NCBI RefSeq assembly: GCF_001428385.1
Contig: NZ_LMSK01000001.1
Span: 249,355-313,354, forward strand
Origin: Rhodanobacter sp. Soil772
Lineage (GTDB): Bacteria; Pseudomonadota; Gammaproteobacteria; Xanthomonadales; Rhodanobacteraceae
DNA length: 64,000 bases
Reading direction: 5' to 3'
The notes below the pieces were generated by a model that searched no databases, was not told where the DNA came from, and saw only the letters and a list, made by a program, of their open reading frames with translations. Below, in pieces: positions 1 through 64,000 of the stretch. Every line of letters starts with the position of its first letter. The stretch's first letter is position 1. Position numbers and translations under genes: made by a program.

Positions 1-1158
1 CTTGGTGTCCAGCGCCTGCTGCAGCTTGAGGACGCTGTTCTGCTTGCCGAGCTCTTCGGTTTCCAGCTTGCGGGTCAGGACCTTCTGCTGCACCGTTTGA
101 TAGGCCAATGCCTGTGCCGCGGCATCATCGAGCGAGCCCTTGTTCTGGGCGACATAGTGTTCGTAGTAGGCGAGTGCGGAAGCTGCGTTGCCGTGGCGCT
201 TCGCGACCCGGTAGAGCACCCCGTAGGCATCCATAAGGTAGTCGTTGATGTCGTCCGGGCTGGCCATCGCCACGGCGTCGAGCGCCGCCTTTCGGGCGTC
301 TTCATCTTTACCAAGTTGCTCATACGCCTGAGCTCGCTGCACCTGCGCGGACAGCGTGTGCGGGTAGTAATGGTTGACCCGGATGCTCGGCGCTATCCGG
401 TCGAGCAGCGACAACGCTTTGGCGGGCTGGTGTTCTTCCAGGAAGAGCGTGCTAAGGATGAGCTGCCCAGTTGTTGTCATGATGGGCTGTCGAGCCGCTT
501 CGCACGTATCGATGACCTGCTTCAGCTCCGGGCTCGAGGATGTGAGCCGCTTGGCGTTATAGAGCGCGGCAACCAGCTTGGAACGCGAGTAGCACGAGGT
601 CGTATCTGAAGGAACGGTGTCCTCCATCATATGGGCGTACTTGATCGCCAGATCCGTCTGTCCGGCCAGGTTCAACGTCTGGGACAGATAGCTGAGAACC
701 TGGAGGCGGACCGCCTTGTCCTGGATCCGGGGTAGGTCGATCGCGAGCTGTTGGGCCAACTTGAAGGCGTCTTCGTAGCGATGACCGACCGCCAGGTTGT
801 TCATGAGCAGCGCCGATGCCTTGGTGGCAAGCGTCGGATCGCCTGAATGATCGATCACATCGTGCAGCGGTTTTTCCGCGGCGGCGAATTTGCCACCCAT
901 CGAAAACTCAAGCGCATCGAGATAACGCAGGTGCCATTGCTCGGCCGTGGTGAGTACGGGCGACTCGCGATGGATCTGCGCCAGCCGTTCGGCGAACTGC
1001 CGGTGGTCCTTGATGCGCAGATCCTCAGTCTGGTCGAGGAATGCGCTTGCGTCGGTGATCCTGGGAGTATCGGTGGCGTGGTTTGCCTGCATCAGTGCGC
1101 ACAAAAGCAGGCCCGCCAAAGCGGTCCCCAGTCGTCTTCCCTGCTGACCGATGAGCAC
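1..1158 (-). CDS. TPR-repeat membrane signalling protein, N-terminal part (paralogue of the TPR diguanylate cyclase at 59315), cut by window edge
   Basis: Only the N-terminal ~386 codons lie in the window. The frame is open from a GTG at 1158, which lies 11 nt beyond the stop of the upstream precursor gene. A hydrophobic stretch (LGTALAGLLLCALMQA) reads as a signal peptide. After it come helical repeats of TPR type. The last visible residues (AYQTVQQKVLTRKLE, then GKQNSVLKLQQALDTK) align closely with the segment just before the membrane helix of the protein at 59315-61090. By that match the missing part should hold a membrane helix and a GGDEF domain, but this is inference because neither is in view. 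The start is uncertain: no good ribosome site precedes the GTG. It is last in the order methyltransferase, precursor, TPR protein, which matches the other locus. Confidence 0.85.
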   Translation of the reverse strand, partial: MLIGQQGRRLGTALAGLLLCALMQANHATDTPRITDASAFLDQTEDLRIKDHRQFAERLAQIHRESPVLTTAEQWHLRYLDALEFSMGGKFAAAEKPLHDVIDHSGDPTLATKASALLMNNLAVGHRYEDAFKLAQQLAIDLPRIQDKAVRLQVLSYLSQTLNLAGQTDLAIKYAHMMEDTVPSDTTSCYSRSKLVAALYNAKRLTSSSPELKQVIDTCEAARQPIMTTTGQLILSTLFLEEHQPAKALSLLDRIAPSIRVNHYYPHTLSAQVQRAQAYEQLGKDEDARKAALDAVAMASPDDINDYLMDAYGVLYRVAKRHGNAASALAYYEHYVAQNKGSLDDAAAQALAYQTVQQKVLTRKLETEELGKQNSVLKLQQALDTK

Positions 1159-1169
1159 GGTGCGAGAGG

Positions 1170-1478
1170 TTATTGTTTGTGCGGCGTACGTTTGTGCGGC
1201 GGGCTGTGACCGGGATCGGGCGGACGATGCGGCTTGTCGTCGCCGTCATGGTCCGGCTCGTCCTCCTCATGTCCAGGCGCATTGGTGATCTGCGGTACCC
1301 GATTCGGCTGGTGTCCGAATTCTTCGGACAGAAGCGAGCTGTCGCCCGCCGCGACGGCAGACTTGAGGGCCTCGGACGCCTTCGCCTGTTCGAGAATGGA
1401 CGCTAGCTCGTCGACAGATGCGTGGCGCAGCGTGGCGTTCCGGCCGATGGCTTCTAGAAGTTCGATCGTGTCCGACAT
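1170..1478 (-). CDS. Split-borosin precursor peptide (locus 1)
   Basis: A 102-residue peptide that begins MSDTIELLEAIGRNATLRHA. Residues 1-55 match the leaders of the two precursors at 58.7-59.3 kb. They share the start MS-x2-I-[ED]-x-LE, a GQDA-like site (here GRNA) and a GD-x3-L-x3-G element ending at Gly55. This is the pattern of the helical borosin binding domain known from SonA of Shewanella. The region after Gly55 holds VPQITNAPG, then an acidic run and a Pro/His-rich tail. The core aligns with the [AV]-P-G end of the other precursors but lacks their cysteine. A purine-rich ribosome site (AGGGGGAAAAC) sits just before the ATG. The methyltransferase stop is 57 nt upstream. The product should be a substrate for backbone N-methylation; the methylated residues cannot be read from sequence. 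Confidence 0.8.
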   Translation of the reverse strand: MSDTIELLEAIGRNATLRHASVDELASILEQAKASEALKSAVAAGDSSLLSEEFGHQPNRVPQITNAPGHEEDEPDHDGDDKPHRPPDPGHSPPHKRTPHKQ

Positions 1479-1535
1479 GTTTTCCCCCTGTTCCCACGTA
1501 TCCGTTTTGCGAGCACTGCGGATCGCCGCAGTGTG

Positions 1536-2387
1536 TCAAGCGATGGAAGCTTCCTTGTCCAGTGCCGCCAGCCGTTCACGCATGGCTGGATTCTGCTTCA
1601 AGGGCGCGCCGGGCGGTAGCACGACCGTCTCCTCGGCGGTCAATTCGGCGCCGGGCAAGTCGCGCAGCGCCATGCGGCGGATCCGCGGTTTCTGGATCGG
1701 CAAGGTGGCGCCGCGATAGATGATCACCTCGTGGTCGAGCGGATAGTCCGCGCTCAGCACGTCCACCAGTGCCTGCCGGTAGGCCGGCCCGGTGGAAAAG
1801 CGTTTCAGGGACAGATCACCCACCAGTCCGACTTGCCACAGCACCAGATAGCCGGCCGGATCAATCCGCCGTTCGTAGAAAAGCAGCTGGCTGGCCTCAA
1901 AGTGCTGGCAGCCGAAGCGGCCCGGGTCGATGCCCAGGTCGGCGTAGAGGCAGTCCTCGGCGGAAATGCCCGGTTCCATGTGCGCCTTGAAGCCTTCCGC
2001 GCGGGCCACCTCGATGGCCTTGTGCGGCGACCAGGCGAAGATGCCGGGGTGGCCGTAGAACACGCCGCAAACGTTCTTGCCGGCACGCACCTCGGTCATC
2101 ATCAGGTCGACCCACTGCCGGTACGTGACCATCCTCGACTTGCCCTCCGCGTAGTAGGGCTGGAGGCTGCGCACGTCAGAATGCATGCGCTGCAGCCACA
2201 GCTCCACGATGCCATCGGAGAGCGCCGCGAACACCACGTCCGCCTGTTCGATATGGCTGCGTGCCAGGGGCGTGAGATGGGAGCCCAGAGTCATGCCCAA
2301 ACCGACGCACGCCAGACTGCCGCGTCGTGCGTGGTTCGATGGCGAAAGAGTCGGTGTGCTCACTGCGCGATAGTAGGGCAATTTCAT
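1536..2387 (-). CDS. Split-borosin alpha-N-methyltransferase (locus 1), tetrapyrrole methylase fold
   Basis: A 283-residue SAM-dependent methyltransferase. The glycine-rich loop VGLGMTLG is near residues 28-35, and MEPGISAEDCLYADLGIDPG is a long conserved block. The residues known to be needed in borosin methyltransferases appear as Y79, R85, Y89 (YYAEGKSRMVTY) and Y111 in YGHPGIF. SonM of Shewanella shows the same blocks. The fungal enzymes carry the peptide fused at the C terminus; this one has no core, so it is a split type with the precursor encoded next. It is nearly colinear with the enzyme at 57712. I chose the ATG at 2387 because the longer frame upstream is low-complexity and unlike the family. 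A GTG a few codons later is possible. The usual default label would be cobalamin/precorrin methylase, but no cobalamin gene is near. Confidence 0.85.
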   Translation of the reverse strand: MKLPYYRAVSTPTLSPSNHARRGSLACVGLGMTLGSHLTPLARSHIEQADVVFAALSDGIVELWLQRMHSDVRSLQPYYAEGKSRMVTYRQWVDLMMTEVRAGKNVCGVFYGHPGIFAWSPHKAIEVARAEGFKAHMEPGISAEDCLYADLGIDPGRFGCQHFEASQLLFYERRIDPAGYLVLWQVGLVGDLSLKRFSTGPAYRQALVDVLSADYPLDHEVIIYRGATLPIQKPRIRRMALRDLPGAELTAEETVVLPPGAPLKQNPAMRERLAALDKEASIA

Positions 2388-2611
2388 GGTGCTGGAGTGC
2401 GCCGGCGCGATCGTCTTCCGGCGGCGCGGGGTGTGCCAAGGTCTTTCCCACCGTGGCCCGGAACCTCCCGTGCTCCGCGTGCAACGGCCCGTCGGAGTCT
2501 GGTGGCGTAGCTCCGACCATGGGCTGTGCCCGGCAGGATCTGGCGGAAACCGGGGTTCTTTCGGGTGGGCGAACCACGGTCCTGTGGACCTATGGCGGCC
2601 CTCCCCACATG

Positions 2612-2646
2612 CGCGTATCGTACTCGGGCGCATATGTCAATATGCG
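2612..2646 (-). promoter_or_regulatory. Candidate promoter with inverted repeat upstream of borosin locus 1
   Basis: On the minus strand TTGACA (2640-2635) is followed after 17 nt by TACGCG (2617-2612), a perfect -35 and a weak -10. A perfect 7-bp inverted repeat, CGCATAT-GTCA-ATATGCG (2629-2646), overlaps the -35, as an operator would. The stretch is locally AT-rich in an otherwise GC-rich 345-nt gap (2388-2732) between divergent genes. The transcript would have a leader of over 200 nt. The repeat could equally serve the plus-strand gene at 2733. Confidence 0.35.
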
Positions 2647-2732
2647 TACTTGCGTGGGCGCTCATCGGTGCAACCGGTGCCAGCGTCTTCAGGGGACGCG
2701 GTCACCTATCAAACGCACAGGAGACCGATGAT

Positions 2733-4589
2733 ATGAAGATTCGACTGCTCATCGCAGCAGCGGCTATGGCGTTCGCTACGTGCGCCCTGGGCGCCTCGCC
2801 AACGACGCTCAGGCTGCAAAAAGGCGGCACCACGGTGCCGACGACCACGCCGGTTGGGGGCGCGCCGCTGACCACCCTGGAACAGGATCCGGCGATGACC
2901 GCCGGGGATGCCGATTCGGGCGATGGTGATGAACTCGGCGAGGAGCCCGTAGTGAATCGCAGCATCGCCCACGGACACGCCGGCAGCAACCGGATGGGAA
3001 ATGCCCGGCGTGCCAAGTCGAACCCCCAGTTGCTGGGCGGCTTCGATGGCCTCAATTTCCACGACCAGCGTTACGCCAATGGTGGCAACCAGTTCTCGGT
3101 GGAGCCGCCCGATCAAGGGTTGTGCGCCGGCAACGGATTCGTCATGGAAAGCGTCAACGACGTCCTGGCGATCTACGACAGCGCCGGCAACGAACTCGTC
3201 GGCCCGGTCGATCTCAACACGTTCTATGGCTACCCCGCGGCGATCAATCGCGCCACCGGCGCGTATGGACCCAGCATCACCGACCCGTCCTGCTACTACG
3301 ATGCAGGCACGCAGCGCTGGTTCCAGGTCGTGTTGACGCTCGATCGCATCGGCACGACGTCGTCCCTGGCCGGAACCAATCACCTGGACATCGCGGTCAG
3401 CCAGACCGCCAACCCCACCGGCGCCTGGAACATCTACCGCCTGCCGGTGCAGAACAACGGCACGCAGGGCACGCCGGATCACGGCTGTACGGGTGGATTC
3501 TGCCTGGGCGACTATCCCCACATCGGCGCTGACGCCCATGCGATCTTCCTGACCACCAACGAGTTCTCGCTGTTCGGCCCCGGCTTCTACGGTGCGCAGA
3601 TCTACGCCATCTCCAAGCAGGCGCTGGCGTCGGGCGCCGCCTCGCCGAATGTGGTGCTGTTCAATGGCGGCGATCCGAGCGTTCCGGCGCCCGCGTTCAC
3701 GGTGTGGCCGGCCATCTCGTCCGGCGGGCAGTATGTCGACACGTTGGGCGGAACCGAATACCTGCTCAGTTCGGACGCGGTGTTCTACGACTCGGGCACG
3801 TCGAACACGATCTGGCTGTGGTCGGTGACGAACACGCAGGCCATCGACAGCGCGCCCACGACCCTGGTGCTGGGCGTCTCGCCGCTGACCGTGCAGACCT
3901 ATGCCGTGCCGAGCAGCCTGGCCCAGCAGAAGCCGGGCAGTGCGCCCTTGCGCGATTGCTTTGCCCTGGCCGGTTGCGCGCCGACGTATCTCGGCTACCC
4001 GAATATCGTCTACCCGACCCCACGGCCCATGGCGGTGAACGACTCGCGCATGCAGCAGGTGAGCTACGCCAACGGCAAACTCTGGGGTACGTTGGATACC
4101 GACGTGCTGCTGGCCAATGGCAGCCATGGTTCGGGCATCAACTACTTCGTCATCGTGCCGAAGTCCGGCGGCGTCTCCGCCAACGGCACGCTGGCCTTGC
4201 CCGATGCGAATCTGACCTACGGCGCGGCGGCCGTCACGCAAAGCGGACGTGGCGTCATCGCGTTCACCGTGGTTGGCCCCAACGACCATCCGAGCGCCGG
4301 CTACGCCAGCCTGGATGCGAAACTGGGTGCCGGTGATGTCCATATCGCCGCGGCGGGTGCGGGTCCGTGGGACGGCTTTACCGGCATCCCCTACCTCGCT
4401 GGTGATCGTCCGCGCTGGGGCGACTACGGTGCGGCGGCGGCCGACGGCAACACGATCTGGACCGCGTCGGAGTACATCGCGCACACATGCACCCTGACCG
4501 AATACCTGACTGCTCCGTTGTTCCAGTGCGGCGGTACGCGCGCTGCGCTTGGCAACTGGGCGACCCGGATCTCGGCCATCGGGCTCTGA
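2733..4589 (+). CDS. Large secreted protein of unknown function
   Basis: A 618-residue protein with a clear signal peptide (MKIRLLIAAAAMAFATCALG). The ATG at 2733 has an AGGAGA ribosome site and directly precedes that signal. The earlier in-frame start would add a non-native extension. After a Thr/Asp-rich linker, the mature part is rich in Gly, aromatic residues and repeated beta-like stretches with paired cysteines. It looks like a beta-propeller or related all-beta extracellular domain. I do not recognise a catalytic motif. It is divergent from the borosin methyltransferase at 2387, and a hairpin terminator follows, so it is likely transcribed alone. Function unknown. Confidence 0.85.
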   Translation: MKIRLLIAAAAMAFATCALGASPTTLRLQKGGTTVPTTTPVGGAPLTTLEQDPAMTAGDADSGDGDELGEEPVVNRSIAHGHAGSNRMGNARRAKSNPQLLGGFDGLNFHDQRYANGGNQFSVEPPDQGLCAGNGFVMESVNDVLAIYDSAGNELVGPVDLNTFYGYPAAINRATGAYGPSITDPSCYYDAGTQRWFQVVLTLDRIGTTSSLAGTNHLDIAVSQTANPTGAWNIYRLPVQNNGTQGTPDHGCTGGFCLGDYPHIGADAHAIFLTTNEFSLFGPGFYGAQIYAISKQALASGAASPNVVLFNGGDPSVPAPAFTVWPAISSGGQYVDTLGGTEYLLSSDAVFYDSGTSNTIWLWSVTNTQAIDSAPTTLVLGVSPLTVQTYAVPSSLAQQKPGSAPLRDCFALAGCAPTYLGYPNIVYPTPRPMAVNDSRMQQVSYANGKLWGTLDTDVLLANGSHGSGINYFVIVPKSGGVSANGTLALPDANLTYGAAAVTQSGRGVIAFTVVGPNDHPSAGYASLDAKLGAGDVHIAAAGAGPWDGFTGIPYLAGDRPRWGDYGAAAADGNTIWTASEYIAHTCTLTEYLTAPLFQCGGTRAALGNWATRISAIGL

Positions 4590-4611
4590 GGTTTCGGCAA
4601 GGCACCAAATG

Positions 4612-4647
4612 ACGGGCGTGATGGGTAGTGTCATCGCGCCCGTTTTT
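4612..4647 (+). terminator. Rho-independent terminator after the secreted protein gene
   Basis: The arms ACGGGCGTGATG (4612-4623) and CATCGCGCCCGT (4632-4643) form a 12-bp stem with one G-T pair and an 8-nt loop. A run of T follows (4643-4647). It lies 22 nt after the stop at 4589 and separates this gene from the convergent methyltransferase gene. Confidence 0.8.
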
Positions 4648-4690
4648 GTCTTGAACCGGATCGGCCGGAGCTACTTTCCGATCGGTCCTT

Positions 4691-5533
4691 TCAGCGCCGT
4701 GTCGCCAGTACGCCGTCCAGCGCCAACTGCGCCTTGAAGCCCGCCTTCTCCAGCCGTTTCACCACCTCGCGCGGCACGTCGCGGCCGCTGGTGAGCTTGT
4801 TCGGGCTGCCGGTGTAGTGGAACAGGCGGCCGCCGCGGCGCAGCACGCGCGCCAGCTGGTCGTAGAACGTCTGCGAGTACAGCTCGCCGGCGATGCCGAA
4901 GCGCGGCGGGTCGTGCAGCAGCGCGTCCACCGAGGCGTCGGCGAGTTGCGCGATCGCCTGCGACACGTCGGCATGGGTGAGTTGCAGGCGGCCGCCGCTT
5001 GTCGGCGCATCCGGGTCCGGCGACCACGGGTTGAGCGTGCGCAACCACAGCACGTCCGCGTTCTTCTCGAACGAGTGGAGGTGCGCCACGCCAGCTTCCA
5101 GGCAGCATGCCGCGAAGTAGCCCAGGCCGCCGCAGGTATCCAGCACCACTTTGCCGTGCGGCTCGACCAGCGTCACCTTGCGGCGCGCATCCGTGACCGG
5201 CGATTCCTTCGAAGTGGGCAGCATCTTGATGCCGTCGATCTCGAACGTGGGCGCGCCCCATTCGGTGGGCACCAGCTTGATCAGCGAGCCGGCATAGCGC
5301 GACACCGGCGCGAACCCGTCGCCGTCCCAGTGGTAAATCGTGCGGTCCTTCAGCGTGGACGGGTACGGGTAGCGCTGGTCCCGCCACTGCCAGGCACCCG
5401 CCTGCAACAGAACGTTGCCGCTCGAGACGCCCAAGTCCAGCGAGCCGGTCCATTCGCCCGCGCCGGCATCGCGCGCGGCGAGCAACGCCTCCGCGATCGG
5501 ACGCGTGAGCAGGGGGCCGGAATAATGCGGCAC
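4691..5533 (-). CDS. Predicted class I SAM-dependent methyltransferase
   Basis: A 280-residue protein. A SAM motif I (LDTCGGLGYFAACCLEAG) sits mid-protein, and a DPPR motif (LLHDPPRFG) is in the position of the catalytic/substrate motif IV. The C-terminal half has the Rossmann order of class I methyltransferases (LARVLRRGGRLFHYTG). It resembles predicted methyltransferases of COG2521 type; the substrate is unknown. I chose the GTG at 5533 because AGGAG precedes it by 9 nt and the family-like sequence starts there (VPHYSGPLL). The frame stays open upstream to 6160, but that stretch is not protein-like. The small gene at 5620-5877 lies just upstream on the same strand and may be cotranscribed. 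Confidence 0.8.
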   Translation of the reverse strand: MPHYSGPLLTRPIAEALLAARDAGAGEWTGSLDLGVSSGNVLLQAGAWQWRDQRYPYPSTLKDRTIYHWDGDGFAPVSRYAGSLIKLVPTEWGAPTFEIDGIKMLPTSKESPVTDARRKVTLVEPHGKVVLDTCGGLGYFAACCLEAGVAHLHSFEKNADVLWLRTLNPWSPDPDAPTSGGRLQLTHADVSQAIAQLADASVDALLHDPPRFGIAGELYSQTFYDQLARVLRRGGRLFHYTGSPNKLTSGRDVPREVVKRLEKAGFKAQLALDGVLATRR

Positions 5534-5619
5534 GGCGGGCAATCTCCTGGGACAGCGGTAGCTTGCCGCGACCGCGGCGAGGGGCGGCATCGTAACCCAC
5601 TGGCGTGCGTGCGCGGGGG

Positions 5620-5877
5620 TCAGCCCCGCGCGGAGGCCTTGTCGGAGGTGGCGGCCTGGAGATTGTCCTTGGAGCGGAATGCGGTGGTCTGGGTGCGCGT
5701 GCGGAACGGGGTGTTGCCCAGGACCTCGATGCGGCCGCCGTGTTTCTTGAACGCTGCGATGTCGTCGGCGATGGTTTCGCTGGTCATGCTTCGGCTCAGA
5801 CTCTTGCCCTTGCCGGGACCGAACAGGCGCGACGTGGTGCTGTGCTTGCTGACGGTCGGGGTGGACTTGCGGGACAT
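5620..5877 (-). CDS. Small basic protein of unknown function
   Basis: An 85-residue protein rich in Ser, Thr, Lys and Arg, beginning MSRKSTPTVSKHSTTSRLFG. It has a Gly/Lys patch (GPGKGKSLSRS) and a short predicted helix (SETIADDIAAFKKHG) followed by a beta-like stretch (RIEVLGNTPFRTR). The ribosome site AAAGGAGAAACC before the ATG is excellent, which is the main support for the gene. No signal peptide or membrane segment is seen. It lies 86 nt upstream of the methyltransferase on the same strand. The AT-rich DNA at about 6070-6130 upstream could hold its promoter. I do not recognise the family. Confidence 0.65.
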   Translation of the reverse strand: MSRKSTPTVSKHSTTSRLFGPGKGKSLSRSMTSETIADDIAAFKKHGGRIEVLGNTPFRTRTQTTAFRSKDNLQAATSDKASARG

Positions 5878-6256
5878 GGTTTCTCCTTTTTGCTGGTGGC
5901 TCCGCGGTGGCGGGCGCGTGGGCCTGCGCCGGCGGCTTGGCGTGCGGCGAAGCGTGCTCGACACCCGTCGCCTCGATCGGACTTCTCTCTGCGGCGCGGC
6001 TGAGGTGCGCGGTAAAGCTCCCGGATATGGGGCTGTGGGGCAGAGGAAAGTCCGCGCATCGTACGCAAACATCCATGAAAATGATGTTATGTGAGGCAAA
6101 ATGCGGCAAAAAGCAGAATTTTGAAACGGAAGCGGAGCACCACGGCGGGGTGTGGTGCATGGACGCGGTGGCCGGCGTGGCCGACCGTGCCGAGGTGTTG
6201 CATGCGACTGCCGAGTTGGCCCCTCCCCCAGCATCTCCGGAAGAGGGGCCGAGGCC
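5878..6256. other. Intergenic region without a supported gene
   Basis: A 379-nt gap between two minus-strand genes. It includes an AT-rich block near 6070-6130, the likely promoter area of the small gene at 5877, but I cannot fix clear -35 and -10 boxes. Open frames that cross it are low-complexity Arg/Pro/Ala translations. No hairpin terminator after the amidohydrolase gene was found by eye. Confidence 0.5.
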
Positions 6257-9556
<3,300 letters not shown>

Positions 9557-9737
9557 GAGAAACTCCGGATCGGTAATCCTCCGATGGTAGAGGAAGCGCA
9601 CCGGCCGCAACCGGGCCGAAAGTCCCGCACGCGGCGGAGCCGTGTTCTTCCCCGCGGGCGCATCGGATTGCCTCCATCTCCTTGCGTCCGCGTTATTCTT
9701 GCCGCTCCTCTCGTCGGGACCGTATCGGAGGTGGGAC

Positions 9738-10307
9738 ATGGCCGTTCTCGTGGGGTTTTCCGGCAGCCTGCGCAAGGGTTCGTTCAATGCCGCGCTGTTG
9801 CGTGCCGCGGGCGCGACGATGCCGGCCGGCAGTCGGCTGGAGATCATGTCGATTGCCGCGTTTCCGCTGTACAACGGCGACGATGAAGCCGCGCACGGCA
9901 TTCCGGCCGAGGTCACGGCGCTCAAGGACGCGATCGCGGCGGCCGACGGCCTGCTGATCGCGACGCCCGAATACAACAACAGCATTCCCGGCGTGACCAA
10001 GAATGCGCTGGACTGGCTGACGCGACCGCCGGCCGACATTCCGCGCGTGTTCGCCGGCAAGCCGGTGGCGCTGATGGGCGCGTCGCCCGGCGGCTTCGGC
10101 ACGATCCTGTCGCAGAACGCCTGGCTGCCGGTGCTGCGTACCGTCGGCGCAGAGCTGTGGACCGGCGGTCGCCTGATGGTGTCGCGCGCGGGCAGCGTGT
10201 TCGATGCCGAGGGCGCCATCGTCGATGCGCGTACCAGCGACCTGCTGCGCAAGTTCGTGGAGGGCTTCGTCGCCTTCGCGCAAGGCAACTCGACAAGGAA
10301 TTCGTAA
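9738..10307 (+). CDS. NADPH-dependent FMN reductase (quinone/chromate reductase type)
   Basis: A 189-residue flavodoxin-fold protein. It has the N-terminal phosphate-binding loop GFSGSLRKGSFN, which fixes FMN phosphate, and the conserved TPEYNNSIPGVTKNALDWL segment that contacts the isoalloxazine ring. A further flavin-side loop is MGASPGGFGT. This is the pattern of NADPH:quinone/azo reductases such as ChrR and YieF. They move two electrons from NAD(P)H to quinones, and can act on chromate. The ATG at 9738 has a CGGAGG ribosome site. Divergent from the amidohydrolase, with 181 nt between. Confidence 0.93.
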   Translation: MAVLVGFSGSLRKGSFNAALLRAAGATMPAGSRLEIMSIAAFPLYNGDDEAAHGIPAEVTALKDAIAAADGLLIATPEYNNSIPGVTKNALDWLTRPPADIPRVFAGKPVALMGASPGGFGTILSQNAWLPVLRTVGAELWTGGRLMVSRAGSVFDAEGAIVDARTSDLLRKFVEGFVAFAQGNSTRNS

Positions 10308-10415
10308 AGCGGCGGTCAAGGGAAGGAGTGAGCTGGCCAGGGTTTGAAGGAGTAACCTGCCGGCTTCCGTTTGCCCGCTTGCGCATGAGGTGGTGCCTTG
10401 TCTCGTGAAGGTGAC

Positions 10416-11087
10416 ATGGTCGGCATGAATCCGACACTGCGGATCACCGGCCGCAGCAGTTCGCATTTCACCCGCCTGGTGCGCGTGTTTGCGGAAGAGC
10501 TTGGCGTGGCCTGCGAGTTCGTTCCGGTCTACGACCTAGCGTCGCTGGATCCGCGTGACTATGCGGGGAATCCCGCGCTCAAGTTGCCCGTGCTCACGCA
10601 GGGCGATGCGAGCGTATTCGGCGCCGAAAACATCTGCCGCGTGCTGGCGGAGTCCGCGCCGGAGCGTCGGCGGATCGTCTGGCCCGAGGATGCATGCGAT
10701 GTGCGGGCGCGCAATGCGCAGGAACTCGTCTGGCATGCCATGCAGGCGCAGGTGCAGCTCGGCTTCGGTACGCAGATCGCCAAACTTCCGGCGGACAGCG
10801 TCTACTTCGTCAAGGCCGCTGCCGGGTTGCGCAACGCCCTGGAGTGGCTTGATGAAAGAGTGCAGCCCGTCGTCGACGCGTTGCCGCCCCGCGACCTCAG
10901 CATGCTGGAGGCGTCGCTGTTCTGCCTCATCGAGCATCTGGCCTTCCGCCCGACTATCCCTCTCGCGCCTTATGGCCGCCTCACGGCTTTCGCCCGGGAG
11001 TTCGGGAAGCGGGCTTCGGCAGGAAACACGGCTTACCGGTTTGACGTGCCGCCCGGTTGCGACGGGCAAGGTGATGGCGGTCGTTGA
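10416..11087 (+). CDS. Glutathione S-transferase-like protein
   Basis: A 223-residue cytoplasmic protein. The N-terminal 75 residues have a thioredoxin-like GST fold: TGRSSSHFTRLVRVFAEELG, then LKLPVL with the cis-Pro of the glutathione site, then VFGAENICRVLAE. The rest is helical as in GST C-terminal domains. A Ser-rich site replaces the catalytic Tyr, so enzyme activity is uncertain. I chose the ATG at 10416, preceded by GAAGG; another ATG lies three codons on, and a TTG at 10398 is less likely. It lies 108 nt after the FMN reductase on the same strand, so a shared detoxification role is possible but unproven. Confidence 0.75.
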   Translation: MVGMNPTLRITGRSSSHFTRLVRVFAEELGVACEFVPVYDLASLDPRDYAGNPALKLPVLTQGDASVFGAENICRVLAESAPERRRIVWPEDACDVRARNAQELVWHAMQAQVQLGFGTQIAKLPADSVYFVKAAAGLRNALEWLDERVQPVVDALPPRDLSMLEASLFCLIEHLAFRPTIPLAPYGRLTAFAREFGKRASAGNTAYRFDVPPGCDGQGDGGR

Positions 11088-11177
11088 TCGCCTTGGCCAT
11101 CGTGATGCGTGCAGTGGATTTCCTCGTGGTGGGAAACCTGTACTCTGGCCCTGGGTTTCCCCGCACAGGAGTCTGCC

Positions 11178-11663
11178 ATGAAGCTCGCTTCGCCTGCCTT
11201 GCTTGCGCTGTGTCTGTGGGGTCTCGGTTTTAACGTGGCCGCGCAGGCGGTGGCGCAGAGCGGATCTGCGCCGACTGCCTACGATCGCGCGCTGGCGCAA
11301 CGCCTTGGCGCCGACGCGCACGGGATGCGCAGTTATGTACTGGTGATCCTGAAGACGGGACCGACGAAGGTACCCGAAGGGGATCGGCGCAAGGCGATGT
11401 TCGCCGGACACTTCGCCAACATCGAACGTCTGGCCGCCGCGGGCAAGCTGGTCATGGCCGGACCGTTTTCGAAAGATCCCGACGGCTGGCGCGGGCTGTT
11501 CCTGCTGGCCGTGGACGATCTCGAAGAAGCCCGGCGCCTGACCGTCACCGATCCGGTCATCGTCAACGGCGAGATGGTCGCCGAGTACCACCCGTGGTAC
11601 GGCTCCGCGGCCGCGATGATGATCCCGGAGATCCACAAGGCACTGACGCCGCCGGCGAACTGA
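11178..11663 (+). CDS. Exported YciI-like domain protein
   Basis: A 161-residue protein. A signal peptide (MKLASPALLALCLWGLGFNV) precedes a YciI-like ferredoxin fold domain: SYVLVILKTGP, GHFANIERLAAAGKLVMAGPF, the turn DGWRGLFLLAV and MVAEYHPW. The family has a conserved His in the GH-x2 motif and an Asp near it thought to be catalytic; both have counterparts here. Its reaction is not known. The ATG at 11178 has CAGGAG upstream. Export is unusual for this family, which is mostly cytoplasmic. Confidence 0.8.
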   Translation: MKLASPALLALCLWGLGFNVAAQAVAQSGSAPTAYDRALAQRLGADAHGMRSYVLVILKTGPTKVPEGDRRKAMFAGHFANIERLAAAGKLVMAGPFSKDPDGWRGLFLLAVDDLEEARRLTVTDPVIVNGEMVAEYHPWYGSAAAMMIPEIHKALTPPAN

Positions 11664-11811
11664 ATACCCCGTTCGTTGCGCACCTCGACGTTGCCGCACG
11701 CCGCCTGCAGCGCCCGCGGGTCCATGCCGGCCTGCGGAAATTCGCGCGGCCGTGATGCGCTGTGGTGGCACCATGGACATTGCGTGACCCATCCATGCGG
11801 GGAGTAACGGC

Positions 11812-11877
11812 ATGACCTTCTATCCGTTTGCATTGTCGATCGCCAGCACGTTGCCGCTCGCGGTGGCCGCGTCATGA
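11812..11877 (+). CDS. Possible 21-residue leader peptide coupled to the reductase gene
   Basis: A short frame (MTFYPFALSIASTLPLAVAA plus Ser) with its own GGGGAGTAAC ribosome site. Its stop overlaps the ATG of the next gene as ATGA. The peptide is hydrophobic with no charge. The downstream gene has no strong ribosome site of its own, so this frame may serve for translational coupling or as a leader. It has no Cys or run of a rare codon that would point to attenuation. It could be chance. Confidence 0.4.
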   Translation: MTFYPFALSIASTLPLAVAAS

Positions 11878-13244
11878 GCCGCCGGTTCGACGCGATCATC
11901 GTCGGCGCGGGCCAGGCCGGCCCGCCGCTGGCGAACCGGCTGACCCGGGCCGGCCAGTCGGTAGCGCTGGTCGAGCGCAAGCTGTTCGGCGGCACCTGCG
12001 TCAACACCGGCTGCATGCCGACCAAGACCTTGGTCGCCAGTGCACGCGCCGCGCACATGGCCCGTCGCGCGGCCGATTTCGGCGTGGTGCTGGCGGGCGC
12101 GGTGGGCATCGACATGGCCAGGGTGAAGTCGCGTGCCGACACCGTCATCGCCAACGCGCGCCACGGCGTGCGCGCGTGGCTGGATGGCATGGACGGCTGC
12201 ACGGTGATCGAAGGTCATGCGCGGTTCGAGGATGCGCAAACCCTGCGCGTGGGCGACGAACGGCTCAGCGCGCCGCAGATCTTCTTGAATGTCGGCGGCC
12301 GCGCGGCGGTGCCGGACCTGCCCGGCCTGCACGACATCCCGTACCTCACCAACACCTCGATCCTGGGCCTGGACCGCGTGCCGGCGCATCTGCTGATCGT
12401 GGGCGGCAGCTACATCGGGCTGGAATATGCGCAGATGTACCGCCGCTTCGGCGCCCGCGTCACCGTGGTGGAAAAAGGCCCGCACCTGATCGGGCGCGAG
12501 GACGAGGACGTGTCGACGGCGGTGCGCGGGATCCTGGAAGGCGAAGGCATCGACGTTCGCACCGGTGTCGCCGATCTCGCGTTCGCGGGCGAAGGCGAAA
12601 CGCTCGCGGTGACGGTCGACGGCGAGCGGCTCGCCTGCAGCCACGTGCTGGTGGCGGTGGGACGCGTGCCGAACACCGGCGACCTCGGCCTCGAGAAGGC
12701 CGGCGTGGCGACGGATGCGCGCGGCTACATCAGCGTCGACGATGAGCTGCGCACGAACGTGCCCGGCATCTGGGCGCTGGGCGACTGCAACGGCCGCGGC
12801 GCGTTCACGCATACCGCGTACAACGACTTCGAGATGGTTGCGGCGAACCTGCTCGATGGCGAGCATCGCCGGCTCAGCGAGCGCGTCAGCGGCTACGCGC
12901 TGTACATCGACCCGCCGCTGGGCCGCGTCGGCATCAGCGAGGCGCAGGCGCGCGAGCGCGGGCGTCCGTTCCTGGTCGGCAAGCGGCCGATGAGCCGGGT
13001 CGGCCGCGCGGTGGAGAAGGACGAGACGCAGGGCTTCATGAAGGTGATCGTCGATGCCGAAACGAAGGCGATCCTCGGCGCCGCGATCCTCGGCAGCGAT
13101 GGCGACGAGGCGATCCACGGCATCATCGACATGATGAGCGTGGGCGCCACCGCCACCCAGCTGCAGCACACGGTGCCGATCCACCCGACCGTATCGGAAC
13201 TGATCCCCACGCTGATCGCGGAAGCGCAGGCAGCGGGCGGGTAG
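11874..13244 (+). CDS. FAD-dependent pyridine nucleotide-disulfide oxidoreductase (mercuric reductase-like)
   Basis: A 456-residue class I flavoprotein disulfide reductase. The FAD-binding motif DAIIVGAGQAGPPLANRL is at the N terminus. The redox-active pair appears as GGTCVNTGCMPTKTLVASAR, the NAD(P) loop as IVGGSYIGLEYAQMYRRFG, and the second FAD motif as GIWALGDCNGRGAFTHTAYND. The C-terminal dimer domain ends with the catalytic base motif HPTVSEL. It lacks the N-terminal HMA domain and C-terminal Cys pair of true MerA, and no mer gene is near, so mercury reduction is doubtful. It is coupled to a short upstream frame by an ATGA overlap. Confidence 0.9.
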   Translation: MSRRFDAIIVGAGQAGPPLANRLTRAGQSVALVERKLFGGTCVNTGCMPTKTLVASARAAHMARRAADFGVVLAGAVGIDMARVKSRADTVIANARHGVRAWLDGMDGCTVIEGHARFEDAQTLRVGDERLSAPQIFLNVGGRAAVPDLPGLHDIPYLTNTSILGLDRVPAHLLIVGGSYIGLEYAQMYRRFGARVTVVEKGPHLIGREDEDVSTAVRGILEGEGIDVRTGVADLAFAGEGETLAVTVDGERLACSHVLVAVGRVPNTGDLGLEKAGVATDARGYISVDDELRTNVPGIWALGDCNGRGAFTHTAYNDFEMVAANLLDGEHRRLSERVSGYALYIDPPLGRVGISEAQARERGRPFLVGKRPMSRVGRAVEKDETQGFMKVIVDAETKAILGAAILGSDGDEAIHGIIDMMSVGATATQLQHTVPIHPTVSELIPTLIAEAQAAGG

Positions 13245-13354
13245 GGCCCATTGCCGTTGCCTGGCAGGATCGCCTTGTCCAAATCGCGGGGCCTCGCGCG
13301 TCATAGGCATGGCGGAGCATGCTGCCCGCCGATCACCCGGAACGGAGAATCACG

Positions 13355-13702
13355 ATGCAATATCTACTGATGCTGTATGCGGAGGAAGGCGGCTGGTCGC
13401 GCATGTCGCCGGCCGAACAGGAGCAGGGCGTTGCGGCTTACGGGGCCTATACGCAGGCGTTGAAGACGGCGGGCGCGCTGGTCGGGTCGAACCGCCTGCA
13501 AGGCAGCGCGACCGCGACCACCGTGCGCGTGGCGAACAACAAGTCGCAGGTGCTGGACGGCCCCTATGCGGACTCCAAGGAGCAACTGGCCGGCTACTAC
13601 CTCATCGACGTGGCCGATCTGGACGCCGCGCTAGCCTGGGCGGCGCGCTGCCCGGCCGCGAGTCACGGCATTGTCGAAGTGCGGCCGGTCTGGAGCATGT
13701 AG
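13355..13702 (+). CDS. DGPF (YCII-related) protein, partner of the ECF42 sigma factor
   Basis: A 115-residue protein that begins MQYLLMLYAEEGGW and has the family block VLDGPYADSKEQLAGYYLIDV, with DGP/F as the name-giving site. DGPF proteins are the typical genomic neighbours of ECF42 sigma factors; their own biochemical role is not clear. CGGAG precedes the ATG. The next gene, a sigma factor, starts 1 nt after this stop, so the two form an operon with close coupling. Confidence 0.9.
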   Translation: MQYLLMLYAEEGGWSRMSPAEQEQGVAAYGAYTQALKTAGALVGSNRLQGSATATTVRVANNKSQVLDGPYADSKEQLAGYYLIDVADLDAALAWAARCPAASHGIVEVRPVWSM

Positions 13703-13703
13703 G

Positions 13704-14954
13704 TTGGATCGCACCGCGCAGGCGCGTCGTGCGGCGGATGCGGTGGCCCGCCGCAGCTACGGCAAGCTTGTCGCCTTCCTGGCCGCTGCCATGCGCGACA
13801 TGGCCGCGGCCGAGGATGCCTTGTCCGAAGCGTTTGCCGCGGCCCTGGCGGACTGGCCGCGCAACGGCTGCCCCGCGAATCCGGAGGCCTGGCTGCTGAC
13901 CGTTGCCAGACGCAAGGGGATCGACAGGTTTCGGCAGCATCGCAACGGCGAGGCGGCGGCCGTGCAGTTGCAGGTTCTGGCGGAGATCGGCGAGAGCGCG
14001 TCGGCGGAAGGGGATGACGCGGCGATCCCGGATCGGCGCCTCGCGCTGCTGTTTGCCTGTGCGCATCCGGCCATCGATGCCGGCATCCGCGCGCCGTTGA
14101 TGCTGCAGGCAGTACTCGGGCTGGATGCGAAGGCCATCGCCGCGGCCTTCCTCGCCTCACCGGTGGCCATGGGCAAGCGGCTGGGGCGGGCGAAGCAGAA
14201 GATCCGGCAGGCCGGCATTCCCTTTGTCGTGCCGGCGCGCGACGAACTGGCCGGGCGGCTGGACGGCGTGCTGGAAGCCATCTACGCCGCCTTCGCGGAA
14301 GGCTGGAGCGATCCCGGCGGCACCGACGCGATTCGTCGCGACCTCACTGCGGAGGCGTTGTTCCTCGCCAGGCTGGTCGCCGAGTTGCTGCCGCAGGAGC
14401 CGGAGGCGCTGGGCCTGCTGGCCTGCATGCTGCATGCGGAAGCACGCCGTTGCGCGCGCCGCACGGCGAAAGGCGACTACGTGCCGCTGGCCGCGCAGGA
14501 TGTCGCGCTGTGGGATGCGGCGATGATCGACGAAGCCGAGGCCCTGCTGTTGCGCGCCAGCAGGCTGGGTCGCATCGGCCGCTACCAGCTCGAAGCCGCG
14601 CTGCAGTCGGCACATGTCGAGCGTTGCCGCAGCGGCCGCACCGACTGGACGCCGGAGGTGCAGATCTACGACGCGTTGCTGGCGCTCTGCGGCTCGCCGG
14701 TGGTCGCGCTCAACCGCGCGCTGGCCATCGCGGAGCTGAAGGGTCCGGAGGCTGCGCTCGAGATCATGGACGCGCTCGCCGCCGATGGCCGGCTCGTCGA
14801 TTACCAGCCTTACTGGGCGGCACGGGCGGCGTTGCTGGCCAGGACGCACGCCTACCGCGACGCGCGGCACGCCTTCGACGTCGCGATCGGTCTTGCCGGC
14901 GACCCGGCCGTGCGCCGTTTCCTGCAGGATCGCCAAGCCGCGTTGCCGCACTGA
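13704..14954 (+). CDS. ECF42-type RNA polymerase sigma factor with C-terminal helical extension
   Basis: A 416-residue protein. The N-terminal half has sigma region 2 (EDALSEAFAAALADWPRNG, AWLLTVARRKGIDRFRQHR) and sigma region 4 (PVAMGKRLGRAKQKIR). The C-terminal half is a TPR-like/SnoaL-free helical domain (VVALNRALAIAEL, YWAARAALLARTHAYRDARHAF), the hallmark of group ECF42. These work without a classical anti-sigma factor; the C-terminal domain is thought to control activity. The TTG start at 13704 has GGAG 8 nt upstream; an earlier TTG at 13671 overlaps the DGPF gene. Promoters of the group often lie before the DGPF gene. Confidence 0.88.
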   Translation: MDRTAQARRAADAVARRSYGKLVAFLAAAMRDMAAAEDALSEAFAAALADWPRNGCPANPEAWLLTVARRKGIDRFRQHRNGEAAAVQLQVLAEIGESASAEGDDAAIPDRRLALLFACAHPAIDAGIRAPLMLQAVLGLDAKAIAAAFLASPVAMGKRLGRAKQKIRQAGIPFVVPARDELAGRLDGVLEAIYAAFAEGWSDPGGTDAIRRDLTAEALFLARLVAELLPQEPEALGLLACMLHAEARRCARRTAKGDYVPLAAQDVALWDAAMIDEAEALLLRASRLGRIGRYQLEAALQSAHVERCRSGRTDWTPEVQIYDALLALCGSPVVALNRALAIAELKGPEAALEIMDALAADGRLVDYQPYWAARAALLARTHAYRDARHAFDVAIGLAGDPAVRRFLQDRQAALPH

Positions 14955-14988
14955 GCCGGGTGCGCTGCGAAGGGAGCCCGACGGGAGG

Positions 14989-15402
14989 TCAGGCGTTTCC
15001 CCGCTGCGTCTTTGCCGCGGCCTCGCCGGTTTCCCCGATCGCGCCGCACTCGACCGCCTGCTGCAGCCGCTGCACCTCTTCGAGTATGCCCATGAAGCGG
15101 CGGCCGAACGGCGTCAGTCGGTATTCCACCTCGACCGGCGGTTTCTCGCCGTGCACGGTGCGGTGCATGATGCCGAAGCGGGTCATCTTGCGCAGGCGCT
15201 CGTTCATCACCTTGGCGGAGAGCCCCGTGCAGGCGCGCAGCAGCGCGCTGGGGCGATGGTTTCCTTCCGCGCAGAGCTGCAGCAGCCGGATCGACCATTT
15301 GCAGCCGACGATGCTTTCGACCATCGAGGCGACGGGAACGGGCGCAGGAGCGGCGTTCGCCGTGTCCGGCCGCCTGCTGGCTGCAAATTCGTGTTCGCCC
15401 AT
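14989..15402 (-). CDS. HxlR-family winged-helix transcriptional regulator
   Basis: A 137-residue DNA-binding protein. The HxlR core includes the region SIVGCKWSIRLLQLCAEGNH near residues 30-50, with the Cys-Lys-Trp start of the first helix. It continues with RPSALLRACTGLSAKVMNERLRKM as the helix-turn-helix and VEVEYRLTPFGRRFMGIL as the wing and last helix. HxlR regulators often sense reactive electrophiles or redox stress through that Cys. It is divergent from the protoglobin gene with 118 nt between, so it probably controls that gene and itself. Confidence 0.9.
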   Translation of the reverse strand: MGEHEFAASRRPDTANAAPAPVPVASMVESIVGCKWSIRLLQLCAEGNHRPSALLRACTGLSAKVMNERLRKMTRFGIMHRTVHGEKPPVEVEYRLTPFGRRFMGILEEVQRLQQAVECGAIGETGEAAAKTQRGNA

Positions 15403-15405
15403 GTC

Positions 15406-15418
15406 GTAACCACCTTAC
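15406..15418. promoter_or_regulatory. Candidate HxlR operator in the divergent intergenic region
   Basis: The 13-nt element GTAACCACCTTAC is an inverted repeat (GTAA, 5-nt spacer, TTAC) placed 3 nt upstream of the HxlR start codon, overlapping its ribosome site. HxlR regulators bind short imperfect dyads in such places. The match is short and could be chance. Confidence 0.3.
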
Positions 15419-15520
15419 CGAAAAGTGCCTTCCTGACGCGCGCCGGTGCCGTCGCTAGAGTCCGTGGCCACGGAGCGCAAGCCTGCGCCCCGAACCCGGC
15501 GCAATCAGAGGAGCCAGGCT

Positions 15521-16117
15521 ATGAAAGAAACCCATGCCATTCCCGGATACACCTTCGGCACCAGTGCGATCGCGCGTTCTCCGGTGACGCCCGGTGACTT
15601 CGAGTTGATGAAGAGGAGCATCCTGTTCGACGACGAGGACGTCAAGTATCTGCGCCTTTCGCGCGGCATCGTGGCGGATCAGGTCGAGGCGATCCTCGAC
15701 GTCTGGTACGGCTTCGTCGGCTCGCAGCCGCACCTGCTGGCGTCCTTCTCCGGCCGGGTCGACGGCAAGCCGCTGGGCAATTATCTCGGCGCCGTGCGCA
15801 AGCGCTTCGGCCAGTGGATCCTCGACACGGCCGCCGCCGAATACGACCAGCGCTGGCTCGACTACCAGCACGAGATCGGCCTGCGCCACCATCACGCGAA
15901 GAAGAACCGCACCGATGGCGCTACCTCGACCGCCGTCGTGCCTTTCCGCGACCTGTTTCCGCTGATCTACCCGGTGACCTTCACGCTCAGGCCGTTCCTC
16001 GCCAGCAAGGGGCACGCCGCCGGGGAGGTGGAGAAAATGTACGCCGCGTGGCTGAAGTCGTGCCTGCTGCAGATGACGCTGTGGACCTACCCGTACATCA
16101 GGGACGGAGATTTCTGA
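15521..16117 (+). CDS. Protoglobin
   Basis: A 198-residue haem protein of the protoglobin family. It begins with IPGYTFGTSAIARSPVTPGD, the N-terminal motif of these proteins. The haem-proximal region includes DYQHEIGLRHHHAKKNRTDG. Protoglobins bind O2, CO and NO; here a stand-alone domain without a signalling output. The ATG at 15521 has AGAGGAG upstream. The stop overlaps the next start as TGATG, so the redoxin gene is translationally coupled. The HxlR regulator lies divergently upstream. Confidence 0.9.
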   Translation: MKETHAIPGYTFGTSAIARSPVTPGDFELMKRSILFDDEDVKYLRLSRGIVADQVEAILDVWYGFVGSQPHLLASFSGRVDGKPLGNYLGAVRKRFGQWILDTAAAEYDQRWLDYQHEIGLRHHHAKKNRTDGATSTAVVPFRDLFPLIYPVTFTLRPFLASKGHAAGEVEKMYAAWLKSCLLQMTLWTYPYIRDGDF

Positions 16118-16683
16118 TGGCGCCGGAACCGGCCCCTGAGTGGCGCACCAGCGCCTGGCTGAATACCCCCGAGCCGCTGAGCCTCGGGGGCTTCCGCGGG
16201 CGGGTGGTGTTGCTGCACGCCTTCCAGATGCTCTGCCCGGGCTGCGTGGCGCACGGCATCCCGCAGGCGCAACGCGTGGCGAAGCTGTTCGAGGGCGCGC
16301 CGCTGGCCGTGGTCGGCTTGCACACGGTGTTCGAGCATCACGCGGCGATGGGGGCGGAGTCGCTGCGCGCGTTCCTGTACGAGTACCGCGTACCGTTTCC
16401 CGTCGGCATCGACGCGCCCGGCCCGGCCGGCGATCCGATCCCCCGCACCATGCGCGCGTACGCCATGCAGGGCACGCCGACCACGATCCTGATCGACGCG
16501 CAGGGGCGCCTGCGCCGCCAGGTGTTCGGCGTGCACGACGACCTGCTGCTCGGCGCGGAAATCGGCAGCTTGCTGGCGGAGATGGAGCAGCAACGCCTGG
16601 ACGCGACGGACGCGGCGGGGCATTGCACCGATGGCCGCTGCGAGGTGGGTGCCGGGGCGGCGACGCGGGATCGGCTTTCGTAG
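16117..16683 (+). CDS. Thioredoxin-fold redoxin with CPGC site
   Basis: A 188-residue protein of the AhpC/TSA-redoxin type. RVVLLHAFQMLCPGCVAHGI carries a C-x2-C site, and GTPTTILIDAQGRLRRQVFG is the cis-Pro thioredoxin block. The C-terminal end has another Cys pair (HCTDGRCEVG), which may bind metal or exchange with the active site. No signal peptide is seen, so it should be cytoplasmic. Its start overlaps the protoglobin stop (TGATG). The pair probably serves a redox or gas-stress response under the HxlR regulator. Confidence 0.85.
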   Translation: MAPEPAPEWRTSAWLNTPEPLSLGGFRGRVVLLHAFQMLCPGCVAHGIPQAQRVAKLFEGAPLAVVGLHTVFEHHAAMGAESLRAFLYEYRVPFPVGIDAPGPAGDPIPRTMRAYAMQGTPTTILIDAQGRLRRQVFGVHDDLLLGAEIGSLLAEMEQQRLDATDAAGHCTDGRCEVGAGAATRDRLS

Positions 16684-16860
16684 AAGCGCATGGGTGCGTC
16701 GCTGCGGGCGGGCCGTGTCGATCCGGTCGCAGAGATGACCGCGGCCGGCGTGCTGCTGGGTACCGCGGGGCTGCGGCCGACGGCCGAGGGCGCGCCCAAG
16801 CCGTGAGCCCGCGCACCGCTGCTGCGGGATGGAGGCGATCGGGCCTCCATCCCCTTGCGC

Positions 16861-17571
16861 TCAGTACTCGAGTTTCGGATACCAGTCCGTGCCGCGCCCC
16901 TCGGGCGTCATGTCGAGGATGGTCCACAGCGGCATCAGGTCGGGTGCGCCGCGCGGGTCCTGGCCGGGGTCGGCGCTCTCGAAGCCCATCTCGCCGCTCC
17001 AGAAATGGCGGATCGTGCCGTCGCGGCGGGTGAACACGTTGAGTGCGGCCTGGTCGCCGTCGCCGCCGTCAGTGTCGATGGCGAAGTAGTCGCGGCTGTA
17101 GGCACTGTCGATGTCCGAATACAGTTTGAGGTCGTGCCAACCGCGTTCGTTCTTGAACGCGACCAGGCGTTCGATCGGCGAACGCGCGACCACGGCCAGC
17201 GCCACGCGCTGGTCGACGTCGCGCGCCTCGCCGTCCCATGCGCTCAGCAGCGAGGTGCACATCGGGCAGGGCCGCGCGCGCTGCGGGCCGAACATGTAGC
17301 TGTAGACGACCAGGGTTTGCTTGCCGCCGAACAGGCCGGCGAAATCGAGCGGCCCGCGTTCGCCCTGGAAGCGGTAGTCGCCGCTCACCTCGCCGCCGGG
17401 CGGCAGCGCGCGGCGCTGTTCGGCGACGCGCTCGATGTGCCGGCGCAACTCGATCTCCTCGGCGAGCAGGGCGGTGCGCGCGCGGCGGTAGTCGTCGCTT
17501 TCGCTGGGAAAGCGCATGCGGTTGCGCCCGGCCAGTTCGGTGGCGGGCACGAGGGCAGGGATGTGCGTCAT
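16861..17571 (-). CDS. DUF899 family thioredoxin-like protein
   Basis: A 236-residue protein of the DUF899 family. The N-terminal helices (LRRHIERVAEQRRALPPGG) precede a thioredoxin-like part with FGGKQTLVVYSYMFGPQR and PCPMCTSLLSAWDG. The C-terminal block includes FTRRDGTIRHFWSGEMGF. The C-x2-C motif (CPMC) fits a redox role, but the function of the family is not established. The ATG at 17571 has GGAG upstream. It is the last gene of a minus-strand run with the VOC, MFS and DUF3224 genes. Confidence 0.88.
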   Translation of the reverse strand: MTHIPALVPATELAGRNRMRFPSESDDYRRARTALLAEEIELRRHIERVAEQRRALPPGGEVSGDYRFQGERGPLDFAGLFGGKQTLVVYSYMFGPQRARPCPMCTSLLSAWDGEARDVDQRVALAVVARSPIERLVAFKNERGWHDLKLYSDIDSAYSRDYFAIDTDGGDGDQAALNVFTRRDGTIRHFWSGEMGFESADPGQDPRGAPDLMPLWTILDMTPEGRGTDWYPKLEY

Positions 17572-17704
17572 GGCTGGTCTCCGGTGGGGCTTTGCGTGGG
17601 CAGGGATCTTTCCCTGGCGACGAACAGCGCCGCAGGAAATCGACACCCACACGAAGACCCGGCCGGGCAAGGGCAGCAGCTTGAACGAGGCCCGGCGTAC
17701 GGCG

Positions 17705-18097
17705 TCAGGGTTTCTCGACGACGCTCCCGATGGCTTGCCCGAATGCCAGCAGGTTGCCATCCGGGACGAGCACCAGCAGCTCGCGCTGGCCGTAGGGTTT
17801 GTCGGCGGGGCCGTGCACGTCGGCGGGCGGCAAGCTGTCGAGCTGCGGTTTCAATTCGGCATACAGCGCATCGACGTCGCGCACGTCCACGTAGTAGGCG
17901 AAGCGACGGTTGCCCGGTGGCACCGCGTACTCGCCCTTGCTCTCCATGATGCGCAGGCCGGCCGTTTCGCGCTCGATGTAGGCGTAGCCGGGCGCGCGCA
18001 GCAAGGTGCGGAAGCCGAGGACGCCATTGAAGAAGCGCAGTGCTTCGTCCAGGTCGGTGACGTGCATGAAGGGCGTGATCTGGATGGTGTTGGACAT
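17705..18097 (-). CDS. VOC-fold (glyoxalase/bleomycin resistance) protein
   Basis: A 130-residue protein with the paired beta-alpha-beta-beta-beta modules of the vicinal oxygen chelate fold: ITPFMHVTDLDEALRFFNGV in the first and RFAYYVDVRDVDALYAELK in the second. A metal site is suggested by His in the first strand and Glu/Asp in REL and PDGNLLAF. The substrate is unknown. CGGAGA precedes the ATG. It belongs to the same-strand run from 19895 to 16861. Confidence 0.88.
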   Translation of the reverse strand: MSNTIQITPFMHVTDLDEALRFFNGVLGFRTLLRAPGYAYIERETAGLRIMESKGEYAVPPGNRRFAYYVDVRDVDALYAELKPQLDSLPPADVHGPADKPYGQRELLVLVPDGNLLAFGQAIGSVVEKP

Positions 18098-18211
18098 GGC
18101 TTCTCCGGGTGGCAGCGCCGATCGGGTCGAGGATAACCGCGACCGATACGGGGAGCAGATGGTTCGCTTGCAGCGGCGAATCGTTGCAGCGGCAAGCGCG
18201 ACGACACGGCG

Positions 18212-19456
18212 TCAGCGCTGCGCAGTCCGGTTCTTGCGCACCCGCTGTGCGACGGGGATCAGCGCGAGCAGCGCCACGATCGCGAAGCCCGCGCCGGCGA
18301 GGAAGGTGGCGCGCGAGCCGAACGCATCCCACAAGCCGCCGGCCACCACGCTGGCCGCCAGCAGGGCCAACCCGCTCACCAGGTTGAACATGCCGTACGC
18401 GGTGCCGCGCAGGTTGGCCGGCGCGGTGTCGGCGACCATCGCGGCAAGCAGACCCTGGGTCATGCCCATGTGCAGGCCCCACAGCGCCACGCCCAGCGCC
18501 AGCCCGGCCAACCCGCCGACGAAGGCCAGTGCCAGATCCGACAGCACCAGCACCACCACGCCCAGCCCCAGCAGCGTGCCGCGATCGTAGCGGTCGGCCA
18601 GCACGCCGATCGGGTAGGACGACAGCGAATACACCACGTTCATCACCACCAGCACCAGCGGGATCAGCGCCAGCGCCAGCCCGAGTTCCTGTGCGCGCAG
18701 CACCAGGAACGCTTCGCTGAAACGGGCCAGGGTGAACACCGCGGCGATCGCCACCACGCCCCAGTACAGGCGCGGCAGACGCGCCAGCTCGGCGCGCGAC
18801 AACGGCGCGCGCGCCCGCTTCATTTCCCTGTCGCCGGGCGCGTCGTGCACGCCGAACAGCACCAGCGCGAATGCGGCGAAGGCCGGCAGCACCGCAACCC
18901 AGAACACCAGCGGGATGTTGTCGGCGGTCAGCCACATCAGCACGATCGCCAGCGCCGGGCCGAGGAACGCGCCCGTGGTGTCGAGCGACTGGCGCAGGCC
19001 GAACGAGGCGCCGCGCAGTTCGGCCGGTGCCAGGTCGGCGATCAGCGCATCGCGCGGCGCGCCGCGGATGCCCTTGCCGATGCGGTCCACGAAGCGCGCC
19101 GTGACCACCCACCCAAGCGTGCTCGCCAGCGGAAAGATCGGTTTGGTGAACGCCGCCAGCCCGTAGCCGATCGCCACCAGCAGCTTGCGCCGGCCCAGCC
19201 AATCGGACAGCGCGCCGGAAAACACCTTGGTGATCGCGGCGGTGGATTCGGCGATGCCCTCGATCAGGCCGACGGCGAGAGCCGAGGCGCCGAGCACGCT
19301 GACCAGGTACACCGGCAGCAGCGCGTGGATCATCTCCGAGGAGATGTCCATCAGCATCGAGACCAGGCCGAGCGCCCAGATGCCTGCCGGAATCCGCCGC
19401 AGCACCGAAGGCGCCCGCGCCGCGGCGCTGCTGGATCCTTCCGTGTGCTGGCTCAT
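18212..19456 (-). CDS. MFS transporter
   Basis: A 414-residue integral membrane protein with about 12 hydrophobic helices. It has the MFS loop motif between helices 2 and 3 (GALSDWLGRRKLL) and its repeat in the second half (GVLADRYDRGTLL). The early SMLMDISSEMIHALLPVYLV and ARFVDRIGKGIRGAPRDALI resemble MFS proteins often labelled multidrug or tetracycline-like exporters. Substrate unknown. I chose the ATG at 19456 because the frame before it is not protein-like. It lies 40 nt after the DUF3224 gene. Confidence 0.9.
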   Translation of the reverse strand: MSQHTEGSSSAAARAPSVLRRIPAGIWALGLVSMLMDISSEMIHALLPVYLVSVLGASALAVGLIEGIAESTAAITKVFSGALSDWLGRRKLLVAIGYGLAAFTKPIFPLASTLGWVVTARFVDRIGKGIRGAPRDALIADLAPAELRGASFGLRQSLDTTGAFLGPALAIVLMWLTADNIPLVFWVAVLPAFAAFALVLFGVHDAPGDREMKRARAPLSRAELARLPRLYWGVVAIAAVFTLARFSEAFLVLRAQELGLALALIPLVLVVMNVVYSLSSYPIGVLADRYDRGTLLGLGVVVLVLSDLALAFVGGLAGLALGVALWGLHMGMTQGLLAAMVADTAPANLRGTAYGMFNLVSGLALLAASVVAGGLWDAFGSRATFLAGAGFAIVALLALIPVAQRVRKNRTAQR

Positions 19457-19496
19457 GGCGGCGCTTCCGGGGATGTCATGGGGCAGGTCAGGCCGC

Positions 19497-19895
19497 TCAG
19501 CGCGCGGGCAGGGCGTAGCCGAGATCGTAGCTGTGCTTGCCGCCGGCAATGGTGATCGTCATCGTGCCGGCGAGGCCGGCCAGTTCGCCGGTGCCGGAAC
19601 CGGGCACCACCACGACGGTCCACTCCTGCGGCGTACCGTCGACCATCAAGGCGCGGTGCACCAGCACGAACGTGCCGCTGCGGCCGTGCAGCTTGCCGGT
19701 GACTTTCTCCAGCGCCACGTAGGCGCCGGATGTCGTGCCGTCGCCCGCAGCCAGCATCTCGCCCTGGCTCGTCGCGTCCAGGTCGCCGTGGAACTGCTTG
19801 TCCAGCGACAGCCGTGCGAGGCCGGAAGCCCGGGCCTGGGGATTGTCGGGAGTCTGTGGAGTGACCTTGACGTCGAAATGGCCGGTGGCATGCAT
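19497..19895 (-). CDS. DUF3224 family protein
   Basis: A 132-residue protein that begins MHATGHFDVKVTPQ. It has the family blocks LDKQFHGDLDATSQGEML and the close GTGELAGLAGTMTITIAGGK. DUF3224 proteins form a small beta-barrel like allene oxide cyclase; the role is not known. CGGAG precedes the ATG. It is the first gene of a likely four-gene minus-strand operon (DUF3224, MFS, VOC, DUF899). Confidence 0.88.
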   Translation of the reverse strand: MHATGHFDVKVTPQTPDNPQARASGLARLSLDKQFHGDLDATSQGEMLAAGDGTTSGAYVALEKVTGKLHGRSGTFVLVHRALMVDGTPQEWTVVVVPGSGTGELAGLAGTMTITIAGGKHSYDLGYALPAR

Positions 19896-20076
19896 GATGG
19901 CGGGCTCCGTGGAGGTTGGTGCGGGCGCGGCGAGCGGGCTGAGGTTGGCCGGGTCCGCATCCGGCTGGCGGCGGCGTTCAGCCGTGTTACTTTGCGGGCA
20001 GTATCAGTCCGATGGTCCGCGTGCGCACATGACAGAAGCGGCACGCTGATTCTGGCTTTCGGGTCTGCCTACGGGA

Positions 20077-21237
20077 ATGGGCATGCACTTCGACCTTTTT
20101 ACGCTCGGTGTCATCGGCGCGGCCATCGGCATCGCCATCTCGATAAGCTTCACCTTGCTCGGGCTGGTGCTGCGCGGCCTGCCGGCGTTGCGCATCTGGG
20201 CCAGTGCGTTCTGGGTGGTGACTGCCGCCGCGCTCGCGCAAGGCCTCAACGAAAACGGCAGCCTGCTTTCGACGGTCGTGGGCGGCGGCCTGATCGCGCT
20301 GGCCAACGCGCTGATGCTGATGGGCATCGCCATCCACCTGCGCTATCCGCTGCGCTGGCGCTGGCCCATGGCGGTCGTCGCGTTGTTCGTCGCCAATCAG
20401 CTCCACGTCTACCTGTCGCCGCCGTCGCAGACGGTATCGGCACTGATGTTCGGCGCGTACAGCGTGGTCTGGGACGTGTGGATGGTCTGGGTGCTGCTGT
20501 GGCGCTCGCCGCGGGACATGCGCAACACCTGCAGTTTTACCGCGCTGATTTTCATCATCGACGCGGTCTTCTACCTGCTGCGTTCGGTGGTCGTGCTGTT
20601 TCCGCAGCTGCTCGCGCACTCGCGGCTCGACGAGCTGCTTACCACCTGGAATTACCTGTTCGGCATCCTGTCCTCGTTCCTGCTGAGCACCGGGTTCACC
20701 CTGATGCTGGCTGAGCGGCTGACCCTGGACCTGCGCCGGCTGGCGCGCACCGACGGACTTACCGGCCTGCTCAACCGCAGCGCGCTGATCGAGGCGGGCG
20801 CCCGCCTGGTCGATGCCTGTCGCGCACGCAGGCAGGCCTGCAGCGTGCTGATGTTCGACCTGGACCATTTCAAGTCGATCAACGACAGCTGGGGCCATGC
20901 CGCGGGCGACGCGGTGCTCAGCCATTTCGTCGAGGTGATCCGCGGCATGGGCCTGCCCCGCGACACCTTGTTCGCGCGCTACGGCGGCGAGGAGTTCGTG
21001 CTGCTATTGCCCGCGATCGAGCCCGCGCAAGCCGGCGTCCTGGCCGAACGCATGCGCGCCGCCGTGGCGGCGGAGCCGGCAGTGTTCGGCGGCCGCACCA
21101 TCAACATCACCACCAGCGTAGGCGGAGCCACCGCCACCGACGCGAATTTCGAGCACCTGATCAGCGCCGCCGATGTCGCGCTGTATCGTGCCAAGCACCT
21201 GGGGCGCAATCAGGTGGCGTGGAATCAGGGGGCGTAG
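20077..21237 (+). CDS. Membrane-bound diguanylate cyclase
   Basis: A 386-residue protein with about six N-terminal membrane helices (residues 5-210) and a C-terminal GGDEF domain. The active site is GGEEF (FARYGGEEFVLLLPA), and FDLDHFKSINDSWGHAAGD is the metal and GTP-binding block. It should make c-di-GMP from two GTP. The inhibitory I-site RxxD, expected five residues before GGEEF, is absent (the place reads PRDT), so product inhibition through that site is unlikely. The membrane region resembles sensor domains with no known ligand. The ATG at 20077 is followed by a second ATG two codons on. Confidence 0.92.
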   Translation: MGMHFDLFTLGVIGAAIGIAISISFTLLGLVLRGLPALRIWASAFWVVTAAALAQGLNENGSLLSTVVGGGLIALANALMLMGIAIHLRYPLRWRWPMAVVALFVANQLHVYLSPPSQTVSALMFGAYSVVWDVWMVWVLLWRSPRDMRNTCSFTALIFIIDAVFYLLRSVVVLFPQLLAHSRLDELLTTWNYLFGILSSFLLSTGFTLMLAERLTLDLRRLARTDGLTGLLNRSALIEAGARLVDACRARRQACSVLMFDLDHFKSINDSWGHAAGDAVLSHFVEVIRGMGLPRDTLFARYGGEEFVLLLPAIEPAQAGVLAERMRAAVAAEPAVFGGRTINITTSVGGATATDANFEHLISAADVALYRAKHLGRNQVAWNQGA

Positions 21238-21302
21238 AGGAGCCGGACAAGGGCGTTTTCGTCCTCCGTTGCACCCGTATTTTCCGTTGCAGGAGGACCT
21301 TC

Positions 21303-21692
21303 ATGAGACGCACATGGACGATCATCGGAGTGGACGATGTAGCTGGCAGCTTCAGGTGGTACCAGTCGCTGCTTGGCTTGCCGGAGACGGCTCCCGCTCA
21401 CGATTATTTCGGGCAGATCCTCGACCCGGACGGAACGGTCTTGCTCTGCCTTCACGCGTGGGGCGCCCACGAGCATCCCTCCTTGACGAGCCCTGATCGC
21501 GCGCAGCCTGGCAACGGTCTCCTCCTGTTTTTCCGTATTGATGATTTCGACATGGCGTTGTCGAGGGCACGCGCCCTCGTCGCCCGGCTCGAAGAGGAGC
21601 CCCAGGTGAACCCGAACACGGGGACCAGGGAGTTCTCGCTCCGGGATCCGGACGGGTATTACGTCACGATCAGTGCGCTCTCTGCCGCCTGA
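21303..21692 (+). CDS. VOC-fold (glyoxalase-like) protein
   Basis: A 129-residue protein that begins MRRTWTIIGVDDVAGSFRWY, the first VOC module. A second module contains LLLFFRIDDFDMALSRARAL, and the C-terminal REFSLRDPDGYYVTISA is typical of the fold. Metal ligands look partial, so it may be a binding protein rather than an enzyme. A strong CAGGAGG ribosome site precedes the ATG. It follows the diguanylate cyclase by 65 nt. Confidence 0.87.
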   Translation: MRRTWTIIGVDDVAGSFRWYQSLLGLPETAPAHDYFGQILDPDGTVLLCLHAWGAHEHPSLTSPDRAQPGNGLLLFFRIDDFDMALSRARALVARLEEEPQVNPNTGTREFSLRDPDGYYVTISALSAA

Positions 21693-21904
21693 TCCCATAA
21701 GCGACTTCCCGTCAACGCCACGAGCGTTCCGCGTGCTGCCTGACTTCAGCGCAGGCCTGTATGGAAGGCAACAACGGGGTTACCGGATACGAAGAACAGT
21801 GCCGTCGGCTGGCGCCGGACGCCCACTCAAGATTCCGATGGCGCGGCGCCTGACATCGCGTTAGCCTGCGCGCTTCCGCGTCGCGGAATGGGGGAGGGGG
21901 CTTT

Positions 21905-22804
21905 ATGCGCAAGGCATGGAAGTGGCTCGGCCGCTTGGCGGCCGGTGTGCTGGTTCTGCTGGTGGTAGTGCTGCTTTCGGCTTATGTACTGAGCGAGCGG
22001 CGCATGGCCAAGGTGTACCGGATCGACCCGCCGGTGCCGGCGGTGCCTGCCGATGCGGCTGCGGTCGAACGGGGCAGTCACCTGGCCGCGATCCGCGGCT
22101 GCAAGGACTGCCATGGCGCCGATCTGGGCGGCGCCACCTTCATCGACGATCCGCTGTTCGCCCGCCTGTCGGGCAGCAACCTCACACCCGGCGGGGCGGG
22201 CGGCAAGCTCACCGACGTGGATCGGGTGCGCGCGATCCGCCACGGCGTGGCGCCGGACGGGCGCCCACTGCTGTTCATGCCGGCGCAGGAGTTCAGCCAC
22301 CTCGGTGACCAGGACCTGGGCGACCTGCTGGCCTATCTGCACAGCGTGCCGGCGGTCGAGCGCACGCCGCCGGCGAACCGGGTTGGTCCGCTCGGGCGCG
22401 TGCTGTTCGTGGCCGGCAAGGTGCCGCTGCTGCCGGCGGAGATCGTCGACCATGCCGTGCAGCGGAGCGAGCCGCCCGTGGCCGGTCCCACCGCCGCCTA
22501 CGGCGCCTACCTCGCCAGCGCCTGCGCCGGCTGCCACGGCAAGGGTTTCTCCGGTGGACATATCCCCGGCACGCCGCCGGACTGGCCCGACGCCGCCAAC
22601 CTCACGCCAGACCCGAGCGGCCTGGCGAACTGGAGCGAGGCCGACCTGAAGAAGGCGCTGCGCGACGGCATGGCGCCGGGTGGCCGAGTCCTGAAGACCG
22701 ACTACATGCCGGTGCGGGTGACCCGCTTCCTCACCGACGAGGAGGTCGGCGCCCTGTACGCCTATTTCCACAGCTTGCCGGCGAAGCCGCGCGGGCAGGG
22801 CTAG
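21905..22804 (+). CDS. Membrane-anchored dihaem cytochrome c
   Basis: A 299-residue protein with an N-terminal membrane anchor (AAGVLVLLVVVLLSAYVL) and two class I cytochrome c domains. The haem-binding sites are CKDCH near residue 66 and CAGCH near 205. Likely axial Met residues lie in FMPAQEF and in DYMPVRVTRF. The helix before each end (LGDLLAYLHSVPAV, VGALYAYFHSLPAK) is the usual cytochrome c C-terminal helix. It should work in the periplasm as an electron carrier, for example to a terminal oxidase or from a dehydrogenase; the partner is not seen nearby. The start has GGGGAGGGGGC upstream. Confidence 0.92.
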   Translation: MRKAWKWLGRLAAGVLVLLVVVLLSAYVLSERRMAKVYRIDPPVPAVPADAAAVERGSHLAAIRGCKDCHGADLGGATFIDDPLFARLSGSNLTPGGAGGKLTDVDRVRAIRHGVAPDGRPLLFMPAQEFSHLGDQDLGDLLAYLHSVPAVERTPPANRVGPLGRVLFVAGKVPLLPAEIVDHAVQRSEPPVAGPTAAYGAYLASACAGCHGKGFSGGHIPGTPPDWPDAANLTPDPSGLANWSEADLKKALRDGMAPGGRVLKTDYMPVRVTRFLTDEEVGALYAYFHSLPAKPRGQG

Positions 22805-22892
22805 CGAGGCATTGACGGAAAGCGTCGCGCTGCGTGGATGCGGCGGGCGCTTTTCTGTATGTTGGCGCCTTCCCATCGCAAAGGCGCGCCGC

Positions 22893-24290
22893 ATGACCGC
22901 ATCGCTGGAACACCCGGACCATCTGAGGCGCAGCCTTTCCAACCGGCACCTGCAGCTGATCGCCATCGGCGGCGCGATCGGCACCGGCCTGTTCATGGGC
23001 TCGGGCAAGACGATCAGCCTGGCCGGGCCGTCGATCCTGCTGGTCTACCTGATCATCGGCGTGATGCTGTTCTTCGTGATGCGGGCGATGGGCGAGCTGC
23101 TGCTGTCCAACCTCGAGTACAAATCCTTCATCGACTTCTCCACCGACCTGCTCGGGCCCTGGGCCGGTTTCTTCTGCGGCTGGACTTACTGGTTCTGCTG
23201 GATCATCACTGCGATCGCCGACGTGATCGCGATCGCCGCGTACGCGCAGTTCTGGTTTCCCGGGCTGGCGCCGTGGATTCCGGCGGTGCTGTGCGTGCTG
23301 CTGCTGCTCAGCCTGAACCTGGTGACGGTGAAGCTGTTCGGCGAGATGGAGTTCTGGTTCGCGCTGATCAAGATCATCGCGATCTGCGCGCTGATCGCCA
23401 CCGGCTTTGCCCTGGTCGCCTGGGGCTTCACATCGCCGACCGGACACAAGGCTTCCGTGGCCAACTTGTGGAATGACGGCGGGTTCTTTCCGCAGGGGAT
23501 GAGCGGCTTCTTCGCCGGCTTCCAGATCGCGGTGTTCGCCTTCGTCGGCATCGAGCTGGTCGGCACCACCGCCGCCGAGACGGCCGACCCGAAGCGCAAC
23601 CTGCCCAAGGCGATCAACTCGATTCCGATCCGCATCATCATCTTCTACGTGCTGGCCCTGGTCGCAATCATGATGGTGACGCCGTGGCGCATGGTGGAAG
23701 CCGGCAAGAGCCCGTTCGTGGAACTGTTCGTGCTGGCCGGCATCCCGGCCGCGGCCAGCCTGATCAACTTCGTGGTGTTGACCTCGGCCACGTCTTCGGC
23801 CAACAGCGGCATCTTCTCCACCAGCCGCATGTTGTACGGCCTGGCCGAGGAGCAGCACGCGCCGAAGACGTTCGCGCGGCTGTCGCGGGCGGCGGTGCCG
23901 TCGCTGGGCCTGCTGTTCTCCTGCTTCTGCCTGCTGCTGGGCGCGGCGATGATCTACCTGATCCCCGACCTGATCACCGCGTTCACCCTGATCACCACGC
24001 TGTCCGCGGTGCTCTTCATGTTCGTGTGGTCGCTGATCCTGTTTGCCTACATCGCCTACCGGCGCAAGCGCCCGCAGTTGCATGAGGCGTCCATCTACAA
24101 GATGCCCGGCGGCGTGGCGATGTGCTACGCCTGCCTGGCGTTCTTCGTGTTCGTGCTGGTGCTGCTGAGCCTGCAGCCGGACACCCGCGAAGCGCTGATC
24201 GCCAGCCCGGTGTGGTTCGTGCTGCTGGGCATCGGCTACGCGTGGAAGGGACGCCGGGCACGGCGGGCTGCGGTACTGCCCGCCGAGTGA
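22893..24290 (+). CDS. cycA: D-serine/D-alanine/glycine permease (CycA-like)
   Basis: A 465-residue amino acid permease of the APC superfamily with 12 membrane helices. The N-terminal LSNRHLQLIAIGGAIGTGLF is the signature of the AAT family, and SAGP-like GPSILLVYLIIGVMLFFVMRAMGELL follows. The stretch FVGIELVGTTAAETADPKRN and the central helices match CycA closely. It brings D-Ala, D-Ser, Gly and L-Ala with protons into the cell. I chose the ATG at 22893, since the frame upstream has no family match. It is 88 nt after the cytochrome gene. Confidence 0.88.
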   Translation: MTASLEHPDHLRRSLSNRHLQLIAIGGAIGTGLFMGSGKTISLAGPSILLVYLIIGVMLFFVMRAMGELLLSNLEYKSFIDFSTDLLGPWAGFFCGWTYWFCWIITAIADVIAIAAYAQFWFPGLAPWIPAVLCVLLLLSLNLVTVKLFGEMEFWFALIKIIAICALIATGFALVAWGFTSPTGHKASVANLWNDGGFFPQGMSGFFAGFQIAVFAFVGIELVGTTAAETADPKRNLPKAINSIPIRIIIFYVLALVAIMMVTPWRMVEAGKSPFVELFVLAGIPAAASLINFVVLTSATSSANSGIFSTSRMLYGLAEEQHAPKTFARLSRAAVPSLGLLFSCFCLLLGAAMIYLIPDLITAFTLITTLSAVLFMFVWSLILFAYIAYRRKRPQLHEASIYKMPGGVAMCYACLAFFVFVLVLLSLQPDTREALIASPVWFVLLGIGYAWKGRRARRAAVLPAE

Positions 24291-24450
24291 TCATTCCATA
24301 CACCACGGCCAGGAGCGGCGGACCGTGTCCGCCCTGCAAAATTCGCGCTGCCGTGCTGCCACGGACGATGAACAGGGCGCGGCGCGCGGCCTGCCATCGT
24401 TCGCGGGTGACGATGGGCGGGTGGTTCGTGGCGGTCTCCTTCGGGTTCGC

Positions 24451-25110
24451 TCAGTCGCGGTCGGGTGCGCCGAGCGGGAAGTACGAACGGTACGGCCGCG
24501 CTTCGTCGACGGCGCGCGCGAACGAGGGGCGCGCGAGCAGGCGTTGCCGGTAGGCCGTGACGTTGGCGCGTGATGTCGGGATCGGGTGCGTCCAGTCGGC
24601 GTAGAACAGGGCCGGTGCGGCGGCGCAGTCGGCGAGGCTGAACGCGTCGCCGGCGGCCCACTGGCGTCCGGCCATCTGCCGGTCGAGCCAGGCGTAGGCG
24701 GTGTCCAGCATCGTGCGCGCCTCGGCCACGCCGAAACTGTCGCGGTCGGCTTCGGCGCGCAGGCGGTCGAGCACGATCTTCTGCAGCGGCGTGTGTACGT
24801 AAGTGTCGAAGAAGCGATCCATCATGCGCACCTCCAGCGCGGTGTCGGCATCGGCGGGAATCGGCCGCACCGGGCCGGGATGATGCCGGTCGAGGTACTC
24901 GATGATGATGCTCGACTCGACCACCGTGCGCTCGCCGTCGCGCAGCAGCGGCATGCGCCTGATCGGCCACAGCGCGGTGAACTCGTCGTTGGTGGTGGCG
25001 TCGTCCGGCGTGAGCAGGCGCCACTCGAACGGGATGCCGTTCTCGTACAGCGCGATCAGCACCTTCTGGCAGTAGGAGGAGAACGGGTGGGCGTAGAGCT
25101 TGAGGGGCAT
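24451..25110 (-). CDS. Glutathione S-transferase
   Basis: A 219-residue cytoplasmic enzyme. The N-terminal thioredoxin fold has LYAHPFSSYCQKVLIALYEN, with Ser/Cys near the active site, then RRMPLLRDGERTVVESSIII with the cis-Pro and the glutathione-binding ESS. The C-terminal helical domain has FSLADCAAAPALFYADWTHP. It should join glutathione to electrophiles. It is more typical than the GST-like protein at 10416. Divergent from the 79-residue gene at 25294. Confidence 0.9.
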   Translation of the reverse strand: MPLKLYAHPFSSYCQKVLIALYENGIPFEWRLLTPDDATTNDEFTALWPIRRMPLLRDGERTVVESSIIIEYLDRHHPGPVRPIPADADTALEVRMMDRFFDTYVHTPLQKIVLDRLRAEADRDSFGVAEARTMLDTAYAWLDRQMAGRQWAAGDAFSLADCAAAPALFYADWTHPIPTSRANVTAYRQRLLARPSFARAVDEARPYRSYFPLGAPDRD

Positions 25111-25293
25111 CGCGGATCGTCCTTGCGGGGAGTCTGTACTTGCGACGAATGAGCCGGTACGGAATCGACACCCGCCGCGACCGGGGGCAATCTGCCGCAG
25201 GCGCACTTGACCGGGGTCAAGGCGATGCAGGCCGGCACTGCCGAACATCGGTTCCGGCGACACCATGGCGGTGTCCATGAAACGGATAGTCCG

Positions 25294-25533
25294 ATGGAAT
25301 TCCATATCGCCTTGACCGGCGCGTCCCCCAATCCCGGCGTGGTGCAGGACGCCTTGTTCGACGTCGATCCCACCGCGGTGGTCGATCTCGACATGAGCGG
25401 CCTGGTGCTGCGCGTATCCGCCTCAGCGACGGCGGCGGACCTGGTCGAGGTGTTGCGGCAGCTCGGCTGGCCGGTGGCGCCGGAGCAGGTAGTGCAGCTG
25501 CCGTCGATCTGCTGCGGCGGTTGCGGCGGGTAG
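25294..25533 (+). CDS. Small protein with Cys-rich C terminus, function unknown
   Basis: A 79-residue protein with a pattern of beta-alpha-beta-beta like a ferredoxin or HMA fold (MEFHIALTGAS, then VDLDMSGLVLRVSA, then ADLVEVLRQLGW). It ends SICCGGCGG, three cysteines in seven residues. That tail could bind a metal or an Fe-S cluster. There is no clear ribosome site. It lies 99 nt before the UbiM-like gene on the same strand, so a link is possible. I do not recognise the family. Confidence 0.6.
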   Translation: MEFHIALTGASPNPGVVQDALFDVDPTAVVDLDMSGLVLRVSASATAADLVEVLRQLGWPVAPEQVVQLPSICCGGCGG

Positions 25534-25632
25534 CACGTTGTCCGGATCAGTAACCCGTTTCTTGATCAAGGTCAGCGCCGGCGACCGTGCCTGCCCGTAG
25601 TTTGCTGCAGTCATCCTTTGGGAGTGCGGCGC

Positions 25633-26853
25633 ATGTCGTTCGATATCGTGATCATCGGGGCCGGTCCGGCCGGGCTGTGTTTTGCGCGGTCGCTGGCCGG
25701 TAGCGGCCTGCGCATAGCGCTGGTGGAGCGGCAGGACGAGGCGGCGCTGGTGGAGCCGGTGGATGACGGGCGCGAGATCGCGATCACCCACCACTCGCAG
25801 CGGTTGATGCGCGAGCTGGGCCTGTGGGCGCGCCTGCGCGCGGAGGAGATCGGCACCCTGCGCGACGCGATGGTGCTCGACGGCGACGACCGCGACGGCC
25901 TGATGTTCCGCCACGACGAGGCGGGCAAGCCGCAACTGGGCTGGCTGTTGTCGAACCATGCGATCCGCCGCGCCGCGTATGCCGAAGTGATGAGCCTGCC
26001 CGAGGTCGAACGCATCACCGGCGCGCGGGTCAGCTCGATACGCACCGGCGCCGATGGCGCCGAAGTCGACCTCGGCAATGGCGACGCGCTGCGCGCGCAA
26101 CTGGTGGTGGCGGCGGACAGCCGTTTCTCCGAAACGCGCCGCGCGATGGGCATCGCCGCCGGCATGCACGACTTCGGCAAGACCATGCTGGTGCTGCGCA
26201 TGCAACACGAGGTGCCGCACGAGCAGGTGGCGTGGGAGTGGTTCGGCGTCGGCCAGACCTTGGCGCTGCTGCCGCTGCACGACCCGCATACGTCCTCGGT
26301 GGTGCTGACCCTGCACCCGCAGGCGATGCAGGCCTTGCTGGCGCTGGACGATGCGGCGCTTGAAGCGGCGATGGCCGAACGTTTCCAGCAACGCCTTGGC
26401 GCGATGCATGTGGCCGGCCCGCGTTGTGTCTATCCGCTGGTGGGCGTATACGCGAAGCGTTTCGTGGCCGAACGCTTCGCGCTGATCGGCGATGCCGCGG
26501 TGGGCATGCATCCGGTCACCGCGCACGGCTTCAATTTCGGCCTGCTCGGGCAGGCCACGCTGGCGCGCGAGCTGCGCGCGGCGGTGGACGCGGGGCAATC
26601 TTTCTGGAGTCAGGCGCCGTTGCAACGCTACGAACGCCAGCACCGCCTGGCCACGCGGCCGCTGTACCTGGCCACGCAGATGCTGGCCGGGCTGTACACC
26701 GACGACCGTCGTCCGGCGCGGGTGTTACGCAAGCTGGCATTGGGCGCCGGTGCGCGGCTGGGGCCGTTCAAGCGACTGGTGATGTCCGGCCTCACTGCCG
26801 ACCGCGGCGGTGTCCCGGCGCCGTTGCGGCGACTGCCCTTCAGGTCGAGTTGA
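25633..26853 (+). CDS. ubiM: FAD-dependent ubiquinone biosynthesis hydroxylase, UbiM-like
   Basis: A 406-residue flavin monooxygenase of the UbiH/UbiF group. The FAD motif FDIVIIGAGPAGLCFARSLAG starts the protein. The DG/NADPH-type middle motif is LRAQLVVAADSRFSETRRAMG, and the second FAD motif is FALIGDAAVGMHPVTAHGFN. The GDA-x3-HP block is the hallmark of ubiquinone hydroxylases, and the N-terminal part reads most like UbiM, which hydroxylates the ring of ubiquinone precursors. GGGAG precedes the ATG at 25633. Its end overlaps the convergent orf1 gene by 14 nt. Confidence 0.75.
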   Translation: MSFDIVIIGAGPAGLCFARSLAGSGLRIALVERQDEAALVEPVDDGREIAITHHSQRLMRELGLWARLRAEEIGTLRDAMVLDGDDRDGLMFRHDEAGKPQLGWLLSNHAIRRAAYAEVMSLPEVERITGARVSSIRTGADGAEVDLGNGDALRAQLVVAADSRFSETRRAMGIAAGMHDFGKTMLVLRMQHEVPHEQVAWEWFGVGQTLALLPLHDPHTSSVVLTLHPQAMQALLALDDAALEAAMAERFQQRLGAMHVAGPRCVYPLVGVYAKRFVAERFALIGDAAVGMHPVTAHGFNFGLLGQATLARELRAAVDAGQSFWSQAPLQRYERQHRLATRPLYLATQMLAGLYTDDRRPARVLRKLALGAGARLGPFKRLVMSGLTADRGGVPAPLRRLPFRSS

Positions 26854-27415
26854 AGCGGCCCCACAGCAGTTTGGCCAGGATGCCGGCCAGGATCACGCCG
26901 CCGATCACCAGCATGGCTTCGCCCGCGCGTTGCTGGTCGTCGAGCAGGTAGTTGTTGCACAGGCGCAGCGGCGAGACCAGGTACAGCCAGCCCAGGCGGA
27001 AGAACGTGGCGATCAGTTCGAGCAGGAACACGCCCCTGACGACGAAACCCATGTGCGGCCAGCTCAAGCCCAGCGGCAGGCCGATCAGCAACGGCGCGCT
27101 GGCGAACTTGGCGAACGCCATCCACGGCAGGCTCACCGCCGCGTCGAGCGAGCGCGGCAACATCCAGAACATGCCGGCCAGGCTGGCCAGCACCAGGCCG
27201 CTGATGCCGTGCTGGTTCCAGCGTGCGATGACCGCCGCGAGCGGTGCCGGCACGGCTTCGCGCAGCAGGTAGCCCACGCCGATCAGCAGCGGAAGCTGCA
27301 CCAGCATCTGCAAGGTCATGCTGCTTTCCAGCAGGCGTCGCGACGGCGGCAGCAGCAAGGCCACGAACAGCAGCGCGGCGACGGGCGGGGCGTGGCGCCA
27401 CACCGTGGCGGTCAT
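26840..27415 (-). CDS. Multi-pass membrane protein, last gene of the haem-copper oxidase operon (orf1-like)
   Basis: A 191-residue hydrophobic protein with about five membrane helices (PPVAALLFVALLL, LQMLVQLPLLIGVGYLL, ISGLVLASLAGMFWML and others) and conserved His/Arg/Asn between them. Its start overlaps the stop of the SCO gene as ATGA. Its place matches orf1 of the norS-norY-senC-orf1 cluster known from ammonia oxidisers, whose function is not known. It may help assemble the oxidase or insert copper. Confidence 0.75.
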   Translation of the reverse strand: MTATVWRHAPPVAALLFVALLLPPSRRLLESSMTLQMLVQLPLLIGVGYLLREAVPAPLAAVIARWNQHGISGLVLASLAGMFWMLPRSLDAAVSLPWMAFAKFASAPLLIGLPLGLSWPHMGFVVRGVFLLELIATFFRLGWLYLVSPLRLCNNYLLDDQQRAGEAMLVIGGVILAGILAKLLWGRFNST

Positions 27416-28029
27416 GGCTGGAGGTTCCGCAGCACAACCTTGGCAGCGGCCTCGGGGTTGCCCATGTCGAGGATCTGCACCAGCCGGCCCCGTGGATCGA
27501 CGACCGCGATGGCGGTGTTGTGCACGTAGCCGCCAAACGTGTCGGGAACCACGGTAACACCGAAGGTATGCAGCAACGCCTGCAGGTCGCCTGCGCGCAG
27601 TGGCCGGGCCGCCACCCAGCCGGCGCCACGGTTGTGGAATCGCTGCTGGTACGCGGCCAGTTCCGCCGGCGTGTCGTGCGCGGGATCGAAGCTGATGCTG
27701 AGCAGCAGCAGCCGGCCTTGTGCCAGCGGTTCGGCGAGCCGGTCCTGCAACTGCGCGAATTCGCCGCCTTGCACCAGGCACCAGCTGATGCAGCGGGTGT
27801 AGACGAAGTCGACCAGCAGCCACTTGCCGCGCAGGTCGGCCAGGTTGAGCTGTGCGCCGGACTGGGTTTCCAGCGGCACCGCCGGCACCGTCGGCGGGTG
27901 CCGCTGCACCGCCAGGCGGCGCGCGGTTTCGGTGGTGAAGGCATGGAAATTGTCGGTGGCGGCCGTCAGCACGGCGCCACCGAGTACGAGCAGCAGGCAG
28001 CTAGCCAGTGCGGTGCGCAGGATCGACAT
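27412..28029 (-). CDS. senC: SCO1/SenC family copper chaperone
   Basis: A 205-residue protein with an N-terminal membrane anchor (ALASCLLLVLGGAVLTAA) and a thioredoxin-fold domain. The copper site is complete: C80-x3-C84 (RCISWC) and H170 (GGYVHNTAIAV). SCO proteins deliver copper to the CuA site of cytochrome oxidase subunit II. That fits the subunit II two genes upstream. The start lies inside the end of the subunit I gene (29-nt overlap), and the stop overlaps the next start as ATGA. Confidence 0.92.
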   Translation of the reverse strand: MSILRTALASCLLLVLGGAVLTAATDNFHAFTTETARRLAVQRHPPTVPAVPLETQSGAQLNLADLRGKWLLVDFVYTRCISWCLVQGGEFAQLQDRLAEPLAQGRLLLLSISFDPAHDTPAELAAYQQRFHNRGAGWVAARPLRAGDLQALLHTFGVTVVPDTFGGYVHNTAIAVVDPRGRLVQILDMGNPEAAAKVVLRNLQP

Positions 28030-29488
28030 CGGCCGGCGCCTTCAGCAGGCCGACGATGAGGCGGGTGGCGAACAGCAGCATGCCGAGGATCAGCACCATC
28101 GCGGCGATCGAACCGGCCCGGTCGTACGGCACCCACTCCGGCAGGTGTGCCGCGAAGCGCCGCGCCACGCTCATGTGGCCGGCGTAGAGGAACACCATGC
28201 TGAAGCAGATGCCGCCCACGACGTACAGGGTGAGGCCGAGCCGGTCCGCGCGACTGTTCGCCGGTGCCCGTGCGCGGCTGCCGACCACGTGGTAGAGCAG
28301 GGTGAGGATCATCGGCAGCACGCCGAGCAGCAGGTAGAAGTGGAAATGCCCCGGCACCCATTGGGTGTTGTGCATCACCCGGTTGACGCTGATGGTGCCG
28401 TCGATGATCGCCGGCACGATGCCCGCGGCCCAGCCGAACAGCGCCAGCACGGCCAGCATCGAGGGCATCTTCCAGCGCAGGCCGGAGCGGTGGATGTTGG
28501 TCAGCACGCCGTACGCGGTCACCAGGAACACCGGGAAGCCGGCCGCATAGGAAATGATCTGGCCCATCACCAGCATCCAGCGCGGCTCGGCGTAATCCAT
28601 CAGCAGGTGGTGCGGGAACACGATGATCACGAACACCGTGCTCACCGCCCACGACCACAGGAACGGCCGCGAGATTCCATAAGGCTTGCCGGTGTAGCGC
28701 GGCAGCAGTTCGTAGACCGCGATCACGCCCATGTAGATCGTGGCGTTGATGAACATGTGGCCGAACCAGTAGATCAGGTTCTTCACCACCAGCGCATTGA
28801 GCGCGACCTCGGGGTCGTAGGCGTTGATCAGGCACATCACCAGCACCACCGCACCGGCCAGGATGCCGAGCGTGTTGGCGATGATCACCATGGTGCTGGC
28901 AACGACCGCCTTCGGGTGGTTCGGATCGATCGTGCCGCGGAACAGCCACTGCAGCCCCAGCCCGCGGCTGAGGTTGCCGAAGCGCCGGATGATCGCCGCG
29001 GCGGCGTCCAGGTAGAACAGCAGCATGCCCACGCCGATCAGCAGGTAGCCGATCATGAATACGGCGGCTGCGCCGTTGCTCCACAGGCCCATCGAGTGCA
29101 CCGGCAGCGGGTAGAGGAAGGTCCACGCGCTGGCGAAGTTGCCGACGAACACCGCCCAGATGATGCACAGCGCGCCCAGCATGAACAGCACGTAGTTGCT
29201 CACGAATGCCCACAGGTGCAACGACACGTACTTGCGCAGGAAGAACCACATGACCGCGGTGCTGGCCAGGCTCAGGGTGCCGACCATGCCGGCCCCGTGC
29301 ATGGTCATGATCTTGTAGAACATGGCGGCCTGCACCGGCGCCCACTCGGCCTGGGTCGTGCGCATGGTCAGGCCGAGCAGCATCATCAGCACGAACAGCA
29401 GCAAGGCGGTGACCATATACAGGTTGAACGCCACGTGTTCGCCGCGCGGCAGCCTTTCGTCCTGCGGGTAGAGTTCGAGCGAGCTCAT
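28001..29488 (-). CDS. norY: Haem-copper oxidase superfamily subunit I, candidate sNOR catalytic subunit (NorY)
   Basis: A 495-residue protein with 12 or more membrane helices. Haem and CuB ligands are visible: H64 (MTMHGAGM), H244 (WFGHMF), H293-H294 (FPHHLL) and H381/H383 (PGHFHF). Two known oxygen-reductase tyrosines are missing. The A/B-type site four residues after H244 is N248, and the C-type site six residues before H293 is V287. An active site lacking the Tyr is a feature of NO reductases. The operon order (CuA subunit, this subunit, SCO, membrane protein) matches norS-norY-senC-orf1, the sNOR cluster. The general oxidase assignment is firm; NO reduction is inference. Confidence 0.7.
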   Translation of the reverse strand: MSSLELYPQDERLPRGEHVAFNLYMVTALLLFVLMMLLGLTMRTTQAEWAPVQAAMFYKIMTMHGAGMVGTLSLASTAVMWFFLRKYVSLHLWAFVSNYVLFMLGALCIIWAVFVGNFASAWTFLYPLPVHSMGLWSNGAAAVFMIGYLLIGVGMLLFYLDAAAAIIRRFGNLSRGLGLQWLFRGTIDPNHPKAVVASTMVIIANTLGILAGAVVLVMCLINAYDPEVALNALVVKNLIYWFGHMFINATIYMGVIAVYELLPRYTGKPYGISRPFLWSWAVSTVFVIIVFPHHLLMDYAEPRWMLVMGQIISYAAGFPVFLVTAYGVLTNIHRSGLRWKMPSMLAVLALFGWAAGIVPAIIDGTISVNRVMHNTQWVPGHFHFYLLLGVLPMILTLLYHVVGSRARAPANSRADRLGLTLYVVGGICFSMVFLYAGHMSVARRFAAHLPEWVPYDRAGSIAAMVLILGMLLFATRLIVGLLKAPADVDPAHRTG

Positions 29489-30033
29489 GACTTGTCCCCC
29501 GGGGCAGCAACGTCAAGTTCGGCCGTCATCCCGTGGTGTGCGACGCCACAGTATTCAAGGCACATGATCTTGTAGGTGCCTGGTGTGTGGAACGTGTACA
29601 GGATCTTGTTGGTGAAGCCGGGCATTGCCTGGGTCTGGATGACGATGCGGCCGTCCGGGGCGTAGATCGCGAAGCCGTGGTTGACGTCGCTGGCGGTCAC
29701 CCGGAATTCCACCGGTTCGCCCGCCGTCAAATGCGTCTGGCTGACATCCCAGGTCCATTGATGGCCGACCACATCGACCACTTGCGCCGCCTGCAATGGC
29801 TCATGCTGCAACGGGATGGGAAAGTGACGAAGGCTGGCCCAGGTGACCCCGATGCTCAGCAGCAGCAGCGCCAGGAACAGGCTGCGGCGCAAGGTGTTGG
29901 AACTTCGGTTGGCCTGTGCGGCCTCGGCCGCATCAGCCGGCCTGCCGGCCTGCGTGATCGCATAGATGAAGCCCAGTGCCACCAGCCCCATCCCCGTCAG
30001 CGTGACTACCCAGATCACGTTCTGGAAAATCAT
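29485..30033 (-). CDS. norS: CuA-type cytochrome oxidase subunit II, candidate NorS
   Basis: A 182-residue protein with two membrane helices (about 7-27 and 50-67) and a periplasmic cupredoxin domain. The binuclear copper site is complete: H119, C158-x3-C162, H166 and M169 (CLEYCGVAHHGM). The region HQWTWDVSQT is the aromatic block where electrons from cytochrome c enter. The ATG at 30033 has GGGAGGG about 8 nt away; a second ATG sits 6 nt upstream. The stop overlaps the start of subunit I as ATGA. No subunit III is present. Confidence 0.82.
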   Translation of the reverse strand: MIFQNVIWVVTLTGMGLVALGFIYAITQAGRPADAAEAAQANRSSNTLRRSLFLALLLLSIGVTWASLRHFPIPLQHEPLQAAQVVDVVGHQWTWDVSQTHLTAGEPVEFRVTASDVNHGFAIYAPDGRIVIQTQAMPGFTNKILYTFHTPGTYKIMCLEYCGVAHHGMTAELDVAAPGDKS

Positions 30034-30206
30034 GGTCATTCCCTCCCCGGAAAGCGCCAAGTGCGCGCCATCTACGCCCACCTTGGCGATGGTGTCAAGG
30101 TCGGGCGAAGCATGGGGCTGGCGGGAGGCCGTGATTCCGGCCCGTAGCCCGCTTCGGAACAGCCATCCAGACGGCCATGGCGTGGCCGTGACGCGGCGTC
30201 AGTGCG

Positions 30207-30623
30207 TTACGGCGAATCGCCGCCCAGTCGCGAGTCGATGCGCACCTCGCCGGTCAGCACCTTGTGGATCGGGCATTTGTTGGCGATCTGCAGCAGGCGT
30301 TCGCGCTGCTCGTCGCTCAGCTCGCCCTGCAGGGTGATCACGCGGGTGATGTCGTTGCCCGACGCGGGCGTGCCCGCGGGGTTGAACTGCAGTTCCACGT
30401 CGACGTGCTGCAGCGGCCACTGCTTGCGCGCCGCGTACATCTGCAGGGTGATCGCGGTGCACGCGCCCAGCGCGGACAGCAGCAGCCGGTGCGGCGCCGG
30501 GCCGGTGTTGGCGCCGCCTTCCTCGACCGGTTCGTCGGCGCGCCAGGTGTTGCCCTGGTCGTCGGTGAAATCGACCGTGTACGGCACGGTGCCGGTACTG
30601 GCGCGGACGCTGGGGGTACTCAT
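30207..30623 (-). CDS. OsmC family protein
   Basis: A 138-residue protein of the OsmC/Ohr family. It has the block GPAPHRLLLSALGACTAITLQMYAARK with the first redox Cys and a second Cys in IANKCPIHKVL. OsmC proteins reduce organic hydroperoxides with two cysteines. It begins MSTPSVRASTGTVPYTVDF and has AAGGAGAAACC upstream. It follows the acyl-CoA dehydrogenase on the same strand (24 nt gap), so the two are probably cotranscribed. Confidence 0.9.
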   Translation of the reverse strand: MSTPSVRASTGTVPYTVDFTDDQGNTWRADEPVEEGGANTGPAPHRLLLSALGACTAITLQMYAARKQWPLQHVDVELQFNPAGTPASGNDITRVITLQGELSDEQRERLLQIANKCPIHKVLTGEVRIDSRLGGDSP

Positions 30624-30647
30624 GGCAGGTTTCTCCTTCGGTTGGTT

Positions 30648-32417
30648 TCAGATCACGTCCCACATGTAGCCGTCGTGTGCCAGCACCGCACCGGCCAGTT
30701 GTTCGATCGCCGCGTCCTCGTTGCGCTCCAGTGCGCGCACGTTGCGCGCCATGCGCCGGCGCGCCTGCTTCGCGAAAATCTCGGCGATGCCGATCGCCTC
30801 GTCGGCAGCGGCGTGTGATTGCTTCGCCAGGCTGTCGGCGCGCGACAGCACGCACAGGCCCACGAACAGGTCGATCGCGATGTCGGCCAGGCGCTTCTGC
30901 GCGTGCTGCTGCTCGGTGGCTTTCTTGCCGTAGCGGCGCAGCAGCGCGTCGGAGGATTTGGACAGTTCCACCGTGTACTTCTCGTAGGTGGCGGCGACCT
31001 TGCGCAGCCGCGGCGACAGCTCGTGCGCGATGCGGTCGATGCCGTAGCCGGTGGCCTCGCGCATGCGCCGGCCGGTGTACGTGCCGAGCACGCCGAAGCC
31101 CTTGATCGGGTCGTTGAAGATGTCGCCCACGGCGGCCTTCAGCTCGCTCAATCCCGCGCCCACGCCTTTCAGGCCGGACAGCGCGATGTACAGGTGCAGG
31201 ATCTCGTTGGTGCCTTCGAAGATCGACAGGATGCGCGTGTCGCGGGTGATCTGCTCGTACGGGAAGTCGCGCATGAAGCCATTGCCGGCGGCGATCTGCA
31301 GCGCCTCGTATGATGCGCGCTGCACCGCCTCGCTGGCGAACACCTTGCTCATCGCCGCCTCGACCGAGTAGTCGCTGCCGCCGCCGTCGATCAGGTGCGC
31401 GACCATCCACACCGCGCTTTCGGCGGCGAAGCAATCCACTGTCATCTGCGCGATCTTCTCGCGCACCAGGCCGAACTCGGCGATCGGCTGGCCGAACTGC
31501 TTACGCTCCTTCGCCTGCGCGCTGGCCAGGCGGATCAGCGAGCGCATGCCGCCGACCGCGCCGCCGCCGAGGCCGGTGCGGCCGCTGTTCAAGATGCTCA
31601 TGGCCACCTTGAAGCCCTTCCCGACCGGGCCCAGCACATTCTCCGGCGGCACCCGCACGTCGGCGAACGCGACTGTGGTGGTGCTTGATGCGCGGATGCC
31701 CATCTTGTCCTCGTGCGGACCGTGGCTGACGCCGGGCCACGCCGCCTCGACGAGGAACGCAGTGATCTTGCCCTCGGCCGTGTCGGTGCGCGCGAACACG
31801 GTGTAGAAGTCCGCGATGCCGCCGTTGGTGATCCAGATCTTCTCGCCGCTCAGCGTCCAGCTGCCGTCGTCGTTACGCGTGGCCTTGGTGCGGATCGAGG
31901 CGGCGTCGGAGCCGGCGCCGGATTCGGTGAGGCAGAACGCGGCGATCATCTCGCCGCTGGCCAGTTTCGGCAGGTAGCGCTGTTTCTGCGCGTCGGTGCC
32001 GAACAGCAGCACGCCCTTCATGCCGATCGAGCTGTGCGCGCCGATGGTCAGCGAGACCGAGCTGTCGTGGCTGCTGGTCTGGCCCAGCACGCGGGCGTAG
32101 GCGCCGTTGGACAGTTCCAGTCCGCCGAATTGTTCGGGGATGATCAGGCCGAACAGGCCCATGTCGCGCAGCGCCTGGATGAACTCGGCGGGTTGTTCGG
32201 CATCGCGGTCGTACTGCTTCAGCTCGGCGGTCTTGTCGGCGAGGAACTGGTCGATCGCGTCGGTCATCGCGCCCAGCATTTCCTTGTCGCGCGCGCGAAT
32301 TTCAGGGTACGGGAACAGGTTCTCTTCCAGGATGTTGCCCAGGAACAGCTGCTTGGCGACGCTGTCGTCGCTGCGCAGGGCGGTGTTGTCGGATGTGACG
32401 GACGGGGCGGTACTCAC
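30648..32417 (-). CDS. Acyl-CoA dehydrogenase, long form
   Basis: A 589-residue flavoprotein of the acyl-CoA dehydrogenase family. The FAD-binding block is AFCLTESGAGSDAASIRT, followed by WTLSGEKIWITNGGIADFYT. A conserved Glu likely acts as the base in RILSIFEGTNEILHLYIALS. The C-terminal extra domain (about 170 residues) is like the VLCAD/ACAD9 group. It oxidises acyl-CoA thioesters at the alpha-beta bond and passes electrons to ETF. The GTG start at 32417 has CAGGAG 8 nt upstream. Membrane association through the C-terminal part is typical for the family. Confidence 0.93.
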   Translation of the reverse strand: MSTAPSVTSDNTALRSDDSVAKQLFLGNILEENLFPYPEIRARDKEMLGAMTDAIDQFLADKTAELKQYDRDAEQPAEFIQALRDMGLFGLIIPEQFGGLELSNGAYARVLGQTSSHDSSVSLTIGAHSSIGMKGVLLFGTDAQKQRYLPKLASGEMIAAFCLTESGAGSDAASIRTKATRNDDGSWTLSGEKIWITNGGIADFYTVFARTDTAEGKITAFLVEAAWPGVSHGPHEDKMGIRASSTTTVAFADVRVPPENVLGPVGKGFKVAMSILNSGRTGLGGGAVGGMRSLIRLASAQAKERKQFGQPIAEFGLVREKIAQMTVDCFAAESAVWMVAHLIDGGGSDYSVEAAMSKVFASEAVQRASYEALQIAAGNGFMRDFPYEQITRDTRILSIFEGTNEILHLYIALSGLKGVGAGLSELKAAVGDIFNDPIKGFGVLGTYTGRRMREATGYGIDRIAHELSPRLRKVAATYEKYTVELSKSSDALLRRYGKKATEQQHAQKRLADIAIDLFVGLCVLSRADSLAKQSHAAADEAIGIAEIFAKQARRRMARNVRALERNEDAAIEQLAGAVLAHDGYMWDVI

Positions 32418-32582
32418 GACGCGTTCTCCTGGGCGAAGATGAATAACGCATTCTGGCACTTCCGCCGTGACCGGCCATGCCGCGAATCGACGCAGCCTGC
32501 GGGATGCCGTGGCGCACGGTTCAGTCCGCTCGGCTATGCTTGCGCGTACGCTAGAGTTGAACGGTATTGGCGGAGGTATGCC

Positions 32583-32849
32583 ATGGCAACCGGTTGGGCA
32601 GGCGATGGCGCCGTGCAGGACCAGATCGACGCCACGGTCGACGATGCGGTGCAGCGCGCACGCCAGCAGTTGCGCAAAGGCCCGGGCCTGACGCACTGCG
32701 AGGAATGCGACGCGCCGATTCCCGCGGCACGGCGCCAGGCCGTGCCCGGCGTGCGCCTGTGCGTGGCCTGCCAGGAAGCGCAGGACGCGGAGCAGCGCAG
32801 CAGCGGCCTCTACAACCGCCGCGGCAGCAAGGACAGCCAGCTGCGCTAG
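32583..32849 (+). CDS. ybiI: DksA/TraR family C4 zinc-finger protein, YbiI-like
   Basis: An 88-residue protein. The zinc site is C-x2-C-x17-C-x2-C: CEECDAPIPAARRQAVPGVR and then LCVACQEAQD. The start (MATGWAGDGAVQDQIDATVD) and the end (YNRRGSKDSQLR) are the marks of E. coli YbiI. It lacks the long coiled coil of DksA, so it may not act on RNA polymerase in the same way. GGAGGT precedes the ATG. Confidence 0.9.
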   Translation: MATGWAGDGAVQDQIDATVDDAVQRARQQLRKGPGLTHCEECDAPIPAARRQAVPGVRLCVACQEAQDAEQRSSGLYNRRGSKDSQLR

Positions 32850-32852
32850 CGG

Positions 32853-32957
32853 TCACCCGGCCGCCCGCTGCAGCGTCTTCACGCCGATCTTCTTCATCGG
32901 CATCAGCGCCGCAGTGACCTGCCGCACCTTTTCGGGATCGGGGTCGGTCGACAGCGC
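32853..32957 (-). pseudogene. Remnant of a PhnB-like VOC gene (C-terminal fragment)
   Basis: The last 34 codons of a minus-strand frame read like the C-terminal end of PhnB-type VOC proteins: LSTDPDPEKVRQVTAALMPM then KKIGVKTLQRAAG. Family members end with a similar run of Met, Lys and Leu (QVMAAMMKMxKLDIAxLxxA). The stretch upstream shows no VOC sequence. It is most likely a degraded or truncated copy. Confidence 0.45.
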
Positions 32958-33074
32958 GAGTGTGCGGGGGCGAGTACTTGTGTGCCCCGTCGACAAGCGG
33001 CAAGCTCGGACTTTATCGGCCGGGCCGGCTCGGGCATCGCGAGGCGGCAGGCAACCGGTCACTGGCGCGATTGC

Positions 33075-33746
33075 TTGGAGGCACAGCTCATTTCCACCTC
33101 ATCGAACCCATCCGAGCTTGCCGCCGGCATCAACTATTTTTTTGCGTTGCTGCCGGATGATCCGGCGCGCGCCGCGATCGCCGGCGTGGGCGAGCGTTTT
33201 CGCAAGTCGCACCGGGTCGGCGGATCGCCGGTCGGTGTCGACAGCCTGCACCTGACGCTGTGCCCGATGGGCCGGCCCGAACGGTTGCGGCAGCCGCTGG
33301 AGAGCGCGTTGCTGGCCGCGGCCGGCGAGGTGCGTGCGCAGGGCTTCATGGCTACCCTGGATTCGGCGATGCGCTTCAGCGCCAGGGACGGGCAGTTTCC
33401 GTTCGTGCTGTGCGCGGACGGCGCCACCACCGAAGCGGCGTTGAATCTTCGCAAGGCGATTGCCGCGGCGCAGGTTCGCGTGGGCCTGCAGGTCAGCGGC
33501 GTCTCCAGCTTCCTGCCGCACGTCACCATGCTGCACGGCCATGCGGTCGATGCGATCGAGGAATCCATCGCAGCGATCCACTGGCGGGTGTCCGAATTCG
33601 TGCTGATCCGCAGTTTCTTCGGCCAGTCCAGGTACGCGGTGATCGGCCGTTGGCCGCTGGCGGCGCCACCCGAGCCCGAGCCGGTCGACATGCTGGCGGA
33701 GATGGCCAGCCTGGCGGATCTGCCGGACCTGCCCGACGAGGAGTGA
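33075..33746 (+). CDS. 2'-5' RNA ligase family protein (first copy)
   Basis: A 223-residue protein of the 2H phosphoesterase group. The paired H-x-T/S-x motifs are HLTL (DSLHLTLCPMG) and HVTM (LPHVTMLHG). Members act on 2',3'-cyclic phosphates or 2'-5' bonds in RNA (ThpR/LigT). The start is unclear. TTG at 33075 is in frame, while an ATT at 33090 lies 8 nt after a GGAGG, which is the better ribosome spacing. No ATG or GTG fits near. A second copy is at 53564. Confidence 0.8.
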   Translation: MEAQLISTSSNPSELAAGINYFFALLPDDPARAAIAGVGERFRKSHRVGGSPVGVDSLHLTLCPMGRPERLRQPLESALLAAAGEVRAQGFMATLDSAMRFSARDGQFPFVLCADGATTEAALNLRKAIAAAQVRVGLQVSGVSSFLPHVTMLHGHAVDAIEESIAAIHWRVSEFVLIRSFFGQSRYAVIGRWPLAAPPEPEPVDMLAEMASLADLPDLPDEE

Positions 33747-33765
33747 TCCGCGCGGACCGCCGCCG

Positions 33766-34731
33766 TCAGATCGACGGTTCGGCGTTCGCCGCCGGCACCT
33801 GCCGGCGCCGCTGGCGTGCCAGGCTGTGTTCGCGGTGGGCGATGTACAGGCTGGCGCCGATGATGATGGCCGCGCCGGCCACGGTGTAGCGATCCACGCC
33901 TTCGCCGAAGATCCACCAGGCCAGCACGGCCACGATCAGCAGCTGCAGGTAGCTGAAGGGCGCCAGCAGCGAGGCGTCAGCCATGCGCAATGCGCGCGTC
34001 CAGCAGTAATGCCCGCCGGTGCCGAGCGCGCCGGACAGCACCAGCCACGGCCAGATATTCGCGTGCGGCCATTGCCATACGGGCAGTGCGGCGGGCAGCG
34101 ACAGCGGTACCCACAGCAGGGTGGTCAGCAGCACGATGCGGTCGGCCGGTTCGCTGCCGGTCAGCGACTTGATGCTGATCGTCACCGCGCCGGTCAACCC
34201 GGCCGCCAGCAGGGCGATCAGGCTGCCGGCGGTGAACGCGTCGCTGCCGGGTCGCACGATCACCAGCACGCCGATGAAGCCGGCGACCACCGCGCTCCAG
34301 CGGCGCATGCGCACGATTTCGCCGAGGAACAGCACCGCGCCGATCGTGACGAACAGCGGCGAGGAATACGATAGCGCCACCGCCTCGGCCAGCGGCAGGT
34401 TCACGATCGCCCAGAAGCCGGCCAGCATGCCGCCCATGCCGAGTACGCAACGCATCACGTAGAAGCCGAGACGCGGCGTGTGCAGCAACTGCCAGCCGTG
34501 CACATACAGCAGCGGCAGCGCGAACAGCGTGCCGAAGCTGCTGCGGAAGAAGGTGATCTGGAACGGATGCAGCTGGGCCGAGGCGAACCGGATCGACACC
34601 GCCATCAAGGCAAAGAAACTGGCGCTGCCCAGCATCAGCAGCACGGCACGCAAGGGTAGCGGCGAGGCGGATCGCGTTGATGCGGCGTTGGGGTTCAGGA
34701 CCGTGCCTGCGTGTCTCGGGGAGTCGCGCAT
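33766..34731 (-). CDS. EamA/DMT family transporter
   Basis: A 321-residue membrane protein with ten hydrophobic helices in two EamA repeats. The first begins AVLLMLGSASFFALMAVSIR, and the second around LLAAGLTGAVTISIKSLTG. A central basic loop (GEIVRMRRWSAVVAGFIG) separates them, as is usual. EamA proteins export small metabolites such as amino acids or nucleotides; the substrate is not known. I chose the ATG at 34731; a GTG six codons earlier is possible. It faces the RNA ligase gene convergently. Confidence 0.88.
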   Translation of the reverse strand: MRDSPRHAGTVLNPNAASTRSASPLPLRAVLLMLGSASFFALMAVSIRFASAQLHPFQITFFRSSFGTLFALPLLYVHGWQLLHTPRLGFYVMRCVLGMGGMLAGFWAIVNLPLAEAVALSYSSPLFVTIGAVLFLGEIVRMRRWSAVVAGFIGVLVIVRPGSDAFTAGSLIALLAAGLTGAVTISIKSLTGSEPADRIVLLTTLLWVPLSLPAALPVWQWPHANIWPWLVLSGALGTGGHYCWTRALRMADASLLAPFSYLQLLIVAVLAWWIFGEGVDRYTVAGAAIIIGASLYIAHREHSLARQRRRQVPAANAEPSI

Positions 34732-34770
34732 GGTAGCCCAACGCGCCACGCAGGACCTGTCGGTGCGCTC

Positions 34771-35313
34771 CTACATCCGAGGTTCCGGGCTGGTTGACCA
34801 CGCCTGCAGCCGTTCGCGCACGGCCGGTTCCAGGCTCTTCAGGCCCCAGCGGCGACCCTCGGCGAGTGCCGCCTCAGTCGAACGGTCGTCGATCAGCGCG
34901 GCGCGCAAGGCGATCATCGCGCCCACCCGGTTGCTGCTGGCGCAGTGCACCAGGGTCGGTTGATCGCCGGCGTCGCGCAGCAGCCGGTCGAACTGCGCGA
35001 CCCTGGCGCGGGTCAGGTCGCCGGCGCCGCGGATCGGCAGGTTGTGGTAGCCGATGCCGGCCGCGCGCACGGCGACGGCTTCGTCGAAACCGGGCGTCTC
35101 GCTGTCCAGGCTGAGGTCGATCACCTGCCGGATGCCGGCACGCTTCAGCGTGGCGATGTCGCCCGCCTGCAATCGCCCGGAGGCCACGCGGTGCGGCGCC
35201 GGGAACGCGACATGGGAGAGTCCGGTCATCGCGGCTTCCTCCGGCGCGGCAGCGGCGACGGAAACGGAAACGGACAGGGCGAGTGCCAGCCACAGCAGCA
35301 GTAGACGGTGCAT
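34771..35313 (-). CDS. Exported protein phosphatase-like protein (DUF442/dual-specificity fold)
   Basis: A 180-residue protein with a signal peptide (LLLLWLALALSVSVSVAAAA) and a small phosphatase-like domain. The loop HCASSNRVGAMIALRA is the Cys-Arg catalytic site of the DUF442/beta-lactamase-hydrolase-like group. GIRQVIDLSLDSETPGFDEA and IGYHNLPIRG are also typical. It may act on phosphate esters in the periplasm; the substrate is unknown. The signal peptide is unusual for a phosphatase of this kind but shared by some relatives. Confidence 0.82.
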   Translation of the reverse strand: MHRLLLLWLALALSVSVSVAAAAPEEAAMTGLSHVAFPAPHRVASGRLQAGDIATLKRAGIRQVIDLSLDSETPGFDEAVAVRAAGIGYHNLPIRGAGDLTRARVAQFDRLLRDAGDQPTLVHCASSNRVGAMIALRAALIDDRSTEAALAEGRRWGLKSLEPAVRERLQAWSTSPEPRM

Positions 35314-35360
35314 CAGGAGTGCCTTCTGGCGAGAAACGCTCAGGATAGCCGGGTGGTGGC

Positions 35361-35723
35361 TCAAGTGGTCGCCGACTCGACGAAGGTGACCAGGTTGCCG
35401 TCCGGATCGCATATCGGGGCGAAGCGCACGTAGTGGGTCGCCAGTTGTGGCGGCGGCGCGTCGATCTGCCGTCCCTGCAGGCCGAGCAGGATCTCGTCGA
35501 GGTCGTCCACGATGATGCCCAGCGACGCACCGGTACGCGGACCGGCGTCGGCCAGTTCGTTCCTGGGCAGCACCTGGATCCGCGTGCACCGGGCGATCTG
35601 CCATTCGGCGCAGGAGGCGTTCGGGCCGTTGTCGGGAACGCGCCCGAACAGGCGGGCGTACCAGGCGCTGGAGGCAGCGAAGTCGCTCACGGCAACCGTG
35701 GCGAGAACCTGGCGGGCGGGCAT
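35361..35723 (-). CDS. VOC-fold (glyoxalase-like) protein
   Basis: A 120-residue protein with two VOC half-modules: VLATVAVSDFAASSAWYARL with FGRVPDN, and SLGIIVDDLDEILLGLQG with FAPICDPDGNLVTFVES. The end FAPICDPDGN is typical of the bleomycin resistance/dioxygenase type. Metal ligands are only partly kept, so binding of a small molecule may be its role. It is 47 nt from the phosphatase gene on the same strand. Confidence 0.85.
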   Translation of the reverse strand: MPARQVLATVAVSDFAASSAWYARLFGRVPDNGPNASCAEWQIARCTRIQVLPRNELADAGPRTGASLGIIVDDLDEILLGLQGRQIDAPPPQLATHYVRFAPICDPDGNLVTFVESATT

Positions 35724-35841
35724 GGCAAGTCTCCGTGGCGGTGCGCACAGATTTAACGCCATGCCGATGTCGGCCGCGTGAAGGCACGCACCGCGCCGGT
35801 ATAATCGCCGGTCCTCTTGATTGAACGACCAGGATCGAGCG

Positions 35842-36186
35842 ATGTCCGATATCCCCGCCTGCCCGCTGTGCGCGATGGAAAACACCTACCCCGACGGCGA
35901 CAACTACGTCTGCGCCGACTGCGGCCACGAGTGGCCGATCGCGGCGGGTGCGCATGCGGCCGATGCCGCGCTGGTGGTGCGCGACGTCAACGGCAACGTG
36001 CTCAACAGCGGCGACACGGTGACGGTGATCAAGGACCTGAAGGTGAAGGGTTCGTCGATCCCGCTGAAGCAGGGCACGGTGATCCGCAACATCCGCCTGG
36101 TCGACGGCGACGACGAGCACATCGAAGGCAGTTCGGACAAGATCAAGGGGCTGGTGCTGAAGGTCTGTTTCCTGAAGAAGGCGTGA
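35842..36186 (+). CDS. yjdM: Zinc ribbon protein YjdM (PhnA family)
   Basis: A 114-residue protein. The N-terminal zinc ribbon is C-x2-C then C-x2-C: ACPLCAMENTYPDGDNYVCA and DCGHEW. The C-terminal domain starts VVRDVNGNVLNSGDTVTVIK with LKVKGSSIPLKQGTVIRNIR, an SH3-like barrel of this family. The name PhnA was first linked to phosphonate use, but the cell role is unclear. The ATG at 35842 replaces a less likely TTG at 35821. It is convergent with the ABC transporter genes. Confidence 0.92.
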   Translation: MSDIPACPLCAMENTYPDGDNYVCADCGHEWPIAAGAHAADAALVVRDVNGNVLNSGDTVTVIKDLKVKGSSIPLKQGTVIRNIRLVDGDDEHIEGSSDKIKGLVLKVCFLKKA

Positions 36187-36198
36187 GCCGGCGCGGAT

Positions 36199-37689
36199 CT
36201 ACTGGCGCGCTTCGAGCCGCAGCCCGCGCGGCGTCAGCCAACGCTCGATGAGCTCGAACAGGCCCTGCACCAGCAGCGCCAGCACGGCGGCCGGGATCGC
36301 ACCCTGCAGGATCAGGCCCACGTCGTCCAGCCGGATGCCGGTGAGGATCGGCTGGCCGTAACCGCCGGCGCCGATCAGTGCCGCCAGCGTGGCGGTGCCC
36401 ACGTTGATCACCGCCGCGGTCTTGATGCCGGCCAGGATCGAGCGCATCGCCAGCGGCAATTCCACCCGACGCAGCCGCACGCCGGGCGGCAGGCCCAGCG
36501 CGGCGGCGGACTCACGCAATTCCGGCGCGATGCCGACCAGGCCGGCGTGCGTGTTGCGCACGATCGGCAGCAGGCTGTACAGGAACAGCGCGGCGATCGC
36601 CGGCCAGGTGCCGATGCCGAGCAGCGGGATCATGAACACGAACATCGCCAGCGACGGCACCGTCTGCAGCACGCCGGTCAGGCCGATCACCCACTGGCCC
36701 AGCCGTCGCAGCCGGGCCGCCAGGATGCCCAGCGGGATCGCCAGCAGCATGGCCAGTCCCAGCGAGATCGCCACCAGCTTGACGTGTTCGGCGCTGCGCT
36801 GGAGCAGGTGCGGCCATAGCCCGCCGTCGTGGCCATCCGCGTGGATGCCGAGGAAATCGGCGGCCACCACGTTTTCCTTGATGCCGCGCAGTTTCACCCG
36901 CGCGTTCATCGCGCGCATCGCCTCCTCGTCGATGCTGCCGGTGAGCTTGTGCAGCACGCCGACAAAGGCGGGTGCGCTCCGGTCCAGCACCAAGCGATAG
37001 AGGTAAACCGCCTCGTAGCGCGGAAAGTAACGGCGGTCGTCGCGCAGCGTGCGCAGGTGGTAGTAGGGAATTTCCGCATCCGTGCTGTACAGGTCGATCG
37101 CATCGACCGCGCCGCTGGCCACCGCGCGATACGACAGCGTGTGGTCGAGGCCGCTCACGTTCGTCTGCGGCAGGCCGTAGCGCCGGCGCAGGCCGGGCCA
37201 GCCGTCGCCGCGATCCATGAACTCGTTGGAGAAGCCGAAGCGCAGCTCGGGATGCTGCAGCAGGTCGGAAATGTCCTTGATGCCCAGCCGCGCGGCGACG
37301 TCGTCGCGCATGCCGATCGCATAGGTGTCGCTGAAGCCGAGCGAGTCGGTAATGCCGATGCCGAGCGGCTGGAGCCGCGCGCGCAAGGTGGCGATGTCCG
37401 CATCCGCCGGCATGCCTTTCAACAGTTCCTGGGTGAGCGTGCCGGTGTATTCGGGATAGGCGTCGATCTCGCCTTCGAGCAGGGCGCGCCACAGGATGCT
37501 GGTGCCGCCCAGCTCGCGCCGATGCACCGCGGCGACGCCGGCCTCGCGTGCGCCGGCCAGCGCCAGTTCACCGAGAATCACCGACTCGGTGAACTGCTTG
37601 GAGCCGATGCGCACCGGCGCGGCCTGTGCCGGCGCGGGCAGCAGACATGCGCCCAGCAGCAGGATCAGCGCAGGCAGCGTACAGCGCAT
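36199..37689 (-). CDS. Osmoprotectant ABC transporter: substrate-binding domain fused to permease (OpuC type)
   Basis: A 496-residue fusion. A signal peptide (LPALILLLGACLLPAPAQAA) is followed by a choline/betaine-binding domain: VRIGSKQFTESVILGELALA, AYPEYTGTLTQELL and FSDTYAIGMRDD. The permease follows from about residue 295, with EHVKLVAISLGLAMLLAIPL and the EAA loop around GIAPELRESAAALGLPPGVR. Fusion of the binding protein to the permease is known for the OpuBC/ProWX type. It takes up glycine betaine, choline or similar osmoprotectants. Start and ATPase stop overlap as TGATG. Confidence 0.92.
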   Translation of the reverse strand: MRCTLPALILLLGACLLPAPAQAAPVRIGSKQFTESVILGELALAGAREAGVAAVHRRELGGTSILWRALLEGEIDAYPEYTGTLTQELLKGMPADADIATLRARLQPLGIGITDSLGFSDTYAIGMRDDVAARLGIKDISDLLQHPELRFGFSNEFMDRGDGWPGLRRRYGLPQTNVSGLDHTLSYRAVASGAVDAIDLYSTDAEIPYYHLRTLRDDRRYFPRYEAVYLYRLVLDRSAPAFVGVLHKLTGSIDEEAMRAMNARVKLRGIKENVVAADFLGIHADGHDGGLWPHLLQRSAEHVKLVAISLGLAMLLAIPLGILAARLRRLGQWVIGLTGVLQTVPSLAMFVFMIPLLGIGTWPAIAALFLYSLLPIVRNTHAGLVGIAPELRESAAALGLPPGVRLRRVELPLAMRSILAGIKTAAVINVGTATLAALIGAGGYGQPILTGIRLDDVGLILQGAIPAAVLALLVQGLFELIERWLTPRGLRLEARQ

Positions 37690-38483
37690 CACAAGGCCTC
37701 CGGCAAGCGTCGCTGCGCCGCGACGAAGCGGCTGACGAACGCGTCGGCGGGGCGGTCGCGCAGGTCGCGGAAAGTCCCGTCCTGCAGCACGGCGCCCTGG
37801 CGCAGCAACACCAGCCGTTCGGCGAACCAGGCCGCTTCGGCCAGGTCGTGGGTGACCACGATCACGGTCTTGCCGAGCTGGTCGAAGATCTGCTTCAGCT
37901 CGTCCTGCAGTTCGTGCCGCACCACCGGGTCGAGCGCGCCCAGCGGTTCGTCCAGCAGCAGCGCGTCGGGGTCGGCCATCAGCGCGCGCATCAGCGCCAC
38001 GCGCTGGCGCTGGCCACCGGACAGCTCGGCCGGGTAACGCTCCAGCACGCCAACCGGCAGATGGGTCAGCGCGGCGAGTTGTTCCGCGCGCTGGCGGATC
38101 CGCTCGCGGTTCCAGCCGAGGTGGCGCGGCAACAGGGCCAGGTTGCCCAGCGCGGTGAGATGCGGAAACAGGCCGCCCTCCTGGATCACGTAGCCGACGC
38201 GCCGGCGCAGCGGCAGCACGTCGCTGCGCTGCAGCGGCTGGCCGTCGACTTCGACGTGGCCGTGGTCCGGCCACTCCAGTCCAAGCAGCAGGCGCAGCAC
38301 GGTGGACTTGCCCGAGCCGCTGCTGCCGATCAGCGCGGTGGTGGTGCCGGCGGCGAACGTCAGGCTGACCTGTTCGAGCGCGCGCACCTTGCCGTAGCGC
38401 TTGCCGGCCTGTTCCAGCGCAAAGGCGATGCCGCCGGAGAACTCAGCCGTGGGCATGGCATGTCGTGGCAAGTCGGTCTTCAT
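37689..38483 (-). CDS. Osmoprotectant ABC transporter ATP-binding protein (OpuCA/ProV type)
   Basis: A 264-residue ATPase. The Walker A is GSSGSGKST, the signature is LSGGQRQRVALMRAL, and Walker B is ALLLDEPLGALDP, followed by the switch His in VVTHDLAEAAWFAERL. FALEQAGKRYGKVRALEQVS begins the ABC fold. It drives the fused permease/binding protein that follows (TGATG overlap). The CBS domains found in some OpuCA proteins are missing. Confidence 0.92.
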   Translation of the reverse strand: MKTDLPRHAMPTAEFSGGIAFALEQAGKRYGKVRALEQVSLTFAAGTTTALIGSSGSGKSTVLRLLLGLEWPDHGHVEVDGQPLQRSDVLPLRRRVGYVIQEGGLFPHLTALGNLALLPRHLGWNRERIRQRAEQLAALTHLPVGVLERYPAELSGGQRQRVALMRALMADPDALLLDEPLGALDPVVRHELQDELKQIFDQLGKTVIVVTHDLAEAAWFAERLVLLRQGAVLQDGTFRDLRDRPADAFVSRFVAAQRRLPEAL

Positions 38484-38608
38484 CTCGATGGGAGGGACGC
38501 GGCGCGGGCAGAGAGCGGTGCGTGGCCGCCGCCGCGAGCCACGCGTGAGCCTAGCAGCAGAGCGGATTCATGCGCCAATGACGAGCATGCGGCGACTGCG
38601 CCGTACCG

Positions 38609-39991
38609 CTACGCTGTCCCGCTCGTCAGCGCACGGTTGCCGCCTTGCCGTTTTGCGCCGTACATGGCGTCGTCGGCCTGCCGCAGCAGTTGCTTGTCGT
38701 CCTCGCCGTGGTCGGGGTAGATGGCGATGCCGATGCTTGCCGATACCTGCAGCAGGCGGCCGGCCAGTTCGAACGGCTGCTCGAAGGCAGCGTGGATCTT
38801 CGCGGCAACCGCGGCGGCATGTTCGGGCAGGCTGATGCCGTCGAGCAGCACCACGAATTCGTCGCCGCCGATGCGGCCGACTGTATCGGACTCGCGCACG
38901 CACTGGCTGATGCGCGCGGCCACTTCGCGCAGCAGCAGGTCGCCGATGTCGTGGCCGTGACTGTCGTTGACCGGCTTGAACCGGTCCAGGTCGAGATACA
39001 GCACGGCCAGTTGCTGTTCATCGCGCCGGGCTTTGGTCAATGCGGTGCGCAGGCGGTCGTGGAACAGCTCGCGGTTGGGCAGGTCGGTGAGCTGGTCGTG
39101 CTGGGCGAGGTACTGCAGCCGGGTTTCGCTCTTCTTGCGCTCGATCGCCGCGGCGATCTGGGTGGAGACGAACTGCAGCAGCGCCTTGTCCTGCTCGTTG
39201 TAGCGCACTTCGCCGGAGTAGCTCTGCACCACCAGCGCGCCGATCACGCCCTGCTGTCCGCTGAGCGGCACGCCGAGCCATTCCAGCGAGTCCCGGCCGA
39301 CGATCGGGCGCACCCGCGGCGGCAGTTCCACCTGGGTGTCCGGCGTCAGCAGCAGCGCCTGCCCGCTGCGGATCACCTCGCTGGTGAGCGTGCCGGAGTC
39401 CAGGCTTTGCGTCGGGGGCGGCGGGTCGTACTCGTCGACGAAGTAGGGGAAGCTCAGCTCGTCCTTCTTTGCGTCGTACAAGGCCACGAAGAAATTATTG
39501 GCCGGCAGCAGCTTGCCGACGATCCGGTGGATATGCCGGAACAGCGCCAGCAGGTCCTCCGCCGAATGCGCCGCCTCGGAAATGGCGTGCAGCGCCACCT
39601 GCATCAACTCGGCGCGCTTGAGTTCGGTGACGTCGCGTGCCACCGCGATCCGCACCTGGTCCGCCTCCGACCAGCGCGCCGACCACATGATGTGGATGAC
39701 CCGGCCGTCCTTGCGCACATAGCGGTTCTGGAAGTGCGGCTTGGGCTGGCCGGCCATGATCTCGTTTGCTGCCTGCAGGGTGCGTTCGCGGTCGTCGGGG
39801 TGGACCAGCTCGATCATCGGCCGACCGATGACCTCTTCCGGCGTGTAGCCGAAGATGCGCTCAAAGGCGGCACTGACGAAAACGTAGCGGCCCCGGGCAT
39901 CCACCACGCAGATCGCGTCGAGCAGCAGATCCATCACATTGCCGAACGGGAGGCCCGTGCCGGATTCGATCGGGGAAAGCGGTTGGTTCAT
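38609..39991 (-). CDS. PAS-GAF-GGDEF diguanylate cyclase
   Basis: A 460-residue cytoplasmic protein. A PAS domain (residues 18-140: DAICVVDARGRYVFVSAAFE, then the PAC part around RDVTELKRA) is followed by a GAF domain (145-290, WLGVPLSGQQGVIGALVVQS) and a GGDEF domain (300-460). The active site is GGDEF (RIGGDEFVVLL), and the I-site RESD lies five residues before it, so it should be feedback-inhibited by c-di-GMP. Substrate-binding LDLDRFKPVNDSHGHDIGD is complete. No EAL domain is present. It probably senses a small ligand or redox state. Confidence 0.93.
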   Translation of the reverse strand: MNQPLSPIESGTGLPFGNVMDLLLDAICVVDARGRYVFVSAAFERIFGYTPEEVIGRPMIELVHPDDRERTLQAANEIMAGQPKPHFQNRYVRKDGRVIHIMWSARWSEADQVRIAVARDVTELKRAELMQVALHAISEAAHSAEDLLALFRHIHRIVGKLLPANNFFVALYDAKKDELSFPYFVDEYDPPPPTQSLDSGTLTSEVIRSGQALLLTPDTQVELPPRVRPIVGRDSLEWLGVPLSGQQGVIGALVVQSYSGEVRYNEQDKALLQFVSTQIAAAIERKKSETRLQYLAQHDQLTDLPNRELFHDRLRTALTKARRDEQQLAVLYLDLDRFKPVNDSHGHDIGDLLLREVAARISQCVRESDTVGRIGGDEFVVLLDGISLPEHAAAVAAKIHAAFEQPFELAGRLLQVSASIGIAIYPDHGEDDKQLLRQADDAMYGAKRQGGNRALTSGTA

Positions 39992-40246
39992 TCGTGCCCA
40001 CGCAAGGTGGTAGTGCCGTGGCGGTAGCGCTGGTTTCGCAGCCTATCCTGATTCTGCGCAGAGAAGGTCTACGCGCACCCTCACGGCGCCATGCCGGTCC
40101 TCGCCGCGGGCATGCGGCAACCTTTCGCTGCGCGGCATCCGGCCGTCCGTCTGGCATGGACAGGCAGGGCATGGGCGCCGCTGGCGTTGGCGCAGCCAGG
40201 CGGCGCGGTTACAGTGCCACGGCCTTCCTTGCCGCACCCGAATTCC

Positions 40247-40723
40247 ATGTCGCTGACCCACCGCTTCCTCCGGACCACCCGCACGGTCCATCTCTACCTG
40301 GGCGTGTTCACCGCGCCGATGCTGCTGTTCTTCGCGATCACCGGTGGCCTGCAGGCTTTCAGCCTGCACGAGAGCACGCGCGGCAGCAGCTACGCACCGC
40401 CGGCATGGCTGGCCAGCGCGGCGCAGTTCCACAAGAAGCAGACCACGGTGCTGCCGCCGCGGCGCCGGCCGCCGCCGCAAGCGACTGCCGGCGCGCCGCC
40501 GGCGCAGGCGGGTGCGGAAACACGGGCGCCTTCGGGCGTTGGCGCGCCGGCGAAAAAGAACCTGCTGCCGATGAAGGCGTTCTTCGCGCTGGTGGCCCTG
40601 GGCCTGTTCGTCTCGGTGCTGAGCGGGCTGTACATGGCCTGGCGCTACAGCCGCAAACCGGCGCTGTTCGGCGTCATCCTCGGCGCCGGGATCGTCGTGC
40701 CGTTGCTGCTGCTGTTGTTCTGA
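40247..40723 (+). CDS. PepSY-associated membrane helix protein
   Basis: A 158-residue protein. It begins with RTTRTVHLYLGVFTAPMLLF, the first helix of PepSY-type membrane proteins with its conserved His, then FFAITGGLQAFSLHE. A Pro/Ala-rich linker joins it to two C-terminal helices (AFFALVALGLFVSVLSGLYM with the usual WRYSRKPALFG). This is the short version without the PepSY domain. The family is linked to iron uptake and reduction and to peptidase control, but the role here is not known. Confidence 0.8.
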   Translation: MSLTHRFLRTTRTVHLYLGVFTAPMLLFFAITGGLQAFSLHESTRGSSYAPPAWLASAAQFHKKQTTVLPPRRRPPPQATAGAPPAQAGAETRAPSGVGAPAKKNLLPMKAFFALVALGLFVSVLSGLYMAWRYSRKPALFGVILGAGIVVPLLLLLF

Positions 40724-40749
40724 CGACAACCCGGGCGAGCCCGGGAAAG

Positions 40750-40778
40750 CGGCGGCCGTGGCTGGCCGCCGTCATTTT
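40750..40778 (+). terminator. Possible terminator after the PepSY-like gene
   Basis: CGGCGGCC (40750-40757) and GGCCGCCG (40764-40771) form an 8-bp GC stem with a 6-nt loop. A short T-rich tail (TCATTTT) follows. It sits 27 nt after the stop codon at 40723. The tail is weak, so strength is uncertain. Confidence 0.5.
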
Positions 40779-40924
40779 GCCGCCGGGCGGATTTGCCTCG
40801 CCGCTTCGATCCGGCGGTGCAGAAGCGGTATCGCAAGCCATTTTTCATGGATGGCTTCCGGCACGGGCCGGATCGTGCCGCATGGCTTATGGTGGCGTCG
40901 TATGTATCGGACGAGGGGCAAGTG

Positions 40925-41683
40925 ATGCTCAGGCGGGTCCTGCTGGCCCTGGCCATGGCGTTGCCGGCATTGGCGGCGGCGAAGATCCCGCCGGCCCAGG
41001 TGGCCGTGCTCGCCACGCTGCATCAACTGCATGCGACCACACCGGCTTATTCGTTCGAGGCACTTGGCCGTGCCATCGAGCAGTTGCAGCCCGATGTGCT
41101 GTGCGTCGAACTGCAGCCGGACGATCTGAAGCTGCGCTTGGCGGAAGCGACCAAACAGGAATATCCCGATGTCGTCTATCCGCTGATCGATCGTCATCAC
41201 TATCGCGTGTATGCGATGGAGCCGGCCGAGCCCACCTACAGCGACATCCTCAAGCCGTACATCCAGGCCGGCCACGATTTCAGCGTGCGGGCACCGGAAC
41301 AGGCCGAGGCGTTCTCGCGTTACAGCGATGGCGCCTATATCGGCCTGCAGACGTACTGGACATCGCCGGCGCGGGTCAACGACGCGGTGACCGATTCGGT
41401 GCTGCGCGCCAAGCATGAGCTGCAGCAGGCCATGGTCGGCGACGGCGAGCGCATCGGCTGGGAACGCTGGAACCGCCAGTTCCTCGGCGTCATCCTGCAG
41501 GCGGCGAAAGAGAACCCGGGCAAGCGCATCGTGGTGATCGTGGGCGCCGAACATGGCTACTGGCTGCGCGGACACCTGGCCCAGGCGACCGGCGTGCAGT
41601 TGCTCGATACGGCAGCGTTGCTGCGAGCGCCGGCCGCGCAACCGGCGCCGCGCGCCGGCCCGGCCGACGTGCCGATGACGTGA
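40925..41683 (+). CDS. Exported protein of unknown function
   Basis: A 252-residue protein with a signal peptide (LRRVLLALAMALPALAAA). The mature part has a repeated alpha-beta pattern: VAVLATLHQLHATTPAYSFE, LQPDVLCVELQPDDLKLRLA and RIVVIVGAEHGYWLRGHLAQ. The order strand, Glu, His resembles TraB/ChaN-type hydrolase-like folds, but I do not see a clear catalytic pair. GAGGGG precedes the ATG at 40925; a GTG one codon earlier is possible. It is 37 nt from the next gene, and both are exported. Confidence 0.75.
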   Translation: MLRRVLLALAMALPALAAAKIPPAQVAVLATLHQLHATTPAYSFEALGRAIEQLQPDVLCVELQPDDLKLRLAEATKQEYPDVVYPLIDRHHYRVYAMEPAEPTYSDILKPYIQAGHDFSVRAPEQAEAFSRYSDGAYIGLQTYWTSPARVNDAVTDSVLRAKHELQQAMVGDGERIGWERWNRQFLGVILQAAKENPGKRIVVIVGAEHGYWLRGHLAQATGVQLLDTAALLRAPAAQPAPRAGPADVPMT

Positions 41684-41720
41684 TGGCGACAACCGCCGAA
41701 AACCACCATGAGGCCCTTGA

Positions 41721-42215
41721 ATGAACCTTCGAACGACCACCCTTGCGGCGCTGGGCGCTGCCGCACTCTCCGTGCTGGCCGGCGGCAACGTGCAGGCGAA
41801 AGACAGCTACAGCGCACCCCAGCGTGAAGCGCTCGGCGCGGTGGATGCGTTGTTCGCGGCGATGGCGAAGCATGACGTGGACGCCTCGCGCCGGCTGATC
41901 CTGCCCGGTGCGAGTTTCGTGGTGGTGCTGCCCGATGGCGCGGTGAAGATCGAGCCCGACACCGGCTACCTGGATACGCTGGGCAAGCACAAGGAAGCGT
42001 TCCGCGAGCGCATCTGGGACGCGCAGGTGACCGTGCAGGGCAACCTTGCCCAGGTGTGGGCGCCGTACGATTTCCATCTCGACGGCAAACTGTCCCACTG
42101 CGGCATCGACAGCTTCAGCCTGGTGCGCGGCACCGACGGCTGGCGTATCGCCGGAGTCAGCTACACCGTGCAGAAAGCGGGCTGCGCACCAAGCCCGCTG
42201 GGCAACCCGAGGTAG
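41721..42215 (+). CDS. Exported NTF2-like (SnoaL/DUF4440) protein
   Basis: A 164-residue protein with a signal peptide (LAALGAAALSVLAGGNVQA) and a DUF4440-type cone domain: REALGAVDALFAAMAKHDVD, then ASFVVVLPDGAVKIE, VWAPYDFHLDGKLSHCGIDS and WRIAGVSYTV. Such proteins often bind small molecules in the periplasm; the role is unknown. GAGG precedes the ATG. Confidence 0.85.
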   Translation: MNLRTTTLAALGAAALSVLAGGNVQAKDSYSAPQREALGAVDALFAAMAKHDVDASRRLILPGASFVVVLPDGAVKIEPDTGYLDTLGKHKEAFRERIWDAQVTVQGNLAQVWAPYDFHLDGKLSHCGIDSFSLVRGTDGWRIAGVSYTVQKAGCAPSPLGNPR

Positions 42216-42360
42216 CCGGTATTCCCCGCGAAAGCTTCGCCGGGCAGGCTTCTTGCCCGTTGCCTTTGACAAGGCCGGCGGATCGCGTTACCTGTGGCCG
42301 CTTCTGCAAGCCGGACGCCGCATTGTGGCGTATTCCCGGCATGGACTGACAGGGTTGGAC

Positions 42361-43323
42361 ATGCGCCGAGTGATGCTGATTGCGTGCGGGGGAACGATCG
42401 CCGGCCGCGCCGACGAAGTTGGCCGCTTTCGCCCGATGGGCCGTGCCGCCGAACTGCTGGCCGGAGTGGCGTTGCCGGCGGGCATCGAAGTCAGCGCGAC
42501 CGACGCGCTTACTGTGCCGAGCCGCGCGATGTCGCTGGCCGACGTGCTGCAACTGGTGGAGCGCGTCGAGGCGCTTGCCGCCGGCGCGCAGCCACCGGAC
42601 GGCGTGGTGATCAGCCAGGGCACCGACACGCTGGAGGAAACCGCCTACCTGTTCGCGCTAATGTGCGGCGCGCGGTTGCCGGTGGTGCTGACTGGTGCGA
42701 TGCGTCCGAACGTGGTCGCCGGCTCGGACGGCCCGGCCAATCTGGCGGCGGCGATCGCGGTGGCCGCGCAGGCCGAGGCCGCCGCGTTGGGGCCGTTGCT
42801 GGTGTTCGGCGACGAGATCCACGCAGCGCGCTGGGTGACCAAGGTGCACACCAGCCGCCCTGCGGCATTCGCCAGTCCCGGTGCGGGTCCGGTCGGCGTC
42901 GTCGGCGAGGGTCGGGTGCGTCTGTGGGGTACGCCGGCGAGCACCATCCTGGGCCGGCCGCGTGAACTGTCGCATCGGGTCGAGTTGCTGACCATGGCCA
43001 GCGGCGACGATGGCCGTCTTGCCGAGGCGGCGGGCCGTTACGCCGACGGTCTGGTGATCGCCGGCATGGGCGGTGGCCATGTACCGCCTGCGGCGGCGAA
43101 GGTGCTGGGAACGCTGGCCCGGCGCATGCCGGTGGTGCTCGCCAGCCGCTGCGCCGCCGGGCCGGTGCTGACCTCCACCTATCGCGGCGCGGGCGCGGAG
43201 AGCGACCTGATTGCGCAGGGCCTGCTGCCGGTGGGCAATCTGCAGCCGCTCAAGGCACGCTTGCGCCTGATCGTGGGCCTGGGGCTCGGACTGGCGCCCG
43301 CAGCGATCTTTCCGGTCGACTGA
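42361..43323 (+). CDS. Asparaginase (type I/II L-asparaginase fold)
   Basis: A 320-residue enzyme. The first catalytic Thr is in VMLIACGGTIAGRADE and the second in GVVISQGTDTLEETAYLFAL. LPVVLTGAMRPNVVAGSDGPANL follows and has the catalytic Asp-Gly. The C-terminal domain has the block around MPVVLASRCAAGPVLTSTY. It hydrolyses Asn to Asp and ammonia. No signal peptide is visible, so it is the cytosolic type. The ATG at 42361 fits the family start (RRVMLIACGGTIAG). Confidence 0.9.
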   Translation: MRRVMLIACGGTIAGRADEVGRFRPMGRAAELLAGVALPAGIEVSATDALTVPSRAMSLADVLQLVERVEALAAGAQPPDGVVISQGTDTLEETAYLFALMCGARLPVVLTGAMRPNVVAGSDGPANLAAAIAVAAQAEAAALGPLLVFGDEIHAARWVTKVHTSRPAAFASPGAGPVGVVGEGRVRLWGTPASTILGRPRELSHRVELLTMASGDDGRLAEAAGRYADGLVIAGMGGGHVPPAAAKVLGTLARRMPVVLASRCAAGPVLTSTYRGAGAESDLIAQGLLPVGNLQPLKARLRLIVGLGLGLAPAAIFPVD

Positions 43324-43366
43324 GGCGCCGGGTTCGTTCGGAGATTTTCGTCGCGCGCCCTGGCGA

Positions 43367-43906
43367 TCACTCCAGCGGCGCGGTCATGATCAGCTGGTCG
43401 ACCTGGTAGCCGCGCTGGCGCGAGTGTTCCTTGAGGGTCTGGAACAGCGCGCGATCCATCGTGGGCTGGCGCGAGAGTATCCACAGATGCTTGCGCCCGG
43501 GGCTGCCGATCACGGCCCAGCGATAGTCGGCGTCCACCTCGATCACCCAGTAGTCGGCCCATGCCACCGGCAGCCAGGTCAGCCACGCGGGCGCGAAGCG
43601 CACTTCGAGCGCGGCAGGCTGGTTGTCCTTCATCCGCGCCACTCCCTCGACGGACATCGGGCCCTTGCTGGTACGGCAGGTGTTGTGGACCTGGACGGTG
43701 CCGTCGGGGTTCGGCGTGTAGGTGGCGATGACGGCGTCCAGACACTTGCGCTCGAAGTACATCGGCAGGCGCGCGATCTCATGCCACTGGCCGGCATAGC
43801 GGTGGAGATCGAGCGATGGCACCGGCTGGTTCGGCAAGGTGGTGGCTGCAGCAGGCCAGGTGATGGCCATGGCCGCGATGATCAGCAGCCGGCGGAACAT
43901 GCGCAT
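43367..43906 (-). CDS. blc: Outer-membrane/periplasmic lipocalin (Blc-like)
   Basis: A 179-residue protein with a signal peptide (MFRRLLIIAAMAITWPAAA, second start included). The lipocalin motif follows: LDLHRYAGQWHEIARLPMYF with GxW, then YWVIEVDADYRWAVIG and LWILSRQPTM. Bacterial Blc binds fatty acids and lysophospholipids. The N-terminal Cys of the usual lipobox is lacking, so it may be a free periplasmic protein. GGAG precedes the ATG at 43906. Convergent with the asparaginase gene. Confidence 0.9.
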   Translation of the reverse strand: MRMFRRLLIIAAMAITWPAAATTLPNQPVPSLDLHRYAGQWHEIARLPMYFERKCLDAVIATYTPNPDGTVQVHNTCRTSKGPMSVEGVARMKDNQPAALEVRFAPAWLTWLPVAWADYWVIEVDADYRWAVIGSPGRKHLWILSRQPTMDRALFQTLKEHSRQRGYQVDQLIMTAPLE

Positions 43907-44522
43907 GGTTCGGCTCCATCGATTATGCATGGTGCATCTTCATGATCATGCCGCCGCCGACCACGAAACGCCGGTCGGCAGCGAAACCTGACTGCGCGGG
44001 CAGCCGGAAGGCTTGCATCAGCCGCCGGTGGCGATCCAGTCGGGCGGTCATGCCTGGCGATGGGTTGCGTCAATGCCATGCGGGAAGTACCGGAGAACGA
44101 GAGTCGGTTGCATTTATCCCCGATTCCGACCCCGGCGGTCCAGTCGCCCGGATGAGTTCGCCGTGACGATCGATCAGTCCGGTCGTTGGAGCAGTTTCAT
44201 CGTGACTGGATCGCGTTTGAACTTGCGTTTCAGGCATGGAGGCGTTGCTCGGCTGGCCGTTTCGCATGTTCTAACGAGCGTCCTGATGTGAGTTGCATTT
44301 ATTAAAAATAGCACTTAAATATATGATTTATAAATAATTTCTTTAAAGTTTAAAAAATGTTATCCGGATGTGACGAAGTGGCGTATATTCGCAAGGCGTT
44401 CGAAATTGCGATTCGAACTGTCGCCGAAAGAGTCAGAATTTCGAGATTTCTTTCGACGCTTACTTGTTGTGGCTTGCCCAGCCACGCATCAATAGCTTCA
44501 TTTCACTGGGGAGTTGGGAAAT
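43907..44522. other. Long AT-rich leader region upstream of the TonB-dependent receptor
   Basis: This 616-nt gap has no supported gene. At about 44291-44357 it is very AT-rich in an otherwise GC-rich window, with -10-like hexamers TATGAT and TATAAA. No well-spaced -35 was found. The promoter of the receptor at 44523 is likely here, giving a leader of about 170 nt that could hold control elements. Small frames here are not protein-like. Confidence 0.5.
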
Positions 44523-47522
44523 ATGAGCGTTGTCGATCGTTATGGCCGTGCCAAATTGTGGCGTCAAACGGCGCTGGCGGTAGCTTTGAGTCTGAGCCTT
44601 GGCGGAGTCGCCATGGCGCAATCGAACGCTTCGGGTGTCATTTTCGGCAATGCCGGGGATGTTCCTGGTGCAACAGTCCATCTGCAAAACGTGAACACCG
44701 GGCAGAGCCGTGACATCACGGTGGAAGCCAACGGTCGCTACCGCGCGACATCGCTGCCCGTGGGTACCTACACCGTCACCCTGAAGCGTGATGGCCAGGT
44801 GGTGGGGAGCCGCGAGAACGTGCAGGTTCGCGTGGGTTCGGGTACCGATGTGTCGTTCGACGCAGCCGCCAGTGAAGGCAGCGCGAAGACACTGGAAGGC
44901 ATTACGGTAGTGGGATCGGCGTTGCCGGCCATCGACGTATCGTCGGTCGACTCGCGCACCGTGCTCACGTCCGAACAACTGGCCAAGCTGCCGCTGGCGC
45001 GTGACGTTACCGCTGCCGCGCTGCTGGCCCCGGGTACGGTCCAGGGTGATTCGCGTTATGGCAACGTCGCCTCCTTCGGTGGTGCGTCGGCGTCGGAGAA
45101 CCAGTACTACATCAACGGTTACGCAGTGACCAACGCGTTGACCGGCCTCGGCTTCACCAGCCTGCCATACGACGCCATCGATCAGCAGCAGATCTACACC
45201 GGCGGTTACGGTGCGGAGTACGGGCGCTCCACCGGTGGCGTGATCAACGTGGTCACCAAGAGCGGCGGCAATACCTGGAAGGCGGGTGTCGGCCTGCACG
45301 CCACGCCGGATGCGCTGCGCTCCACACCGAAGAGTGTCTACCGCAAGGATGGACAGCTTTACCAGAATCGCGGAGACAACGAGAACACGGTGATGCAGTA
45401 CACCGGCTATGTCAGCGGCCCGCTGGTCAAGGACAAGTTGTTCCTGTATGCAGCGGCCGACTTCACCCGCACCAGCGGGAAGTCGACCGGTTCCATCCTC
45501 ACGCCGCAATCGACCGATGAGGTGTCCAAGGCCAAGAAATGGCTGGCCAAGATCGACTGGAACATCACTGACAGTCACATCCTGCAGTTCACCGGGTTGT
45601 CGGATCAGACCGATACCGACCGCACGGTGTACAAGTACAGCTATGCGAATCAGTCGCGTGGCGACCTGATCGGTACGGACACGCTGAAGAACGCCGCGTC
45701 GCTGGCTGGTTCCGCGCCAGGCGGCAGTGTCTATGTCGGCAAGTACACCGGCTATCTCACCGACAACCTTACCGTCAACGCGTTGTACGGCACCAGCAAG
45801 ACCACGCATCGGCGCACGCTCGCTTACGCGACCAACCCGAATTGCCCGTGGATCACCGACTCCCGTAGCGGCATCACCAACCCGATCGTCGGCTGCGGTC
45901 TGGTCGGTGGCACGGTGCTTGGTCCGGGGGCCAACGACAAGACTCATGGCTGGCGCCTGGACGTGGAATACCAGTTGGGTTCGCACGATCTGCGTGCCGG
46001 TCTGGACACCCAGACGCTGGAGTCGACCAGCGGCAACCAGTACGAAGGAGGCTACCGCTGGCGCTATCGGAGTGTCCGCGCAGATGGTCTTTTCCCCGGG
46101 CGCCCGGACGCCTCGGTGCCTGCCGGAACCCAGTATTACGTGGAGAACCGCACCTTCATCACCGGCGCCTCCGTCAAGGTGGAACAGGAGGCACAATTCA
46201 TCGAAGACCGCTGGCAAATCAGCGATCGCTGGATGGCCTACCTTGGCCTGCGTAACGAGCAGTTCAAGAACATCAACGGTGCCGGCGACGTCTACGTCAA
46301 ACAGCGTCACCAGTTGGCCCCGCGCTTGGGTGCAACTTGGGACGTGTTTGGCGACTCCACCTTCAAGGTGTACGCGAATGCAGGTCGCTACCATCTGGCG
46401 ATTCCGTCCAATGTGGCGATCCGTGGCGCATCGGCGTCGCTGTATTCCAGCCAGTACTACACCTACAACGGCGTCGGTCCGAACGGCGAGCCGCTCAACC
46501 TGGTGCCTTTTGGCAGCAAGATCTATCTCAACGGCGAGGATGGCACGGACCTCAATCCCCGGACCGTCGCGGCGCAGGACATCAAGGCGTACTACCAGGA
46601 CGAGTACATCCTGGGCTTCGACAAGGCGATCAACAACGATTGGAGCTTCGGTGCCAAGGCGACCATGCGCAAGCTGAAGAGCTCGATCGACGACTTCTGC
46701 GATTCGCGTCCGTTCGAGAAATACGCTGCGCGCAACAACATCGACATCACCAACGCCAGCATCCCCGGTTGCTACCTGTTCAACCCGGGCGTGCCGAACA
46801 CGTTCCTGGTGGACGTGGACGGGCAGGGTAACCTGGTGCCGTTCAAGCTGACCATGGAAGATTTCACCACGCCGGCCGGCGTCGCCTTCCCGCCACTGAA
46901 GCGCAAGTACTACTCGCTGGATCTGTACCTGGAGCATCACTTCGACGAGCGCTGGTTTGCCCGCATGGAGTACACCTTCTCGCGCAGCTACGGCAACTCC
47001 GAAGGCCAGCTGAAGTCGGACATCGGCCAGCTCGATCCGTCGGTGACGCAGGACTGGGATGCACCGGAAATCATGCAGTACGCCAACGGCCCGCTGCCGA
47101 ACGACCGCACCCATCAGCTGAAGACCTATGGCTTCTTCCAGCTCAACAAGGAGTGGTTGCTCGGCGCCAATGTGGCGATTGCCTCGGGCCGTCCGAAGAA
47201 CTGCATCGGCTTCGATCGGGTGGATGCGATCCAGTACGGCGCTTCGTACTTCGAATGCAACTACGAGCCGGCGCCCCGCGGTTCGCGCGGTCGCCTGCCG
47301 TGGACGTTCAAGGCCGATCTGAACGCGCAGTACCGTCCGTTGTGGGCAGGCGCGGGCCAGAACCTGGCGTTCTCGGTGACCGTGTTCAACTTGTTCAACA
47401 GCCAGAAGACGCTGTCGCAGGTCGATGGCGGCGAGGATCCCGCGAACGATTACCAGCGTCCGCTGGCGTTCCAGACCCCGCGCTACGTGCAGTTCGGCGT
47501 CACCTACGACTTCTCGCTGTAA
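44523..47522 (+). CDS. Oar-like TonB-dependent outer membrane receptor
   Basis: A 999-residue outer membrane protein. After a signal peptide (LAVALSLSLGGVAMAQ) it has a carboxypeptidase regulatory-like beta-domain (GATVHLQNVNTGQSRDITVE, GRYRATSLPVGTYTVTLK). The plug has TLEGITVVGSALPAIDVSS (a TonB-box-like stretch) and YGAEYGRSTGGVINVVTKSG. A long beta-barrel ends in FGVTYDFSL with the C-terminal Phe expected for outer membrane assembly. Oar-like receptors in Xanthomonadales are linked to peptide or carbohydrate uptake; the substrate is unknown. GGGGAG precedes the ATG at 44523. A strong terminator follows. Confidence 0.92.
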   Translation: MSVVDRYGRAKLWRQTALAVALSLSLGGVAMAQSNASGVIFGNAGDVPGATVHLQNVNTGQSRDITVEANGRYRATSLPVGTYTVTLKRDGQVVGSRENVQVRVGSGTDVSFDAAASEGSAKTLEGITVVGSALPAIDVSSVDSRTVLTSEQLAKLPLARDVTAAALLAPGTVQGDSRYGNVASFGGASASENQYYINGYAVTNALTGLGFTSLPYDAIDQQQIYTGGYGAEYGRSTGGVINVVTKSGGNTWKAGVGLHATPDALRSTPKSVYRKDGQLYQNRGDNENTVMQYTGYVSGPLVKDKLFLYAAADFTRTSGKSTGSILTPQSTDEVSKAKKWLAKIDWNITDSHILQFTGLSDQTDTDRTVYKYSYANQSRGDLIGTDTLKNAASLAGSAPGGSVYVGKYTGYLTDNLTVNALYGTSKTTHRRTLAYATNPNCPWITDSRSGITNPIVGCGLVGGTVLGPGANDKTHGWRLDVEYQLGSHDLRAGLDTQTLESTSGNQYEGGYRWRYRSVRADGLFPGRPDASVPAGTQYYVENRTFITGASVKVEQEAQFIEDRWQISDRWMAYLGLRNEQFKNINGAGDVYVKQRHQLAPRLGATWDVFGDSTFKVYANAGRYHLAIPSNVAIRGASASLYSSQYYTYNGVGPNGEPLNLVPFGSKIYLNGEDGTDLNPRTVAAQDIKAYYQDEYILGFDKAINNDWSFGAKATMRKLKSSIDDFCDSRPFEKYAARNNIDITNASIPGCYLFNPGVPNTFLVDVDGQGNLVPFKLTMEDFTTPAGVAFPPLKRKYYSLDLYLEHHFDERWFARMEYTFSRSYGNSEGQLKSDIGQLDPSVTQDWDAPEIMQYANGPLPNDRTHQLKTYGFFQLNKEWLLGANVAIASGRPKNCIGFDRVDAIQYGASYFECNYEPAPRGSRGRLPWTFKADLNAQYRPLWAGAGQNLAFSVTVFNLFNSQKTLSQVDGGEDPANDYQRPLAFQTPRYVQFGVTYDFSL

Positions 47523-47559
47523 CTCGAGAAGCGTCGGGGCAACCTGACGCAGTCGTTTC

Positions 47560-47593
47560 GAAAGCCGCCGGGTAACCGGCGGCTTTCCTTTTT
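47560..47593 (+). terminator. Rho-independent terminator after the TonB receptor gene
   Basis: GAAAGCCGCCGG (47560-47571) pairs perfectly with CCGGCGGCTTTC (47576-47587), a 12-bp stem with a GTAA loop. C and a run of five T follow (47589-47593). It is 38 nt after the stop and ends a single-gene unit. Confidence 0.92.
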
Positions 47594-47631
47594 CCGGATG
47601 CCGTGAATACGGCAGGATGGCTCCGATCCGG

Positions 47632-49272
47632 TTAGCGGTAGCGCGCTTCCTGCAGATCGATCTCGCGCACCAGCCGGCGCGAAACCTCGTCGGAGACGTG
47701 GTGGTGGCGCGCCAGTTCGAAGATCGCCTCGCGCTGGCCCTGCAGCGCGGCCAGACGTAGTTCGCGTTCGGCCACGTCGGCCTTGCGCAGGTGTCGTGCC
47801 TCCTCTTCGCTGGAGTCGTCTTCGTCCAGCCAGTGCTGGTACAGCGCGATCACCCGGGTGGCCGCGCTGGTGTAGGTATCGACATCGCTGGCCGGGGCCT
47901 TTTCCAGCAGTTCGTGCTGGGTCCTCTCGACGGCGGCGATCGCCGCGATGGCGGCCGTGCGGCGGGCCAGGTTTTCTTCCTGGTGGACCGCCGGTTCCGG
48001 CGGCAATTCCAGGCCTTTCAGCAACGGCGGCAGGCCGATGCTGGCGGCCAGCAGCGACAGCAGAATCACCGCCGTAGCGAGGAAGATCGCCAGCTCGCGC
48101 GCGGGGAAGGGCGTGCCGTCCGGCAGCAGCAGCGGCAGCGTCATCACGCCGGCCAGGGTGATCGCGCCGCGCACGCCGGCCAGCGAGGTGGCCAGCAGCA
48201 GTCGCCAGTGCAGCTTGCTCACCGGATCGCCGCGTTGGTGCGCCTTCAGCACGTTCAGGCGCAGCGAGATCCAGACCCAGGCAAGGCGCAGCAGCGCCAG
48301 GCCGATGTTGATCGCCAGCGCGTACACCAGCAGCCACCATGGGTTGCGATGGCCGCTCTGTGCCACCGATGCCATCGCGTCTTGCAGGCTGGCGGGCAGC
48401 TGTTCGCCCAGCAGCACGAACATCATGCCGTTCAAGGCGAACTGCACGGTGTTCCACACCGCCGTACGCTGCACCCGCGTGGTCGCCAGCAGGCGGCCGC
48501 TGAGTTCGACGTAGCTCATGGTGATGCCCGCCGCGACCGCGGCGAGGATGCCGGAGGCATGCACCTGCTCGGCCAGCAGGTACGCGCCGAACGGGATCAG
48601 CAGGCTGATCAGGATCGGCGAGCCGGCCTCCTGGCCGAAATGCCGCGACAACCAGCGCTGCGCGTAGCTCACCGCCACGGTGAACAGCACGCCGACGCCG
48701 AGCCCGGCCAGCGCCACCCACAGAAAGGTCAACGATGCCGACAGCAGCGAGAAGCCGCCGGTCACCGCCGCCGCCACCGCGAAGCGGAAGCAGACCAGGC
48801 CCGTCGCGTCGTTGAGCAGCGACTCGCCTTCGAGGATGTGCATCAGCCGTTTCGGGATCGGCACGCGCGCGGTGATCGACGACACCGCTACCGGGTCGGT
48901 CGGCGACACGATCGCGGCCAGCGCGAACGCCATCGCCAGCGGCATCGCCGGGATCATCCAGTGGATCAGGAAGCCCGCGCCGACCACGGTGAACACCACC
49001 AGCCCCAGTGCGAGCGCCAGGATCGCGCCCCTGTCGCGCATCAGCCCGTCCTTGGGGATGCACCAGCCGTCGAGGAACAGCAGCGGCGGCAGGAACAACA
49101 GGAAGAAGATGTCCGGGTCGAGCGCCACGCCCTGCTTGAACACGCCGGCGATCACCGCACCCAACCCGATCTGCACCAGCGGCAGCGGCAGCGAGAACGG
49201 CAGCATGCGCACCAGGTAGCCGCTGCCGACCACGGCCAGCAGCATGGCCAACGCTACTTCGATCGAATTCAT
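47632..49272 (-). CDS. Na+/H+ antiporter, CPA1 family
   Basis: A 546-residue membrane protein with 12 or more helices and a C-terminal cytoplasmic tail of about 140 residues. The ND motif for cation binding is in [18 protein letters not shown], and [15 protein letters not shown] is a conserved CPA1 helix. [19 protein letters not shown] and [19 protein letters not shown] are typical. It exchanges H+ for Na+ or K+ and helps set pH and salt balance. The acidic/Arg-rich tail ([20 protein letters not shown]) may regulate it. Confidence 0.92.
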
Positions 49273-49427
49273 GCGCGTTCCGGCGGCGAGCTTTTGACCT
49301 TAGCAAGACAACGGTCGCGTCGTCGAGGAAAGATCGCGGCAAGAATGATGGCGTCGGGCTGGCTGCGCCGGCGCGGATGGGCATACCATCGGCGCTTCCC
49401 GCCGCCGCCCCGTCCCGAGGAAATCGC

Positions 49428-50350
49428 GTGCAGCCGATCATCGCCGTCAGTCAGCTCAGCAAAACCTATGCCTCCGGATTCCAGGCGCTGAAGAAGATCG
49501 ATCTGGAGATCCGCCGAGGCGAGATCTTCGCCCTGCTGGGCCCCAACGGCGCCGGCAAGACCACCCTGATCAGCATCGTCTGCGGCATCGTCAATCCCAG
49601 CGGGGGCACGGTGCTGGCCGACGGCCACGACGTGGTGCGCGACTACCGCGCGGCCCGCGCGAAGATCGGCCTGGTGCCGCAGGAACTGACCACCGACGCA
49701 TTCGAGACGGTGTGGAACACGGTCAGTTTCAGCCGCGGCCTGTTCGGCAAGCCGGCGAACCCGGTGCATATCGAGAAGGTGCTGAAGGACCTCTCGCTGT
49801 GGGACAAGAAGGACAGCCGGCTGATGACCTTGTCCGGCGGCATGAAACGGCGCGTGATGATCGCCAAGGCGCTGTCGCACGAGCCGCAGATCCTGTTCCT
49901 GGACGAGCCCACCGCCGGCGTCGACGTGGAACTGCGCCGCGACATGTGGGCGATGGTGCGTGCGCTGCGCGCCACCGGCGTCACCATCATCCTGACCACC
50001 CATTACATCGAGGAAGCCGAGGAAATGGCCGACCGCATCGGGGTGATTCACAAGGGGGAACTGATCCTGGTCGAGGACAAGGCCGAGCTGATGAACAAGC
50101 TCGGCCGCAAGCAGCTGACCCTGCACCTGCAGAACCCGCTGGCGAGCATTCCCGCCGCGCTGGCCGATGATCCGCTGGAGCTGTCGGCCGACGGCAACGA
50201 ACTGGTCTATACCTTCGACGCGCAGGGCGAGCGCACCGGCATCGACGTGCTGCTGCGCCGGCTCGGCGAGGCGGGCATCGACTTCAAGGACCTCAAGACC
50301 AGCCAGAGTTCGCTGGAAGACATCTTCGTCAGCCTGGTGAGGGAACGCGC

Positions 50351-50354
<4 letters not shown>
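49428..50354 (+). CDS. ABC-2 type transporter ATP-binding protein (YadG-like)
   Basis: A 308-residue ATPase. The Walker A is GPNGAGKTT, the signature is [15 protein letters not shown], and Walker B is [12 protein letters not shown] with the switch His in [16 protein letters not shown]. The C-terminal third ([16 protein letters not shown] and beyond) is the DUF4162-type tail of exporters. It pairs with the permease that starts within its stop codon (4-nt overlap). The GTG start at 49428 has CGAGGAAA upstream. The closest match by pattern is YadG of YadGH; the substrate is unknown. Confidence 0.92.
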
Positions 50355-51112
<758 letters not shown>

Positions 51113-51126
51113 CAGGCTCCTGGCGG

Positions 51127-51624
51127 TCAGGTCAGCGCGGTATGCGCGTGGAACGGCAGCGGCGTGGCGCCGGTGCGTGCGACCGCGGGTTCGGCCACGC
51201 CGAGCTTGTCCTTGCTGGCGTCGATCACTACCAGGATGCGACCGGCTGCGATCTCGTCCTTGAACTTGCGACTGACCACGTCCGGCACCTCGAAGCCGAC
51301 CATCTCGCCGATGCAGGTGCCGAACGCGGCGCCGGCGATGGTCATCGCCGCGGCGCCGGCCAGCGTCACACCCAACGGCGGCACGGCGACCGCGATGAGT
51401 CCGAGCAGCAGGCCGGTGCCGCCGCCGCAGACGCCGCCACGCACGGCGGCGGGATAGAAATCATTGCGCCCCTGCATCAAATGATCGGGGATCTTTTCCA
51501 GCTCGATGTCCTCGCGGGCGACCAGCGAGATGTCGCCGTCGTCGATGCCGGCCGCGCGTGCCGCGGCCATCGCGGCGCGTGCCGCGACCAGATCGGGTGT
51601 GCTGAATACGCATCGGGTTTTCAT
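51127..51624 (-). CDS. Glycine-zipper membrane-associated protein (DUF1269-like)
   Basis: A 165-residue protein. An N-terminal segment (VAARAAMAAARAAGIDDGDI, then LVAREDIELEKIPDHLM) precedes two glycine-zipper membrane helices (GGVCGGGTGLLLGLIAVAVP and LAGAAAMTIAGAAFGTCIGE). The C-terminal part (EIAAGRILVVIDASKDKLG) is a beta-alpha stretch. The pattern is like DUF1269 general stress proteins. GGGAGACCTC precedes the ATG. Function unknown. Confidence 0.78.
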   Translation of the reverse strand: MKTRCVFSTPDLVAARAAMAAARAAGIDDGDISLVAREDIELEKIPDHLMQGRNDFYPAAVRGGVCGGGTGLLLGLIAVAVPPLGVTLAGAAAMTIAGAAFGTCIGEMVGFEVPDVVSRKFKDEIAAGRILVVIDASKDKLGVAEPAVARTGATPLPFHAHTALT

Positions 51625-51775
51625 GAGGTCTCCCTCCGTGTTCCGGCGTGATATCACTCGCGCGGACGGCGTTCTCGGGAGCTCGTGCGTACCGCGCGGG
51701 CAAGGCGGGCGAGCAGTGTCCATCCTTGTCGCAACCGCGTTGCGGGCGCGTGACGCGGTTGTTATCAAAAACGGC

Positions 51776-52465
51776 TCAATGGGTTCGCATCGGCGTGCCG
51801 TTCGCCATCACGGCGCCACGCCGGTAGCTGAGCAGGCGACCGCGGAACGGCGCGACGTCGGCCGCGTCGAAACGGCTGCGCAGTTCGGTGACGGCGAAAC
51901 CCTGGCCGACCAGTGCGCGGGTGAACGGCGCGCTGTTGCCGCGGCCCGGATCGGTGACCAGCACCTCGGCGTCGGGCAGCGCATGACGCGAGACCATCGC
52001 CGCGAGCAGGTCCGCGTGGCCGCTTTCGTAAAGGATGTCGCTGCCAATGATCAGGTCGAAGCGCCCCAGCGTGACGTCGGGCACTTCCCAGCGCAGGTCG
52101 CGATAGACGATGGTCGCCAGCCGGTTCAGCGTGGCGTTGTGGCTCAGGAACGATTCGGCCAGCGGGTGATGGTCGCTGGCGGTGATGTCGGCACGGCGCT
52201 GTTGCAGTACCAGGCTGGACAGGCCCAGCCCGCAACCGAGTTCCAGGATGCGCTTGCCGACGATGTCGTGGGTAGCCATCGCCTCGGCCAGTACCCGACC
52301 GGCCGGCCATACCTGCCCGAACAGGCTCCACAGCGCCGACGAGATGCCGATGCGGTTGGCCAGCTGGTGCGGGTCGGCAAATTGCTGCAGGTCGCTCAGC
52401 GCCCGGATGCGGTAGTCGTGGCCGCCAAGGCGGACCACGAGTTCGCGAGTGGTATAGCCCGGCAT
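51776..52465 (-). CDS. Class I SAM-dependent methyltransferase (lysine methyltransferase-like, METTL family)
   Basis: A 229-residue protein. The SAM motif I is ILELGCGLGLSSLVLQQR, the acidic motif II comes near DITASDHHPLAESF, and motif IV-like is LGRFDLIIGSDILYESGHAD. The order GSDILYE is typical for the Methyltransf_16 (METTL21-like) group that methylates protein Lys. The substrate is unknown. ACGGGAGG precedes the ATG at 52465. Divergent from the DUF3014 gene at 52688. Confidence 0.88.
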   Translation of the reverse strand: MPGYTTRELVVRLGGHDYRIRALSDLQQFADPHQLANRIGISSALWSLFGQVWPAGRVLAEAMATHDIVGKRILELGCGLGLSSLVLQQRRADITASDHHPLAESFLSHNATLNRLATIVYRDLRWEVPDVTLGRFDLIIGSDILYESGHADLLAAMVSRHALPDAEVLVTDPGRGNSAPFTRALVGQGFAVTELRSRFDAADVAPFRGRLLSYRRGAVMANGTPMRTH

Positions 52466-52687
52466 GGGCACCTCCCGTAAGGTATCGTCCCGACCATCGG
52501 CAAGCGGGATGAAACGTGGGCAGGGAGCGTAGCGGCACTCGCCGCGAGACGCTGGGAGAAACGGAAGCATGGCCAGCTTACCTGCAATGTCGGTAGGGTG
52601 TTGCCAGGCCGACTCGGTCGGGCGGGATGAACGAATCGGGCGTGGGCAAGTCCAACACAGGCATTCGACGGCGGAACGGGAGAGATC

Positions 52688-53533
52688 GTGAGCAGACAGG
52701 CATCGACAGGTAGCTGGATCGGGGCGGTGGTGGTGGTGTTGGCCATCGTGGTGGCGGGCGTGTACCTGGCACGCAAGGCGATGCATGCCGGCGCACCACC
52801 GACCGCCGCGCCGGCTGCCTCCGCATCGGCCGCCACGAGCGCCGCCAGTACGCCGATCCAGCACCCGATCGAACAGGCGCAGGCCGGGCCGGCGACGGCC
52901 TCGACCAGCGCGTTGCCGGCACTGGACGACAGCGACGCCAGCACGATCGCTGCACTCGCTGCGCTGGCCGGCGGCAACGACCTGTCCTCGCTGCTGGTGC
53001 GCCAGCAGGTCGTCGCGCGCATCGTGGCGACCATCGATGCGTTGCCGCGTCATGATGGGTTGGCCACGTTCACGCTGCCGGCGCGCGTGCCGAAGGGCGC
53101 GTTCATCGTCGATGAAGCCAACGGCATCACGGTGGCCGGCGAGCGGAACGTTGCCCGCTATGCGCCGTACATGCAGATCGTCGATGCCGTCGATCCGCAG
53201 GCGCTGGTGGCCTGGTACGTGCACGCCTATCCGCTGTTCCAGCAGGCGTACCGGCAACTGGGCTACCCGAAGGGCTATTTCAACGACCGCCTGATCGTGG
53301 CGATCGACGACCTGCTGGCCGCGCCGGAACCGGCCCAGCCGCCGGCCCTGGTGCGTTCGAAGGCGTTCTACGTCTACGCCGATCCCGCGCTGGAATCGCG
53401 CTCGACCGGGCAGAAGCTGCTGCTGCGCGTGGGGCTTGCCAACGAGGCGAAGATCAAGGCCAAGCTGCGCGCGATCCGCACGCAGTTGACCGGGCAGGAC
53501 CTGCATCCGGCGCCGGCGGGCACGGCCGGGTAG
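52688..53533 (+). CDS. DUF3014 domain membrane-anchored protein
   Basis: A 281-residue protein with an N-terminal membrane helix (WIGAVVVVLAIVVAGVYLA), an Ala/Thr/Pro-rich linker (residues 30-78) and a DUF3014 domain. The domain has LRVGLANEAKIKAKLRAIRT at its end and FYVYADPALESRSTGQKLLL in the middle. DUF3014 proteins are found in many Proteobacteria and have no known role. The GTG start at 52688 has GGGAGA upstream. It faces the periplasm through its single anchor. Confidence 0.88.
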   Translation: MSRQASTGSWIGAVVVVLAIVVAGVYLARKAMHAGAPPTAAPAASASAATSAASTPIQHPIEQAQAGPATASTSALPALDDSDASTIAALAALAGGNDLSSLLVRQQVVARIVATIDALPRHDGLATFTLPARVPKGAFIVDEANGITVAGERNVARYAPYMQIVDAVDPQALVAWYVHAYPLFQQAYRQLGYPKGYFNDRLIVAIDDLLAAPEPAQPPALVRSKAFYVYADPALESRSTGQKLLLRVGLANEAKIKAKLRAIRTQLTGQDLHPAPAGTAG

Positions 53534-53563
53534 ACGCGCGCGCCCAGCTTGCGATTTGCAACG

Positions 53564-54178
53564 ATGGCCATTCGACCCACGCCTTCCGGCCAGCCTCAGC
53601 TCGACCTGCTCGGAGCCGCCGATGCCCGGCCTGCCGAAGTGCACCGGTTGTTCTTCGCGCTGCTGCCGGACGCCGCGACGCGTGCGCGGTTGGCGCAGGC
53701 GGCGCAGGCACTCAAGGCCGGTCATCCGAAGCTGCGTGCGCGCTGGGTGAACCCGATGCGCTATCACGCCACGCTGCATTTTCTCGGCGACCACGCGCTG
53801 CTGCGGCAGGACGTGGTCGATGCGGCGATGGCTGCCGCGGGCGGGTTGCGCATGGCGCTGTTCGAATGGGTGCTGCACGAGGCGGCCAGCTTCCATGGCC
53901 GACAACCGCCGTGCATCCTGCGCAGTTCGAGCGTGCCCGAGCCGCTGCAACAGCTATGGCAGGACTTGCGCCGTGCGCTCGTGCTGGCCGGGCAGGGCCG
54001 CCACGTCGCACGCAGCTTCACGCCGCATGTCACGGTCGCCTACAGCCAGGCTGCGCTGCTGGACGTCACGCCGATCGAACCGGTGGCATGGCGGGTCGAA
54101 CGCCTTGCGGTGGTCCACAGCGTGGTCGGCCAGCAGGACTATCAGGTGCTGGCGGAGTGGTCGCTGCAGAACAGTTGA
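53564..54178 (+). CDS. 2'-5' RNA ligase family protein (second copy)
   Basis: A 204-residue 2H phosphoesterase. The two H-x-T/S-x motifs are HATL (MRYHATLHFLGDHALL) and HVTV (FTPHVTVAYSQ). FFALLPDAATRARLAQAAQA at the N terminus is the LigT/ThpR start. This copy is longer at the N end and diverges strongly from the copy at 33075, so it is not a recent duplicate. No strong ribosome site before the ATG; a TTG five codons earlier is possible. Confidence 0.85.
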   Translation: MAIRPTPSGQPQLDLLGAADARPAEVHRLFFALLPDAATRARLAQAAQALKAGHPKLRARWVNPMRYHATLHFLGDHALLRQDVVDAAMAAAGGLRMALFEWVLHEAASFHGRQPPCILRSSSVPEPLQQLWQDLRRALVLAGQGRHVARSFTPHVTVAYSQAALLDVTPIEPVAWRVERLAVVHSVVGQQDYQVLAEWSLQNS

Positions 54179-54415
54179 ACCGTTCGCAGGCGTGTCAACG
54201 GTGGCGAAGATATCGCCCGAGTGGGTTTCGGTCGCCCGATAGCCACGAAGTTCTGTGTTGTGTCTCACTTGCCGTGGGGTATGCTGGGTTGGCCGTCAGC
54301 CGTTGAAGGGGCCGGTGATGGTGCTGCCTATGAGTCGTTCGCCACACGATAGGCATGCGGGCTAGCACAAGTCGGGATGATGTCTGTGTTGTCATTTGAC
54401 TCGATGGAGTGAACC

Positions 54416-54823
54416 ATGAAGAAGTTCGGTTTTGCGACGTTTTGCATGACTTTGGCGGTGGGTGGTGCCTCGTTGTCCTCACCTGTTTCAGCACAGGATG
54501 CCGCCGCGGGGAACCCTGCCAATTCGCCGCTTTATTTCGCGAATGTCGACAAGAACGGCGACGGGGCCATCAGTCGCTCCGAGGTTCCGAAGGATCTGCC
54601 TGAACTGCGGGCGCATTTCGATCAATATGATGCGAATCACGATCATCGGCTCTCGCAGGGAGAGTACGTGAGCTATCTGGGTACGCTCGGCTCCAAGGCG
54701 TGCCGTGACGACATACACACCCAGGTAAAGTGCCAGATCTCACCCTATGCTGGAGATCCGCGGCGGGATTACGCTGGTGAATCGCCGGCAGTTAATCCTC
54801 CGAAGACGTCCGGGGGACAATGA
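54416..54823 (+). CDS. Exported EF-hand protein
   Basis: A 135-residue protein with a signal peptide (FATFCMTLAVGGASLSSPVS) and two EF-hand loops: DKNGDGAISRSE and DANHDHRLSQGE. Each keeps most calcium-ligand positions. The C-terminal tail has two Cys residues (SKACRDDIHTQVKC) that may form a disulfide, then a Pro/Gly-rich end. It likely binds Ca2+ in the periplasm. GATGGAGTGAACC precedes the ATG. Confidence 0.88.
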   Translation: MKKFGFATFCMTLAVGGASLSSPVSAQDAAAGNPANSPLYFANVDKNGDGAISRSEVPKDLPELRAHFDQYDANHDHRLSQGEYVSYLGTLGSKACRDDIHTQVKCQISPYAGDPRRDYAGESPAVNPPKTSGGQ

Positions 54824-54830
54824 AGGCGTA

Positions 54831-55286
54831 TCAGCGGTAGGGCGTGCCGTCCTTGTGCGAATAGTGATCGACGCCTGGCTCCAGGTGCAGGTCGATGTCT
54901 GAGTAATGGCAGGTGTCGTCGTCGCAGCGGGTGCCGATGTCGAGATAGACGGCTGTTTCTTTGCCGCGGTTGATCATGTGGTGGCCATCGGGCACGTTTT
55001 TCGGAAATGCCGCGCCATCGCCGGCGCGCAGCAATTGCTCGCCGGCTTCGGTGACCAGGGTCAGTTCGCCGGCCAGCACGTAGACGAATTCCTCCTCCTG
55101 GCTGTGCCAGTGGCGCTGGCTCGACCACGCGCCCGGCGGCAGGTACACCAGGTTGACGCCGAAATCGGTCAGGCCACAGGCATGGCCCAGCGCCTGCCGG
55201 ATGCGCCCGCTGACGGGTTCCGCGTAAGGTGCCGGGTAGTCCGAGCCCGAGCGTTTTGGGACCTTGTCGACATCGACTTTCGGCAT
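54831..55286 (-). CDS. Cupin domain protein
   Basis: A 151-residue small beta-barrel protein. Cupin motif 1 is WSSQRHWHSQEEEFVYVLAG with the HxH-x(3-5)-E metal site, and motif 2 is PDGHHMINRGKETAVYLDI. The family often binds sugars or metals; the C-terminal part (CDDDTCHYSDIDLHLEPGVD) has two Cys. Likely a metal-binding isomerase/regulator-like protein. CGAGGAAC precedes the ATG at 55286. Confidence 0.9.
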   Translation of the reverse strand: MPKVDVDKVPKRSGSDYPAPYAEPVSGRIRQALGHACGLTDFGVNLVYLPPGAWSSQRHWHSQEEEFVYVLAGELTLVTEAGEQLLRAGDGAAFPKNVPDGHHMINRGKETAVYLDIGTRCDDDTCHYSDIDLHLEPGVDHYSHKDGTPYR

Positions 55287-55440
55287 GGCTTGTTCCTCGC
55301 AGCGGTGGGTGGGCCGCTTTCGATGAATCATTGTGCATCGGCCAGACCTTGGCTGCGCTGACCCGTCGGCGATCGGTTTTTGAACGCCGACGGGGTTACA
55401 GTGGCGGCATCGTCGCTGATGTCATGCGGAGGTCGGTGAG

Positions 55441-56832
55441 ATGAGGCGTTGGCTGTGGCTGGTCTGGGTGACGGTTCTTTGCACATTGCCGATGCAGGTG
55501 GCGTTTGCCGTCGAGCCAGTGGCTGCCGGCCGCACGTCGACCCATGGCATGGTGGCGCAGATCACGCTGGATGGCCCGATCGGCCCGGCCGCCGCGGAGT
55601 ACTTCGACGACGCCTCGAAGCGTGCGGTGGCCGATGGCGCGGTGGCGATCGTGCTGCGGCTGGACACGCCCGGCGGGCTGGCCGACTCGATGCGGCAGAT
55701 CATCGCCAGCATGCTGTCCTGCGAGGTGCCGGTGCTGGTGTATGTCGCTCCGGGCGGTGCACGGGCGGCGTCGGCCGGAACGTACATCCTGTATGCCGGG
55801 CAGATCGCGGCGATGGCGCCGGCCACCCACCTGGGCGCGGCGACGCCGGTGCAACTGGGGGGCGCCCGGCCGGTGTCGCTGCCCAAGGCCAGCGACCAGC
55901 CGGCAGTAGCGGGTACAGCCGCCAAGGACGAGCCAGCCGCCGGCGACGATGCCGAGTCGCACAAGGCCATGAACGATGCGATCGCCTACATCCGCTCGCT
56001 GGCGCAATTGCGCGGGCGCAACGCGCAGTGGGCCGAACAGGCGGTGCGCGGCGCGGCCACGCTGACCGCCAGCGAGGCCGCGCAGCAGCATGTGATCGAC
56101 TTCGTGGCGGCGGACGTGGCCGACCTGCTGGCGAAGGCGGACGGGCGCAAGGTGCAGATCGGCGACCGCGACATCACGCTGCAGCTCAAGGGCGCGTCCG
56201 TGCGCGAATATGCGCCCGGTGCGCGCACGCGTTTCCTGGCGATCGTCACCAACCCCACCATCGCTTATCTGTTGCTGCTGGCCGGCATCTTCGGCTTGCT
56301 GCTGGAAGCCATGCATCCCGGCGCCATGTTGCCGGGCATCGCCGGCGGCATCTGCCTGCTGGTCGGCCTGTACGCGCTGCAACTGCTGCCGGTGAACTAC
56401 GCCGGGCTGGCCTTGATGGCGCTGGGTGTCGGCTTGCTGGTGGCCGAGGCGGTCAATCCCAGCGTGGGTGCGTTCGGCGCCGGCGGACTGGTGTCGTTCG
56501 TGGTGGGCTCGGTGATGCTGATGAATACTGGGGTGCCCGGTTATGGCGTCAATCTGGGCGTGATCGCCGGCATTGCCGTGTGTGCGGCGGCGTTGCTGGC
56601 CTTGATCGTGTGGCTGGTGTTCCGTTCGCGCCGCGCCCATCCGGTCACCGGCGATGCGGCGATGCAGATGGACACTGGCGAACTGCTGGAGCCGGTGAGC
56701 GCCGGCGGCGAGGCCTGGATGATGGTGCGCGGCGAGCGCTGGCGCGTGCGTTGCGATACCGCATTGCCGGCTGGTGCGCGGGTGCGCGTGGTGTCGCGGC
56801 AGGGGTTGCTGTTGCGGGTCGAGCCGGCATGA
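55441..56832 (+). CDS. NfeD-family membrane serine protease
   Basis: A 463-residue protein. After a signal peptide ([20 protein letters not shown]) it has a ClpP/SppA-like protease domain: [18 protein letters not shown], with the likely catalytic Ser in [15 protein letters not shown] and the Lys in [16 protein letters not shown]. Next come four to five membrane helices and a C-terminal OB-fold NfeD domain ([16 protein letters not shown]). NfeD works with slipins such as the gene that follows, and cuts their C-terminal tail in archaeal cases. GGAGG precedes the ATG. Confidence 0.92.
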
Positions 56833-56869
56833 ACCGGCGCGGCAATTTCATGAAAGGCAGGAGATGATC

Positions 56870-57646
56870 ATGTTCGGATTCGTCGGTGTACTGGTAATTC
56901 TTGGCGTGCTGCTGCTGTTCTCCGCGGTGAAGATCCTGCCGGAGTACCAGCGCGGGGTGATCCTGACCCTGGGCCGTTACACCGGGACCAAGGGCCCCGG
57001 GCTGGTGCTGCTGGTGCCGTTCGTGCAGCGGATGATCCGCGTCGACTTGCGCGTGACGGTGATGGACGTGCCGCCGCAGGACGTGATCTCGCGCGACAAC
57101 GTCTCGGTGCGCGTGAATGCGGTGGTCTATTTCCGCGTGGTGGAGCCGGACAAATCCGTGCTGCAGGTGGAGAACTTCCTGCAGGCCACCAGCCAGCTGG
57201 CGCAGACGCGGCTGCGCTCGGTGCTCGGCCAGCACGAGCTGGACGAGATCCTGTCGCAACGCGATTCGATCAACCACACCTTGCAGACCATCCTCGACGA
57301 GGCCACCGACCCGTGGGGCATCAAGGTCGCCAACGTGGAGATCAAGGACGTCGACCTCAACGAAACCATGGTGCGCGCGATCGCCCGCCAGGCCGAAGCC
57401 GAGCGCGAACGCCGCGCCAAGGTGATCCACGCCGAAGGCGAGATGCAGGCCGCCGAGAAACTGCGCGACGCCGCCGCGATGCTGTCGCAGCAGCCGCAGG
57501 CCTTGCAACTGCGCTACCTGCAGACGCTGGCCGACATGTCCAACAACGGCAAGTCTTCGACCATCGTGTTTCCGCTGCCGCTGGACCTGATCCGGCCGCT
57601 GATGGAGGCGTTCCCGGCAAAGTCCGATCCGGCCTCGAACCGCTGA
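56870..57646 (+). CDS. Slipin (stomatin/prohibitin SPFH protein)
   Basis: A 258-residue protein with one N-terminal membrane hairpin ([20 protein letters not shown]) and an SPFH domain ([35 protein letters not shown]). The C-terminal coiled-coil region is rich in Ala/Glu ([18 protein letters not shown]). It lies 37 nt after the NfeD gene, the standard partner. Two ATG codons are close; I chose 56870 because GGAG sits 6 nt upstream. Membrane microdomain or protease control is likely. Confidence 0.93.
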
Positions 57647-57711
57647 ACTGGCGCAGCCGTTCCAAGCGGGTGAATAATGCCGCTCACCTCCTGCCAAGAC
57701 GAGCGATCACC

Positions 57712-58533
57712 ATGGATGCAGCACGTTCACCCGGAAGCCTGGTCTGCGTGGGCCTCGGCATGACCCTGGGCTCGCACCTCGGTCCGCTGGCGCGCAGCCA
57801 CATCGAACAGGCGGACGTGGTGTTCGCCGGGCTCTCCGACGGCATCGTCGAGCTGTGGTTGAACAAGATGCACCCGGACGTGCGCAGCCTGCAGCCGTAC
57901 TACCACGAGGGCAAGTCGCGCATGCAGACCTACCGCGAGATGGTCGAGGCCATCCTCACCGAGGTGCGCGCGGGCAAGCGGGTGTGCGGGGTGTTCTACG
58001 GCCATCCTGGCGTGTTCGCCTGGGCACCGCACAAGTCGATCGAGGTCGCTCGCAGCGAGGGCTACCCCGCGCACATGGAGCCGGGCATTTCCGCCGAGGA
58101 TTGCCTCTACGCGGACCTCGGCATCGACCCGGGCCGCTACGGCTGCCAGCACTTCGAGGCCAGCCAGCTGCTGTTCTACCAGCGCCGGATCGACCCGACC
58201 GCCTACCTGGTGTTGTGGCAGGTAGGCCTGGTGGGCGACCAGTCGCTGGCCCGCTTCTCGACGGGCCCCGCGTACAAGCAGGTGCTGGTCGACGTGCTGG
58301 CGCGCGACTACCCGCTCGACCACGAGATCACCATCTACCGCGGCGCCACCTTGCCGATCCAGCAGGCGCGCATCGAGCGGGTGAAGCTGCGCGACCTGCC
58401 GCAGGCGAAGGTCGAGATGGAGGATACGGTGGTCGTGCCTCCTGCAGGTCCGCTGCGGCCGAATGCGGAGCTCCGCGCGCGGCTGGCCGAACTGGATCGG
58501 GCCGAGGCCACAGCCCAGGTGGATATTCTGTGA
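57712..58533 (+). CDS. Split-borosin alpha-N-methyltransferase (locus 2)
   Basis: A 273-residue SAM-dependent methyltransferase of the tetrapyrrole methylase fold. The SAM loop is VGLGMTLG (13-20). The residues needed in borosin methyltransferases are Y64, R70, Y74 and Y96 (YYHEGKSRMQTYREM; FYGHPGVFAW). The signature MEPGISAEDCLYADLGIDPG is at 122-141. Later blocks (PLDHEITIYRGATLPIQQAR) match SonM of Shewanella, a known split-borosin enzyme. It should methylate backbone amides of the precursors that follow. No core peptide is fused at the C terminus. It lies 65 nt after the slipin stop and has no own promoter that I can see, so it may share that operon. Confidence 0.88.
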   Translation: MDAARSPGSLVCVGLGMTLGSHLGPLARSHIEQADVVFAGLSDGIVELWLNKMHPDVRSLQPYYHEGKSRMQTYREMVEAILTEVRAGKRVCGVFYGHPGVFAWAPHKSIEVARSEGYPAHMEPGISAEDCLYADLGIDPGRYGCQHFEASQLLFYQRRIDPTAYLVLWQVGLVGDQSLARFSTGPAYKQVLVDVLARDYPLDHEITIYRGATLPIQQARIERVKLRDLPQAKVEMEDTVVVPPAGPLRPNAELRARLAELDRAEATAQVDIL

Positions 58534-58678
58534 GCAGGTAGACAAGTTGGTGTTGGCGGCGTCCCTAGGATGGTTTGGCGCAGGCTTGCAGTTGCCGGTA
58601 ATTGGGCGGGCTTATCTCGTCCCGGTGGCTGAGCGGTCCGCGTATTTCAACCAACCGTACACTCGAGGAGAGAACGCC

Positions 58679-58945
58679 ATGTCCAATATCATCGATTTCC
58701 TGGAAACCGTCGGGCAGGACGCCAATCTGCGCTACGCTTCCAACGGGGAAATGCAGCACATGCTGGTCAATAGCCAGCTGGATCAGGATATCAAGCAAGC
58801 TGTGCTGGCCAGGGATCAGCAACGATTGACAGCGCTGGTAGGGGCACAGAATGTATGCTGCTTGCTGGTTCCTGCGCAGGTGCGGTGCTTGCTGGTTCCT
58901 GGGATCAACGACGAAGATGAACATTACGAAGAGCGGCGTGCCTGA
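58679..58945 (+). CDS. Split-borosin precursor A with duplicated core
   Basis: An 88-residue peptide. Residues 1-55 form the helical leader (MSNIIDFLETVGQDANLRYA, then the RD-x3-L-x3-G element ending at Gly55), close to SonA's binding domain. The core has two copies: C61-LLVP-A66 and C70-LLVP-G75, with AQNVC and AQVR before them. The repeat exists at DNA level as a perfect 16-nt direct repeat, TGCTTGCTGGTTCCTG (58859-58874 and 58886-58901), period 27 nt or nine codons. The tail is acidic (NDEDEHYEE). CGAGGAGAGAAC precedes the ATG. The Leu-Leu-Val run lines up with the methylated hydrophobic stretch of SonA; which residues are methylated here is not known. Confidence 0.88.
   Translation: MSNIIDFLETVGQDANLRYASNGEMQHMLVNSQLDQDIKQAVLARDQQRLTALVGAQNVCCLLVPAQVRCLLVPGINDEDEHYEERRA
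58859..58901 (+). repeat. Direct repeat within precursor A core (16 nt, period 27 nt)
   Basis: Two perfect copies of TGCTTGCTGGTTCCTG at 58859-58874 and 58886-58901 encode CLLVP twice. The period is nine codons, so the duplication keeps the frame and multiplies the core peptide. This is the only clear tandem duplication I found inside a coding gene in the window. Confidence 0.95.
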
Positions 58946-59027
58946 GGCGAGTCGGATTCGCTGACGCATGGCGAAAGAGGTCCGCATTGCCATGGACGCT
59001 GATTACGTCAGCAATCAGGGGGTTCGC

Positions 59028-59309
59028 ATGTCCAATGTCATTGAGTTTCTCGAAAAGATGGGGCAGGACGCGCAGTTGAGTTGCGCAACAAAGGGCTCAC
59101 TCGATTTTGCGCCGATGCTGGCTGGCCTTGACCCGATGCTGCAGAGGGCGATTTGTGGCGGGGACCGAGCAAAACTGGGGGCCCTGATGGGGGTTACGCC
59201 TGTCTGCGGTTTCTTGGCGCCGGGGGAAGAGCAGGAAGAGGATGATTCTGAAGAAACCCCTCCCCCTGATGATGGCGAGGAACGTTCGGTGTCAGATCTC
59301 GCGAACTAA
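59028..59309 (+). CDS. Split-borosin precursor B
   Basis: A 93-residue peptide. The leader MSNVIEFLEKMGQDAQLSCA and GGDRAKLGALMG (ending at Gly55) match SonA's binding domain in both GQDAQL and GD-x3-L-x3-G. The core region VTPVCGFLAPG aligns with the core of precursor A (V-C-x-[LF]-L-[VA]-P-[AG]). The tail is strongly acidic and Pro-rich (EEQEEDDSEETPPPDDGEE). I chose the ATG at 59028, since AGGGGG precedes it and it aligns with the other precursors; a 20-residue extension from 58968 is unlikely. The TPR-GGDEF gene begins 5 nt after the stop. Confidence 0.86.
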   Translation: MSNVIEFLEKMGQDAQLSCATKGSLDFAPMLAGLDPMLQRAICGGDRAKLGALMGVTPVCGFLAPGEEQEEDDSEETPPPDDGEERSVSDLAN

Positions 59310-59314
59310 GTTCA

Positions 59315-61090
59315 GTGTTCACGTCCGGCACGCAGCGTCGGGGAATGATCCTGGGATGGATCCTGCTTGGGTTGTCATTCGCGGGTATGGCCATTGCGGC
59401 CATACCCGCGTCTGCCAGTGATCCCATGTCATTGCTCAAGCAAGCGGACAGCATCAAGTTGTCGGATCAGGGGCAGTTCCTCGAAATACTCGATGTTTTG
59501 GGTAATGACAGCGTGCGCTTGCCACCCGATCAGCTGGACTATCTTCGTTACCTGCAGGCTTGGGGGGCAGCGTACCGAGGTGACTACAAGTTGTCGGATT
59601 CCCTTCTCAAGGGTCTTCTGAATCATTCCGCGGACTTGACCCTTCATTTCAGGGCGGGAGTACTGCTCGTCAACACGCTGGCGGAGCGATCACGGTACGA
59701 AGAGGCGTTTCAACGGCAAAGTTTGTTGCTTGCCGAGTTGCCAAAGATTACCGATCCCGACGCGCGCAAGCAGGCGCTTGTCATTGCGGCCTATTTGTAC
59801 GAAGAGGCCGGGCAATATGATCTGGCATTTACGTACGCCGATCAGCTGTTCAGAGAGACTCCGGAAATTAGTGAATACAGTTGTATTGCTGGCCACGCGG
59901 AGCTCGCGGCGTTGTACAAGAGCGATAAACTGGAGGGCATCGATCGCAAATTCCAGAAGGGCATCGATATCTGCACCAAGGTAGGCGACCTGGTTTATGC
60001 CAATGGAATCAGGTTTTATGAAGCGAGCTTGGCTCTGCAGCGAGGTCGTACTGACATTGCTCTCCAAATATTGAAGAGCAACTACGCCGATGTCCAACAT
60101 ACCAAGTATCAGATGCTGATCTCTCAGTTCGACGCGTCGTTGGCCGAGGCGTATAGGAAAACCAACCGTCCAGCACTGGCGCGGCAGTATGCACTGGCAG
60201 TAGTCGACCAAAGCAAAAGCAACAGATTTGCCGAGCCGCTGAGTATCGCCTATCAAGTCTTGTATCTGACCGAGAAGCAACAAGGGCGCATGGAGGCTGC
60301 GCTTGCTTATCACGAGCAGTACATGGATACCAACAAAGGCTATTTGAACGCGGTGAATGCCAGGGCGTTGGCATATCAGACTGTGCAACAGCAACTGCTG
60401 GCCAAGAAGCTTCAGGTTGATACCTTGGGCAAGCAGAACCAGATCCTGCAGCTCCAGCGAAATCTCGACAAAAAGGCTTCCGAAACGGGTCGCTTGTACA
60501 TACTGTTGTTGCTCACCGTACTGGCTTTCATCGGTTTTTGGGCCTACCGCGTCAAGCGTTCGCAGCTGCGTTTCATGAAACTGGCGCGGCGCGACGGCCT
60601 CACCGGCATCTTCAACCGGCAGCACTTCGTCAACGAGGCCGAGCGGCAGTTGCGTTATTGCCGCAAATCGGCGCGCGATGTTTGCCTGGTGCTGATCGAC
60701 CTGGATCACTTCAAGGCGGTCAACGACACCCATGGGCATGCGGTGGGCGACCGGGTGCTTAGGCGCGCGGTCGATGCCTGCCAGGCGCACCTGCGCTCCA
60801 CCGACGTGTTCGGCCGTCTCGGCGGGGAGGAGTTCGGCATGTTGTTGCCCGAGTGCACGCTAGGCAACGTACTGGTGCGGGTCGAGCAGATGCGCGCGGC
60901 GATCGCCGCCGTTTCGAGTGTCAAGGATGCGCCCGGCATCCCGATCTCGGCCAGCTTCGGCGTGGCCAACGCGGCCGACTCCGATTATGAGTTGCGGCAG
61001 CTGATGATCGATGCCGATCGCGCCCTGTACCAGGCCAAGCACGAGGGGCGCAACCGGGTCAGCCTTTTTGGCGTCGGCATGCGTAACTGA
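59315..61090 (+). CDS. Diguanylate cyclase with periplasmic TPR sensor region, borosin locus 2
   Basis: A 591-residue protein. The signal peptide (MILGWILLGLSFAGMAIAAI) is followed by about 350 residues of TPR-like helices and a membrane helix (YILLLLTVLAFIGFWAYRVK, 395-414). The GGDEF domain (about 424-591) has RDGLTGIFNRQHFVNEAERQ, LIDLDHFKAVNDTHGHAVGD and GGEEF at 503-507. The I-site RSTD (494-497) sits five residues before it, so product inhibition is likely. The sensor part faces the periplasm and the enzyme the cytoplasm. The start is GTG at 59315 or ATG at 59345, which has GGGG upstream. The DNA before about 60560 is clearly less GC-rich than the GGDEF part. Confidence 0.93.
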   Translation: MFTSGTQRRGMILGWILLGLSFAGMAIAAIPASASDPMSLLKQADSIKLSDQGQFLEILDVLGNDSVRLPPDQLDYLRYLQAWGAAYRGDYKLSDSLLKGLLNHSADLTLHFRAGVLLVNTLAERSRYEEAFQRQSLLLAELPKITDPDARKQALVIAAYLYEEAGQYDLAFTYADQLFRETPEISEYSCIAGHAELAALYKSDKLEGIDRKFQKGIDICTKVGDLVYANGIRFYEASLALQRGRTDIALQILKSNYADVQHTKYQMLISQFDASLAEAYRKTNRPALARQYALAVVDQSKSNRFAEPLSIAYQVLYLTEKQQGRMEAALAYHEQYMDTNKGYLNAVNARALAYQTVQQQLLAKKLQVDTLGKQNQILQLQRNLDKKASETGRLYILLLLTVLAFIGFWAYRVKRSQLRFMKLARRDGLTGIFNRQHFVNEAERQLRYCRKSARDVCLVLIDLDHFKAVNDTHGHAVGDRVLRRAVDACQAHLRSTDVFGRLGGEEFGMLLPECTLGNVLVRVEQMRAAIAAVSSVKDAPGIPISASFGVANAADSDYELRQLMIDADRALYQAKHEGRNRVSLFGVGMRN

Positions 61091-61114
61091 GTGTCGTGTG
61101 GGCGCGTGGTGACC

Positions 61115-61137
61115 TGTCGCCCTCACAACGGGCGACA
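61115..61137. other. Hairpin after borosin locus 2
   Basis: TGTCGCCC (61115-61122) and GGGCGACA (61130-61137) form a perfect 8-bp stem with a 7-nt loop (TCACAAC). No T run follows, so it is a weak terminator at best. It lies 25 nt after the stop of the diguanylate cyclase and may mark the end of the operon. Confidence 0.4.
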
Positions 61138-61274
61138 ACATTCCGGTGCCAGGACGGTGGCTGCGTTTGCACGTTTGCGGCCGCATCCGGCGATAGCGGG
61201 CGAGGCCTGTCGCATGGACAGCCGGGTAGGCGCGCGCTACAAAGGTGGTCGATTCCACTGGTGGGAGCGTTCCG

Positions 61275-62966
61275 ATGCGCGTGAGGAATTCTGTCTTGCT
61301 GGCCGCCCTTGGCCTGGCCATGTTGCCGCTGCAGGCGGCAGCGGCCGAACCGGACATGGCGCGGGCGCCGTCGATCAACGCCGCCGATTTCGCGCGCTTC
61401 GACAAGGCGCTCAGTTCCGACGCGTTCGGCGGGCGCAAACCCGGCACGATCGGCGCGCAGCGCACCACCGATTTCCTGGTGGCGGAGTTCAAGCGGATGG
61501 GTTTGCAGCCGGGCAACCACGGCTCGTGGTACCAGACCGTGCCGGCCGATTCCACCTTGCTGTTGAATACCGACGTTACCCTGGATGTCACTGCCCGTGG
61601 CAAGCCGCTGAAGCTGGCGTACCGCACCGACATGGTGGCGCAGACCCTGCAGGCGAAACCCGAGGTCGCGCTGAAGGACTCGCCGGTGGTGTTCCTCGGT
61701 TACGGCGCGGACGCGCCCGCCTGGCACTGGAACGACTACCGGGGTGTCGACGTGAAGGGCAAGACGGTGATCGTGCTGGTCAACGACCCCGGCTTCGCCA
61801 CCCGCGACCCGAAGCTGTTCAACGGCCGTGCGATGACCTGGTACGGCCGCTGGCCGTACAAGTATGCGGAGGCCGCGCTGCAGGGCGCCGCCGCCTGCTT
61901 CATCGTGCATACCAGCGACGCCGCGGCCGGCTATCCGTGGAGCGTGCTGCAGAACGGTTCGGTCGGGCCGCAGCTGAGCCTGCCGGGCAGTGTCGATCCA
62001 TCGCCGCGGTTGCCGGTGGCCGGCTGGCTGACGCGCGACGCAGCCACCCGGCTGTTCGCCGCGGCCGGCCTCGATTTCGCCGAGCTCGAACGGGCTGCAG
62101 CGAAGCCGGGCTTCGAGCCGGTGCCGTTGCATGCGACGGCTTCGATTGCCCTGCACAACAAGATCGGCCACATCGAATCGAAGAACGTGGTGGCGATGGT
62201 CGAGGGCAGCGACAAGCCCGACGAGGTGGTGGTCTACACCGCGCACTGGGATCACCTGGGCACCGACCCGACCCGCAAGGGCCACCAGGTCTATGCCGGC
62301 GCGATCGACAACGGCACCGGCCTGAGCATGTTGCTGGAGATCGCCGGTGCGTTCGCGAACCAGGCGCGGCCGCCCGAGCGCAGCGTGCTGTTCTTCATGC
62401 CGACGCTGGAGGAATCAGGCCTGCTCGGCTCGCAATACTACGCGGCGAAGCCGGTGTTTCCGCTGGACCGCACGGTGGCCGACATCGCCGTCGACGCGTT
62501 GCCGGTCATCGGCCCTGCACGCGACATGACGGTGATCGGCAAGGGCCAGTCCGAGCTGGAGGACATGCTTGCCGGCGTGTTGCGCAAGCAGGGTCGAGTG
62601 ATCTCGCCGGAGGCCACGCCGGAGAACGGCTTCTACTTCCGCTCCGATCATTTCAACTTCGCCAGGGCCGGCGTGCCGGCGATGCTGGCCAGTTCGGGTC
62701 TCGACCTGCTCGATGGCGGCAGGGGCGCCGGCCAGAAGGCGGCCGACGACTATACGGCGCACCGCTACCACACGACGAACGACGTGTTCGACCCGCACTG
62801 GAACCTGCAGGGCATCCTTGAGGATACCCAGGCGCTGTACGAACTTGGCCAGCACCTCAGCCATGCGGGAGTGTGGCCGCAGTGGTACGCCGGCAACCCG
62901 TTCAAGGCCGCGCGCGATGCCATGATGAAGCCGTCGGTGGAGCGGGCCGCGCCACCGACGAAATAA
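61275..62966 (+). CDS. Secreted M28 family metallopeptidase
   Basis: A 563-residue exported protein. The signal peptide is VLLAALGLAMLPLQAAAA. The M28 zinc site is in VVVYTAHWDHLGTDPTRKGH, then IDNGTGLSMLLEIAGAFAN and FMPTLEESGLLGSQYYA with the catalytic Glu pair. A PA-like insert (residues 110-290) holds VFLGYGADAPAWHWNDYRGV. It removes amino acids from the N terminus of peptides in the periplasm or outside. GGGAG precedes the ATG at 61275. It follows borosin locus 2 by 184 nt; a role in leader removal is only a guess. Confidence 0.92.
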   Translation: MRVRNSVLLAALGLAMLPLQAAAAEPDMARAPSINAADFARFDKALSSDAFGGRKPGTIGAQRTTDFLVAEFKRMGLQPGNHGSWYQTVPADSTLLLNTDVTLDVTARGKPLKLAYRTDMVAQTLQAKPEVALKDSPVVFLGYGADAPAWHWNDYRGVDVKGKTVIVLVNDPGFATRDPKLFNGRAMTWYGRWPYKYAEAALQGAAACFIVHTSDAAAGYPWSVLQNGSVGPQLSLPGSVDPSPRLPVAGWLTRDAATRLFAAAGLDFAELERAAAKPGFEPVPLHATASIALHNKIGHIESKNVVAMVEGSDKPDEVVVYTAHWDHLGTDPTRKGHQVYAGAIDNGTGLSMLLEIAGAFANQARPPERSVLFFMPTLEESGLLGSQYYAAKPVFPLDRTVADIAVDALPVIGPARDMTVIGKGQSELEDMLAGVLRKQGRVISPEATPENGFYFRSDHFNFARAGVPAMLASSGLDLLDGGRGAGQKAADDYTAHRYHTTNDVFDPHWNLQGILEDTQALYELGQHLSHAGVWPQWYAGNPFKAARDAMMKPSVERAAPPTK

Positions 62967-62988
62967 CCGGGTAAGTTCGTCGCCGGCT

Positions 62989-64000
62989 TCAGGGCTTCGC
63001 CGGCGGCGTATCCAGCTTGTCGAAGTTCACGATGGCGTTGAGCACCAGCGGATAGCTGCCGATGGTTTCGCCGCGCCAGATCGGGTTGCTGGCGAACAGC
63101 AGCACGTGGCCCTTGCCGTAGCGGGCGTCGACCACGGCGGCGCGTTCGGCCATCTCGTCGCCGCCGTCGAGCAGGCCGGAGATCAAGAGGTTCTTCGCGT
63201 CGACGTAGCGCAGGATCACCCGCGGACGCTGGTCGGCGGGGATCACCCACGGGTTGTTGCGCATCTGCTCGATGTTCAGCGGCAGCGGCTGCCATGGCTT
63301 GACGTCGGGCAGGGCGGCCGGAGCGATCGAGGCGCGGCCTTCGGGGGTGTCCGTGTCGTGCGGGCCGCCGCGTCCGGTCGGGCGCTGGAAGTCCTTCGCG
63401 GTCGGCAGGCCACGGTCGCCGGTGACCAGGTTGGATACCTTGAACGACTGGCCGGCCGCGCTGTACAGCGCCAGTTCGTCGCGGCTGTAGCCGGCGGCGA
63501 TCGGGCTGCTGCGGTCGGTGAACTTCGCCTGCAGCACGCTGCCGACGACTTTCAGCTTGTCGGTTTTCGTGACGAACACGCCCGGCGCCAGGCCGACATC
63601 GATGGCGAACTTCGCGGTGTCCTCGGCGGTGACCAGCAGGCCGCCGGCCTGCACGAACCGCTTGAGGTTGGCGACGCCGCTCTCGCCCAGGCCGGGGCGG
63701 ATATCGTCGGTGGAGTCGATATGGCCCAGGTTCGGCGTCAATGCGGTGGTCTTCCACGGCAGCGGGTTACCCCACATCGGCTGGCCGTCGATGATCTGCT
63801 TGGCGCTGGCGTCGCCGATCGGGCCGAACAGGATCACGTCGTACTTCGCGCGCAGGTCGCCGGCCCTCGCCACGTCCTGGGTGCTGATGTAGTCGTACGG
63901 CACCTGCAGCTTGTCCAGCGCCATGCGCCACCAGCCTTCGGTCTGGGTGCTCAGCCAGGTGTGCATCAGCGCAATGCGCGGCAGTTTCGCCTGCGGCATG
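62989..64000 (-). CDS. C-terminal part of a probable M14 zinc carboxypeptidase, cut by window edge
   Basis: Only the last ~336 residues lie in the window, and the start is beyond the right edge. The visible part starts LPRIALMHTWLSTQTEGWWR and has a Rossmann-like pattern with VRPG-free DVILFGPIGDASAKQIIDGQ and AGGLLVTAEDTAKFAIDVGL. It is the glutamine-amidotransferase-like C-terminal domain usually found after an M14 peptidase domain in Xanthomonadales. The peptidase part is not in view, so the name rests on that pattern. It ends VNFDKLDTPPAKP. Convergent with the M28 gene. Confidence 0.6.
   Translation of the reverse strand, partial: MPQAKLPRIALMHTWLSTQTEGWWRMALDKLQVPYDYISTQDVARAGDLRAKYDVILFGPIGDASAKQIIDGQPMWGNPLPWKTTALTPNLGHIDSTDDIRPGLGESGVANLKRFVQAGGLLVTAEDTAKFAIDVGLAPGVFVTKTDKLKVVGSVLQAKFTDRSSPIAAGYSRDELALYSAAGQSFKVSNLVTGDRGLPTAKDFQRPTGRGGPHDTDTPEGRASIAPAALPDVKPWQPLPLNIEQMRNNPWVIPADQRPRVILRYVDAKNLLISGLLDGGDEMAERAAVVDARYGKGHVLLFASNPIWRGETIGSYPLVLNAIVNFDKLDTPPAKP

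Follow-up and report, generated by a model that had tools for sequence, protein, structure and literature searches.

The stretch of DNA analysed here, a 64-kb window (64,000 nt) from the genome of Rhodanobacter sp. Soil772, contains a compact run of four genes encoding a SonM-like methyltransferase, two small precursor proteins and a membrane-bound diguanylate cyclase, separated by gaps of 145, 82 and 5 nt (Table 1); the order, coordinates and gaps given in the original prediction were all reproduced. The diguanylate cyclase gene begins with a GTG codon, with a possible alternative in-frame ATG at 59345. A second borosin cassette lies at the opposite end of the window. Judged from the encoded sequences, the four genes form a split-borosin cassette of type IV, in which the methylation itself is a prediction.

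Table 1. Features of the two borosin cassettes, in window coordinates
Feature	Coordinates	Strand	Description
SonM-like split-borosin alpha-N-methyltransferase	57712..58533	+	273 aa; Pfam TP_methylase, SonM match
Precursor A	58679..58945	+	88 aa; leader 1-55, tandem core NVCCLLVPAQVRCLLVPG, short acidic tail
Precursor B	59028..59309	+	93 aa; leader 1-55, core VTPVCGFLAPG, long acidic tail; adjoins receptor gene
Receptor-like diguanylate cyclase	59315..61090	+	591 aa; TPR superhelix (predicted periplasmic) behind a signal sequence, then one TM and a GGEEF domain with RxxD
Second-cassette methyltransferase	1536..2387	-	77% identity to first methyltransferase; open frame from 2633, with uncertain start codon
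Second-cassette precursor	1170..1478	-	102 aa, core region HQPNRVPQITNAPG; BBD profile match 4e-24
Second receptor diguanylate cyclase, TPR part	1..1158	-	Runs past window edge; 593 aa in genome (L172:2377-4158)

The methyltransferase matches Pfam TP_methylase (E = 1.5e-19) and, as had been predicted, closely resembles SonM (7ltc; E = 5.1e-78, 50% identity across 254 alignment columns). The active-site residues of SonM have been named as Y58, R67, Y71 and Y93 (PMC8429565), and when the two sequences are aligned these correspond, with offsets read from the alignment, to Y64, R70, Y74 and Y96, the same four residues that had been proposed to mark this protein as a borosin enzyme. They are kept in 84 of 84 family methyltransferase rows and in 19 of 20 distant rows.

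Both precursors carry the predicted SonA-like leader, with a glycine at position 55 as in SonA. Single-sequence searches against SonA are weak for each of them (0.28 and 0.12), and a precursor profile (A3) built from 43 precursors, all from Rhodanobacteraceae, retrieves SonA from the PDB with E = 4.5e-6. The AF2 model of precursor A (pLDDT 72) has a helical leader and places SonA entries at the top of a Foldseek search, yet at an E-value of only 0.8, and the kinship with SonA therefore rests on the profile search. On inspection the precursor sequences have no evident signal sequence. Of the known systems close to this one, SonM/SonA of Shewanella oneidensis (type IV split borosin, PMC8429565) has a methyltransferase of the same family and likewise a discrete precursor with a borosin-binding leader; the Rhodanobacter core differs from that of SonA in being rich in Cys, Leu and Pro, with Pro in place of the second methylated residue (I65), and a long acidic tail is found in the Rhodanobacter locus.

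The fourth protein matches Pfam GGDEF (5e-41) and, weakly, TPR. Its motifs (RSTD-VFGRL-GGEEF) include both the GG(D/E)EF signature and the RxxD inhibitory site, and it is by these motifs a diguanylate cyclase, with predicted activity; GGEEF is present in 92 of 93 receptors and RxxD in 82 of 92. Hydrophobic windows at residues 12-30 and 388-406 correspond to a signal sequence and one transmembrane helix (about 388-406), and a Cys pair in the TPR part is conserved in 47 of 47 family rows, which together indicate that the TPR part points to the periplasm. When the AF2 model of this part (pLDDT 94.5) is compared with known structures, the VIA list is headed by Rap-peptide complexes (Z about 25), with NprR (23.7) and AimR (about 20) also among the matches. 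However, TPR proteins that are not pheromone receptors follow closely (LGN 22.7, APC5 21.8 and MalT 21.5, against 25.0), and Foldseek's own ranking puts LGN first, so a peptide receptor cannot be told from other TPR proteins by this fold. RRNPP receptors (Rap, NprR and AimR) are cytoplasmic proteins with DNA-binding (HTH) or phosphatase functions, whereas the TPR domain of the borosin-linked receptors, also a predicted superhelix, is predicted to be periplasmic and to have a GGDEF or kinase output; because of its signal sequence, transmembrane helix and GGDEF domain we do not file the Rhodanobacter receptor with the RRNPP proteins.

The GGDEF gene, whose constancy across Rhodanobacteraceae had been raised as a question, proves to be nearly always present. 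A TPR receptor follows the methyltransferase and precursor in 76 of the 77 related loci with enough sequence, drawn from the best 80 of 160 confirmed loci, to which some organisms contribute more than one; this recurrence shows that the locus order is more than chance. At one locus (L076) no receptor accompanies the two precursors. Across 233 family genomes, with cut-offs that differ between the methyltransferase (1e-40) and the receptor (1e-20), 162 encode both, two the receptor only, 69 neither, and none the methyltransferase without a receptor. Where a single methyltransferase is accompanied by several receptors, each receptor has its own precursor in 10 of 12 loci. We also hand-picked 16 regions as receptor matches without a listed methyltransferase nearby; two (L217 and L218) had one and were dropped, and in 11 of the remaining 14, where no intact methyltransferase adjoins the receptor, a precursor lies directly upstream of it. 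The literature searched yielded nothing on borosin/receptor pairing and no account of how strict the link is.

Outside the family, a TPR receptor accompanies the methyltransferase in 14 of 20 loci, these being every out-of-family match listed, and is absent from six; the receptor is a GGDEF protein in 11 and a hybrid histidine kinase in four, one locus having both. The precursors of L163 and L164 were identified by eye, as the profile did not pick them up. A profile of the TPR part of the family GGDEF receptors gives the kinase of L152 95 bits, compared with 11 bits for an unlinked TPR-GGDEF protein of the same genome, while the other kinases score 35 (L154), 24 (L170) and 13 bits (L169, near the 11-bit control). 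Matches occurred in 112 of 129 genomes, and from them 20 loci (L184-L203) were hand-picked. In a genome that encodes SonM at 100% identity, the genes for SonM, SonA and a TPR-GGDEF protein are consecutive, and the legend of Figure 1 in a 2024 borosin paper (PMC11395268) defines 'GGDEF' among borosin architectures. The original prediction of a SonM/SonA-type split-borosin locus that has two precursor genes and one for a TPR diguanylate cyclase stands, but its suggestion that the pairing with a diguanylate cyclase falls outside the described borosins does not, and we rejected novelty of the pairing as it had been worded.

Because relatives keep the peptide genes and the receptor gene together, these peptides are probably signals read by the adjoining membrane enzyme. 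The fuller reading that we favour, by a modest degree of belief, is that the cassette is a peptide-signal/receptor pair, in which a backbone-N-methylated peptide would be exported, bound by the periplasmic TPR domain and so control c-di-GMP synthesis. By analogy with SonM/SonA, the methyltransferase would bind the precursor leader and N-methylate backbone amides of the core near residue 63. Freed of leader and acidic tail, the modified core would then reach the periplasm. Since the cassette includes no transporter or protease of its own, we propose that backbone methylation itself may give the core passage through the membrane; that no exporter was found counts against the reading, as do the locus with precursors but no receptor, the six out-of-family loci that lack one and the TPR-GGDEF proteins that occur without borosins. 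The periplasmic TPR domain would bind the core and, by way of the one membrane helix, switch the cytoplasmic GGEEF domain, altering c-di-GMP. Within each of the two core classes, core and TPR distances correlate after removal of GGDEF, methyltransferase and leader (0.37, n = 39; 0.30, n = 43), whereas with both classes pooled the correlation of the core is higher for GGDEF (0.38) than for TPR (0.23). This evidence is weak, the within-class comparison favouring core-TPR and the pooled one core-GGDEF, and recombination between neighbours could be a source of the within-class signal.

The same loci allow, with lower probability, a second reading: the peptide would be a natural product exported to act on some other target, and the cyclase would merely control or accompany its pathway, with the TPR domain sensing some other cue and c-di-GMP tuning production or lifestyle. 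The cassettes are compact (median of 11 nt from precursor stop to receptor ORF) and perhaps just co-transcribed, and TPR-GGDEF proteins without borosins exist (L173). We nevertheless consider this unlikely given that precursor and receptor stay paired in 11 of the 14 loci where no intact methyltransferase adjoins them, that the precursor-receptor unit is repeated under one methyltransferase in ten loci, and that the output domain of one linked receptor or more is a kinase; duplication together with its own precursor is unexpected of a mere regulator.

Less probable again is that the TPR domain is a protein-protein scaffold that binds either the methyltransferase or the whole precursor, the latter by its leader or its acidic tail, and not the mature peptide. 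There is a parallel in RcbA/RcbB of Vibrio vulnificus, where, according to the abstract of PMC12282931, a diguanylate cyclase is repressed by its own N-terminal TPR domain and de-repressed by a protein partner encoded by the adjoining gene; that partner, unlike the RiPP precursor here, is a TPR protein, and no mention of a methyltransferase turned up there. A long acidic tail is frequent in the receptor-adjoining precursor, and in class A the correlation of leader distances with TPR distances is strong (0.68). Against the scaffold stand the weak correlation in class B (0.11) and the signs of a periplasmic TPR part beside precursors that lack an evident signal sequence. The methyltransferase belongs to TP_methylase, but we reject the reading of it as a cobalamin or tetrapyrrole methylase with unrelated small proteins beside it, since the best NCBIfam cobalamin-pathway model scores 23.6 bits against a cut-off of 246, the SonM match and the four borosin residues are intact, and the precursor profile recovers SonA.

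If the peptide-signal/receptor reading is correct, a ribosomal, backbone-methylated peptide signal would be tied to c-di-GMP, and split-borosin ligands and receptors could be assigned pairwise directly from genome sequence; the pairing, with a receptor beside each precursor, offers a specific, testable function. As a tentative generalization, in which our belief falls a little short of even, split borosins may constitute transporter-free peptide signalling in Gram-negative bacteria: N-methylation would yield a small ribosomal peptide that is stable and membrane-permeable, one methyltransferase would serve several pairs of precursor and receptor, in trans as well, and each peptide would be relayed by a dedicated TPR receptor in the periplasm as c-di-GMP or a phosphorelay signal. 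The gene order is that found around SonM/SonA, where TPR-GGDEF directly follows SonA; the Rhodanobacter locus differs in having two precursors per receptor, its genome in having two cassettes, and there are relatives with several precursor-receptor modules per methyltransferase.

The window contains two borosin cassettes, here meaning a methyltransferase, its precursor or precursors and a receptor. The first is a compact four-gene row (57712-61090) with gaps of 145, 82 and 5 nt, exactly as originally described. Its methyltransferase is a member of TP_methylase (Pfam) and matches SonM, the type IV split-borosin enzyme of Shewanella oneidensis, in the PDB (E 5.1e-78; 50% identity over 254 columns). 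The four SonM residues reported, in the passages of PMC8429565 covered, as studied by mutation are kept in this enzyme and in 84/84 Rhodanobacteraceae rows, so the predicted borosin residues and likeness to SonM are both borne out. SonA, the substrate of SonM, matches the single precursors only weakly (E 0.28 and 0.12, alignments starting at residue 1), and is found at E 4.5e-6 by a profile of 43 precursors drawn solely from Rhodanobacteraceae, which upholds the SonA-like leaders claimed for precursors A and B. The same passages give L63 and I65 as the SonA residues methylated by SonM; by simple count, position 63 is Leu and position 65 is Pro in both precursors. Because of the SonM match, the conserved residues and the profile that finds SonA, the enzyme and precursors carry, at the level of sequence, the features of a type IV split borosin, and the predicted architecture is ordinary-looking for that type.

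Genes of the two borosin cassettes in the window
Feature	Position	Strand	Basis
Methyltransferase, TP_methylase/SonM homologue	57712-58533	+	Pfam, PDB match
Precursor A (88 aa)	58679-58945	+	Borosin-type leader
Precursor B (93 aa)	59028-59309	+	Borosin-type leader
GGDEF protein (receptor P0004, 591 aa)	59315-61090	+	TPR + GGEEF
Second cassette: methyltransferase, precursor, TPR-GGDEF gene	2387 to 1 and beyond	-	Same order

The second cassette differs in core type (VPQITNAPG) and brings a TPR-GGDEF receptor of its own; the two enzymes are 77% identical. In this genome the receptor TPR profile finds exactly two proteins, both within these cassettes, and a third TPR-GGDEF protein (30% identical), encoded elsewhere, has no methyltransferase in its vicinity. 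Cores are repeated, as in NVCCLLVPAQVRCLLVPG and SNVCCMMLPATVCCMMLPG, in precursor A and in precursors of two related loci (L028:8042-8308 and L067:7956-8291), and one precursor may therefore yield two peptides.

The constancy of the GGDEF gene across Rhodanobacteraceae, which the original prediction left to a locus comparison, is nearly complete. Among the best 80 of 160 relatives, three were set aside because the contig stops at the enzyme or no more than 121 nt from it; a borosin-leader precursor is present in all 77 others and a TPR receptor in 76, with the GGDEF domain visible in 73 and cut by a contig end in three. The sole exception (L076, 7849-8399) has two precursors beside the methyltransferase and no receptor in ~7 kb. 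Across 233 family genomes, the enzyme occurs in 162 and the receptor domain in 164: the two are together in all 162 enzyme genomes, two carry the receptor alone and 69 lack both (Fisher p 1.4e-57, a value overstated by the relatedness of the genomes).

The pairing had been thought to lie outside the described borosin types, which does not hold as worded. In the genome encoding the best-scoring, 100%-identical SonM, a 596 aa TPR-GGDEF protein follows SonM and SonA, directly after the SonA stop, and a figure legend in the covered part of PMC11395268, where borosin types 0-XI are listed, explains the label GGDEF. The passages covered of the SonM/SonA literature leave the gene after SonA unmentioned. 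In 20 loci picked from the same genus, the receptor domain was found in 20/20 (one contig-cut; TPR and GGDEF are split between reading frames in two), and a precursor was recognised by profile in 16. In the literature searched, one paper combined 'borosin' with 'GGDEF' and none combined it with 'diguanylate cyclase', 'c-di-GMP' or 'Rhodanobacter'; Imani et al. 2022, outside the search, may already describe a GGDEF neighbour.

Two hydrophobic stretches of P0004, 12-30 and 388-406, the latter followed by a basic segment, lead to the prediction that its TPR part is periplasmic and its GGEEF domain cytoplasmic. GGEEF is present in 92/93 receptors and RxxD in 82/92. Cys190 and Cys220, in neighbouring helices of the TPR domain, are kept in 47/47 family rows and 8/11 distant rows, and hence probably form a periplasmic disulphide. 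When the predicted TPR model (pLDDT 94.5) is aligned structurally, peptide-bound Rap proteins come top (Z about 25) and NprR and AimR score high, although LGN (Z 22.7), APC5 (21.8) and MalT (21.5) are nearly as alike and LGN heads the Foldseek ranking; the modelled fold is thus compatible with a peptide receptor but no proof of one. Over 82 family modules, with GGDEF, enzyme and leader distances removed, core and TPR distances correlate at 0.37 in class A (n=39) and 0.30 in class B (n=43), and core-GGDEF correlations are lower (0.25 and 0.07); pooling the modules reverses the order (core-TPR 0.23, core-GGDEF 0.38), so that core divergence tracking the TPR domain receives no more than weak support. 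We propose, as the most likely mechanism, that the enzyme would methylate backbone amides of the precursor core and that a trimmed peptide would reach the periplasm and bind the TPR domain, whereupon the GGEEF domain would change c-di-GMP. No exporter or protease belongs to the recurring cassette; since Miller et al., in the part covered, name membrane permeability as one effect of backbone methylation, the peptide could cross without a transporter.

Three findings suggest that the precursor and its receptor are the paired unit: joint duplication, persistence without an intact enzyme, and an exchangeable output. Where one enzyme accompanies several receptors (12 loci), each receptor has a separate precursor in ten. 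Where a receptor lacks an intact enzyme alongside (14 loci), a precursor lies directly upstream in 11, a broken precursor-like start is all that is seen in two, and none is seen in one. Methyltransferase remnants beside precursor-receptor pairs in L204, L213 and L219 suggest that such loci can lose the enzyme in cis. A separate arrangement is seen at L056:7483-10105, where seven tandem borosin-type precursors precede one receptor and, of the seven, only the last has the long acidic tail.

Beyond the family, a TPR receptor is present in 14 of 20 loci, with GGDEF in 11 and a hybrid histidine kinase in four, L152 having both; there (5084-10730) the methyltransferase lies between a histidine kinase and a diguanylate cyclase, each with a TPR domain. 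Scored with a profile built from 47 family TPR domains, against 11 bits for the unlinked TPR-GGDEF protein of the Rhodanobacter genome, the kinases make a convincing sequence case for an output swap in L152 (95 bits) and a fair one in L154 (35) and L170 (24), and the swap is unproven in L169 (13). As far as we could search, evidence that a precursor and a periplasmic TPR receptor make up a conserved unit, one that duplicates and can exchange its output, is new, and such a unit makes split-borosin function directly testable. In the six other out-of-family loci (L153, L155-L158 and L171), which have no receptor, the enzymes are 32-43% identical to the query. Among them, L155-L158 encode more distant methyltransferases (32-40%) with no receptor downstream, and the small ORF just upstream of the enzyme in L156 and L157, perhaps also in L155 and L158, may be a different precursor type.
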